DNA of 36,687 bases from IMG/VR virus record IMGVR_UViG_3300049846_000803, positions 1 through 36,687 of that record. One strand, written 5' to 3'. This DNA is from a virus. Positions 1 through 36,687 of the stretch are shown here, in pieces (the stretch's first letter is position 1; each line of letters starts with the position of its first letter). The notes under the pieces were generated by a model that saw nothing but the letters and a program-made list of their open reading frames with translations, did no database searches and was not told the origin of the DNA. A program made the position numbers and the translations under genes.

Positions 1-156
1 AAATATGCTGATGGCTATTACGAAGACACACAAAATAACTACCCGGGATGGCTCCGCGTTCTTAGCTTAGAAGGCGGTAGGATCACTTTTCATATTCCCG
101 ACAATTTCGACGTGGGTAACTTGCCAATGATTGCACCTAACTGGGATGGCCACACA
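1..156. repeat. Left copy of 156-base end duplication
   Basis: These bases recur at 36532-36687. The two copies differ only at 127-128 (AT here, CA in the right copy), which changes one codon of the spanning gene from Gln to Met. The repeat lies inside a continuous reading frame, so it looks like overlap from assembling a circular or permuted genome rather than a dedicated packaging repeat. The paired mismatch could be real population variation or an end-of-contig error. Confidence 0.9.
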
Positions 157-204
157 ACAAAAGAAAAATGGCAGCGGATTTTAAGCGCAAGAGGAGTGCA
201 ATGA
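1..204 (+). CDS. Hypothetical protein, 3' part of a gene split by the contig ends
   Basis: This is the C-terminal 67 codons of a 95-residue protein whose start is at 36448. The reading frame is continuous across the join (AAA at 1-3 equals AAA at 36532-36534) and ends with TGA at 202-204. The visible part is rich in aromatic and acidic residues, with no membrane segment or known motif. The stop overlaps the ATG of the next gene at 201 (ATGA), so the two are probably translationally coupled. Codon 43 of this part is ATG here but CAG in the right-hand copy. No function is recognised. Confidence 0.7.
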   Translation, partial: KYADGYYEDTQNNYPGWLRVLSLEGGRITFHIPDNFDVGNLPMIAPNWDGHTTKEKWQRILSARGVQ

Positions 205-452
205 CCTCCCAAACACCAAGGGAAGCAACAAAACTACCGGATAACGCTAGGCAAGCAGCTGAAGAATACTCCGCAATGTTTAAGCCAGATAACGGCTGGG
301 GCGCAGGGATTAGCAATGAAGCATTCCTCGCCGGAGTCGAGTGGCAAAGAAAGCGGGCGCAGAAGCTTGTGGAAGAATTGCGTGAATACGCAGACGCACG
401 ATGCTTGCTAGATTTCGATAGGGCCGTGGAAGATTTCAAAAGAGGCGAATGA
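201..452 (+). CDS. Small hypothetical phage protein, 83 aa
   Basis: The start at 201 is chosen because AGGAG lies 4 bases upstream and the ATG overlaps the previous stop as ATGA. An upstream in-frame ATG at 168 has no such site and would overlap the previous gene more. The product is charged and mostly helical, with an N-terminal Ala/Asn region (residues 15-25), a segment AFLAGVEWQRKRAQKLVEEL around 40-60 and an acidic C-terminus. Segments of this kind are common in uncharacterised phage early proteins. It belongs to the block of small coupled genes that runs across the contig ends. Function unknown. Confidence 0.65.
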   Translation: MTSQTPREATKLPDNARQAAEEYSAMFKPDNGWGAGISNEAFLAGVEWQRKRAQKLVEELREYADARCLLDFDRAVEDFKRGE

Positions 453-517
453 ACGCTAACGAATTGGGGGAAGAGTGGAGCCCCCAGCGACAGCAATGCG
501 ATGTGAAGAGGAGATGA
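449..517 (+). CDS. Possible 22-residue coupled peptide with internal hairpin
   Basis: A 22-codon frame starts with an ATG that overlaps the TGA of the gene before it (ATGA at 449-452). AGAGG lies a few bases upstream. It ends at TGA 515-517, just before the next start at 519. Inside it TGGGGG (465-470) and CCCCCA (481-486) can form a 6-bp hairpin with a 10-base loop. It may be a real micro-gene, a coupling leader, or simply spacer. Its lack of a recognisable product keeps confidence low. Confidence 0.3.
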   Translation: MNANELGEEWSPQRQQCDVKRR

Positions 518-518
518 G

Positions 519-728
519 ATGGATAGTGTTGATTTATGCAAAAAGAATGGATGGGCCGTAGGCACTAAGCTGATCGGAAACGAAGGATATGGAGACACGG
601 TTATACAGATCACAGCTATTGGAGAGCGTAATTTACTAGCAAAAGCACTATCACACAAAGGCGAGCCTGTTACATGGGGCGAGGGCAACTGGACCCTAAT
701 GTATAGGGATTGGAGTGAATTAAAATGA
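519..728 (+). CDS. Small hypothetical protein, 69 aa
   Basis: The ATG at 519 follows a clear AGAGGAGA ribosome-binding site. The product starts MDSVDLCKKNGWAVG and looks like a small beta-rich fold: short strands around residues 15-60, a WGEGNW turn and a C-terminal YRDWSELK. This composition is typical of small phage proteins that bind nucleic acid or protein partners, but no family is recognised. Its TGA overlaps the ATG of the following gene (ATGA at 725-728), so it sits in the same coupled operon. Function unknown. Confidence 0.65.
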   Translation: MDSVDLCKKNGWAVGTKLIGNEGYGDTVIQITAIGERNLLAKALSHKGEPVTWGEGNWTLMYRDWSELK

Positions 729-1060
729 CAACGTCTAACGAGAACGAGTGGAAGTGGCCGCAGCACATTTTTAGGCGAGAAACTTATTGTTGTAAAAATA
801 AGTGGTATGAAGAGGGTGGCGCAACTCCAATGCTAGAAAATGAAGTAAAGACAACAGAATACATTTCTCTATCAGAGCACGAAGCAATAGTCGAAGCCAA
901 GGTTAGAGAGGCTGTACAGTCCATGAGAGACAATTTCACTTTATGGGGGTCGGACGATTGTATTTACTGTGGAGATGGCAGAAATACATTATACGCAACA
1001 CTAAAAGGAAAATGCGTAAGCTGTCAGATCAAAGAAGAGAAGGCCAGAGATGCAAAATAA
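725..1060 (+). CDS. Hypothetical protein with C-terminal zinc-finger-like cysteine pairs, 111 aa
   Basis: The start overlaps the preceding stop by four bases. Residues 45-70 form an acidic amphipathic helix (SLSEHEAIVEAKVREAVQ). The C-terminal third has two CxxC pairs, CIYC at about 79-82 and CVSC at about 97-100, spaced like a small zinc ribbon or treble clef; a CC pair occurs at about 22-23. Known phage proteins with this arrangement are often zinc-binding, but their roles are mostly unknown. The last 11 bases overlap the next gene. Zinc binding is inference from cysteine spacing alone. Confidence 0.65.
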   Translation: MTTSNENEWKWPQHIFRRETYCCKNKWYEEGGATPMLENEVKTTEYISLSEHEAIVEAKVREAVQSMRDNFTLWGSDDCIYCGDGRNTLYATLKGKCVSCQIKEEKARDAK

Positions 1061-1400
1061 GAAGCTAGCAGCGATTAGGGATGAGATAATTAGCGACTGT
1101 CATTGTGACGCTTCTTTTAGCGGATATGACGAACCTGAATACAGATCCAGAGGATGCCCGTCTTGTACATGTGACAAAGAGGCTTATGGTGAGGTTTACG
1201 ACGCCGCCACCTCTCTACTTCTCCCAGAGCTACTGGCCGCTAGATGTGTATTAGACTTTGCGAAAAGTTGCATAACTGCTTTAGGAACTACGCAAATAGA
1301 AACAGGGCTTGGAATTGTTGGAACTAATTTTGTTGTTCCAGAGGGCAATAAGCGTATTGCTGAAGCTATTGAAAGAATCGACAAGCTTCTGGGGGAGTAA
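1050..1400 (+). CDS. Cysteine-containing hypothetical protein, 116 aa
   Basis: The start ATG at 1050 lies inside the previous gene with a GA-rich site (GAAGG) upstream. The N-terminal region carries CHC (about 17-19) and CPSCTC (about 36-41), which could be a metal site. The C-terminal half is a predicted helical region with Leu/Ala and ends IAEAIERIDKLLGE. Together with the previous gene it makes a tandem pair of small Cys-rich proteins. No family is recognised. It is followed directly by the next start (TAA then ATG at 1401). Confidence 0.6.
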   Translation: MQNKKLAAIRDEIISDCHCDASFSGYDEPEYRSRGCPSCTCDKEAYGEVYDAATSLLLPELLAARCVLDFAKSCITALGTTQIETGLGIVGTNFVVPEGNKRIAEAIERIDKLLGE

Positions 1401-1586
1401 ATGACAAAACCAACAACTTACGACAATAACGAAAGAGACAGGAAACTAATGGCCGCCATAATCTTATCCCGAATCCTAGAAGACGGCATACAAACGCTAC
1501 CGGCTATGATAGATTTAGCTATAAACGCCACCGACAAACTAATGGAAGAACTTGAAAAACAACCACCACAAAAGAAAAGACCTTAA
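1401..1586 (+). CDS. Small helical hypothetical protein, 61 aa
   Basis: The ATG immediately follows the previous stop, with GGGGGAG as ribosome-binding site inside the end of that gene. The product is short and mostly helical: a polar N-terminus, a hydrophobic stretch LMAAIILSRILEDG (about 16-30) and a Lys/Pro-rich tail. The hydrophobic stretch is amphipathic and too interrupted by charge for a membrane span. Function unknown. It closes the first coupled gene run; the next 35 bases contain a promoter-like sequence. Confidence 0.6.
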   Translation: MTKPTTYDNNERDRKLMAAIILSRILEDGIQTLPAMIDLAINATDKLMEELEKQPPQKKRP

Positions 1587-1615
1587 TTGCTCTGCACGGT
1601 AATAACTGCAATAAT
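1587..1615 (+). promoter_or_regulatory. Candidate sigma70-type promoter
   Basis: TTGCTC (1587-1592) and AATAAT (1610-1615) are separated by 17 bases. The -10 box matches 5 of 6 consensus positions and the -35 box 3 of 6. It sits in the short gap before two tiny genes and the tRNA, so it could drive that cluster. Judged only by consensus match. Confidence 0.3.
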
Positions 1616-1620
1616 TAATA

Positions 1621-1797
1621 ATGCGCCACATAATCGCATTACTGGCCTGCGCTAAACTTTGCTCAGCACTTGGATACGAATACGCACTCACTATAAACAA
1701 ACAATGCTACTGCGCCGAGAAACCAGCATACACAATCACTCCATTCACACTAAGCAAACCACGGCTTAAATATACCCAATCAACCTATGATGAATAA
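1621..1797 (+). CDS. Possible small exported protein, 58 aa
   Basis: A 58-codon frame begins with a hydrophobic N-terminus (RHIIALLACAKLCSA) that resembles a short signal peptide, then has a Cys-containing segment CYCAE and a polar, Tyr/Thr-rich tail. No convincing ribosome-binding site precedes it, and the 3' end overlaps the next small frame by 11 bases. It fills what would otherwise be a gap between 1587 and the tRNA. It may be a real small membrane or periplasmic protein, but coding status is uncertain. Confidence 0.35.
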   Translation: MRHIIALLACAKLCSALGYEYALTINKQCYCAEKPAYTITPFTLSKPRLKYTQSTYDE

Positions 1798-1870
1798 TAT
1801 TCTAATCTGTTACTGCGTAAGTTTTGTTTGCATAGTTGTTTGGGGATTGATAGAGTTTTTTAAAGACTAA
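1787..1870 (+). CDS. Possible 27-residue single-span membrane peptide
   Basis: A 27-codon frame starting at 1787 (or at the adjacent ATG 1790) encodes an almost wholly hydrophobic stretch, NILICYCVSFVCIVVWGLIE, ending in FFKD. This is long enough for one membrane span. It overlaps the end of the previous small frame and stops five bases before the tRNA. Tiny membrane peptides are common in phage early regions. Without a clear ribosome-binding site or homology the call is tentative. Confidence 0.35.
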   Translation: MMNNILICYCVSFVCIVVWGLIEFFKD

Positions 1871-1875
1871 TTAAT

Positions 1876-1949
1876 TCCGAGTTAGCATGAGGGTCGTGCA
1901 TCCGGCTGTTAATCGGAAGGCGATTGTTCGATTCAATCACTCGGAGCCA
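1876..1949 (+). tRNA. tRNA-Asn (anticodon GTT), CCA encoded
   Basis: A full cloverleaf can be drawn. The acceptor TCCGAGT pairs with ACTCGGA over seven bases. The D stem is GCAT/GTGC. The anticodon stem TCCGG/TCGGA closes the loop CTGTTAA with anticodon GTT. The variable loop is AGGC. The T stem GATTG/CAATC closes the loop TTCGATT. Discriminator G and an encoded CCA (1947-1949) follow. It reads Asn AAC/AAT codons. The GGAG of its 3' end may also serve as ribosome-binding site for the gene starting at 1957. It is the only tRNA seen in the window. Confidence 0.93.
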
Positions 1950-1956
1950 AATACAC

Positions 1957-2160
1957 ATGAGCCTATTCAATAAAGGCGATCGCGTAATCCACACCATCAT
2001 CAACAAATCATACAATCCACACAAAATCATCGAACACAGAGGCGTTTGCACCCAAGACGGTAACGACGAAGCAAAATGCGTCTGGGTAAAACTCTACAAA
2101 CCAAACACATCTCGCTCCCTACTAAAATACTGCTCCTACAATAGCCTCAAACCTGAATAA
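1957..2160 (+). CDS. Small hypothetical protein just downstream of the tRNA, 67 aa
   Basis: The ATG at 1957 is preferred over an upstream in-frame codon lying inside the tRNA. The only nearby Shine-Dalgarno-like sequence is GGAG within the tRNA 3' end, ten bases upstream. The product begins MSLFNKGDRVIHTI, a pattern seen at the start of SH3-like or KOW-like small barrels, followed by a mixed-charge segment with two cysteines. Nucleic-acid or protein binding is possible but not shown. Its codons favour C at third positions more than those of the virion genes. Confidence 0.6.
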   Translation: MSLFNKGDRVIHTIINKSYNPHKIIEHRGVCTQDGNDEAKCVWVKLYKPNTSRSLLKYCSYNSLKPE

Positions 2161-2203
2161 TACCCCTTGCAATCCCTTACATTACACATCAACCTTGTAT
2201 GTA

Positions 2204-2944
2204 ATGAGGGTACTGATTCTAGACATAGAGACTAGCCCAATTCTTGCCTACGTGTGGAAAACATTCGACGAAACAGTAGGCACAAACCAAATAGCTAAAG
2301 ACTGGCAAATACTTTCTTTCTCGGCTAAATGGCTAAACAAACCAAAAATCCACTACTACGACACAAGACACGACAAAGACGATGAGAAACTACTAGACTA
2401 CCTATGGGAACTCTTAGACGAAGCAGACGTTGTAATCGCACACAATGGTAAAAAATTCGATATCCCAAAAATCAACGCCCGCATGAAAACACATGGCATC
2501 AAACCACCAAGCTCATACAGACAAATAGACACTTACAGAGAAGCTAAAAAAATATTCGGATTCACATCCAACTCCCTAGAATACCTAACTTCCAAACTAT
2601 GCAAAACTCACAAGAAAACAAAATCTAGACGCTTCCAAGGATTCGAACTATGGAAAGAATGCCTAAACGGTAACATGGACGCCTGGCGAGAAATGGAGAA
2701 ATACAACAAACTAGACGTTCTATCTCTAGAAGAACTCTACCTAGAAATTCGCTCATGGAGCAACTCCATTAACTTCCACGCCTACGGATCACTAAACGGT
2801 AAATGCGAATGCGGAGGAAACCTCCAACGCAACGGCTACGGCTACACTAACCGCAAAGCCTACCAACGTGTTCGCTGCTACTCCTGCGGTAAAGAATATA
2901 AACAAGCAGACGTTGACAGCCAAAAATCAAAATGCAAGACTTAG
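2204..2944 (+). CDS. DnaQ-like (RNase H-like, DEDD) 3'-5' exonuclease with zinc ribbon, 246 aa
   Basis: The start ATG at 2204 places the first catalytic motif at the N-terminus (MRVLILDIETS, D7 and E9), as in YprB/DEDD-type exonucleases; a TTG nine bases upstream is the alternative. Further motifs follow: AHNGKKFD at 79-86 (Exo II, D86) and YNKLD at 167-171 (Exo III, Y167 and D171), which fits the DEDDy group. The C-terminus has CxC (201, 203) and CxxC (225, 228), a zinc ribbon that probably contacts DNA. The family removes nucleotides from 3' ends in proofreading or recombination. No polymerase domain is attached and none is found elsewhere in the window. No clear ribosome-binding site is visible. 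Confidence 0.85.
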   Translation: MRVLILDIETSPILAYVWKTFDETVGTNQIAKDWQILSFSAKWLNKPKIHYYDTRHDKDDEKLLDYLWELLDEADVVIAHNGKKFDIPKINARMKTHGIKPPSSYRQIDTYREAKKIFGFTSNSLEYLTSKLCKTHKKTKSRRFQGFELWKECLNGNMDAWREMEKYNKLDVLSLEELYLEIRSWSNSINFHAYGSLNGKCECGGNLQRNGYGYTNRKAYQRVRCYSCGKEYKQADVDSQKSKCKT

Positions 2945-2950
2945 CTTACA

Positions 2951-3202
2951 ATGAAGACAAATGCTAAGGTATTAAGAGAAAAAGCTCTCAAGCTCATAGA
3001 GGCTGACCTTGCTCACATTGAAAGTATTTCTAATTCAAAGCTAGAACACGAAACCGCACAAGACTTAGTAAGATACGCAAACTTCCTCGACGATCTCGCA
3101 AAAGACATCGACAAGAAACGCGGCATGGAAGAAGACGAAGTACAGAAACTCTCAACAGCTCAACTAACAGAACGCCTAAAGGAAATACTAAATGAACCTT
3201 GA
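2951..3202 (+). CDS. Small helical protein upstream of the packaging genes, 83 aa
   Basis: The product is entirely charged and helical: residues 5-55 look like a helical hairpin and residues 60-83 end in LSTAQLTERLKEILNEP. It could be a small terminase subunit or a regulator by position, since no other candidate for small terminase is recognised, but no diagnostic motif supports this. It starts six bases after the exonuclease gene and its 3' end overlaps the start of the next small gene (ATG at 3192). Confidence 0.55.
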   Translation: MKTNAKVLREKALKLIEADLAHIESISNSKLEHETAQDLVRYANFLDDLAKDIDKKRGMEEDEVQKLSTAQLTERLKEILNEP

Positions 3203-3356
3203 AGAAAGCATCATGCAAGCAATCGAAGAAGTTGCAACAGGAAAAAGAACCGAATGGATTGCTAGACTTGAAGGAGAAGAATTTATTCCCGTCGTTATCT
3301 CTATTACCAAGGAGAAGGAAAATGAAAGAAATTCTAGTACGACCATCGAACAGTGA
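3192..3356 (+). CDS. Small overlapping hypothetical protein, 54 aa
   Basis: A 54-codon frame starts at ATG 3192 with AAAGGAAA about eight bases upstream. It overlaps the end of the previous gene by 11 bases and the start of the next by 35. The sequence MNLEESIMQAIEEVATG then EWIARLEGEEFIPVVISI reads like a compact helix-strand protein. The good ribosome-binding site and the way it fills the gap between neighbours support real translation. Function unknown. Confidence 0.5.
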   Translation: MNLEESIMQAIEEVATGKRTEWIARLEGEEFIPVVISITKEKENERNSSTTIEQ

Positions 3357-3738
3357 TGACACTAACTTCATACTGTCTTCTTGGTTGCGCTCTTACAGAG
3401 TAGACTCAAGTTTTACACGAAAGATAAATAATGACGTTTATTACTTCTGGCATGAAAAACTTATTAAACGAATTTTGTCTAGAGAAAGCACAAAAACTCT
3501 AGTAGCAGTTCTAAGGGAAGACCCATTCGTTATACTTGGATATCTTGTAGTTGAACTACCAGAAGAGGGATGGCAAGTAATTCACTTTTCTTATGTAAAA
3601 AAAGCATGGCGTGGCATTGGCATATTCAAACAAATGATAGAGGAATCAGAACTAGACAGATCAAAACGAATAGAGTTCACACACCACATGGGAAAACCTG
3701 TACCAGAAAACTTTATATACAATCCTTATTTAGTTTAG
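3322..3738 (+). CDS. GNAT-like acyltransferase-fold protein, 138 aa
   Basis: The start at 3322 follows AAGGAGAAGG. An in-frame extension to 3199 would overlap the small gene before it and has a poor composition. The pattern fits a GNAT fold: N-terminal strand EILVRPSNSDD, helix with YFWHEKLIKRIL, strands TKTLVAVL and FVILGYLVVEL, then YVKKAWRGIGIFKQMIEE (91-108), where RGIG matches the acetyl-CoA-binding R/QxxGxG/A loop in shortened form. Phage proteins of this type sit near terminase and virion genes, and their substrate is unknown. A second, smaller protein of the same general kind is at 15091. Acyltransferase activity is inference. Confidence 0.65.
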   Translation: MKEILVRPSNSDDTNFILSSWLRSYRVDSSFTRKINNDVYYFWHEKLIKRILSRESTKTLVAVLREDPFVILGYLVVELPEEGWQVIHFSYVKKAWRGIGIFKQMIEESELDRSKRIEFTHHMGKPVPENFIYNPYLV

Positions 3739-3747
3739 GAGAATAAC

Positions 3748-3990
3748 ATGGCGATCAAAGTAAACAACCTAAGAGCACACGTAGGCGTTCAACATGGAGC
3801 GCAAGTACACACAACGCTAGACGCAGTTAAAAACAAAGTAGAGATGTTCCTGGTAGACTCTGGCGTGTTCGTAGAAGGACAACAATTTGTAACCTTCGTA
3901 CCAAACGGTAGCATTGCAAGCTGCGGACTAGACATCGAGAGTTATAATGCAAGCAAACCTAAGACCAGAGCTTCTACTAAAGGAGCTTGA
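3748..3990 (+). CDS. Hypothetical protein preceding the terminase, 80 aa
   Basis: A good AGGAG lies upstream of the ATG. The product is a short beta-rich protein (KVNNLRAHVGV at the N-terminus, EGQQFVTFVPNGSI in the middle) with a basic tail. It overlaps the terminase start by 44 bases, which suggests translational coupling. Small genes of unknown role often precede large terminase in phages of this layout. It is not recognisable as a small terminase subunit: no helix-turn-helix is apparent. Confidence 0.6.
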   Translation: MAIKVNNLRAHVGVQHGAQVHTTLDAVKNKVEMFLVDSGVFVEGQQFVTFVPNGSIASCGLDIESYNASKPKTRASTKGA

Positions 3991-5407
3991 ACGGAGAAAG
4001 ATTCGTAAGTTCAAAGTAGAAGATTTCCTGTTCAAGGAACAATTAGACTTCACTTGCGACCCTTCACCATTCAAAACCGCACTGTGCTCACGACGCAGCG
4101 GTAAAACTGTATCCTGCGCCGCTGACCTAGTAGACACAGCAATTCGCTTCGAGGGAGTAGTGTGCCTATATATTACCCTCTCACGAAACAACGCTAAGAA
4201 AATCATATGGCCAGAACTAAATAGAATTATTAGGACATACAACCTTAATGGCAAGTTTGATCAGACAGAACTTAGTGTGACTCTACCAAACGGATCAGTA
4301 ATCTATTGCTCTGGAGCCAAAGACAAAACAGAAATTGAGAAATTCCGTGGACTACCAATTAAAAAATGCTACATTGATGAAGCACAATCTTTCCGATCTT
4401 ATCTTAAGGAACTTATAGACGATGTCATCTCACCTGCTCTCATGGATTATGCTGGTACTCTTTGCCTTATTGGTACTCCTCCACCTGTTCCAACTGGTTA
4501 CTTTCTAGAATGTCACAACAGCCCAACATGGTCGCACCACGCTTGGACATTCTGGAACAACAAATTTATTGTTGATAAATCAGGCTTATCACACCAAGCG
4601 GTTCTAGACAGAGAACTAACACGCCGTGGAGTCACAGTAGATGACCCAAGCGTTCAAAGAGAATTTTTTGGCAAATGCGTACTAGATACAGATGCACTTG
4701 TCTTCAAATACAGAAGAGAGTCTAATCACTACGATGAACTTCCAAACATACCAGATGGTTGGCGATACATAGTTGGCGTTGACGTAGGACTACAAGACGC
4801 AGACGCAATCGCGGTTATTGCCTACCACCCAAACCATGAACGCTGCTACTTGCTTTTTGAGGACATCACAACAAAACAAGGAATAACTGAACTTGCACTT
4901 AAGCTAGAAAAGATAGTTCAAACTTATAAACCAGATACAATCGTAATGGACACAGGCGGCTTGGGTGCTAAAATTGCTCAGGAAATCAATAGACGATTTG
5001 CAATCGGCGTGAAAGCAGCAGAGAAATCTCGCAAGTTTGAATTCATTGAACTTCTCAATGATGCCCTACGAACTCAGAAACTAATGGCCAAGCAAACCTC
5101 ACGCTTTGCACAAGATGCTATGCTCGTAGAATGGGACACAGATAAATCAACAGCAGACAAACGCAAAATATCCGACCGCTTCCATTCCGATATATGCGAT
5201 GCAGTCTTATACGCTTATAGGGAATCACTACACTGGATATCACAGCCAGCTAAACCTGTTATCAAATACCAAAGTGAAGCCTGGTACGCCAAAGAACTCG
5301 AACAAATGGAACAAGCAGCCCTAAACTCTATCAAACATATTGACGATGACCCCTGGTCATCACCAGCACAGTCAGATGACCCATGGTCAAAACAAATAGA
5401 CTATTGA
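3947..5407 (+). CDS. terL: Terminase large subunit, 486 aa
   Basis: This is the packaging motor ATPase and headful or site nuclease. Visible motifs are a Walker A variant CSRRSGKT (47-54), Walker B CYIDE (141-145, with catalytic E145), the coupling motif LIGTPPP (174-180), and an RNase H-like nuclease domain with acidic residues D279 (GVDVG), D335 (VMDTGG) and D418 (HSDICDAV). The length is normal for the family. It acts at the portal vertex, driving DNA into the prohead. The ATG at 3947 lies inside the previous gene with GAGAG upstream. The portal gene follows after one small gene. Confidence 0.95.
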   Translation: MQANLRPELLLKELERRKIRKFKVEDFLFKEQLDFTCDPSPFKTALCSRRSGKTVSCAADLVDTAIRFEGVVCLYITLSRNNAKKIIWPELNRIIRTYNLNGKFDQTELSVTLPNGSVIYCSGAKDKTEIEKFRGLPIKKCYIDEAQSFRSYLKELIDDVISPALMDYAGTLCLIGTPPPVPTGYFLECHNSPTWSHHAWTFWNNKFIVDKSGLSHQAVLDRELTRRGVTVDDPSVQREFFGKCVLDTDALVFKYRRESNHYDELPNIPDGWRYIVGVDVGLQDADAIAVIAYHPNHERCYLLFEDITTKQGITELALKLEKIVQTYKPDTIVMDTGGLGAKIAQEINRRFAIGVKAAEKSRKFEFIELLNDALRTQKLMAKQTSRFAQDAMLVEWDTDKSTADKRKISDRFHSDICDAVLYAYRESLHWISQPAKPVIKYQSEAWYAKELEQMEQAALNSIKHIDDDPWSSPAQSDDPWSKQIDY

Positions 5408-5440
5408 CAGATTGCCTCAGCCGCTAAAAACTTAAATGAA

Positions 5441-5677
5441 ATGGAAAAACCGGCTCAATACGTAACAGAGTTAATCGCACTTGCCAAAAAGCATGGCCTT
5501 AAGAAGCTTAAATGTGGAGACATTGAATTTGAATTCAACGAATCCGCACCAATTTGGCCAAAGGACACTAAGTTAGCTGACCTGGCCAGCGAGACAGAGC
5601 CTACACCAACAGAAGACGAATTCTTGTTCTGGTCAACTGGATACACACCAGACCAAAGAGTTAAGGAAGGCAACTAA
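5441..5677 (+). CDS. Small acidic protein between terminase and portal, 78 aa
   Basis: The product has an N-terminal helix (TELIALAKKHGLKKLKCG), a short strand segment IEFEFNESA and an acidic C-terminus ending in YTPDQRVKEGN. Its last base is the first base of the portal start codon (TAATG), so the two are coupled. Small proteins of this type are common between terminase and portal genes and are unassigned. Function unknown. Confidence 0.6.
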   Translation: MEKPAQYVTELIALAKKHGLKKLKCGDIEFEFNESAPIWPKDTKLADLASETEPTPTEDEFLFWSTGYTPDQRVKEGN

Positions 5678-7548
5678 TGTCATCTCTGGATTACACTAAG
5701 TTTCAAGACGGATCACAAGCAGGTTCATCTAACGAACGCATTCAAAAGGAATGGTGGAAATCCAAAAACGATACTGAACTTGCTCAAAACATTGCAAGCG
5801 TGCTCAAGTCCATAGCAGAAGTAGACGGAAAGAGACAAACTCAATACCAAATCAGCGCAAGGCTTTACGGTAATGCCGACATTATGGGCATAAACGGACT
5901 AAGCTATACCAAAGTATCAAGCACTCAAAACGCTCTACGTGATCGTATTTCTTACAACGTAATTCAATCTTGCACAGATACCATTACATCAAAGATTGCA
6001 AAGAACCGCCCAAAACCACTGTTTCTAACCTCCGGTGGAGATTGGAAGCTTAAGCGAAAAGCACAGAAGCTAACCAAATTTATTGAAGGTGTATTCTACG
6101 AGAATGAAGTACAGAAAAGCGGACCAATTACATTCCGAGATGCTTGCGTGCTCGCCGATGGCCTAACTCATGTATATGCTCACGAAGGAAGAGTTAAATA
6201 TGAGCGCGTATTCCCTTCCGAAATATTCGTTGACTGGGTAGACGGTTTTTATGGACATCCTAGGCAGCTTCACAGAGTTAAGAACGTAGACCGTCAAGTT
6301 CTTGCAGAAATGTTTCCAGATCATAAAGAAAAAATAAACGAAGTAAACGCAGCAACTAGCGACATTCTTGGAATGTATCAAAATGTTGCAGACGTTGTTA
6401 CCGTTGCTGAGAGCTGGCATTTACCATCTGGAAATGGTGCCAAGGACGGATTGCACGCAATCACTATCAACGGAGCTACGCTATTTAAAGAAAAATACGA
6501 CAAGCCATTCTTCCCATTTGCTCGCATGAGCTGGAACAGACGCTTGCTTGGCTATTGGTCACAAGGACTTGCCGAGAGCATTCAAAACATTCAGCTTGAA
6601 ATCAACAAGCTACTCTGGGTAATCCAACGCTCCATGCACCTTTCTGGGACTTTCAAAATTTTTGTAGAGAACTCCTCCAAGATTGTTAAGGAGCATTTGT
6701 CTAATGACTTCGGTTCGATCATTGCTTACACGGGTCAACAACCGACTTACCTGGTTCCTCCTATTGTTCCTCCTGAAATTTATCAGCATTTGCTTACACT
6801 CAAAAACGCAGCATACGAGCAATGTGGTATCAGTCAACTTTCGGCGACGGCGCAAAAACCGCAAGGACTAAACAGCGGTAAAGCATTACGCGAATATAAC
6901 GACATCGAAACAGAAAGGTTCATGACCATTGGACAAGCCTACGAAAACTACCACATGGACTTGGCGAAGCTTACGATCTCTGTCGCAAAAGACATATACA
7001 AAGAAGACAAAAAATTCTCAGTTAATGTCCCAGGAAAAAAATTCATCGAAACCATACCCTGGAAAGACGTAGACTTAGAGGACGATGAGTTTATTATGAA
7101 GGTTTATCCGATATCTAGCTTGCCGCAAGACCCTACAGGCAGGCTTCAGACGGTACAAGAATATGTTCAAGCAGGTTTCTATAGCCCACGAACCGCTAAA
7201 CGATTGCTAGACTTTCCAGACCTTGAAGCTGTAGACGATCTACAGTCCGCAGAGGAAGACTACATCAACAAGATTCTAGAAGACATCGTAGACGGCAAAG
7301 AATATCGCCCACCTGAGCCAGACGATAACCTGCAACTCTGCCAAGAACTCGTGCTTGAATACATTGCGCAAGGCAAACGAGACGGTATTCCCGAAGACCG
7401 CCTAGAGCAATTGCGTATGTTCAATACTCAAACACAGGCACTTCTTATGAAGGCAATGCCACAAGCTCCGCAGACAGGAATGAGCAATCCTCAGGCTCCA
7501 GCAGTTCCAATGCAAGCAAGCGATTTGGTTCCACAACAGGCAGGATAA
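5677..7548 (+). CDS. Portal (head-tail connector) protein, 623 aa
   Basis: The portal forms the dodecameric ring at the unique capsid vertex, serving DNA entry and tail attachment. Evidence is position directly after terminase and before the scaffold and capsid genes, length typical of podovirus portals (500-700), and composition: a mixed alpha/beta N-terminal wing (ISYNVIQSCTDTITSKIAKN, about 89-108), a central stem region with long helices (SIQNIQLEINKLLWVIQRS) and a Gln/Pro-rich, probably flexible C-terminal tail (about 580-623). The Gln-rich tail may reach into the head or contact scaffold. No motif is diagnostic by itself, so the call rests on synteny and general pattern. Confidence 0.85.
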   Translation: MSSLDYTKFQDGSQAGSSNERIQKEWWKSKNDTELAQNIASVLKSIAEVDGKRQTQYQISARLYGNADIMGINGLSYTKVSSTQNALRDRISYNVIQSCTDTITSKIAKNRPKPLFLTSGGDWKLKRKAQKLTKFIEGVFYENEVQKSGPITFRDACVLADGLTHVYAHEGRVKYERVFPSEIFVDWVDGFYGHPRQLHRVKNVDRQVLAEMFPDHKEKINEVNAATSDILGMYQNVADVVTVAESWHLPSGNGAKDGLHAITINGATLFKEKYDKPFFPFARMSWNRRLLGYWSQGLAESIQNIQLEINKLLWVIQRSMHLSGTFKIFVENSSKIVKEHLSNDFGSIIAYTGQQPTYLVPPIVPPEIYQHLLTLKNAAYEQCGISQLSATAQKPQGLNSGKALREYNDIETERFMTIGQAYENYHMDLAKLTISVAKDIYKEDKKFSVNVPGKKFIETIPWKDVDLEDDEFIMKVYPISSLPQDPTGRLQTVQEYVQAGFYSPRTAKRLLDFPDLEAVDDLQSAEEDYINKILEDIVDGKEYRPPEPDDNLQLCQELVLEYIAQGKRDGIPEDRLEQLRMFNTQTQALLMKAMPQAPQTGMSNPQAPAVPMQASDLVPQQAG

Positions 7549-7821
7549 ATGGGCGTAAAGAATAAAACGTACTACGTTAGGTACTTCACCTACTACATTA
7601 ACTTCCCAAAAGACAATGACGAGTGGGTGGATCAAGTTCCATTTATTCATGATTTGCAATTTGAACTTAAGAACACTACATTTGGGAAAGACCCTAAACT
7701 TTGTCGAGACATTCTAACTTATGGTGAGTGTAGATGGACCGACAATAACGGGATCATTCACAGAGTTAAAATAGAAGAACAAGCAAAACCCCGCCGTTGG
7801 GGAACCAAGAGGGAACTATGA
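7549..7821 (+). CDS. Hypothetical protein between portal and scaffold, 90 aa
   Basis: The product is basic and rich in aromatic residues (YYVRYFTYYINFPKDNDEW at 8-26) and ends in KPRRWGTKREL. It probably forms a small beta domain. The ATG directly follows the portal stop with CAGGCAGG upstream, and its TGA overlaps the scaffold ATG (ATGA at 7818). Position suggests a role in head assembly, but no family is recognised. Confidence 0.6.
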   Translation: MGVKNKTYYVRYFTYYINFPKDNDEWVDQVPFIHDLQFELKNTTFGKDPKLCRDILTYGECRWTDNNGIIHRVKIEEQAKPRRWGTKREL

Positions 7822-8642
7822 CAAACGCAGCAGTCAGCGTACCAGCACAACAAGCACAGCAAACACAACAACAAACAGAGCAAGCACCAGCTCCTCAAAA
7901 AGACCTAAGCAGTCAAATTAGCTTGCTGGCTCGTAAAGAAAAAGCAGCAGTTCAGAAGCAGCGAGAGGTTCAAGCAAAAGAAGCTGAATTAATGCAGCGA
8001 TTGCAACAATTTGAAAGAGAACGCAAAGAATACGAAGAGGAACGCGGTTTATATAAGTCTGACCCATGGAAGTACCTGGAAAAGGTAGGACACAAAAAAG
8101 ACGATCTCTACAAAACACTAACAAACGAATACCTAAACGACGGCAAGGTTACACCTGAAGAAGTTGCCAAGACACTCAGAGAAGAATTAGCAGCAGTTCG
8201 CAACGAGTTCAGCGAGTATCGAAAATCTCAAGAAGAAGCCAAAAGCAAAGAGCAAGAACAGGCAATCGACGGCCATATCAATGCGTTTAAAGAAGACTTG
8301 AAAACGTTTGTTGATTCTCAGAAAGACAAGTTTAAGCTTACTAGCTTATTTGATCGAGACGCTGAACTTATCTATGACGTAATTGAAGAAAACTTTGAAA
8401 AAACACAAGAAGTTATGTCTCATGAGAAAGCCGCTGACCTTGTGGAGAAGTATTTCATTCAATTAGTTGAACAAGCAAACAAAGCTCTTGGTATTTCTAA
8501 GCGAGACGAGCCACACGATCCAAAAGAGGCTAGAGAACAAGTTAAAACTCTCACAAACCAAATCAATAGCTCTGCTCCATCCATGCTACCGGCTAAGACA
8601 GAGAATGACCGCCTAAAAAGAGCGCTTGCAGCCTTAGGTTAA
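7818..8642 (+). CDS. Scaffold-like protein, 274 aa
   Basis: A scaffolding protein directs prohead assembly and is removed before packaging. The start at 7818 has AGAGGGA upstream and overlaps the previous stop; an in-frame codon at 7797 is less likely. The N-terminus is Gln/Ala/Pro-rich (about 1-35), followed by strongly charged coiled-coil helix (about 40-160: KEAELMQRLQQFERERKEYE), then more helices and a C-terminus ending LKRALAALG. This is the usual scaffold composition, and the gene lies between portal and capsid genes. No protease motif is seen. Confidence 0.8.
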   Translation: MTNAAVSVPAQQAQQTQQQTEQAPAPQKDLSSQISLLARKEKAAVQKQREVQAKEAELMQRLQQFERERKEYEEERGLYKSDPWKYLEKVGHKKDDLYKTLTNEYLNDGKVTPEEVAKTLREELAAVRNEFSEYRKSQEEAKSKEQEQAIDGHINAFKEDLKTFVDSQKDKFKLTSLFDRDAELIYDVIEENFEKTQEVMSHEKAADLVEKYFIQLVEQANKALGISKRDEPHDPKEAREQVKTLTNQINSSAPSMLPAKTENDRLKRALAALG

Positions 8643-8796
8643 ACCTGTCAGTATTGATTTACCTGGCCTGTGGGAAGGGATGCCCTTGGCCAGCGTCGTA
8701 ATTCCTTAATACTAGTCGTGTCTCGTAAGCGACTATCTGAAGTTAATTCAATAAATCTGCAGTTACAGATTCCAATTAACATTTTAAGGAATACAA
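8643..8796 (+). promoter_or_regulatory. Structured leader before the major capsid gene (three hairpins)
   Basis: This 154-base gap holds three hairpins in a row. CTGGCC/GGCCAG at 8662-8692 encloses an inner AAGGG/CCCTT. TAGTCG/CGACTA spans 8713-8735. AATCTG/CAGATT spans 8754-8771. None is followed by a T tract, so terminators are unlikely. They may be mRNA-processing or stabilising elements for the capsid transcript. AAGGA precedes the capsid ATG. No clear promoter hexamers are seen. Confidence 0.5.
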
Positions 8797-10011
8797 ATGT
8801 CTCAATATTTAGACCTGACCGCGATGAACGCGGCACTCAAAGAACTCTATGACGGTCAAGTTGTAGAAAACCTAGTTTATGCTGACAACCCTTTCTTGGC
8901 CATGGTTAAGAAGAACACCGATTTCGGTGGTAAGTATAAACCAATCCCAATTATTACCGGCGTTTCGCAAGGTCGTTCTGCTACCTTCACGAATGCTCAA
9001 ACTAACCAAAGCCCTGTGCAAGTCGAGAGCTTTTTGCTTACTCGTGTAAGTGACTACTCTATCGCTACCATCGACAACCAAACGATGCTTGCTTCTCGCA
9101 CGGACAAAATGTCCTTCTTGGAAGGCGCTAAACTCTTTATTGACGGTGCAATCCGTTCGATTACCTTGTCTGAGGCTAGCGCTCTCTACCGCAGCGGCAC
9201 TGGCTCCATCGGCCAAGTTGGTTCGATTGCAGTTGGTGTTATTACCTTGTCGGACCCGAACAGCGTTGTGCAGTTCGAGGTGAACATGGTTCTCCAAGCT
9301 AACGCAACCGATGGCGGCACTCCTCGTGCAGCTCTTGGTTACGTTGTTGCTGTTGACCGTTCTGCTGGTACTGTAACTGTGTCTACCTCTATGGGTGGCG
9401 CGGCTGCATCGCCTGCTTTGTGGGCTGCTAACGATTACTTACTTGTTCAAGGTGACTTGAACGCTAAAATCAGCGGCTTGGCTGCTTGGTTGCCTCAATC
9501 GGCTCCTGGTGCTACTCCGTTCTTCAACGTAAACCGTTCTGTTGACACTGTTCGTTTGGGTGGTGTTCGCTACGACGGTTCTGCTCAAAGCATCGAGGAA
9601 GCATTGATTGATGCCTCGAACTTGGTAGCACGAGAAGGTGGTAAGCCTGATCATTGCTTCATGAGCTTTGCAAGCTATAGTGCTTTGGAAAAAGCACTTG
9701 GCGCTAAAGTTCAGTATGTTGACATGAAATCTGGCGAAATCGGTTTCCGTGGTATCTTGATCAATGGTGCAAACTCTGTGATCAAGTGTATCCCTGATCG
9801 TAACTGCCCAAGCTATACCGCATACTTGCTCCAAATGGACACCTGGTGTCTTGAGTCTTTGGGCGATGCTCCTCAGATTCTTCGCTACGGCGATGGTCTT
9901 GAGATGCTTCGCGTAAGCAACGCCGATGCTGGCGAAGTTCGTGTTGGTTACTATGCTAACCTTCGCACGAATGCTCCTGGCTGGTCTGCATACGTTAAAT
10001 TAGGTGCGTAA
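8797..10011 (+). CDS. Major capsid protein, 404 aa
   Basis: This is the main shell protein, HK97-like by position and length. It begins MSQYLDLTAMNAALKELYDG, with N-arm-like helices, then TRVSDYSIATIDNQTMLAS and a long mixed alpha/beta body. It ends in beta-rich sequence with Gly/Asn-rich turns. The gene uses a narrow codon set (GCT, GGT, CGT, TTC, TTG), consistent with very high expression, and is isolated from its neighbours by structured gaps at both ends. AAGGA precedes the ATG. It lies directly after the scaffold-like gene, the usual order. HK97 fold is inferred, not proven. Confidence 0.88.
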   Translation: MSQYLDLTAMNAALKELYDGQVVENLVYADNPFLAMVKKNTDFGGKYKPIPIITGVSQGRSATFTNAQTNQSPVQVESFLLTRVSDYSIATIDNQTMLASRTDKMSFLEGAKLFIDGAIRSITLSEASALYRSGTGSIGQVGSIAVGVITLSDPNSVVQFEVNMVLQANATDGGTPRAALGYVVAVDRSAGTVTVSTSMGGAAASPALWAANDYLLVQGDLNAKISGLAAWLPQSAPGATPFFNVNRSVDTVRLGGVRYDGSAQSIEEALIDASNLVAREGGKPDHCFMSFASYSALEKALGAKVQYVDMKSGEIGFRGILINGANSVIKCIPDRNCPSYTAYLLQMDTWCLESLGDAPQILRYGDGLEMLRVSNADAGEVRVGYYANLRTNAPGWSAYVKLGA

Positions 10012-10125
10012 ATAAAAGAAGGATTGGGGGAGGTTGTCTCCCCCTTCCCTCTCTGAACTTGGGGGCAAGTATTAGAGCAGTAAAACCGCCCTCCTGCCAA
10101 CGAAGCAGGTATTTAAAGGTGATAT
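10012..10125 (+). terminator. Structured gap after the capsid gene with a terminator-like hairpin
   Basis: GGGGGAG (10026-10032) and CTCCCCC (10038-10044) form a perfect 7-bp stem with a 5-base loop, followed by TTCCCTCTCT rather than a pure T tract. ACTTG/CAAGT (10057-10070) and CCTGC/GCAGG (10093-10109) follow. The first hairpin could be a weak terminator or a 3'-end stabiliser for the capsid mRNA. AAAGGTG before 10126 is the next ribosome-binding site. Confidence 0.5.
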
Positions 10126-10539
10126 ATGGCAAACAGATTTTTTAACCAATTCCGTAAATGTCTTGAGAAAGAACAAGTAAACTTGTTCGCACACGTAAGC
10201 TTTGGCGCTGCCGGTGCTCCCACTCTAGACAATGCAAACTCCAAAGGCATCAAGAGCATTTCCCGCGTTTCCGCTGGTAAATACACAATTGTATTTGGTC
10301 TCTCTGCTTCTAGTACTTTCGCTACTAACATTGACACCTATGTTAAGCTCTTGGGTCTTAATCATAAATTTTTAAATTCTTCTGCTCCAGCAGCCCCACT
10401 TAGCTACATTGTGACTAACTCTGTTACCAGCGGTTCTGTTGTTGTTCAGTTCACGGACTCTGCAGGCGTAGCTACCGACCCAGCAAGCGGTGAGCAAGTA
10501 TATTTAGAAATTGCTGTCGGCAACTCTAGCGCAATTTAA
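10126..10539 (+). CDS. Decoration/cement-like virion protein, 137 aa
   Basis: A beta-rich protein follows the capsid gene. A basic N-terminus (MANRFFNQFRKCLEKE) leads to NLFAHVSFGAAGAPTLDNAN, GKYTIVFGLSA, and a Ser/Val-rich C-terminal half. This is the composition seen in small structural proteins encoded right after capsid genes that sit on the capsid surface. The codon use is capsid-like. AAAGGTGATAT precedes the ATG. Decoration is inferred from position and composition; a short fibre subunit is the alternative. Confidence 0.6.
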   Translation: MANRFFNQFRKCLEKEQVNLFAHVSFGAAGAPTLDNANSKGIKSISRVSAGKYTIVFGLSASSTFATNIDTYVKLLGLNHKFLNSSAPAAPLSYIVTNSVTSGSVVVQFTDSAGVATDPASGEQVYLEIAVGNSSAI

Positions 10540-10550
10540 GGAGCAGTAGA

Positions 10551-10772
10551 ATGCTACCTATTCGCAAGAAAAAAGCAGTTACCGTAATTCTCGGGTCCCC
10601 TCATCAAGAGGGACCTGAGGAAAAAGAAGTTCCAGAAAGCTCCGAGGCTTTGCACGCTGTTGCAAGAGAAATCATTTCTGCTGTTAAGGCAGACTCTGAA
10701 GACGCTCTTGTCAAAGCACTCAGAGCATTTCTAGCTGAACATGAGGCAGTAGAACATTCAGAAATGGAGTAA
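10551..10772 (+). CDS. Small acidic helical protein, 73 aa
   Basis: AAGGAG lies upstream of the ATG. After a basic start (MLPIRKKKAVTVILG) the product becomes acidic and helical (SSEALHAVAREIISAVKADS, then KALRAFLAEHEAVEH). It may be a small virion accessory or assembly factor. The gene contains a strong hairpin at 10590-10619 inside codons 14-23. It lies between the decoration-like and head-tail adaptor genes. No family is recognised. Confidence 0.55.
   Translation: MLPIRKKKAVTVILGSPHQEGPEEKEVPESSEALHAVAREIISAVKADSEDALVKALRAFLAEHEAVEHSEME
10590..10619 (+). other. Strong hairpin inside a coding region
   Basis: The 5' arm at 10590-10602 (CTCGGGTCCCCTC) pairs with the 3' arm at 10608-10619 (GAGGGACCTGAG), giving 12 pairs with one bulged C and one G-T, around a 5-base loop. 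No T tract follows, so it is not a classic terminator. It may mark an RNA-processing point between the capsid and tail parts of the transcript. Confidence 0.5.
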
Positions 10773-10775
10773 GGT

Positions 10776-11498
10776 ATGTCTTTAGGCAATCTTACTTTGG
10801 CACAACTTAGAACACTGGTTCGCCAAGAAGGTGACTTTGTAAACAGTCAGTTCGTAACGGACCAGGAACTAAACTCATATATCAATCAAAGCTATTATGA
10901 GCTTTATGATTTGATGGTGCAGAAATACGGCGATGACTATTTTGTAAATCCACCGTATTCTTTTAGTACAGATGGAACTACTTATCTTTTTCCTTTGCCT
11001 TCTGACTTCTACAAGCTTGTTGGCGTTGACCTTGCTTTGGCAAATTCAACAGACTCATATGTTACGCTCCATCGTTTCAATTTTTCTGATCGTAATAGGT
11101 ATGCTGTGCCTAACTTTCAGTCTTTTTATGGCGTAACCAACCTTCGTTATAGACTGAATGCAGACAACATTTGGTTAACTCCTACTCCATCGCAAGGCCA
11201 AACAATTAGACTTTGGTATGTGCCAAGACTTACAGAACTTGTTGCCGACGGTGATGTGGCTGATGGAGTAAGTGGTTGGCTTGAATATGTTGTTATTGAC
11301 GCAGCAATTAAGGCAAAAGACAAAGAAGAATCGGACACATCTGTATTGATGGCACGCAAGCAAGCAATGATTCAACGCATTGAAGCTGCTGCAGAGAACA
11401 GAGACGCAGCAAACCCAATGACCGTAGCGGATAATCAATATAATGATTTGTGGTGGCCTTCTGGTTCTGGAAATGGCAACGGATCGGGGTCTTTCTAA
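10776..11498 (+). CDS. Head-tail adaptor-like protein, 240 aa
   Basis: The product opens MSLGNLTLAQLRTLVRQEGD then ELNSYINQSYYELYDLMVQ (32-50), a pattern recurrent in adaptor proteins of short-tailed phages that bind beneath the portal. A middle beta domain (about 60-155) is followed by a helix (VIDAAIKAKDKEESD, MARKQAMIQRIEAAAE) and a Gly/Ser/Asn tail. Helical bundle plus beta insert fits gp4/gp11-type connectors. Its stop overlaps the next start (TAATG at 11496-11500). Position after head genes and before the tail nozzle gene agrees. The assignment is by pattern and order. Confidence 0.7.
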   Translation: MSLGNLTLAQLRTLVRQEGDFVNSQFVTDQELNSYINQSYYELYDLMVQKYGDDYFVNPPYSFSTDGTTYLFPLPSDFYKLVGVDLALANSTDSYVTLHRFNFSDRNRYAVPNFQSFYGVTNLRYRLNADNIWLTPTPSQGQTIRLWYVPRLTELVADGDVADGVSGWLEYVVIDAAIKAKDKEESDTSVLMARKQAMIQRIEAAAENRDAANPMTVADNQYNDLWWPSGSGNGNGSGSF

Positions 11499-11809
11499 TG
11501 GGAAAGCGTGCGCCGCTTCAATACTCAACTGACAGAGCTGTTAATCAGCTCCAGCAGTACCAAGCGCAATCGCTTAATCCTCTTATTCGCAATCCGATAA
11601 CAAACGGAATTATATTGCAGTCTGTTAGCCTTGCAATTGGCACTAATACGATTAAACATAATTTGAACCGTGTTTTGCAAGGCTGGCATTTAGTAAGGAA
11701 AAGAGCTAACTCGGACATTTATGACGAGCAAGACTCTAACCAAAACCAAGATAAGTACTTAGTTTTAAATTCTTCTGCTCAAGTTGTAGTGGATATTTAC
11801 GTTTTCTAG
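11498..11809 (+). CDS. Small virion-associated protein, 103 aa
   Basis: The start at 11498 overlaps the previous stop by one base; longer in-frame versions would read through the adaptor gene. The product has ITNGIILQSVSLAIGTNTIKH (about 35-55), then NRVLQGWHLVRKRANSDIYD and a beta-rich end finishing VVVDIYVF. Proteins with this shape occur beside tail and adaptor genes in many phages and are likely beta-sandwich virion parts. Exact role unknown. The next gene starts seven bases later. Confidence 0.6.
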   Translation: MGKRAPLQYSTDRAVNQLQQYQAQSLNPLIRNPITNGIILQSVSLAIGTNTIKHNLNRVLQGWHLVRKRANSDIYDEQDSNQNQDKYLVLNSSAQVVVDIYVF

Positions 11810-11816
11810 AGGTTAA

Positions 11817-14800
11817 ATGGCTCTACAGTCGCAAATATTGAATGTGCCCCTTACTGGAGGGCTAGACACCAAGACAGACCCCAAGCAGGTTAGTGTTGGT
11901 GGTTCTGTTTTGCTAGAGAACGCGGTGTTCAATACATTGCAGGAAATCCGCAAGAGAAATGGCTATTCGACTCTTGGGACATCAATCGCTTCGACTACAT
12001 CTCTCAGCGGCCAGGCTTTTGGAGCAAATGTTTCTGCTGGTAGATTCTTGGCTAAGTTCAATGACGAGCTTGTTCTTGGCGATGGTTTCAACTTATTCAG
12101 CTATTCAGAAGACAATAACAACTGGGTATACAAAGGTAGAGCAGAAATCTTGTCCGTAACGGCGTCAACGATTGAGAACAACTCAAGCAATCTACAATAC
12201 CCAGACGCAGCATTTAACTCTACGACCAGACAGAGAGTTGCTGCCTGGGAACAGAATATTGGAAGCTATGTACCAAACTTACAAACTCAGCAAGGCGTTT
12301 ATTTTTCTCTATTTGATGTAGATACTGGACAAACGCTTATTCATAACGTTTCTCTATCTGCTGCTGGTTCTATTCCAAGATGTTTTGCTCTTGGAACTAA
12401 TACTTATATTGTTTTTTATGATGGTGTTTCTGCTCTTAAATGTACAACTATCACGCAATCTGGTTCTTATTCTACGGCAAATCTAATCACCGACATTAAT
12501 ACGGCAACACCGCAGTATGACCTTCAAATTATAAATGGTCTTCTGTATGTTTCATACTATTCTGCAGCCAATGGAATCACGGTTCGTTCATATAGCTCTG
12601 CGCTTGTTCAGCAAGCAGTAGTTCAAAAAGCAGCCGAGACCGGTGGATCTGGTATTGGAATGTTCTCAGACGCATCAAATAATGTTTGGGTTGCATATGG
12701 TAAACTAAACGCCGGACAGACAGACAATATTAGAGCATTCGTTATGAACTCAGCTCTCAGCGTTACTGTTCTTGCTCCGACTTTGATTGTTAACTTTGCT
12801 TTGATTGCTCCTATTTATGTTCAAAACATTACTGGTTGTTTTACCAATGGAACTGGCCATATTTTTTGGGATTATGTTCCGCTTCCATCTACAAATTTAT
12901 TCATTAACAAGTTAAATGCGGCAGCAGTTGCTCCTGCAGTCAATGCAAGCTTTAGCCAGGTTTTAAGCTACAATCCAGTAGATGCAACTGGCGCAAATCC
13001 AGACGTTTGGACTGGTCAAATTGTTTACATTCAAAACGCAGGGTACTACTACCAAAGCTCTTACAATCCCACTACTTCAACTGCTACTTTTATTAACCTT
13101 GGATTTTCTGGAAACGCTTCCCCTGGAAGTGCAATTGCAATTAATAGCAGTATTTTAAATACTTCTGCCACAAACTCAAATATTTACTATGGACAGTTAA
13201 CTATTGGTGGCGTTGTAACTGGTCCATATATTTTCTCTAGGTCAGGCACTCTAAACTCTAAAGCTTTTTTAGTTAATAACATACCGCACGTAATTGTTTC
13301 TTACGACTCAAGCACTGACCCAAGTTTTTTCTTGATGTCTTTATATAATTACACTCCAGTTGGTTTCTTATCTCCATCTGGTCCATTTGTTCCAAACATT
13401 GCTGCGAGAATTTTTGGAGGAGAAGGTGGTGGAGCATATCGCAAAACAATTCTTCCAAGCGCATATGCAGTATCTACAGATGTTTACGAAGTTGCACTTC
13501 CACAAGTTGATAGGGTTTTCACTACTACTAGTTTAAATCAAGTAAGCACATATTCTAACTTAGGAATATCTCTTTCTAAGATGGATTTCACTGTAAGCAA
13601 TCCACAAACAAAGGTTTTAGGAGAAAATCTACACATTGCAAGCGGTGAAGTAATTACCTACGACGGAAACACAGTATCAGAGCAGAATTTTCACTACTAC
13701 CCAGACGTTGTAAACGTTGTTGCGATAGGAGGAGCTAACGCGCTATCGGTCGGACAATATAGCTACATTGTTGTCTATGAATGGATTGATGCAAAAGGAC
13801 AAGTTAATCGCTCCGCTCCATCTATTGCTACTGGTTTTAATAACGGAATTGCTGGCCAACAAACTCTTCTTAGTATTAGACCTCTTTGCATAACAAACAA
13901 ACAAAACGTAAATGTTGTTATTTATAGAACAACGGCAAACGGAAGTATTTATTTCCGCTTAAATTCCCCATTGCAGCAATTAATTGCAAATCCATACGAC
14001 GGTTACATTAGTTTTACGGATACATATAAAGATACTTCTATTACAGGAAATGAGCAGCTTTATACGGAAGGAGAAGTGGAAAACATCTCTCCTCTTGCTC
14101 CCAAGCTTTTGTCTAGCTACAAAAACCGTCTAATGGTTACTCCATCTGAGCAAGACACGGTTGTCTGGTATTCTAAACAAGTTGTTCCATCAAGTCCCGT
14201 TGAGTTGTCTGATCAATTTGTTGAGAACGTTGGAACAACAGGCGGCGTTATTACAGCAACCATCCAAATGGATGACAAGTTTTTGATCTTTAAGAAAAAC
14301 AGCATTCTATATCTTGTTGGTGATGGACCATCTCCAAGTGGCGCAAACAATGACTTTATTGATCCGCAGGTTATTTGTTCTGACACTGGATGCGTTGACG
14401 CAAATTCTGTGATTTTGATGCCAATGGGAGTTATGTTTAAATCTGACAAGGGAATTTACATAATCGACAGAGGAATGAACGTAGCTTACATTGGTGCTCG
14501 TGTAGAGGCTTACAATCAATACAGCGTGCTGTCTGCAAAACTCATGGAGAGTGTAAATCAGATTCGTTTCTTACTTTCTAATGGAACAGTATTGATGTTT
14601 GATTATTTGGTTAATCAATGGTCTGTATTTACTAATCACTCGGCTGTTTCTGCAGATGTATGGCAAGACGTTTATGTTTATTTAAATTCTAGCGGCACTG
14701 TGTTTAAGGAAACACCAGGTGTTTTCTCTGACAATGGAAGTTATATTTCTAAAAAAATAACTTTTGGTTCTGGTCAGTTCTCTGGAATTCAGGGATTTCA

Positions 14801-15098
14801 GCGAGTATGGAAGACGCTCTTGTTTGGTGAATACGTTGGTCCGCACACTCTGCAAGTTTCTATTGCATACGATTTCGGGGCAGTATCCCAGGTTGTTACA
14901 ATACCTGTAACAAGCGATCCTGGTTTGTATCAATTTGGGATCTCCCCGAAAATTCAAAAATGTGAAAGCCTTCAAGTAACTGTTGAAGACTTGCAGAACG
15001 GTTCAGTAAACGAAGGATTCCGTTTGTCTGGTTTTGCTTATGAGGTTGGAGTTAAGCAAGGTCTATACAAAATTCCTGCTGCGAGGTCTTATGGCTAA
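11817..15098 (+). CDS. Tail nozzle/hub-like structural protein, 1093 aa
   Basis: This large beta-rich protein probably forms the body or tip of the short tail. The N-terminus (NVPLTGGLDTKTDPKQVSVG) with the nearby ENAVFNTLQEIRKRNGY segment is typical of podovirus tail nozzle or stabilisation proteins that bind under the adaptor. The rest is rich in Ser, Asn, Tyr, Val and turn-like repeats, consistent with beta-propeller or beta-sandwich domains; the C-terminus carries DDKFLIFKKNSILYLVGDG and FKSDKGIYIIDRGMNVAYIG. Length is at the upper end for nozzles. AGAGG precedes the ATG. The 3' end overlaps the next gene by eight bases. The call rests on order, length and composition. Confidence 0.7.
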   Translation: MALQSQILNVPLTGGLDTKTDPKQVSVGGSVLLENAVFNTLQEIRKRNGYSTLGTSIASTTSLSGQAFGANVSAGRFLAKFNDELVLGDGFNLFSYSEDNNNWVYKGRAEILSVTASTIENNSSNLQYPDAAFNSTTRQRVAAWEQNIGSYVPNLQTQQGVYFSLFDVDTGQTLIHNVSLSAAGSIPRCFALGTNTYIVFYDGVSALKCTTITQSGSYSTANLITDINTATPQYDLQIINGLLYVSYYSAANGITVRSYSSALVQQAVVQKAAETGGSGIGMFSDASNNVWVAYGKLNAGQTDNIRAFVMNSALSVTVLAPTLIVNFALIAPIYVQNITGCFTNGTGHIFWDYVPLPSTNLFINKLNAAAVAPAVNASFSQVLSYNPVDATGANPDVWTGQIVYIQNAGYYYQSSYNPTTSTATFINLGFSGNASPGSAIAINSSILNTSATNSNIYYGQLTIGGVVTGPYIFSRSGTLNSKAFLVNNIPHVIVSYDSSTDPSFFLMSLYNYTPVGFLSPSGPFVPNIAARIFGGEGGGAYRKTILPSAYAVSTDVYEVALPQVDRVFTTTSLNQVSTYSNLGISLSKMDFTVSNPQTKVLGENLHIASGEVITYDGNTVSEQNFHYYPDVVNVVAIGGANALSVGQYSYIVVYEWIDAKGQVNRSAPSIATGFNNGIAGQQTLLSIRPLCITNKQNVNVVIYRTTANGSIYFRLNSPLQQLIANPYDGYISFTDTYKDTSITGNEQLYTEGEVENISPLAPKLLSSYKNRLMVTPSEQDTVVWYSKQVVPSSPVELSDQFVENVGTTGGVITATIQMDDKFLIFKKNSILYLVGDGPSPSGANNDFIDPQVICSDTGCVDANSVILMPMGVMFKSDKGIYIIDRGMNVAYIGARVEAYNQYSVLSAKLMESVNQIRFLLSNGTVLMFDYLVNQWSVFTNHSAVSADVWQDVYVYLNSSGTVFKETPGVFSDNGSYISKKITFGSGQFSGIQGFQRVWKTLLFGEYVGPHTLQVSIAYDFGAVSQVVTIPVTSDPGLYQFGISPKIQKCESLQVTVEDLQNGSVNEGFRLSGFAYEVGVKQGLYKIPAARSYG

Positions 15099-15468
15099 GT
15101 GCAGAAAGTTTGAAAGTAAAGACCTTTCAATTATTAATTGTTGGTATCGTGAGCGCGGTTCTGCTCAGCTTACAGAAGACGCCATTCCTTCTCTTGGATT
15201 TATTGTTGATGATATTGGGGCTGGATTTATATATCAAACAGATTCTTGTTTATGCTTTATCGAAGGATATGTTGCTAATCCAGCAACTTCCAAAGAAGAC
15301 AGAAAAGAAGCTTTTGATATAATTACGGCAAATTTAATCATGGCTGCAAAGGAAGCTGGTTACACTAAAATATTAGCGTTTACCGAGCATCCAGAAATTA
15401 AGAAACGCTGTTTGCGCTATGACTTTAAACACAAAGGCGTTTATGATTTATATGTTAGGGAGGTTTAA
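15091..15468 (+). CDS. Second GNAT-like protein, 125 aa
   Basis: The start at 15091 overlaps the nozzle gene by eight bases, with GAGG upstream. The sequence MAKCRKFESKDLSIINCWYR, then IYQTDSCLCFIEGYVANPAT, then helix and EAGYTKILAFTEHPEIKKRC ending YDLYVREV, reads like a shortened acetyltransferase fold whose pyrophosphate loop is reduced to NPATSKEDRKEAF. Such proteins are found among tail genes of short-tailed phages. It may be an assembly factor rather than an enzyme. The first GNAT-like gene is at 3322. Its stop overlaps the next start. Confidence 0.6.
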   Translation: MAKCRKFESKDLSIINCWYRERGSAQLTEDAIPSLGFIVDDIGAGFIYQTDSCLCFIEGYVANPATSKEDRKEAFDIITANLIMAAKEAGYTKILAFTEHPEIKKRCLRYDFKHKGVYDLYVREV

Positions 15469-16355
15469 TGGGTTTCGTAGGTAATGCGGTAAGTAGTGTA
15501 TTGCAGCCTGTTGGTCAGTTGCTTGGTGGAGTTACTGGAAGCGTTGTTCAACCGCTTGCAGCAGGAATGTCTACACAGTCTAAATATAATGCGCAGATGC
15601 CAAATGCTCAAGAACAGTTAAACGAGCAGCTTGCGGCAATTCAAAATCAGCATCAATTAGAGCAGCAACAAAAAAGTCTTGGTCAGATGTTAATGATGCA
15701 AGCTGCTGGTCAGGGACCAAATCCGGCTCTAGAACAGTTTAAAATGAATGCAAATCAAGCGAATGCTCAAGCGGCTGGCTTGATGGCTTCGCAAAAGGGA
15801 ATTAATCCAGGGCTTGCGGCAAGACTTATCGCTTCTCGTCAAGCGCAAGCTGGTCAAGATATTGCTGGTCAGTCTGCAGCTATTCAAGCGCAGCAACAGC
15901 TTGCGGCTCAACAGGCGGCTGCTAATCAGCAAGCTCAAATGGCTCAGCAAAACATGGGAATTCAATCTCTTGTAAATAATGCTTCCCTTGGAGTACAAAA
16001 CACAAACGCTCAGACGGCAATGGGAAATGCTCAGACGCAGAATCAGGTTATGGGGGGAATTCTGGGCGGCGTTGGTAGTGCGCTATCTGGTGGAAAAGCC
16101 AAGGGCGGTAAGATTTCTTATTTTGGTGAGCATCTAAAGCAAGGTGGAAAAGTTAAAGGAAGCGCAAAAGTTTCTGGAGACTCTGAAGAGAACGACACTG
16201 TACATGCCATGCTATCGCCTGGAGAGGTTGTCATTCCTAGAACTTTGGTTGATAATCCTGAAAAGGCTAAGAAGTTTATTGAGCATATTAATAAGAACAA
16301 GGGCGACAATCTAGATGACTTTAAAAAAGCTCTAGCTAAACGCAAGGGGAAGTAA
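15468..16355 (+). CDS. Gln/Ala-rich internal virion protein, 295 aa
   Basis: An N-terminal Gly/Val segment with VVQPLAAGMSTQ (26-37) leads into a long Gln/Ala-rich helical region (about 45-190), a Gly-rich hinge (GGILGGVGSALSGGKAKGGK), and a C-terminal module with DTVHAMLSPGEVVIP (243-257). This last motif is widespread in tail and ejection proteins. The helical, low-complexity body fits an ejection protein released with the DNA. GGGAGG lies upstream, and ATG/stop overlaps occur at both ends. It forms a run with the two larger proteins that follow. Confidence 0.65.
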   Translation: MGFVGNAVSSVLQPVGQLLGGVTGSVVQPLAAGMSTQSKYNAQMPNAQEQLNEQLAAIQNQHQLEQQQKSLGQMLMMQAAGQGPNPALEQFKMNANQANAQAAGLMASQKGINPGLAARLIASRQAQAGQDIAGQSAAIQAQQQLAAQQAAANQQAQMAQQNMGIQSLVNNASLGVQNTNAQTAMGNAQTQNQVMGGILGGVGSALSGGKAKGGKISYFGEHLKQGGKVKGSAKVSGDSEENDTVHAMLSPGEVVIPRTLVDNPEKAKKFIEHINKNKGDNLDDFKKALAKRKGK

Positions 16356-17890
16356 TGTCTAAATACAGCCTCGTAGAAGAAAGTAACAGTCATTTCAGAA
16401 TTCACGACGGTGAGGAGCATTTCGATATTGCAAAGCATCCTCTTGAGCCAAAGATGCAGGCAAAGATTCGTGCGCTACCAAAGTACGCAGACGGTGGAAA
16501 AGTAGAAGAAAAAAGTTTCCTTGAAGATCCAATTGGAGTTGCGCAAAACAAGGCTGTTGATTTGTATAATAAGATTCCCTCTGATTTCTATCAAAAGGGA
16601 GTTCAAGGAGCGGTTGATTTAATTGGCGGACCAACGGGAACGGCACTAGCTAAGCATTTTACGCCTGGTCTATATCAGCCTGTTGAGCAAGCTACTGTAA
16701 ATCCTCAGCCACTACCACAGCCAGAGCAAGCAACGCAAGGTCCAGCTCCAGCAAGTGAGACGCCTCCTGCTCCTGCGACAGTTCCAACAACGCCAGCGGC
16801 TCCTAATCTCGTTCAACAATATCAAGCAAACCAAAAACTTGCAGAGCAAGGCTTGCGAGATCAAGCAGCAGCTCAGCAGCAAATGGCAAAAGAACAGCAA
16901 GATATTTATGGAAAAGTATTTAAGCCTGAAGATGTTGAAAACTTAAATAAACAACTTGCTGAAACTCAAGCAAAGAAAGCAAAGCTTGATCAAGAGTCTG
17001 AAAAACTTTTCAATGATAGCCTAAATGGAACTATTGACCCTAACCGTTTGTGGAATAACAAATCAACTGGAAGCAAGGTTCTTGCCACTATTGGTCTTAT
17101 TCTTGGTGGCGCTGGTGCGCATTCGTATGGAGGAAGAAACATTGCAGCGGAAGCATTGGACAACGCTATTAACAAAGATATTGAGTCTCAGAAGTCTGCT
17201 AAAGAGAATGCACGTTCATTGTTTAACCTTAACAGAGAAAGATATAGAGACACTGTTGCTGCGGAACAGGCCACATATATTCATTTAAATGCTGCCATGC
17301 AGGGACAGCTTGCAGCAGCGGCTGCTAGGGCGCAAAATCCAATGATCAAAGCGCAACTAGAGCAAAATCTTGCAGCTCTTAAAGACAAGAGTCTTATAGT
17401 TGGTCAAGAGCTACAACAAAGACAGCTTGCTCTTGATGTGATTAAAAATCCAAATGTAACACCAGAACAGAAAATTCGTTTTGGCGTTCCTCAGGCTCAA
17501 CAAGAGTTTGTTTACAAAGAACTTAAAGATGCACAGAACTTAAAAGACCTTCACGAAGAAGGAATGAAAGTTTTTGACGAAGTTTCAAAGCTAAACACTT
17601 TGGGAAATCAGTTGAGCATAGACAAGAAGAGACAAATTGAAGGTATTAGAGACGCATTCCTTGATAAGCTTACCAAGGATGTGTCTGGACGTGTTACTCC
17701 GGAAACGGTTCACTTGGTACAAGGAGTTTTCTCTAAACCAATGAATTCCGAAGAAACCGTAGCTAAGCTTAGACAGAATATGCACAATTTCTTGCTTCAG
17801 AAATCTGCCTTCCCCGTTTTAAGCGGTTACAATATTAACCCGATTGACGAAATTAAAATTTACCGTCGGCCTGCTGGTGGGGCTAAATAA
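16355..17890 (+). CDS. Internal/ejection-type virion protein, 511 aa
   Basis: The N-terminus carries a YADGGKV motif (about 45) like that in neighbouring virion proteins. A Pro/Gln/Thr-rich linker (about 110-150) is followed by long coiled-coil helices (about 150-210 and 290-400), with a short hydrophobic Gly/Ala segment between (VLATIGLILGGAGAHSYGG, about 241-259) that could insert in a membrane. Overlapping TAATG at both ends and AAGGGGAAG upstream show coupling with the flanking genes. The pattern fits proteins ejected into the host envelope. Role inferred from position and composition. Confidence 0.6.
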   Translation: MSKYSLVEESNSHFRIHDGEEHFDIAKHPLEPKMQAKIRALPKYADGGKVEEKSFLEDPIGVAQNKAVDLYNKIPSDFYQKGVQGAVDLIGGPTGTALAKHFTPGLYQPVEQATVNPQPLPQPEQATQGPAPASETPPAPATVPTTPAAPNLVQQYQANQKLAEQGLRDQAAAQQQMAKEQQDIYGKVFKPEDVENLNKQLAETQAKKAKLDQESEKLFNDSLNGTIDPNRLWNNKSTGSKVLATIGLILGGAGAHSYGGRNIAAEALDNAINKDIESQKSAKENARSLFNLNRERYRDTVAAEQATYIHLNAAMQGQLAAAAARAQNPMIKAQLEQNLAALKDKSLIVGQELQQRQLALDVIKNPNVTPEQKIRFGVPQAQQEFVYKELKDAQNLKDLHEEGMKVFDEVSKLNTLGNQLSIDKKRQIEGIRDAFLDKLTKDVSGRVTPETVHLVQGVFSKPMNSEETVAKLRQNMHNFLLQKSAFPVLSGYNINPIDEIKIYRRPAGGAK

Positions 17891-20718
17891 TGTCAGAGGT
17901 TTTGCTTAAAGACCCTAGTGGACAACTTGTTTATGTTCCTCAAGAGGATGCGCAGAGAGCGCTTGCTAGCAAGTTTACACAACCAACGGACAATGAGTCT
18001 GCTGGACTAAAGCAAGAATCTGCCTTGCAGGAGCAATACGGAGAAGGAGTTGGAAATCAACTAAAAGCCGCTGCTCTTGGAGCAGGAGAGACTGCTTCTT
18101 TTGGTTTATTAAATCAGCTTCTCACCAAGTCTGGTATCGCAAAGCCAGAAACAATCAAGCAAATCGAAGAAAGAAACCCTGTCTCTCACTTTGTTGGGGA
18201 GGCTGCTGGTGCTTTTTTGTCTCCAGAAATTGAAGCTCTAAGCGGGGCAAAAGCAGCATCAGAAGCGGTAAAGGGAATGGAAGGCGCAAGCGCGCTAAAG
18301 AAAATAACAACTGGAGCTATGGCTGCAGCGCCAAGAGAAGCAGCTCAAGGAGCGCTTTACGGTGCTGGCGCTCTTATTAATGAAAATGCGCTTGGCGACA
18401 AAGACCTAAACGCTGAGAAAATAATGTCTACTGTTGGATACGGCGCTCTATTTGGGGGTGCTTTGGGTGGTTTGTTTGGAGGCATTGGCGGCGCGCTGTC
18501 AAAAGAAGCTTCGCCGTTTGTTTCAGAGCTTGACCAAGGAGTGCAGCGCACATCGCGTGAGAACATGGAGGCAGCTCTAGGTTCATCTCTTGTTTCTCCT
18601 GAGGAAAAGGAAGCTGTTAGAGAATCTTTCACCAAGCTTAAGAAGAATGCAAAAGAAATCGAACAAGCTGGCGCAGAGCTTGGTGCTCCTGTTCTTGACG
18701 GTCAGGTCTTAGACAGTGAGAAGGCGCAAGAGATTCAAAGCAAGTTATTGAATTCACATACATCAATTGGTCAAGCAGAGCAGGCAAATCTTGCAAAAGG
18801 ATTAGGCGCAGTAAGCGAAGCGGTTGAAAACACTGTTAAGGTTGAAAATCCTCTTACAGAAGCTCAGATGGGCGATGCTATTAAAGAAAGCCTAACAAAT
18901 AAATTTGAGGCAATGAATAAGCCTGTTTCCGAGATGTACGAAAAGGTTAAAGAAAAAACAGGCAATATGCTTGTTTATCAAGCAGACCGCGATTTGCTTA
19001 AAATGAGTATTGAAAGTATGGAAGGTTTTAAGTTCAATACTGGTCTTGAGAAAAAACTTGGTAACGAAGTGTTGTCAGATTTAAACAACATTAAAACAGT
19101 TGACGATCTAAAGACTGTAGCAACAAATTTGTTTAAAAAAGTAAACGTTACTGTTCCTGGCGAAAAATATGCTGCAACTGCTATAGCTGAAAAGCTAAAC
19201 AATATGTACGACGATGTTATTTTAAGGCACGCCGAAAAACTTGCTAAGCAAGACCCAGAATTGGCGGCTCTTGTAGAGCAGAGAAAAGTTGCAAACAAAG
19301 CTTATAAAGTAATGCGCTCTAAAATGGAAGAACTTGGAGAGGTTCTTGGAAAGAAGCGTATAAGTGGAGCAAAGGATTTCATAAATTTCATTGACGATCT
19401 AACTCCAGAAAAAATTGCCAGCAAGTTGTTTACAAAAAAGAATCACGAGTTCTTGGATTTTTTTAAGAAAGAATTTCCAGAAGAATTCAATCTTGTAGTA
19501 AACCAACAAAAATCTAAACTTTTTAATAGCGCAATAAAAGACGGTAAAGTAAACGCCGCAAAAGTAATTAAGGAAGTAGACAAATTACAGCCAGAAATCA
19601 AAGAAAAGATTTTCAGTCCCGATGAGCTTAAAAAGCTTAATGCCGCAAAGATTTGGTTGGAATCATTGCCAAAAAACATTAATCCAAGCGGTACTGCCAA
19701 AGCTCTAGAAATGGGCGCACACTATGAGGACATCTTTAGCAAGATGCAATCTATTGGAGCTGGTGCAGCGGCTGGCGCTTCCGTTGCCGGTCCTATCGGT
19801 GGTGTAGTTGGAGCAATTGGCGGTGCAGGGTATGCGCAAAGACAAGTTCTTAGAGACTATGGAATGCGAGCAATGCTTAGAGGAGCAAGGGGCACAGCAG
19901 ACGGTACTGCAGAGAATATTGCCTATAAGCTTGGAACAATAGAAAGAATGATTCACAAGCAAAGCGAGAAAATAGGCACATATTCGCGCCGAATTGTTCT
20001 TGGTGCTGGTGACGTATCTGTTAAAGGTCTTGGCATAATGTTATATGGTTCTCAGGAAGACAAAAGAAAAGAATACGAAAAGATAAAGAAAAACATAGAT
20101 TCAAATGTTTCTCCTGATACATATATAGACAATAGCTCTAAGGCAATAGAACCAATTCATGATGTAACGCCTGGTATTGCTGTTGGTATGCACGCAAGTC
20201 TTGCTCGTGCTAATGAGTTTCTAAAGTCAAAGTTACCGCAGCCTATTGAGACACCACTTGGAGGAAAAATTGAGCCTTCTAGCGCTGAGATTAGCAAATT
20301 CCTTAGGTATGCCGCTGCCGTGGACGATCCAATGATTGCTTTAAAGCAAATCAAAGAAAGCACTCTCATGCCTGAAACCGTTGAGGCTATTCAACAGGTT
20401 TATCCAAAGCTTTTGCAAGAAATGCAAAGCACAATTATTGATAAAATAACGAGCCACAAGAAACAGGCTTCTTTGCTTCCATACCGCACAAAGGTAATGC
20501 TTTCAGCGTTCACTGGTATGGATTTGGTTCCAGGTATTAGTCAGCAATCAATCGCCATGAACCAAGAGAGGATAAATGGTCCTTCTATGAAGCAAGATAA
20601 CGTGGAAATGGCACAACAAATGGCTCAGAAGTCCCCGCAAAGTGGAAAAGAAAAATTAGATATGTCTAATAGATTTAAAACTCCTTTACAAAGTGCCGTT
20701 GACAGAGAGAGGTCGTAA
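17890..20718 (+). CDS. Large internal/ejection-type virion protein, 942 aa
   Basis: This is the largest of three consecutive ejection-type genes. Residues 1-30 bear a short domain (VLLKDPSGQLVYVPQEDAQR) and then Ala/Gly-rich hydrophobic helices (around 165-205 and 620-650, GAAAGASVAGPIGGVVGAIG) separated by long charged helices. The Ala/Gly segments resemble membrane-inserting hairpins of phage DNA-ejection channels. No lytic transglycosylase motif is visible. The stop codon is followed by a 55-base gap. GGTGGGG precedes the ATG, which shares a base with the previous stop. Function inferred. Confidence 0.65.
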   Translation: MSEVLLKDPSGQLVYVPQEDAQRALASKFTQPTDNESAGLKQESALQEQYGEGVGNQLKAAALGAGETASFGLLNQLLTKSGIAKPETIKQIEERNPVSHFVGEAAGAFLSPEIEALSGAKAASEAVKGMEGASALKKITTGAMAAAPREAAQGALYGAGALINENALGDKDLNAEKIMSTVGYGALFGGALGGLFGGIGGALSKEASPFVSELDQGVQRTSRENMEAALGSSLVSPEEKEAVRESFTKLKKNAKEIEQAGAELGAPVLDGQVLDSEKAQEIQSKLLNSHTSIGQAEQANLAKGLGAVSEAVENTVKVENPLTEAQMGDAIKESLTNKFEAMNKPVSEMYEKVKEKTGNMLVYQADRDLLKMSIESMEGFKFNTGLEKKLGNEVLSDLNNIKTVDDLKTVATNLFKKVNVTVPGEKYAATAIAEKLNNMYDDVILRHAEKLAKQDPELAALVEQRKVANKAYKVMRSKMEELGEVLGKKRISGAKDFINFIDDLTPEKIASKLFTKKNHEFLDFFKKEFPEEFNLVVNQQKSKLFNSAIKDGKVNAAKVIKEVDKLQPEIKEKIFSPDELKKLNAAKIWLESLPKNINPSGTAKALEMGAHYEDIFSKMQSIGAGAAAGASVAGPIGGVVGAIGGAGYAQRQVLRDYGMRAMLRGARGTADGTAENIAYKLGTIERMIHKQSEKIGTYSRRIVLGAGDVSVKGLGIMLYGSQEDKRKEYEKIKKNIDSNVSPDTYIDNSSKAIEPIHDVTPGIAVGMHASLARANEFLKSKLPQPIETPLGGKIEPSSAEISKFLRYAAAVDDPMIALKQIKESTLMPETVEAIQQVYPKLLQEMQSTIIDKITSHKKQASLLPYRTKVMLSAFTGMDLVPGISQQSIAMNQERINGPSMKQDNVEMAQQMAQKSPQSGKEKLDMSNRFKTPLQSAVDRERS

Positions 20719-20773
20719 CCGCAAACTATTTAAAGCTAGGCTCAAAAGGCCTTAACCCAAGAGGAGCAAAGGA

Positions 20774-21172
20774 ATGTCATCTCGTCCAAACATTAAGCAA
20801 TATCAAGCAATCGAAGATGGCGACATGTCTGCAGACATCGTCTCTGAAATTACAATTTTACAAATGGTCACTGTAGGTGTTTACACTTTCTCTTGGAGTG
20901 GTTCTTCTCCAGTTGGAAACATCTCTGTTGAAATTTCTAATGATTATATGCCTGGCGCTCCAAGCTCAGAGAAGCCAATTAACGCCGGAACTTGGACGCA
21001 AGTTTATTTTACGCTCAATGGTTCCTCTGTAGTTAACTCTGCTCCTGTTTCTGGAAATACTGGGACTGGTGCAATTGAGTTTACTACTGGAGCGTATGCA
21101 ATTCGCACTAAATACACAGCCACAAGCGGAACGGGGCTTTTGCAGGCAGTAATTAACTGCAAGGTGGCCTAA
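20774..21172 (+). CDS. Small beta-rich tail-associated protein, 132 aa
   Basis: AGAGGAG precedes the ATG. The protein opens MSSRPNIKQYQAIEDGDMSA, then forms alternating strands (VGVYTFSWSGSSP, VGNISVEISNDY, TWTQVYFTLNGSS, AYAIRTKYTATSGTG). A single beta-sandwich domain is likely. Such proteins next to fibre genes may serve as fibre adaptors or head/tail decorations. A GTG start of the long fibre gene follows its stop immediately. No family is recognised with certainty. Confidence 0.6.
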   Translation: MSSRPNIKQYQAIEDGDMSADIVSEITILQMVTVGVYTFSWSGSSPVGNISVEISNDYMPGAPSSEKPINAGTWTQVYFTLNGSSVVNSAPVSGNTGTGAIEFTTGAYAIRTKYTATSGTGLLQAVINCKVA

Positions 21173-24100
21173 GTGAGCTTCTACGGTAAATATACTGGAA
21201 TTTTTGGAAGCGGCGGTGGTGGTGGCGGAGGAGGCGGAAACGCTCCTTATCAAGAAATACCAGCGGGCGCAATTAACGGTGTAAACGTAACCTTTACTGT
21301 TTCTGTTGCACCGGCTGATTCTCAAGCGTTTGAGCTTTTTTTAGATGGACTTATTCTTGTTCAGGGAACTGACTACAATATCGTAGGCTCTACGATTACG
21401 ATGGCGGTTGCTCCTAATTTTGGACAACTACTTTATGCCGTATATTCTGTAACTTCCGGCTCTACTGGGGGCGTTACTAGTGTAGGTTCCACGGCTCCTG
21501 TTGTAAGCTCTGGAGGCGCAACTCCAGTTATTTCTATGCCTGTTGCCGATACGGCAACAGACGGTTATTTAAGCTCTGTTGATTGGAATATTTTTAACAA
21601 CAAACAAGATGCCGGTCTTGGTTGGTTATTGGCAGGAAATGCTGGTACTGGCGGCACTGGAATCCTGGGAACTACAGATGCTCAAGACTTCAGTATTCGT
21701 GCGAACAATACAAACATCCTTACCTTTAGCGGGGCGAATCCTGCATTTAGTTCTGGTGTAACGCAGGTTCCGGCAGATGCAACAAGCTTAAACCAGTTTG
21801 ATTTAAGGACGTATGTTACACCAGCGGCATCAACTACTGGCGCAAACAACACGAGCTTCAATAGCCAACTTGTATATGATAACGGAAACACTGGGTATGA
21901 TTTTTCTGGAAACTTAATCACCAATAATGGCGATTTTACCCACAATGGTTCTGGAACCATAAATAGTGCGGTCATTAACTACAACACAGCTAATTTTAAT
22001 AATAGTGGTGTTACGAATACATTCCATGGAAGTGATATGTATGCCAGTGTTGCTAGTGGCTCTACAGTCACTAACTACATGGGGTCAAATTTAAATTTAA
22101 ATTCCACTGGCGGTATTTTTTCTACCGTCTATGGTCTTAATAGTTCTATTGGATTTGATAGCGTAACCCATGCAAACGTACAGAATATAGCCTCAAGCAT
22201 GAATTTCAGTGGAACTGACACAAATAGTCAGGGTGTCGCTGGTTTTAGTGATTACCAACAATACAACGATACTGCTTCCACGGCTAATGGAGTATATGCT
22301 GTAAGTTCTGGGATTGATGTAAATGATTCTGCAAATTTAAGCGCTGGTATTACACCATTTAATACATACATCAATTTGCGAGATAGCTCGACTACCAATG
22401 GCGTGTCTTTGGTAAATGTATCATTAAATCAGCAAGACGCCGCAACTTCAAATTCGGCAAATGCGTTTAATGCAAATTTACAATACTCAAATACCTCCGA
22501 TGGTGGCGATGTAAATGTATTTAATGGATATGCTCATACTGTCGATACGGCAAACTTAAATTCTTTGACCGTTATCAATTCTAATCCCGAGATTGAGGGA
22601 AGCTCCACTCTTGGCAGTTTCACTGGCTTAAATATGTATGGTCAGATTCGTGGAAACTCCACCGTAACAAATATCAATGGCGGTTTTATTAGTCCGCAAA
22701 TGAGCGGTAGCGCTTCTGCTGATAATTTAACTGGCTTGACACTTCAGCCACAAGTTAACGGGTCGGCCTCGCTTTTAAATGGAATCACTGGATTAAAGGT
22801 TATCCCAGCAAGCACTGTTGGTCTTAATGGTGCTACCGGCGTAAACATTGATATGGGCAGCGTTACACTTGATTCTGCTTATATAGCTTCGGGCGGCCAA
22901 AAAAAGGCACTTAGCATTAATGACGGCGCTATCGAAGCTGGTTTAAATTATACAATTCCTGGTGCTGCTGGATTCTTTCAACAACATTATATCGGTGGCG
23001 CGGCAATTGTTGCAAATGGCGACCCGACTGCTGCATTTGGTTTTGGTACGAATTTAGCACAGCAAGTACAGCTTCATGATGATTGGACGCTAGACGGCGC
23101 GGGCCTTGGATATATTGACGTTGGTTTTGTAGGCTCTTTAGCTTTCGATGTTGGCACAACCATGGCTCGCTGGACGGGTGCTCTTGGAGGAGCGGGAAAC
23201 CCAAGCGGCGCTGGTACTTTGACGGATGCGATCATGTTCCGCGCTGCTGGTATCTTACCTCAGGGCGGTACTCTTGCTGTTACCAACGCATACGGTTTCC
23301 AAGTTGATCCAAACCTATTCGGACTTACTGGTACAAACTCCTGGGGTTTCTACGAGGATACGGCGTCAGCAGAAAACCACTTGTCTAAACTTGCAATTGG
23401 AACAGCTACTAAGAAGGTGTCCAATACTGATACGGCATTAGAAATCGGCAACAGCAAGGCTTTCTTGAACGGCAGCGGGTCTACCGCGACTCGCCTAGCT
23501 TTAACAGCAATAGCTGGTATGCAGTTCTATGACACAACACTAAATACTTTATATTGGTATAATGGAACTTCTTGGGTTGACGCAAGTGGCGGATCGTCCG
23601 GTTGGTTGTTGTCCGGCAATGCTGGAACTACAGCGGGAACTGATTTTGTAGGAACCACCGATGCGGAAGATTTAGTATTTAAAACAAATAGCACGGAAGT
23701 AATGCGCATAGACGATACAAATAAGTCTTTGCTTGTTGGTACGACTTCTCTTGCTCCTTTTGCAATTTCCGCATACAGAAATCAAAGCGATCCGCCAGGT
23801 CAATCTGGGGCCATTTACGGAAATCTGCAAACACATCAAACAGTAAACGGATTCAATTTAAATGCTGGCATTCAATCTGATTCAAAAGGGATTGTCGATG
23901 TTGGTATTTCTGAGGGCGGCGGTAATATCGGCGTTCTATTTAGTGCCACAAGAAACAGCGGCGCTACTGATGCCGGAAGCATGGGCTATCTTGTTGGCGC
24001 TTTTGGCGGAGCCAATCAAACCTCCAGCTCTGGAACAACAGCAATCCTTGCAGGATTTTTAACGCAACAAAACATTACCGATGGAACGGCGACCGATGCT

Positions 24101-24571
24101 TATGATTTTTATGCCCTTCCAGGTGTTTTAACTGGTGGAACAACCACAAATCGTTACGGTATTTATGTATCTCCGGATGATGTTGCCGGTAAAATCAACT
24201 ACCTTGCGGATCGCCTTGCAATAGGTCCAAGCTATTCGGCTCCTACTCGTGAGCTTGATGTTAATGGCGATGCGAGAATTAGAGGTCTTACCACAGCCGG
24301 ATATGTAACAACCGATGCAAGCGGAAATCTTAGCTCCGTTGCAATTCCTGCTGCTCAAACGGACATTCAAGAAACTCCTGTTGGCGCTGTAGACAACTCA
24401 AACGTAACATTCACTCTTAGCCAAACGCCAGTTTCTAATGCTAGTGTATTGTTTTATTTAAGCGGACTAATGCAAGAGCAAGGTGTTGACTATAATATTG
24501 CTGGTTCTACAATTACCATGACGACTGCGCCAAATTTCGGACAGCGTCCATATGCGGCTTACAGATATTAA
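21173..24571 (+). CDS. Long modular tail fibre protein, 1132 aa
   Basis: GTG start with AAGGTGG upstream, directly after the previous stop. A Gly-rich hinge (about 12-22) leads to a beta domain at about 27-92 that is repeated at the extreme C-terminus (about 1061-1132; both contain TDYNI or VDYNI, GSTITM and PNFGQ). A second repeated unit, GWLLAGNAGTGG...GTTDAQD, starts near 21619 and again near 23599 (GWLLSGNAGT...GTTDAEDLVFKTN), followed by DVNGDARIRG late in the protein. The long Asn/Ser/Gly-rich middle is typical of a trimeric fibre shaft. No C-terminal chaperone protease is seen. The protein probably binds the host receptor. Confidence 0.8.
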   Translation: MSFYGKYTGIFGSGGGGGGGGGNAPYQEIPAGAINGVNVTFTVSVAPADSQAFELFLDGLILVQGTDYNIVGSTITMAVAPNFGQLLYAVYSVTSGSTGGVTSVGSTAPVVSSGGATPVISMPVADTATDGYLSSVDWNIFNNKQDAGLGWLLAGNAGTGGTGILGTTDAQDFSIRANNTNILTFSGANPAFSSGVTQVPADATSLNQFDLRTYVTPAASTTGANNTSFNSQLVYDNGNTGYDFSGNLITNNGDFTHNGSGTINSAVINYNTANFNNSGVTNTFHGSDMYASVASGSTVTNYMGSNLNLNSTGGIFSTVYGLNSSIGFDSVTHANVQNIASSMNFSGTDTNSQGVAGFSDYQQYNDTASTANGVYAVSSGIDVNDSANLSAGITPFNTYINLRDSSTTNGVSLVNVSLNQQDAATSNSANAFNANLQYSNTSDGGDVNVFNGYAHTVDTANLNSLTVINSNPEIEGSSTLGSFTGLNMYGQIRGNSTVTNINGGFISPQMSGSASADNLTGLTLQPQVNGSASLLNGITGLKVIPASTVGLNGATGVNIDMGSVTLDSAYIASGGQKKALSINDGAIEAGLNYTIPGAAGFFQQHYIGGAAIVANGDPTAAFGFGTNLAQQVQLHDDWTLDGAGLGYIDVGFVGSLAFDVGTTMARWTGALGGAGNPSGAGTLTDAIMFRAAGILPQGGTLAVTNAYGFQVDPNLFGLTGTNSWGFYEDTASAENHLSKLAIGTATKKVSNTDTALEIGNSKAFLNGSGSTATRLALTAIAGMQFYDTTLNTLYWYNGTSWVDASGGSSGWLLSGNAGTTAGTDFVGTTDAEDLVFKTNSTEVMRIDDTNKSLLVGTTSLAPFAISAYRNQSDPPGQSGAIYGNLQTHQTVNGFNLNAGIQSDSKGIVDVGISEGGGNIGVLFSATRNSGATDAGSMGYLVGAFGGANQTSSSGTTAILAGFLTQQNITDGTATDAYDFYALPGVLTGGTTTNRYGIYVSPDDVAGKINYLADRLAIGPSYSAPTRELDVNGDARIRGLTTAGYVTTDASGNLSSVAIPAAQTDIQETPVGAVDNSNVTFTLSQTPVSNASVLFYLSGLMQEQGVDYNIAGSTITMTTAPNFGQRPYAAYRY
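21251..21448 (+). repeat. N-terminal copy of a duplicated fibre domain
   Basis: Residues about 27-92 of the tail fibre. It aligns along its length, without gaps, with residues about 1065-1132, sharing NVTFT, DYNI, GSTITM and APNFGQ. The two copies bracket the fibre. Seen directly by comparing the translations. Confidence 0.8.
24353..24568 (+). repeat. C-terminal copy of the duplicated fibre domain
   Basis: The last 72 residues of the tail fibre repeat the N-terminal domain (QETPVGAVDNSNVTFTLS matches QEIPAGAINGVNVTFTVS). It ends the protein, where a receptor-binding tip would normally lie. Confidence 0.8.
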
Positions 24572-24581
24572 GGAGTATTGA

Positions 24582-26168
24582 ATGAAAAAATTAATTATTG
24601 CGGCACTGGTTGGAGCATATGCCGGTCTTTTGGGTGTTTCATCTTATGCCGGTTATTTGCAGAACTCTGATTTTGCAACAGCCGCACAAATTACCGGAGC
24701 AGGTGGAACAATTGCTCAGCTTCTTAACACTTCAAAAATTTACGATAACGTAAATGCCCAGCTTTTAAATACAACTCTTTCTGCAAAAATGACAAACCCC
24801 ATGACAACCGCTGAGGATTTAATTAAAGGCGGCGTGGCTGGTGCTCCAACCCGTTTAGCTGTTGGCTCTAACGGTCAGTGCTTAACTGTTTCTGGTGGTT
24901 CTGTTGTTTGGGGAGCTTGTGGTTCTGTTTCTCCTTTAACAACCAAAGGCGATTTGTACGGTTTCAGCACTGTAGACGCACGAGTTCCAGTTGGAACGAA
25001 TGGGCAGGTTTTAACCGCTGATTCTACCCAAGCGCTTGGTTTAAAATGGGCAACTCCAACCACAGGAACAGTTACAAGCGTAGACTTCTCTGTTCCAGCA
25101 GCAAGTTTATTTAGTGTAAGCGGAAACCCAATTACTTCTAGTGGAACAATTGCGCTTGCAACAAGTGGAACTAGCGGTGGTATTCCTTATTTCAGCTCTG
25201 CAACGCAAATGAATAGTTCTGCTGCTCTTGCTGCTAATCAGATTGTACTTGGTGGTGGCGCCGGTACGGCTCCTGCAACTCTTGGAAGCCTTGGCACTAC
25301 AACTACTGTATTGCATGGTAATGCTGGCGGCGCTCCTAGCTATGCTGCTGTAACCGGTTCTGATATGAGCAACAACACTGTTGGAAACGCTCAAATTCGT
25401 CAAAGCGCTGCGCAATCTGTTGTTGGTAACTCTACAAACGCCACAGCAAACGTGGCTGATATTTCTGCAAGCGCAGCAGACCAAATTTTGCGTGCCAATG
25501 GAGCGGGAACTGCTATAGGCTTTGGTTCTATTGATTTAAGTAAATCCGGCGCTGTTGGTTCTTCTGTATTGGCTGTAGGAAATGGTGGTACTGGATTGTC
25601 TAGTGGAACAAGTGGCGGCATTCCATACTTTTCTAGCTCTAGTGCAATTTCCAGCTCTGGTGCATTGTCTCAGTATCAGGTTGTTTTGGGTGGCGGCGCA
25701 GGTGGCGCTCCTAACGTAGTTTCTGGAACAGGAACAAGCGGACAAGTTTTAACATCCAATGGCGCTGGCGCAAATCCTACTTGGCAAAATGCTGCTAGTG
25801 GTGGCGGAAACGTAACAAGTGGTGCCGCAAGTGGCTCTAGAGAAGAATTATTTGTTATTGGTGGAACAACTGCAAATGATAACTGCGATGGCACAAACTG
25901 CGCACTATTCAATAACAGTGGTGGCGCCACCTCTATTAGCAGGATTTCAACTGGACGAGTTGATATTACTCTAACAAGCACCGGATGCGCTTCGGCTTGG
26001 AACTGCCAGGCAACCGCAGAAGACCAATTAAATGCCAGCCCACTTTTCTGCTCTCGATATACAACGGGTGGGAACCCAAGCACAACACACTTTTATTTCC
26101 GTTGCGTAGACGCTGGCGGAAATGATCAAAATTTTAACGCAAGCGTTCGTTGTGGTTGTAATAAATAA
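24582..26168 (+). CDS. Exported tail-fibre-like repeat protein with Sec signal peptide, 528 aa
   Basis: AAGGAG precedes the ATG. The N-terminus is a textbook Sec signal peptide: KK, a hydrophobic core (LIIAALVGAYAGLLGV) and SYA as cleavage box near residue 23. The rest looks like a beta-helical fibre: Gly/Ser/Thr-rich with two repeats, TSGGIPYFSSATQMNSSAAL and TSGGIPYFSSSSAISSSGAL, each followed by VLGGGAG. Ten cysteines occur, eight in the last hundred or so residues (NCDGTNC, GCASAWNC, RCGC), suggesting disulfides and so an oxidising compartment. Phage fibres are normally assembled in the cytoplasm, so a cleaved signal is unexpected. Fibre, surface decoy or exclusion protein are all possible. 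Confidence 0.7.
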   Translation: MKKLIIAALVGAYAGLLGVSSYAGYLQNSDFATAAQITGAGGTIAQLLNTSKIYDNVNAQLLNTTLSAKMTNPMTTAEDLIKGGVAGAPTRLAVGSNGQCLTVSGGSVVWGACGSVSPLTTKGDLYGFSTVDARVPVGTNGQVLTADSTQALGLKWATPTTGTVTSVDFSVPAASLFSVSGNPITSSGTIALATSGTSGGIPYFSSATQMNSSAALAANQIVLGGGAGTAPATLGSLGTTTTVLHGNAGGAPSYAAVTGSDMSNNTVGNAQIRQSAAQSVVGNSTNATANVADISASAADQILRANGAGTAIGFGSIDLSKSGAVGSSVLAVGNGGTGLSSGTSGGIPYFSSSSAISSSGALSQYQVVLGGGAGGAPNVVSGTGTSGQVLTSNGAGANPTWQNAASGGGNVTSGAASGSREELFVIGGTTANDNCDGTNCALFNNSGGATSISRISTGRVDITLTSTGCASAWNCQATAEDQLNASPLFCSRYTTGGNPSTTHFYFRCVDAGGNDQNFNASVRCGCNK

Positions 26169-26182
26169 TAAATTGGTGGTTT

Positions 26183-26506
26183 ATGGCTCTAATTAAAGAA
26201 AAAACTCTTTCAAGCGGTGTAACGGGAAACTATTGGAGAATTAAAAACGGAAGGTTTAAGCGCGACGGCGCACTAATTTTCCTTGATCTTGAGCTTGCAC
26301 TTTTCAAGGATTCCACGGCGGGTCTTGATCCTCTTGGATGCAGCCATTTGTTTTCTTTTGAATTAACGAACAATGAGCTTATAGGTAATTTGATTTCATT
26401 GGCTTACACGAAAATAAAAGATTTTTCCAATAGCGATATTCCAAACCTTAACGGAGTAGGAACACATAAAGGCTGTGAAGATTTAGTTGGAGCAATTGAC
26501 GGGTAA
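26183..26506 (+). CDS. Small protein downstream of the fibre genes, 107 aa
   Basis: TTGGTGG precedes the ATG at a short distance. The first half is beta-strand-like (KTLSSGVTGNYWRIKNGRFK, ALIFLDLELALFKDS) and resembles small tail proteins that begin with a similar SGVTGNYWRI segment in other phages; the second half is helical and polar. It may be a fibre attachment or assembly protein. Function not assigned. Confidence 0.6.
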   Translation: MALIKEKTLSSGVTGNYWRIKNGRFKRDGALIFLDLELALFKDSTAGLDPLGCSHLFSFELTNNELIGNLISLAYTKIKDFSNSDIPNLNGVGTHKGCEDLVGAIDG

Positions 26507-26511
26507 AAAAC

Positions 26512-26667
26512 ATGAATCAAGACGATAGAGACAAATTAATCGAGATTCACACAATAGTTAAAGATATTGCTCCACTTGTTAGAAAACATGACGCCGATAT
26601 ACATAAGGGAAAAGGTATTATCGCTTTTATTATTACTGTTTTAGGTATTTTAGGAATTCATAAATAA
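26512..26667 (+). CDS. Small membrane protein, XhlA-like holin/accessory candidate, 51 aa
   Basis: The product has an amphipathic N-terminal helix (DDRDKLIEIHTIVKDIAPLV) and one C-terminal membrane span (GIIAFIITVLGILGI, about 35-49). This is the arrangement of haemolysin XhlA-type proteins, which act with a holin to release endolysin. It lies five bases after the previous gene and about 1 kb upstream of the endolysin. The ribosome-binding site is weak. Holin accessory role is inferred from topology. Confidence 0.55.
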   Translation: MNQDDRDKLIEIHTIVKDIAPLVRKHDADIHKGKGIIAFIITVLGILGIHK

Positions 26668-26679
26668 ATAGGAGAATAT

Positions 26680-27099
26680 ATGCCATTGAAAAAAGGTTTT
26701 AGCCAAGAATCAATTAGCAAAAATATTAAAACAGAAATGGACTCCGGACGACCGCACAAGCAAGCAATTGCAATTGCACTAAGTGAAGCAAGACGCGCTC
26801 GAAAAGCTAAAATGGCTTATGGTGGTGTTGTGTATGGAAATGAGCCGGAGGCAAGCGAATCGGCAAAAGATGATTTGCATGATTACAAAAGAGAACTTAA
26901 TAAAGCACGCGAGGAGTCTCCTCGTCTTGCATACGGAGGCGAAGTTCGCCACGACGAAGATTTAGCTTTTCCAGAGCATCATGACTCCGCTGGTGAACCT
27001 CATGAGGAAGGAAAACTAGAAGACGAAGACCCAATGGAGTTTATGAATGAAGGCGGTATTGTTGAAAGAGTTATTAAGAAACGCCGTGGAGTTTATTAA
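26680..27099 (+). CDS. Conserved phage protein with GG-motifs, 139 aa
   Basis: AGGAG precedes the ATG. The N-terminal 45 residues (KKGFSQESISKNIKTEM, then GRPHKQAIAIALSEARRARK) match a short module found in many phage proteins. The rest is acidic and contains three GG-x-V motifs (AYGGVVYG, AYGGEVRHD, NEGGIVERV), similar to those of the internal proteins at 15468 and 16355. It ends with a basic KKRRGVY. Role unknown; a virion or packaging-related protein is plausible. The stop shares a base with the next start. Confidence 0.6.
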   Translation: MPLKKGFSQESISKNIKTEMDSGRPHKQAIAIALSEARRARKAKMAYGGVVYGNEPEASESAKDDLHDYKRELNKAREESPRLAYGGEVRHDEDLAFPEHHDSAGEPHEEGKLEDEDPMEFMNEGGIVERVIKKRRGVY

Positions 27100-27458
27100 T
27101 GAGAAACCCAAACTTTACATTGATTAATGGCGTAAGCTCTGGAGCAAGCGCTACCTCTAGCGCAATTGACGCTTCCCAGATTTACGGTATTTCTGCACAG
27201 GCAGTATTTACAGACATTACATCTACAGGAACGGTTAAATTCCAAGGTTCTAACGACCCATGTGCTTATGGTAACGTAGCTGCTGATTTTACTCCCACAA
27301 ACTGGAGCGATGTTTTGAATGGTAGTGTTGCTGTGACTGCTGGTGGTGTTGTTTCTATTCAAGTTGACCCAGTAAGATATCGTTGGCTAAGGGTTGTGTT
27401 TACAAGAACTGCTGGGGCTGGCACAATTACAGTAAACGTTAACGCGCAAGGATTTTAA
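27099..27458 (+). CDS. Small beta-sandwich virion-type protein, 119 aa
   Basis: The ATG overlaps the previous stop, with GGAG upstream. The sequence has strands IYGISAQAVFTDI, TGTVKFQGSND, GGVVSIQVDPVRYRWLRVVF and GTITVNVNAQGF, giving the layout of a compact beta sandwich, as in decoration or discoidin-like proteins of virions. It lies between the fibre cluster and the lysis genes. No family is recognised with confidence. Confidence 0.55.
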   Translation: MRNPNFTLINGVSSGASATSSAIDASQIYGISAQAVFTDITSTGTVKFQGSNDPCAYGNVAADFTPTNWSDVLNGSVAVTAGGVVSIQVDPVRYRWLRVVFTRTAGAGTITVNVNAQGF

Positions 27459-27468
27459 GGAGAAAATC

Positions 27469-27654
27469 ATGTTAGACAAAGTACTTGTAATTTATCATTA
27501 CATCATTGGACCTGCAGGGGCAGTTATTTTTGGCGCTCTTTTGTCTGTTTCCGAGGCTTTAGCTCTTAGCCCCAAGGTAAAAGCTAACAGCATTTTTCAG
27601 GCTGTTGTTAATAGCTTGAAATGGATTTTGAGCAAAATCAAACCACAGGCATGA
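27469..27654 (+). CDS. Candidate holin, 61 aa
   Basis: AAGGAG precedes the ATG. The protein has one clear hydrophobic segment (IYHYIIGPAGAVIFGALLSV, about 8-27) extended by EALALS, and a second amphipathic stretch (FQAVVNSLKWILSKIK), ending basic. It sits immediately upstream of, and overlaps, the endolysin gene, the classic holin position. Holins form membrane lesions that let endolysin reach the cell wall. The 51-residue protein at 26512 is a competing or cooperating candidate. Confidence 0.6.
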   Translation: MLDKVLVIYHYIIGPAGAVIFGALLSVSEALALSPKVKANSIFQAVVNSLKWILSKIKPQA

Positions 27655-28103
27655 CTTTAGCGGAAGCTATTGATAAATATGGTAGAATAGAAGACCATAA
27701 ATGGGCTAATGAAGGCCTGTTTATGGTTTCTTTTATTGTTCCATCTTACGTTGGCGACTATTGGATTAATACGCTAACTGGTAAACCGGTGAAAAGCATT
27801 TACATAAACAAAGATATGCAGCCTTGTTTATTATCTGCGCTCAGCAATTTGTCTTCGTGCGGAATTATTAATGAACTAAAAACATTCGACGGTTGTTTTG
27901 GGATAAGAGACGTGCGCGGTCATCCTGGCGAGCCTTCTGCTCATTCTTATGGTATTGCTATAGACATTAATGCTGCAGAAAATCCACTAGGCGGTGAGAG
28001 TAAATTTAGCGAAGAGTTTATTAAGTGTTTTGAGTGGGCTGGTTTTCGTTGGGGTGGTACGTTTGGACGTAAAGACCCAATGCACTTTACTTTGGGTTGG
28101 TAA
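27651..28103 (+). CDS. M15-family (VanY/Ply-like) endolysin, 150 aa
   Basis: This zinc peptidase probably cleaves the peptide stems of peptidoglycan to release progeny. The zinc-binding motifs are SAHSYGIAID (97-105, H98 and D105) and DPMHF (142-146, with H145), the signature of the M15 L-Ala-D-Glu/D-Ala-D-Ala peptidases. The start at 27651 overlaps the previous stop (ATGA); an in-frame ATG at 27621 inside the holin-like gene is the alternative. No signal peptide is present, so export relies on a holin. Length matches single-domain endolysins of the family. Confidence 0.9.
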   Translation: MTLAEAIDKYGRIEDHKWANEGLFMVSFIVPSYVGDYWINTLTGKPVKSIYINKDMQPCLLSALSNLSSCGIINELKTFDGCFGIRDVRGHPGEPSAHSYGIAIDINAAENPLGGESKFSEEFIKCFEWAGFRWGGTFGRKDPMHFTLGW

Positions 28104-28104
28104 A

Positions 28105-28368
28105 ATGATTTCGACTATTTTAGCATTATTAAAAGCAGTTCCAATTATTGATTCTTGGTTTCAAGAACTTTTAAGTGCATATATAACTAGCCGCATATCC
28201 TCAATGAAACAAGAAAACAAGGACGCAATCAAGGCTGCGTTTGAAGGAGATCAGCGTGAAATTGAAAAAGCTCTTGGAGACGATAAAGCTGGTAAGCCGT
28301 CGGGGGACGCTGGTGCCAGTATTATTGACCATGTTCCTGGTGAGTTGCCAAACAATCACAAGACCTGA
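28105..28368 (+). CDS. Candidate inner-membrane spanin (Rz-like), 87 aa
   Basis: The product begins with a hydrophobic, weakly membrane-like helix (ISTILALLKAVPIIDSWFQELL), followed by a charged coiled-coil region (SRISSMKQENKDAIKAAFEG) and a Gly/Pro-containing tail. Its 3' part overlaps, in another frame, the lipoprotein gene starting at 28256, the nested arrangement known from lambda Rz/Rz1. Spanins fuse inner and outer membranes in the last lysis step. The N-terminal segment is weaker than a usual signal anchor, so the call is by arrangement. Confidence 0.6.
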   Translation: MISTILALLKAVPIIDSWFQELLSAYITSRISSMKQENKDAIKAAFEGDQREIEKALGDDKAGKPSGDAGASIIDHVPGELPNNHKT

Positions 28369-28582
28369 AGTTGATGCAGAGACATGGCTACATAGTGCAA
28401 TTCCACAAGAGCTTTGCACGCCAGAAATTAGGCAATATGGTATATACAGAAAATTAGATGATGGAACATTTGAGTTTATTTCATACTGTCAGACAGAGGT
28501 GAAAAACTACATTGGATTTAACACTGAAAAATTTCAAAGAGTTCTCGATGCGCTTCTACCAAAAACACCGGACACTAGATGA
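28256..28582 (+). CDS. Candidate outer-membrane spanin lipoprotein (Rz1-like), 108 aa
   Basis: The GTG start at 28256 has AAGGAG six bases upstream, better than the TTG at 28241. The protein has a basic N-terminus, hydrophobic core (LVPVLLTMFLV) and lipobox LVSC with the lipidated Cys at 31. The mature part (about 78 residues) holds two more cysteines and no clear membrane segment. It overlaps the Rz-like gene by 113 bases in a different frame. It is longer than most Rz1 proteins, so an unrelated lipoprotein remains possible. Confidence 0.65.
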   Translation: MKLKKLLETIKLVSRRGTLVPVLLTMFLVSCQTITRPEVDAETWLHSAIPQELCTPEIRQYGIYRKLDDGTFEFISYCQTEVKNYIGFNTEKFQRVLDALLPKTPDTR

Positions 28583-28844
28583 CGATGAGGCGCTGTTGCT
28601 TATCAGCGCGGTTGCCAAAATAATTAAGAAAAACTTTGTTTTTGTTGACGATAGAAAGTCAATGATACCTAAGCACGTTTTTAGCGATACTGTATTTGCG
28701 GAATTAAACTGTAAGAAAGACCCGCTTATTAAGGCAATATGTCGGTCTGTTGTTTTGCTTCTTGGCGGTGTAGAGACTTGGGACAGAACTGGTAAGCCTC
28801 ATTATCGCTTCGTCAAATATAAACAAGAGATTTCTCAATCTTAA
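28548..28844 (+). CDS. Hypothetical protein at the end of the late operon, 98 aa
   Basis: The ATG at 28548 has AAAGAG upstream and lies inside the lipoprotein gene. The product is basic and mixed: MRFYQKHRTLDDDEALLLI, then KIIKKNFVFVDDRKSMIP, and a short hydrophobic stretch SVVLLLGG. Its last 32 bases overlap, tail to tail, the 3' end of the minus-strand gene at 28813. It is the last gene of the long + strand transcript. No function is recognised. Confidence 0.5.
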   Translation: MRFYQKHRTLDDDEALLLISAVAKIIKKNFVFVDDRKSMIPKHVFSDTVFAELNCKKDPLIKAICRSVVLLLGGVETWDRTGKPHYRFVKYKQEISQS

Positions 28845-29112
28845 ACTGTTTGTCTTGAACAAAATCATAATCAGCTAATTTATCTTCGTCGTATGAAACG
28901 GAGTAAACCGCAACTCTATATAGACCGTGAGGAAGTTCTTCAATGTCTATTTTAGACATGGCAAGCTCTAGTCCATCGCTCTCGTCTTCACATGGGAGAA
29001 CGTCTCCAAATTGGACCCATTTACCGTGTTCTCTGTCCCATTCTTCTGCAACGCAGGCAAATTTTGGTTCCTTGTAATTTGGTTCATTGTAGCTGGATGG
29101 ATAGTTAATCAT
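28813..29112 (-). CDS. Hypothetical protein ending the recombination operon, 99 aa
   Basis: The minus-strand ATG at 29112 overlaps the stop of the YqaJ-type gene as ATGA, so that start is preferred over one 18 bases upstream. The product is acidic, rich in Asp, Glu and Tyr (ACVAEEWDREHGKWVQFGD, then YSVSYDEDKLADYDFVQDKQ). It probably forms a small alpha/beta fold. It is the last gene of the minus-strand cassette and overlaps the last late gene at its 3' end. Function unknown. Confidence 0.6.
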   Translation of the reverse strand: MINYPSSYNEPNYKEPKFACVAEEWDREHGKWVQFGDVLPCEDESDGLELAMSKIDIEELPHGLYRVAVYSVSYDEDKLADYDFVQDKQFKIEKSLVYI

Positions 29113-29726
29113 ATGGCGATTGTATAGCATTTAACCAAATCAGTCAAGGTCTTTCCTGGCGGCGATTTTTCTTCTACACATTTCCAAAACTCTTTTGCAC
29201 AATTGTCTAAATATTCTACAACTGTCTTGTTTGGTGGCACAGTCTCGACGATATATTGTGTTTTTTGTTTAAGATTGTAACTTAAATAATCAATTCTATC
29301 TGCGTTAGAAAGCATATATTGCCAATATATTTGCGCCAAATAAACAGAAGGTATTTTTCCTTTAGCCGCAAGTTCATGATAATCTTTGTTTGCGCATTTG
29401 ATCTCCAAACCACGGTTTAATTCTTCGTTGTAACCGTCAAGGGACGCAGAATAGTTATCAATAACAAACGACTGCGGGGGAAATAAAGCGTTTTCCTTTT
29501 CCTCATACCAATCTCTAACGTATGGCTCCTCTATTGTGCCCTGCATTTGTTGCCAGTTTAAATTTAATTCTGGCTCAGATTCTGAGGTTTTTTCTTTCCA
29601 TAGCTTAACCGCGTCGCTATATGGGCTAAGGCCAATAATGATTGGTATGTCGCTAGCTCCAATTGTTTTGCGTCTTCGTTTTAGCCAGTTTATTTTTTCT
29701 TGTCTTGTTGTTATCGTGAACGTCAT
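29109..29726 (-). CDS. YqaJ-type viral recombinase (PD-(D/E)XK exonuclease), 205 aa
   Basis: Family members degrade DNA ends 5' to 3' to give single strands for annealing, as lambda exonuclease does. Motifs seen: GASDIPIIIGLSPY (23-36), GTIEEPYVRDWYEE (63-76, E66 or E67), LDGYN (96-100, D97), LEIKC (107-111, E108 and K110) and YLAQIYWQYML (129-139). The set of conserved acids and Lys fits the nuclease core. The ATG at 29726 overlaps the ATG of a divergent nuclease gene. No ribosome-binding site is visible. It belongs with the Sak4-like and DUF669 genes upstream on the minus strand. Confidence 0.9.
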   Translation of the reverse strand: MTFTITTRQEKINWLKRRRKTIGASDIPIIIGLSPYSDAVKLWKEKTSESEPELNLNWQQMQGTIEEPYVRDWYEEKENALFPPQSFVIDNYSASLDGYNEELNRGLEIKCANKDYHELAAKGKIPSVYLAQIYWQYMLSNADRIDYLSYNLKQKTQYIVETVPPNKTVVEYLDNCAKEFWKCVEEKSPPGKTLTDLVKCYTIAI

Positions 29727-30192
29727 GAGCAAAAGACTAAACTTACTTACTGGTAAATGGGTAGAAGAAAAAACAACAAAGAGAAAAAATCCAGAGGCAT
29801 CTGTTGGTCATGTCGTTGACAAATACGTTAAGCTTCATGGTGGATATATTAGGACAATTAAGAGCGACGGGACGAAGACACCAAACGGTTGGAGAAAGTC
29901 AGCCCAAGGCGCTGGTATTAGCGATAGATTAATTTGGATGCCAAACGGGATTAGTTTAGCCGTTGAGCTAAAAGCTCCAGGGAAAAAACGGACTCTATCG
30001 GAGGCGCAATACTTATTTGGTAAAAACCTTCTAGATCGCGGTCATAGATTTGTTGTGGCAGATTGCATAGAAGACGTAAAAAGGGCGCTAAGTGTAAGCC
30101 TAGACGCCCTTAGGGATGAATTAAATTCTATAAAACCTAAAACGTTGGAAGTTCTTGAGCCAGAGTATCCGACTGAGGAGCTACCTTGGTGA
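29725..30192 (+). CDS. VRR-NUC nuclease, antisense-nested gene, 155 aa
   Basis: VRR-NUC proteins are PD-(D/E)XK nucleases that act on branched or structured DNA. Visible core: GAGISDRLIWMPNG (62-75, D67), AVELKAPG (79-86, E81 and K83) and SEAQYLFGKNLLDRGHRF (92-109, Q95). The gene is on the + strand while its neighbours are on the minus strand. Its ATG (29725-29727) overlaps the YqaJ ATG (29726-29724) and its 3' end overlaps the DUF669 gene by 56 bases. An in-frame GTG at 29716 would lengthen it by three residues. No Shine-Dalgarno sequence is visible. It may resolve recombination intermediates. Confidence 0.88.
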   Translation: MSKRLNLLTGKWVEEKTTKRKNPEASVGHVVDKYVKLHGGYIRTIKSDGTKTPNGWRKSAQGAGISDRLIWMPNGISLAVELKAPGKKRTLSEAQYLFGKNLLDRGHRFVVADCIEDVKRALSVSLDALRDELNSIKPKTLEVLEPEYPTEELPW

Positions 30193-30565
30193 AATAGGAA
30201 ACTTCCGCCTTGTCTCCATATTGTTCATCGCTGCGGATTTTTGTTTTAACGCCAACACGCAAGCCATTTAGCTCAGTGACAGAGCCAAGAATATCGGGGT
30301 TGGGATAACCTGCATTTAACAAAAAATTCTTTAGTTGACCCAATCCAATTTCTTTAGCTTTTTGATTTTCGTTTACTACGTTAAAGTTAGTCCACAGTTT
30401 GCGTCCCTCAAATTTTCCGTCGGTAATAGTAAGCTCAATCTTAATATATTTGCCTTTACCGTTTGCGGTTTCCTTTAGTTCTGCATTAGTGCAGGAAGCG
30501 TTATATTTTCCTGCTGGTAAAACTTCAAACGATCCCGATGGTGTTACGTTACTTAGATCAAACAT
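30137..30565 (-). CDS. DUF669 family protein (ssDNA-binding-like), 142 aa
   Basis: The product opens MFDLSNVTPSGSFEVLPAGK and has ELKETANGKGKYIKIELTIT and NVVNENQKAKEIGLGQLKNF, the pattern of the DUF669 family that regularly accompanies Sak4-like ATPases in phages. Family members are thought to bind single-stranded DNA or the recombinase. It probably works with the upstream ATPase in annealing or repair. AAGGAG lies just upstream of the ATG on the minus strand, and only two bases separate it from the ATPase stop. The 3' end overlaps the VRR-NUC gene. Biochemical role is inferred. Confidence 0.85.
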   Translation of the reverse strand: MFDLSNVTPSGSFEVLPAGKYNASCTNAELKETANGKGKYIKIELTITDGKFEGRKLWTNFNVVNENQKAKEIGLGQLKNFLLNAGYPNPDILGSVTELNGLRVGVKTKIRSDEQYGDKAEVSYFTKVAPQSDTLAQELPTF

Positions 30566-30567
30566 TC

Positions 30568-31281
30568 TTATTTCTCCTTTAGAATCTTTTTAAAAATAGC
30601 GCCAAGGTCAGCGGGTTCTGTTCCCGATAATTTGCCACTACGGTCTTTAGCTATAATGCTATCTGTTCCATTGCAAACAAATTCTCTCGTACCATCTGCT
30701 AATGTTCTAATATAAATTACCTCATCAAAAAAACCTGGCAGTTTATCAGCAATAGATCCAATCACGTCAAAGCCAGCATATCGCTTTCCATTATCGTCTT
30801 TTTCAATTTTTGTAAGGCATGTGAAAATTACATGATAATGTGGAATATCGCGGAAAGCCTTAATTAGGTCTCTTGATTTTTGAGCCAGCTCACCGTAGAG
30901 CACAAGAGAATCTTTGCGGTCTGGAAATTCTTTTTTTAGAGCATCGTGAATACACTGAGAAATTTCTGTAAGTCCATCAATCGAAAGAACTTCGTATTTT
31001 TCTGTTGCCTCTTTTGTGAGAACATATCGGTAAACTTCCATTAAGCGATTTAAACGCTGTTCTTTTGGTATTAAGTTTCCGGCGTCATCTTTCGTGATAT
31101 CTATATAGTCTATTCCTGTTCCGGCAATAGATAAGTAGCCACCTTCTGCGCTTATGCCCAGCACATTGTATCCCGCTTGCTGAACTTTCAAGGTTTGAAA
31201 GGTTTTTCCCGATCCGGCAATCCCGACATTTAGAATTTTTAATTTGTTTTCTTTTATGCTGTTAGTCGATTGTATTTTCAT
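30568..31281 (-). CDS. Sak4-like/RecA-fold ATPase (AAA_24 type), 237 aa
   Basis: A P-loop ATPase of the phage recombination type. Walker A is GIAGSGKT (20-27), Walker B is VLSID (98-102), with a following acidic patch, and IFTCLTKIEKDD, TREFVCNGTDS, LSGTEPADLG in the C-terminal half. Sak4 proteins bind single-stranded DNA and assist annealing with an SSB-like partner. The start at 31281 has AAAGGGAG upstream; a further upstream in-frame start is less likely. It heads the minus-strand cassette and is divergent from the Cro-like gene at 31330. Confidence 0.85.
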   Translation of the reverse strand: MKIQSTNSIKENKLKILNVGIAGSGKTFQTLKVQQAGYNVLGISAEGGYLSIAGTGIDYIDITKDDAGNLIPKEQRLNRLMEVYRYVLTKEATEKYEVLSIDGLTEISQCIHDALKKEFPDRKDSLVLYGELAQKSRDLIKAFRDIPHYHVIFTCLTKIEKDDNGKRYAGFDVIGSIADKLPGFFDEVIYIRTLADGTREFVCNGTDSIIAKDRSGKLSGTEPADLGAIFKKILKEK

Positions 31282-31329
31282 GGTTAACTCCCTTTCACGA
31301 ATCTTTAACAAAACTTTGGGAAAAACAAA
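31282..31329. promoter_or_regulatory. Divergent intergenic control region
   Basis: 48 bases separate the divergent ATPase and Cro-like genes. Such a gap next to a Cro-like gene is a usual place for divergent promoters and operators, but I see no convincing -35/-10 pair. TTTAACAAAAC near 31303-31313 resembles the TTAGCAAAA word of the origin region with one mismatch, which may be chance. Confidence 0.3.
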
Positions 31330-31515
31330 ATGGAAAAGCTAATTAAATATTTAATTCGCACTGGACAGCGACCAACGCAGCTAGCCAGCACAATGAAAGT
31401 ACACCGAAATACCGTGGACAATTGGAAGTCTGGAAGGACCAAGCCGCTTGTTGATTTGGCTATTCGTTTAGAAGAAATCACTAATGGAGAGATTTCTGTT
31501 TATGACTGGAAATAA
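31330..31515 (+). CDS. Cro/XRE-like helix-turn-helix regulator, 61 aa
   Basis: A small DNA-binding protein with helix-turn-helix in residues about 13-33 (QRPTQLASTMKVHRNTVDNW), then KSGRTKPLVDLAIRLEEIT, typical of Cro/C1-type repressors reduced to the DNA-binding domain. It probably controls the divergent recombination cassette and the downstream replication gene, perhaps binding the short gap before 31330. GGGAAAA upstream is a weak ribosome-binding site. A strong hairpin follows the stop codon. No partner repressor is seen. Confidence 0.8.
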   Translation: MEKLIKYLIRTGQRPTQLASTMKVHRNTVDNWKSGRTKPLVDLAIRLEEITNGEISVYDWK

Positions 31516-31553
31516 AAAATCCCAGAGTGTCGGTTAGCGGCGAACTCTGGGAT
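31514..31553 (-). terminator. Intrinsic terminator active on the minus strand
   Basis: ATCCCAGAGT (31519-31528) and ACTCTGGGAT (31544-31553) form a perfect 10-bp stem with a 15-base loop that contains a further 3-bp stem. On the minus strand the stem is followed directly by T6 then ATTTCC; on the + strand only CAAAAGG follows, so it points to minus-strand transcription. No minus-strand gene lies to its right. On the + strand it sits in the leader of the primase-helicase gene. Confidence 0.75.
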
Positions 31554-31566
31554 CAAAAGGAGCTAG

Positions 31567-31602
31567 ATGATGAAATCTAACAGGTGGAGAATATCATGTT
31601 AA
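31567..31602 (+). CDS. Possible 11-codon leader peptide before the primase-helicase gene
   Basis: AAAAGGAG six bases upstream of ATG-ATG begins an 11-codon frame (MMKSNRWRISC). Its stop (TAA, 31600-31602) overlaps the start region of the primase-helicase gene (ATG 31596). It lies directly after the hairpin at 31519-31553. The arrangement suits translational coupling or an attenuation-like control, but no other evidence is available. Confidence 0.45.
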   Translation: MMKSNRWRISC

Positions 31603-33719
31603 AAAAATATTGGGAAGCTGGATTTTCTGTAATTCCAGTTAATGGCAAGAGAGCTTTTTTAGATAATTGGGCGCAATATTGCAAGCGTCTGCCGACAGAA
31701 CAAGAAATCGACGCATGGGAGGCTCAATATCCTTTTCCTAAATATGGCGTAGGAATCTGTTGCGGTCCCGCCAGCAATATCATGATTATTGACTGGGACA
31801 CAGAGAGCGCAGACATTAAAATGCTTGTCCCTTATTCCCCTGTCGTTAGGTATGGAGCCAAAGGCGGGGCATCTATATTTAAATATAATCCAAATATTCC
31901 ATCCAGAAAAGTAAACCGAGACAACCTAGGATCAAATAGGCATGTGCGCAAGCATGAGGGAATTGAAATAATGACAACAGGGCAGCAGGTTGTTCTGCCG
32001 CCTTCAATTCATCCAGATACTGGCAACGCATATCGTTGGCTTACGCCTGACACTCTAGAGAATTTCTCTGTAGAGGATTTGCCAGAACTTTCTAAGGATG
32101 ATGTTGACGAGCTTGTATCGCATATTCAGAGCTTCCCTTGCACAAACGAAAGTGGAGAAAGAATAAACGGAGGCGTTGAAACATCGAGCCGCAACGGTAG
32201 GCTTACGCAGATTATTTGCGCAATCATTGCAAACTGCCCATATAAAACAGACGAAGAAATTGCGAAAGAAATCTATGAGCACGACGAAAGAGAGTTTGGT
32301 GATAAAGCATATTTCAAGGCTAAAGACCGCCAGCACAACAAAAGAGCGCGTGGAAACGCAAGCCTTGCGGCATTGTATTTTACTAGAGAGCACCGCAAAC
32401 GCATGGTTAGAAACGGTTTAGCGGAGCCTTATACGCCTATTCCCGTTGTAAACGTTGACGATATACCAAAACGTCAAACAACAGAAATTAAGCCATTTCC
32501 AGAGAGCAACGGACTTATTTACGCCATACAGCAGGCAATTCTTAGTGTGTCACGCTCTAAGCAAGACGAGTTGGCGATGGGAGGGGCGATTGCTATTTGC
32601 TCGGCTCTTACCTCTAACCGATTCCACATTGCTGGTCAGCCAGCTATTACACATCAATATATAATGAACGTGGCTCGCTCTGGGCAAGGCAAGGGAGCGG
32701 CTCTTTCTATTGCAAACAAAATGTTCTCTCCAAGTGGGCTACAAAACTATAACCTAATGGGCCTTCGTAACTACTCATCTATTGCGGCGTTTGTTTCTCC
32801 TCTTAAGACACAGCGTTCTCGTATAGACATGATTGACGAGTTTGGAACTGTGCTGCGTGGATTAGCCAATGGATCAGACCTAAAAAAAGAATTAGAAGGG
32901 ATTCTCTGCGAGCTGTACACAAATGATGGCAGTTACTGGCAAGGACATACAACGAAAACCGACGGAGCGCAGGGGGCTTGTTATTCTCCTGCGATTACGA
33001 TTTTAGGTAACATTCAAGAGGATACGCTTATTAACGTCGCCACTAAGTCCATGATTGAGTCTGGCCTATTGTCTAGATTCTTGTATTTCTCTGCCAATAG
33101 GGAATCAGAGTTCAATGGTTCGTATAGAGGTGGAATAGATATGACCGTTATTTCTAATGAATGCGCAAGGATTTTTCCATTTTACAAGATGGAAAATGTT
33201 TTGCCAGACGGATCTATCATTGAAGACTTGGGAAAGGTTGAGCCGTATAGAGAGCCGCTTTGTTGGGGTGTTGGGGTAGAGGATTATAAGACGGCAATAG
33301 ATAGGGAGCTTTACCGTAAAGAGCAGGAGCTTGAGTCTTCTGGAGACGTTACTGGCGCAATATTTATTAGCCGTCGTCTTCAGATGGCTGAGCGATTGGC
33401 CATTACAAATGCCGTATGCTGCGATAGGCGCGACATTTCTAAGAAAGACCTAGACTATGGGCTAGCGGTTGTAGAAGCAGCCTCGCAGCGTTCTGACTAT
33501 TTCCTAAGGTCTATTGGTAGTGACAATGCTCTTGAGAAGAAAATGAAATGGGCGGTGAAGTTTATTCGCTCAAGAGGTGGTACAGTGAAGCACCGCGAAA
33601 TGCTAATGTATTCCCACATGGAGTCTGGCGCATTCCGCAAAATGATGCACACGCTCACCGAAACTGGTCAGGTGCGTCAATTATGCGCCGACCAGAAATC
33701 AATAACTTACACCGTTTAG
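31596..33719 (+). CDS. Primase-polymerase/helicase protein (AEP + DUF3987-like), 707 aa
   Basis: A two-domain replication protein. The N-terminal part (about 1-165) is a bifunctional primase-polymerase domain: IIDWD (64-68) gives the metal-binding D66 and D68, RYGAKGGASIF (85-95) is the second motif, without the His usual in many relatives, and GIEIMTTGQQVVLPPSIHP (122-140) holds the third acidic residue E124. The C-terminal part resembles DUF3987 helicase-like ATPases: RSGQGKG (361-367) is a Walker A variant with Gly in place of Ser/Thr, and MIDEFG (412-417) Walker B. The start at 31596 has GGTGGAG upstream, better than the GTG 12 bases earlier. It probably primes and unwinds at the origin just downstream; no phage polymerase is present. 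Confidence 0.88.
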   Translation: MLKKYWEAGFSVIPVNGKRAFLDNWAQYCKRLPTEQEIDAWEAQYPFPKYGVGICCGPASNIMIIDWDTESADIKMLVPYSPVVRYGAKGGASIFKYNPNIPSRKVNRDNLGSNRHVRKHEGIEIMTTGQQVVLPPSIHPDTGNAYRWLTPDTLENFSVEDLPELSKDDVDELVSHIQSFPCTNESGERINGGVETSSRNGRLTQIICAIIANCPYKTDEEIAKEIYEHDEREFGDKAYFKAKDRQHNKRARGNASLAALYFTREHRKRMVRNGLAEPYTPIPVVNVDDIPKRQTTEIKPFPESNGLIYAIQQAILSVSRSKQDELAMGGAIAICSALTSNRFHIAGQPAITHQYIMNVARSGQGKGAALSIANKMFSPSGLQNYNLMGLRNYSSIAAFVSPLKTQRSRIDMIDEFGTVLRGLANGSDLKKELEGILCELYTNDGSYWQGHTTKTDGAQGACYSPAITILGNIQEDTLINVATKSMIESGLLSRFLYFSANRESEFNGSYRGGIDMTVISNECARIFPFYKMENVLPDGSIIEDLGKVEPYREPLCWGVGVEDYKTAIDRELYRKEQELESSGDVTGAIFISRRLQMAERLAITNAVCCDRRDISKKDLDYGLAVVEAASQRSDYFLRSIGSDNALEKKMKWAVKFIRSRGGTVKHREMLMYSHMESGAFRKMMHTLTETGQVRQLCADQKSITYTV

Positions 33720-33816
33720 GTGTTAGCATGTTAGCAAGTGTTAGCAATCGATTTGCTAACACTTAAATATCTGAATTCATTAAATAAAAGTGCGTTTTTT
33801 GGGGTGTTGTTAGCAA
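33720..33816. repeat. Iteron-like repeats, candidate replication origin
   Basis: The word TGTTAGCA occurs at 33721, 33729, 33739 and 33808 and inverted at 33753-33761 (TTGCTAACA). Four copies are within about 40 bases. GTGTTAGCAA (33738-33747) and TTGCTAACAC (33753-33762) make a perfect palindrome with a 5-base centre. It starts at the stop codon of the primase-helicase gene and is followed by an A+T-rich tract. Iterons beside a replication gene suggest an origin or its regulatory operators. Copies are counted directly in the sequence. Confidence 0.65.
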
Positions 33817-33846
33817 AAGGGGTATATATCTTATATTTCCCCTTTT
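33815..33846 (+). other. A+T-rich hairpin next to the iterons
   Basis: AAAAGGGG (33815-33822) and CCCCTTTT (33839-33846) pair perfectly, enclosing a second ATATA/TATAT stem with a TCT loop. A T7 run follows 11 bases later (33858-33864). It may be a loosely spaced terminator for the primase-helicase transcript, or a structured element of the origin. Confidence 0.5.
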
Positions 33847-33849
33847 CCC

Positions 33850-33926
33850 TAAATATATTTTTTTCTTGCATTCTTATATATATATATCTAAGTATCTAAG
33901 AGTGGGGAACCGTAAAAAAATATATA
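33850..33926. other. Very A+T-rich tract (possible DNA unwinding element)
   Basis: About 80 bases with T7, a TA dinucleotide run (TATATATATATAT around 33875-33887), a tandem TATCTAAG pair and AAAAAAATATATAT. No frame of useful length. It sits between the iterons and the next gene, as expected of an origin unwinding region. There is no gene from 33720 to 33961. Confidence 0.55.
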
Positions 33927-33950
33927 TTGACATTTAAGGTCAACTATAAT
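33927..33950 (+). promoter_or_regulatory. Promoter -10 with overlapping operator-like palindrome
   Basis: TATAAT at 33945-33950 is a perfect -10 box 11 bases before the ATG at 33962, which implies a very short leader. TTGACA at 33927-33932 is only 12 bases upstream of it, too close to be its -35 box. TTGAC (33927-33931) and GTCAA (33939-33943) instead form an inverted repeat with a 7-base centre, a good size for a dimeric repressor. Confidence 0.5.
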
Positions 33951-33961
33951 AGAGTAATTCA

Positions 33962-34174
33962 ATGAATCCTGATTTCTCTCTAATTAACCCGCCGATCATG
34001 CTAAAGACTCAAGAAAAGCTAATTACAGTAGCATCTGACAAGGACGAAGCTTATTTGGACTTAACGTCCATACAGCCTAAGCTGTACAAGCGACTCACTC
34101 GTAAGCGCAAGGAAGCGCATCTTCAAGAAATAACAAACGCAACGGTCGATTTATTTCAAATAAAATCCTTGTAA
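33962..34174 (+). CDS. Small hypothetical protein downstream of the origin-like region, 70 aa
   Basis: The ATG lies 11 bases after a perfect TATAAT box, so the message is nearly leaderless and no good ribosome-binding site is seen. The product has an N-terminal polar part and a basic helical middle (PKLYKRLTRKRKEAHLQEIT), with a hydrophobic end (ATVDLFQIKSL). A DNA-binding role is possible because of the basic helix and the position. No family is recognised. It is the first gene of the early block that continues across the contig ends. Confidence 0.55.
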   Translation: MNPDFSLINPPIMLKTQEKLITVASDKDEAYLDLTSIQPKLYKRLTRKRKEAHLQEITNATVDLFQIKSL

Positions 34175-34249
34175 TCCCCAGCTTACTTGATATGTATAAG
34201 GGTTTACCTAAAAACAACCAACAAATTATTCTTTACTGCCGCATTAGTC

Positions 34250-34269
34250 TTTGCTAATTGTATAGCAAA
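34250..34269. promoter_or_regulatory. Operator-like palindrome before the ribbon-helix-helix gene
   Basis: TTTGCTA (34250-34256) and TAGCAAA (34263-34269) form an inverted repeat with a 6-base centre. The right arm ends on the A of the ATG. TTGCTAA inside it matches the inverted iteron core. It is well placed for autoregulation by the DNA-binding protein encoded directly after it. The rest of 34175-34268 shows no gene or clear promoter. Confidence 0.5.
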
Positions 34270-34427
34270 TGAAAACAAAACAATTTAATGTTCGCGTAGA
34301 CAAACAGCTCTACAAACAGGCAAACCGCGCTCGTAAAAAACTTAAATACAAATGGCCACATTTAATTAAACAAATGTTTCAAGGCGTATTAGACGCTGAA
34401 AAACTTTTTCTATCAAAGGATAAATAA
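34269..34427 (+). CDS. Ribbon-helix-helix-type (Arc/CopG-like) DNA-binding protein, 52 aa
   Basis: A 52-residue protein with the Arc/MetJ layout: a short beta strand (KQFNVRVDKQLY, 4-15), helix A (KQANRARKKL, 16-25), loop YKWP and helix B (HLIKQMFQGVLDAEKLF, 31-47). Such proteins dimerise through the strand and bind operators. A palindrome overlaps its start codon. The start at 34269 has no strong ribosome-binding site. The next gene begins with the base after its stop codon. It probably regulates the early block that follows. Confidence 0.6.
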   Translation: MKTKQFNVRVDKQLYKQANRARKKLKYKWPHLIKQMFQGVLDAEKLFLSKDK

Positions 34428-34610
34428 ATGGAAAATAAACTAAAAGAACTACAGGCAGAATACGATATGACCTGTGCCCACTTAGGACAGCTCACCTACC
34501 GGTTAGAGCTACAAGCCACGGCTCTCAAGTTAAAGCTTAAACATATTGAGGAAGAGGCAGTAAAACTGAAAACGGAAAATAAAAAAGAGCCAGAAATTAG
34601 CAAGGATTAA
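34428..34610 (+). CDS. Small coiled-coil protein, 60 aa
   Basis: AAAGGA lies upstream, and the ATG directly follows the preceding stop. The product is almost entirely helical, with heptad-like spacing (NKLKELQAEYDMTCAHLGQL, then RLELQATALKLKLKHIEEEA) and a Lys/Glu-rich tail. A dimeric coiled coil is likely. It may act as a partner of the DNA-binding protein before it. Function unknown. Confidence 0.6.
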   Translation: MENKLKELQAEYDMTCAHLGQLTYRLELQATALKLKLKHIEEEAVKLKTENKKEPEISKD

Positions 34611-34612
34611 AA

Positions 34613-34801
34613 ATGATCTATTTCGTTTTATTCACAATTATATCAGGTCCAAACGCTGGAAAGATTTACCAATACCCACTACCTAACGCTACAAAGCAGC
34701 AATGTATCTTAGAGGCGTTCAAGCTAGAGCAGAAGCATCCACAGATAAAGGCAAAGTGTGTGGGAAGAGTGGAGATGGATCTGCAGGAATATGGACTATG
34801 A
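34613..34801 (+). CDS. Small hypothetical protein with hydrophobic N-terminus, 62 aa
   Basis: AAGGA lies upstream. The N-terminus (MIYFVLFTIISG) is hydrophobic, but too short for a firm signal or span; it could be a buried beta strand. The remainder has two cysteines (QQCILEAF and KAKCVGR) and a short helix. The TGA overlaps the next ATG (ATGA at 34798). Small single-copy phage protein; no function recognised. Confidence 0.55.
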   Translation: MIYFVLFTIISGPNAGKIYQYPLPNATKQQCILEAFKLEQKHPQIKAKCVGRVEMDLQEYGL

Positions 34802-35118
34802 AAGAGATACTAGAAAAATATTTTTCTCAAATTGGGCTTTCTGTAATACACATAAATTCTCCTTCTTCTGCAAATGGCGTCGATCTTTGGGTAAAAAGAG
34901 AAGGCGGAAGGCCTTTGAGTGTAGAAATTAAGAAGGCAAGAAAAGACAAATGCGGAACCGTCAAGGTTGATCCGGTACTTAACAAGCGAAGAAACGACGA
35001 CCTTATCGCAATAATAATTAACGATAAATATGTTTTGATCGAGCCAATGTCCGACCACTTAAAATGCTGCAGTAGAACTGGCGTAAGAATGCTTACGCTT
35101 CTTTGTGGAAAGAACTGA
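34798..35118 (+). CDS. PD-(D/E)XK-like nuclease candidate, 106 aa
   Basis: The start at 34798 overlaps the previous stop; a longer frame from 34702 would run inside that gene. A helix (KEILEKYFSQIG) is followed by ANGVDLWVKREGG (25-37, D29) and LSVEIKKARK (40-49, E43 and K45). This D...ExK arrangement with strand-turn-strand spacing is the core of restriction-like nucleases. The C-terminal half has KVDPVLNKRRNDDLIAIII and CC. Its size suits small phage nucleases or resolvases. Catalysis is inferred from the motif only. Confidence 0.6.
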   Translation: MKEILEKYFSQIGLSVIHINSPSSANGVDLWVKREGGRPLSVEIKKARKDKCGTVKVDPVLNKRRNDDLIAIIINDKYVLIEPMSDHLKCCSRTGVRMLTLLCGKN

Positions 35119-35199
35119 TGGCGGCTCCGGCTAATATTTTAAATGGCCAATAGTGTGCTCACTTTAGGTCATGGGAAGCAAACTAACGAGGAGAGAAGA

Positions 35200-35412
35200 A
35201 TGAGTAAGACATTTATTCCGCTAGAAATGGATGCATTCGACATTGCAGTACGCACGACAATTGTTTACGGATTTTGCCCAATGTTCGTATCTGAAGAAGG
35301 CACGTACTTGATTCCAATGACGGAAGTTTTTGCCATGTCTAAGATCGCGCAAAAGAAGATTGAAAAGAAAATTAAGTCGCTACGAAATAACCGCCCCCGA
35401 GCGAGAAAGTGA
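35200..35412 (+). CDS. Small hypothetical protein, 70 aa
   Basis: The ATG at 35200 has GAGGAG upstream; an in-frame ATG at 35143 has none. The product is MSKTFIPLEMDAFDIAVRT, then VYGFCPMFVSEEGTYLI, and a basic C-terminal helix (KIAQKKIEKKIKSLRN). It looks like a compact alpha/beta protein with a nucleic-acid-binding tail. No family is recognised. The 81-base gap before it (35119-35199) has no clear element. Confidence 0.55.
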   Translation: MSKTFIPLEMDAFDIAVRTTIVYGFCPMFVSEEGTYLIPMTEVFAMSKIAQKKIEKKIKSLRNNRPRARK

Positions 35413-35418
35413 GCACAA

Positions 35419-35769
35419 ATGAAGAGAGAGTTTAAGGTAGGAGATAAAGTAAAATGCTTTGGCCCATCTGTTGGTCATATTCATGAAGGCAGGGAAAGCA
35501 TAACTGGAGTTGTATCCAGCATTAATCCAGAGGGATATTCTGGTTTCCTTCAGGTTGAAATTGATTGTGCGTCTGTACGCTTCCACCACAAGCAATGTCG
35601 CCGACTCGTGCCTAAGAAGCGCAGGGAGATATTTATAAATGAATACGCAATTGGTGGGCGTCTTAGATTAAATGAATCGCATCACGAAACACTAGAAGAG
35701 GCAGAAGCAAAAGCCCTTCACGCAAGCCCAGCATTCATTCGCACAGTCCGCTTCGTGGAGGCAAAGTGA
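35419..35769 (+). CDS. Small barrel-like hypothetical protein, 116 aa
   Basis: The first half (EFKVGDKVKCFGP, ESITGVVSSINPEGYSGFLQ, VEIDCASVRFHHKQCRRLVP) has the strand pattern of a KOW/SH3-like barrel with a basic edge, as in small nucleic-acid-binding proteins. The second half is helical and charged (HHETLEEAEAKALHAS). The ribosome-binding site is weak. Its TGA overlaps the GTG of the next gene (GTGA). Function unknown. Confidence 0.6.
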   Translation: MKREFKVGDKVKCFGPSVGHIHEGRESITGVVSSINPEGYSGFLQVEIDCASVRFHHKQCRRLVPKKRREIFINEYAIGGRLRLNESHHETLEEAEAKALHASPAFIRTVRFVEAK

Positions 35770-35915
35770 TCTACCTATTTCTTTTCGGATTTTATTGGGC
35801 CATTTGCGGTCTATACGTGGCCGGAGAATGTGAACACGAGAGGTTTTATCCTGTTTCTTTCGCATGGGGCTGGCTAATTGTGCCCGCTTTACTACTTTCT
35901 AAGGTTCTAAAATGA
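35766..35915 (+). CDS. Two-span membrane protein, 49 aa
   Basis: GTG start at 35766 with GGAGG five bases upstream, overlapping the previous stop; TGA at 35913-35915 overlaps the next ATG. The product has two hydrophobic segments, IYLFLFGFYWAICGLYVAG (2-20) and SFAWGWLIVPALLLSKV (31-47), joined by a short charged loop (ECEHERFY). A helical hairpin in the host inner membrane is likely. It may be an accessory early membrane protein. The coupling at both ends argues for real expression. Confidence 0.65.
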   Translation: MIYLFLFGFYWAICGLYVAGECEHERFYPVSFAWGWLIVPALLLSKVLK

Positions 35916-36211
35916 GGACTAAAATCGAAGCGTATTTGGATGAAGTGAAGGCGAGAAGCGACGCTGCGAGAGTAGAATGCGTCCCAGGCACAAGCGTTAA
36001 AGAGTCCCTGGAAGTGCTTGTCGCCATAGCAGAATGCTCTGACTTTGTTCCAAGACTAGAGAGAAGCTTAAGGGTGGCTTTGGAGGCGTTAAGTAGATGC
36101 AACGGACTCGTACCGAATAATCTTATGATGACAGAGATGTTCGGACACGTTGTTGTTCCCAAAGCACTCAAAGAAATCGAATTCATTTTATGCGGGGAGG
36201 ATAATCTGTGA
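35912..36211 (+). CDS. Helical hypothetical protein, 99 aa
   Basis: ATG at 35912 overlaps the previous stop as ATGA, with AAGG upstream. The product is helical throughout (TKIEAYLDEVKARSDAARVE, SLEVLVAIAECSDFVPRLER, SLRVALEALSRCNG) and has four cysteines spread along it. It resembles small phage proteins of unknown role with repeated helical segments. Its TGA overlaps the next GTG. No membrane segment. Function unknown. Confidence 0.6.
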   Translation: MRTKIEAYLDEVKARSDAARVECVPGTSVKESLEVLVAIAECSDFVPRLERSLRVALEALSRCNGLVPNNLMMTEMFGHVVVPKALKEIEFILCGEDNL

Positions 36212-36447
36212 GGGGAAATCCCAAGATAAACAGATTCATTAAAGCCAGTGGATATGACTGGAGTAAATTCACCTGCGTAGGAATGATGTTACGTGGTGGA
36301 ACTAAGAAAAAACCAACAGTAGTTTTTCATGTACTAGGTGAAGACGGAAGACTAAAGCCATCTCGTTCAACATGGTCAAGCATTGACGAATGGGAATACA
36401 TTGACACACAACCAACGGGTAACAGCGAACCACAAGAGGAGGAATAG
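36208..36447 (+). CDS. Small basic hypothetical protein, 79 aa
   Basis: GTG start at 36208, overlapping the previous stop, with GGGGAGG upstream. A basic helix (NPKINRFIKASGYDWSKFT) precedes strands (CVGMMLRGGTKKKPTVVFHV) and a polar, acidic tail. A small RNA- or DNA-associated fold is possible. It is followed by a strong ribosome-binding site (AGAGGAGG) for the gene that crosses the contig join. Function unknown. Confidence 0.6.
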   Translation: MRGNPKINRFIKASGYDWSKFTCVGMMLRGGTKKKPTVVFHVLGEDGRLKPSRSTWSSIDEWEYIDTQPTGNSEPQEEE

Positions 36448-36687
36448 ATGGAAATAAAAACTTGGTTTAAAGAAATGTCAGACAAGGATACTGCGGAACT
36501 TGCTTATTGGGAGCGAAATGTTTTGGCTCTAAAATATGCTGATGGCTATTACGAAGACACACAAAATAACTACCCGGGATGGCTCCGCGTTCTTAGCTTA
36601 GAAGGCGGTAGGATCACTTTTCATATTCCCGACAATTTCGACGTGGGTAACTTGCCACAGATTGCACCTAACTGGGATGGCCACACA
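36448..36687 (+). CDS. Hypothetical protein, 5' part of the gene split by the contig ends
   Basis: ATG at 36448 with AGAGGAGG upstream, the best ribosome-binding site of this block. The first 80 codons are here and the last 16 codons lie at 157-204 of the window, giving 95 residues in one frame. The sequence starts MEIKTWFKEMSDKDTAELAY, then becomes aromatic and acidic. The last visible part repeats the left end of the window except for one codon (CAG here). No function recognised. Confidence 0.75.
   Translation, partial: MEIKTWFKEMSDKDTAELAYWERNVLALKYADGYYEDTQNNYPGWLRVLSLEGGRITFHIPDNFDVGNLPQIAPNWDGHT
36532..36687. repeat. Right copy of the 156-base end duplication
   Basis: Matches 1-156 except at 36658-36659 (CA versus AT). 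See the left copy. Both copies are in the same frame of the spanning gene. Confidence 0.9.

Follow-up and report, generated by a model that had tools for sequence, protein, structure and literature searches.

The window analysed here, a stretch of 36,687 b, is an entire virus record (G000). A 242-b gap in it separates a gene with PrimPol and DUF3987 domains (31584–33719) from the open reading frame (ORF) at 33962. The end of the former gene at 33719 confirmed the sequence-only reading, which had placed the gap next to a primase-polymerase/helicase gene. The coding features that bear on the gap were as follows:

31330–31515, + strand: 61-aa Cro/XRE-like helix-turn-helix (HTH) protein, alternative candidate binder of the repeated word described below (HTH_3, 3.6e-4, below the curated cut-off).
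31584–33719, + strand: PrimPol + DUF3987 primase-helicase with a C-terminal winged helix, candidate initiator (PF09250, 5e-17; PF13148, 4e-10; phrog_3022/1156, DNA primase).
33522–33716, + strand: predicted winged-helix domain, codons 647–711, candidate reader of the word (AlphaFold pLDDT 80–89).

The winged-helix call was based on secondary structure and VIA-align, with which the C-terminal model matched winged helices in the PDB at a Z of about 10 and an rmsd of mostly 1–2 Å over about 60 residues; Foldseek alone returned no PDB match to this model at E ≤ 0.001. The full-length model was poor overall (pLDDT 38), and the winged-helix elements recurred in it at a pLDDT of about 80. The gap therefore adjoins an initiator/helicase-type gene with a predicted DNA-binding domain, as is usual for iteron-type origins. 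The HTH protein has a 62-aa counterpart in the relative L079, and a small HTH-like ORF occupied the same place in most relatives. It is a real alternative to the winged helix as candidate binder of the word. An inverted repeat (ATCCCAGAG...CTCTGGGAT, 31520–31555) lies between the HTH gene and the primase-helicase gene. Upstream, on the other strand, an AAA_24/Sak4-like gene and an SSB-like gene were found. The small ORFs after the gap had no family matches in Pfam or PHROG; by eye, the product of a 52-aa ORF (34269–34427), also without a match in either, resembled a ribbon-helix-helix DNA-binding protein. A tRNA-Asn (GTT) gene was located at 1876–1949, and an Rfam search returned nothing besides a tRNA.

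The word TGTTAGCA occurred five times in the 36,687-b record when both strands were scanned. All copies lay within 95 b (33721–33815), the first beginning 2 b past the stop codon of the primase-helicase gene:

33721–33728, + strand: copy 1.
33729–33736, + strand: copy 2.
33739–33746, + strand: copy 3, left half of a palindrome; near-match in L103 at 1168–1175.
33754–33761, − strand: copy 4, right half of the palindrome; aligned with L103 1183–1190, a perfect TTGCGGCA.
33808–33815, + strand: copy 5, distal; aligned with L103 1237–1244, a perfect TGCCGCAA.

All five copies that the sequence-only reading had seen after the gene, one of them inverted (copy 4), were thus located, and a search of the rest of the genome found no further copy on either strand. 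The total count alone was unremarkable (shuffle mean 2.2; at least five copies in 7 of 100 shuffles). Of all 8-mers in the genome, the word was the most densely clustered (5 in 120 b), and the sole further 8-mer with at least four copies per 120 b, GTTAGCAA, overlaps it. Four copies of any 8-mer in 120 b were seen in none of 40 first-order Markov genomes, and five copies inside the 242-b gap in none of 300 shuffles. A short word clustered in noncoding DNA and rare elsewhere is a hallmark of iteron-type origins. The gap held the following further elements:

33736–33764, no strand: palindrome with 12-base arms (33736–33747 and 33753–33764) and a 5-base centre.
33815–33846, no strand: hairpin AAAAGGGG/CCCCTTTT (fold z −2.5).
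33823–33950, no strand: A+T-rich tract, candidate DNA unwinding element.
33903–33922, no strand: box TGGGGAACCGTAAAAAAATA, aligned in L103 with TGGGAATCCGTTAAAAAATA.
33927–33955, + strand: sigma-70-like promoter TTGACA-17-TAGAGT before the downstream small genes (consensus match only).

The palindrome had been described with the same centre and with 10-base arms, slightly shorter than those found. The hairpin and the strongly A+T-rich tract that were said to follow the array were both recovered. No 100-b window of the genome is less stable than 33850–33949, which lies in this tract, inside the gap and beside the word cluster, and provides the adjoining, easily melted element of an iteron-type origin. 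Promoter-like matches were no more numerous than in shuffles. A palindrome TTGAC-N7-GTCAA (33927–33943) overlaps the −35 element of the promoter-like site and is a possible regulator operator. The GC-skew switch that an origin might be expected to show was absent at the site, the skew being positive to either side except for a local dip and its cumulative minimum lying near 13–14 kb, which is a weak test since the phage genes nearly all run one way.

The closest sequence was L103, a 5.9-kb contig encoding the last 381 codons of a primase with 61% identity over residues 333–700. Its gap aligned with that of the virus at a score of 60.5, compared with at most 28.0 in 300 shuffles. The aligned stretch ran from copy 4 through copy 5 and a pyrimidine and A+T tract to a box (TGGGGAACCGTAAAAAA here, TGGGAATCCGTTAAAAA in L103). 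Copies 4 and 5 read TTGCTAACA and, reversed, TGTTAGCAA, and L103 had TTGCGGCA and TGCCGCAA at the aligned places. These two perfect TTGCGGCA copies, with no others in the 5.9-kb contig, aligned with 33753–33761 and 33808–33816 in the same orientations, 54 versus 55 b apart. Both aligned copies are TTGCGGCA in L103 and TTGCTAACA here, so the two sites underwent the same change. That it affected sites in opposite orientation, with conserved sequence around them, suggests binding sites that follow a changing protein. The remaining three L103 copies had two mismatches each to the L103 word, and the enrichment of TGCGGC in L103 was modest (matched by 4 of 100 shuffles). The two primases were most diverged from residue 633 on, with 11/29, 11/30 and 7/19 identical residues (about 37%), compared with 22–24 of 30 (73–80%) in the helicase core (residues 333–482). 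The hairpin at 33815–33846 was not kept as a hairpin in L103 (z −0.8).

L079 (contig L102, reversed), the one close relative of full length, shared the gene set, and its primase was 43% identical over 706 aa. Its 3' gap was A+T-rich, aligned weakly with that of the virus (35.5, compared with at most 32.5 in shuffles) and contained a hairpin; no repeated word was found in it. Conservation of the spacing in relatives, on which the sequence-only reading had staked its proposal, was therefore seen in L103, with a changed word, and not in L079, where no array was detectable. Single-protein primase searches of viral and genome contigs yielded no relative, a TerL search yielded four distant contigs in which the primase was not detected, and a nucleotide search of the region in phages gave no match. 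An alignment of 14 sequences was too diverged to serve as a query. The near-palindrome pattern GTGTTAGCAA-N-TTGCTAACAC was found in six contigs, all without arrays, and Rhodobacteraceae-type matches had the PrimPol domain alone in common with the primase studied here; both were set aside.

Distant phages and one plasmid, with primase-helicases 17–26% identical, often had a noncoding gap next to this gene in which a word of their own formed an array, in many cases with inversion across an A+T core. Within these irregular arrays, which adjoin the A+T core and the primase-helicase gene, neighbouring copies lay 7–10 b apart. In Achromobacter phage nyashin_LB6, the eight copies of GTTGTATG in the genome all lay in the 240 b right after the gene, four on the + strand followed by four on the − strand. 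Sphingomonas phage Kharn had GTTGTAT inside the gap in five + copies followed by four − copies, besides scattered copies, and the gap of Spartinivicinus plasmid pC held 6 of the 10 ATGTGAAA copies of its record. The gap word was AGGGAAA in Vibrio 033B and GGGGATA in Baskent and Bhz54, and Loki-type phages had a TAGTAT array upstream of the gene instead. Unlike in several of these relatives, the TGTTAGCA copies are not arranged in two opposed arms. When the count of the top 7-mer in each gap was compared with 300 shuffles, it was never reached for the gaps of the virus itself, Spartinivicinus, Kharn, 033B and nyashin, and was reached in 8–10 shuffles for Baskent and Bhz54. The arrays of Eidolon (21/300) and Pfeifenkraut (22/300) were marginal, and the gap of Klebsiella Kmi2C had no significant array. 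The family-wide count of arrays is indicative and not a blind test, since words and gaps were partly picked by eye.

The word itself was also encountered in unrelated settings. A scan of IMG/VR for three clustered TGTTAGCA copies retrieved 42 contigs with direct copies and 10 with an inverted copy. The general enrichment of TGTTAGCA is only a lead, because one control word of the same composition retrieved 22 contigs (compared with 42) and many arrays were of coding type: in more than half of those found elsewhere, all spacings were multiples of three, as in coding repeats. The earlier statement that no origin with this word had been described held among the matches listed in a full-text literature search, and has to be qualified by the recurrence of the word in arrays of other viral contigs. 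In L039, six copies (561–655) lie directly 3' of a gene for a Toprim + AAA_25 primase-helicase, ending 4 b from its stop codon, and a Sak4-like AAA_24 gene lies near the array. This is the same arrangement as in the virus studied here, with an unrelated enzyme that had no sequence similarity to the primase. Arrays often lay within, or next to, short ORFs that carry a basic motif (L034 6374–6532, L038 2700–2792, L041 6513–6591, L052 931–999, L057 2390–2452, L060 7224–7253 and L071 3034–3105), some near terminase-like genes, and a basic motif like REYMRELMRKKR was present in 9 of 47 array contigs, compared with 1 of 22 control contigs. Two initiator-like ORFs (L060 6820–7674 and L077 10801–11523), neither with a Pfam match, contained TGTTAGCA arrays at 10–11 b spacing within the coding sequence. 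Perfect 10-b tandem arrays of TGCTAACATA were found in L061 (3926–3984, six copies) and L072 (3732–3780, five copies), which look related; a GP88-family gene was present.

The clustering of the word, the layout kept in L103 and, in the wider family, arrays beside this gene that use other words argue for the iteron-type origin that had been read from the sequence. We consider it likely that the array in the gap is such a replication origin of a tailed phage, and the layout probably persists between viruses whose words differ. From this arrangement we infer how replication might start. The primase-helicase encoded just upstream would bind the clustered TGTTAGCA copies via its C-terminal winged helix, oligomerise on the array and open the adjoining A+T tract. 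It could then load its own helicase ring and prime with its PrimPol domain, and the co-encoded SSB and Sak4 annealing protein may assist later replication. More tentatively, and short of an even chance in our estimation, PrimPol-DUF3987 phages may share a little-described origin type in which the C-terminal winged helix reads an arrayed word beside the gene and an A+T core, the word and the winged helix changing together. The words on which such a joint change would be based are TTGCTAACA and TTGCGGCA for the virus and L103, and GTTGTAT, GTAGTAT, GGGGATA, AGGGAAA and ATGTGAAA in others.

The copies could instead be an operator array without origin function. The promoter before 33962 would then be under the control of a dimeric regulator bound to the palindrome and half-sites, either the small protein encoded at 34269 or the Cro-like 61-aa protein (31330). 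The 12-5-12 palindrome indeed looks like an operator, a small HTH protein with a counterpart in L079 is co-encoded, and a promoter-like site is present at 33927–33955. However, the word copies lie 112–206 b upstream of the predicted −35 element and none overlaps it, and no copy was found at the regulator's own gene. L103 keeps the positions of the word but not the palindrome, and irregular arrays beside an A+T core and a primase-helicase recur in distant relatives. We therefore regard an operator array as unlikely.

A folded hairpin 3' of the gene might also be what is recognised, the repeated word being a by-product. The nearest case with experimental backing is pRN1 (Sulfolobus; PrimPol-helicase ORF904), which needs an element 3' of the replication gene in order to replicate; the same authors extended the idea of a stem-loop origin to Bordetella phage BIP-1 (PMC4234260). 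The gene type and the place are the same here, and the region folded far better than shuffles (z −5.4). RNA folds at the palindrome in three sequences gave a z of −4.7 for the virus and −2.4 for L079, where the hairpin was kept. The matching stretch of L103 folded no better than shuffles (z +0.15), yet the word copies were kept, so the structure was not conserved among these relatives as a pRN1-type stem-loop would be. The main palindrome does not include copies 1, 2 and 5, and several relatives had arrays of up to nine copies, which makes a stem-loop origin rather improbable.

That the primase-helicase transcript ends in a terminator or an mRNA-stabilising hairpin, as a hairpin 16 b past the stop codon might suggest, is very improbable: no U-run follows the hairpin, no Rho-independent terminator (a G+C-rich stem with a T run) was called in 33500–34300, the fold was not kept in L103, and three further copies and the conserved tract would be left unexplained. 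Still less probable is a packaging (pac-like) site, for although the arrays of L043 and L058 abut an apparent terminase gene pair and L033 carries an array and a large-terminase gene on one 4.3-kb contig, the array of the virus adjoins a replication gene, and its terminase gene (3947) is about 7 kb off even with the ends joined.

DUF3987 was predicted as a helicase in a survey of fused primases, which also suggested a role of the C-terminal winged helix in recognising origins (PMC5862659); where a phage offers a site together with its word and the domain that would read it, both become directly testable. If an iteron-type origin is the correct reading, origins could be marked from sequence alone in many uncultured phages. 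If, in addition, changes in the word go along with changes in the winged helix, pairs of sequences could suffice to work out how initiators recognise origins.

Several known systems resemble this arrangement in part. In the rep-ori of SaPIs (PICIs), short island-specific iterons lie beside an A+T-rich region next to a helicase-type initiator gene. The iteron sets flank that region on both sides and the initiator differs from the present primase-helicase, whereas the copies found here are all on one side of the main A+T tract. In lambda-type origins, an array of a short word inside the O gene lies next to an A+T-rich tract; the array described here is outside the gene, and the protein has helicase-like and primase domains. 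The in-gene arrays of L060 and L077 correspond to the lambda O-like placement of iterons.

Two PrimPol enzymes are known to prime at short motifs, GTG (ORF904) and at GTGA/GTGG or TTTGGTTA (NrSPol) (PMC8718748). Two of the five TGTTAGCA copies are preceded by a G, giving GTG; a link between the word and this motif was dropped, as the L103 word is without GTG. As in the P4 alpha protein, one primase-helicase would bind origin repeats with a winged-helix domain (PMC4234260). P4 alpha has a Toprim-type primase fused to the helicase and another word and layout, and the present protein matched PF09250 and DUF3987, with no Toprim match. The likeness to pRN1 extends to an N-terminal PrimPol domain, a C-terminal winged helix, a small DNA-binding gene upstream and, directly 3' of the gene, a noncoding element that retains its layout despite poor sequence conservation (PMC4234260). 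The pRN1 element is a 100-b stem-loop without iterons that is paired with an SF3 helicase, whereas here the helicase is of the DUF3987 type and the conserved feature is the position of the word copies rather than the hairpin.
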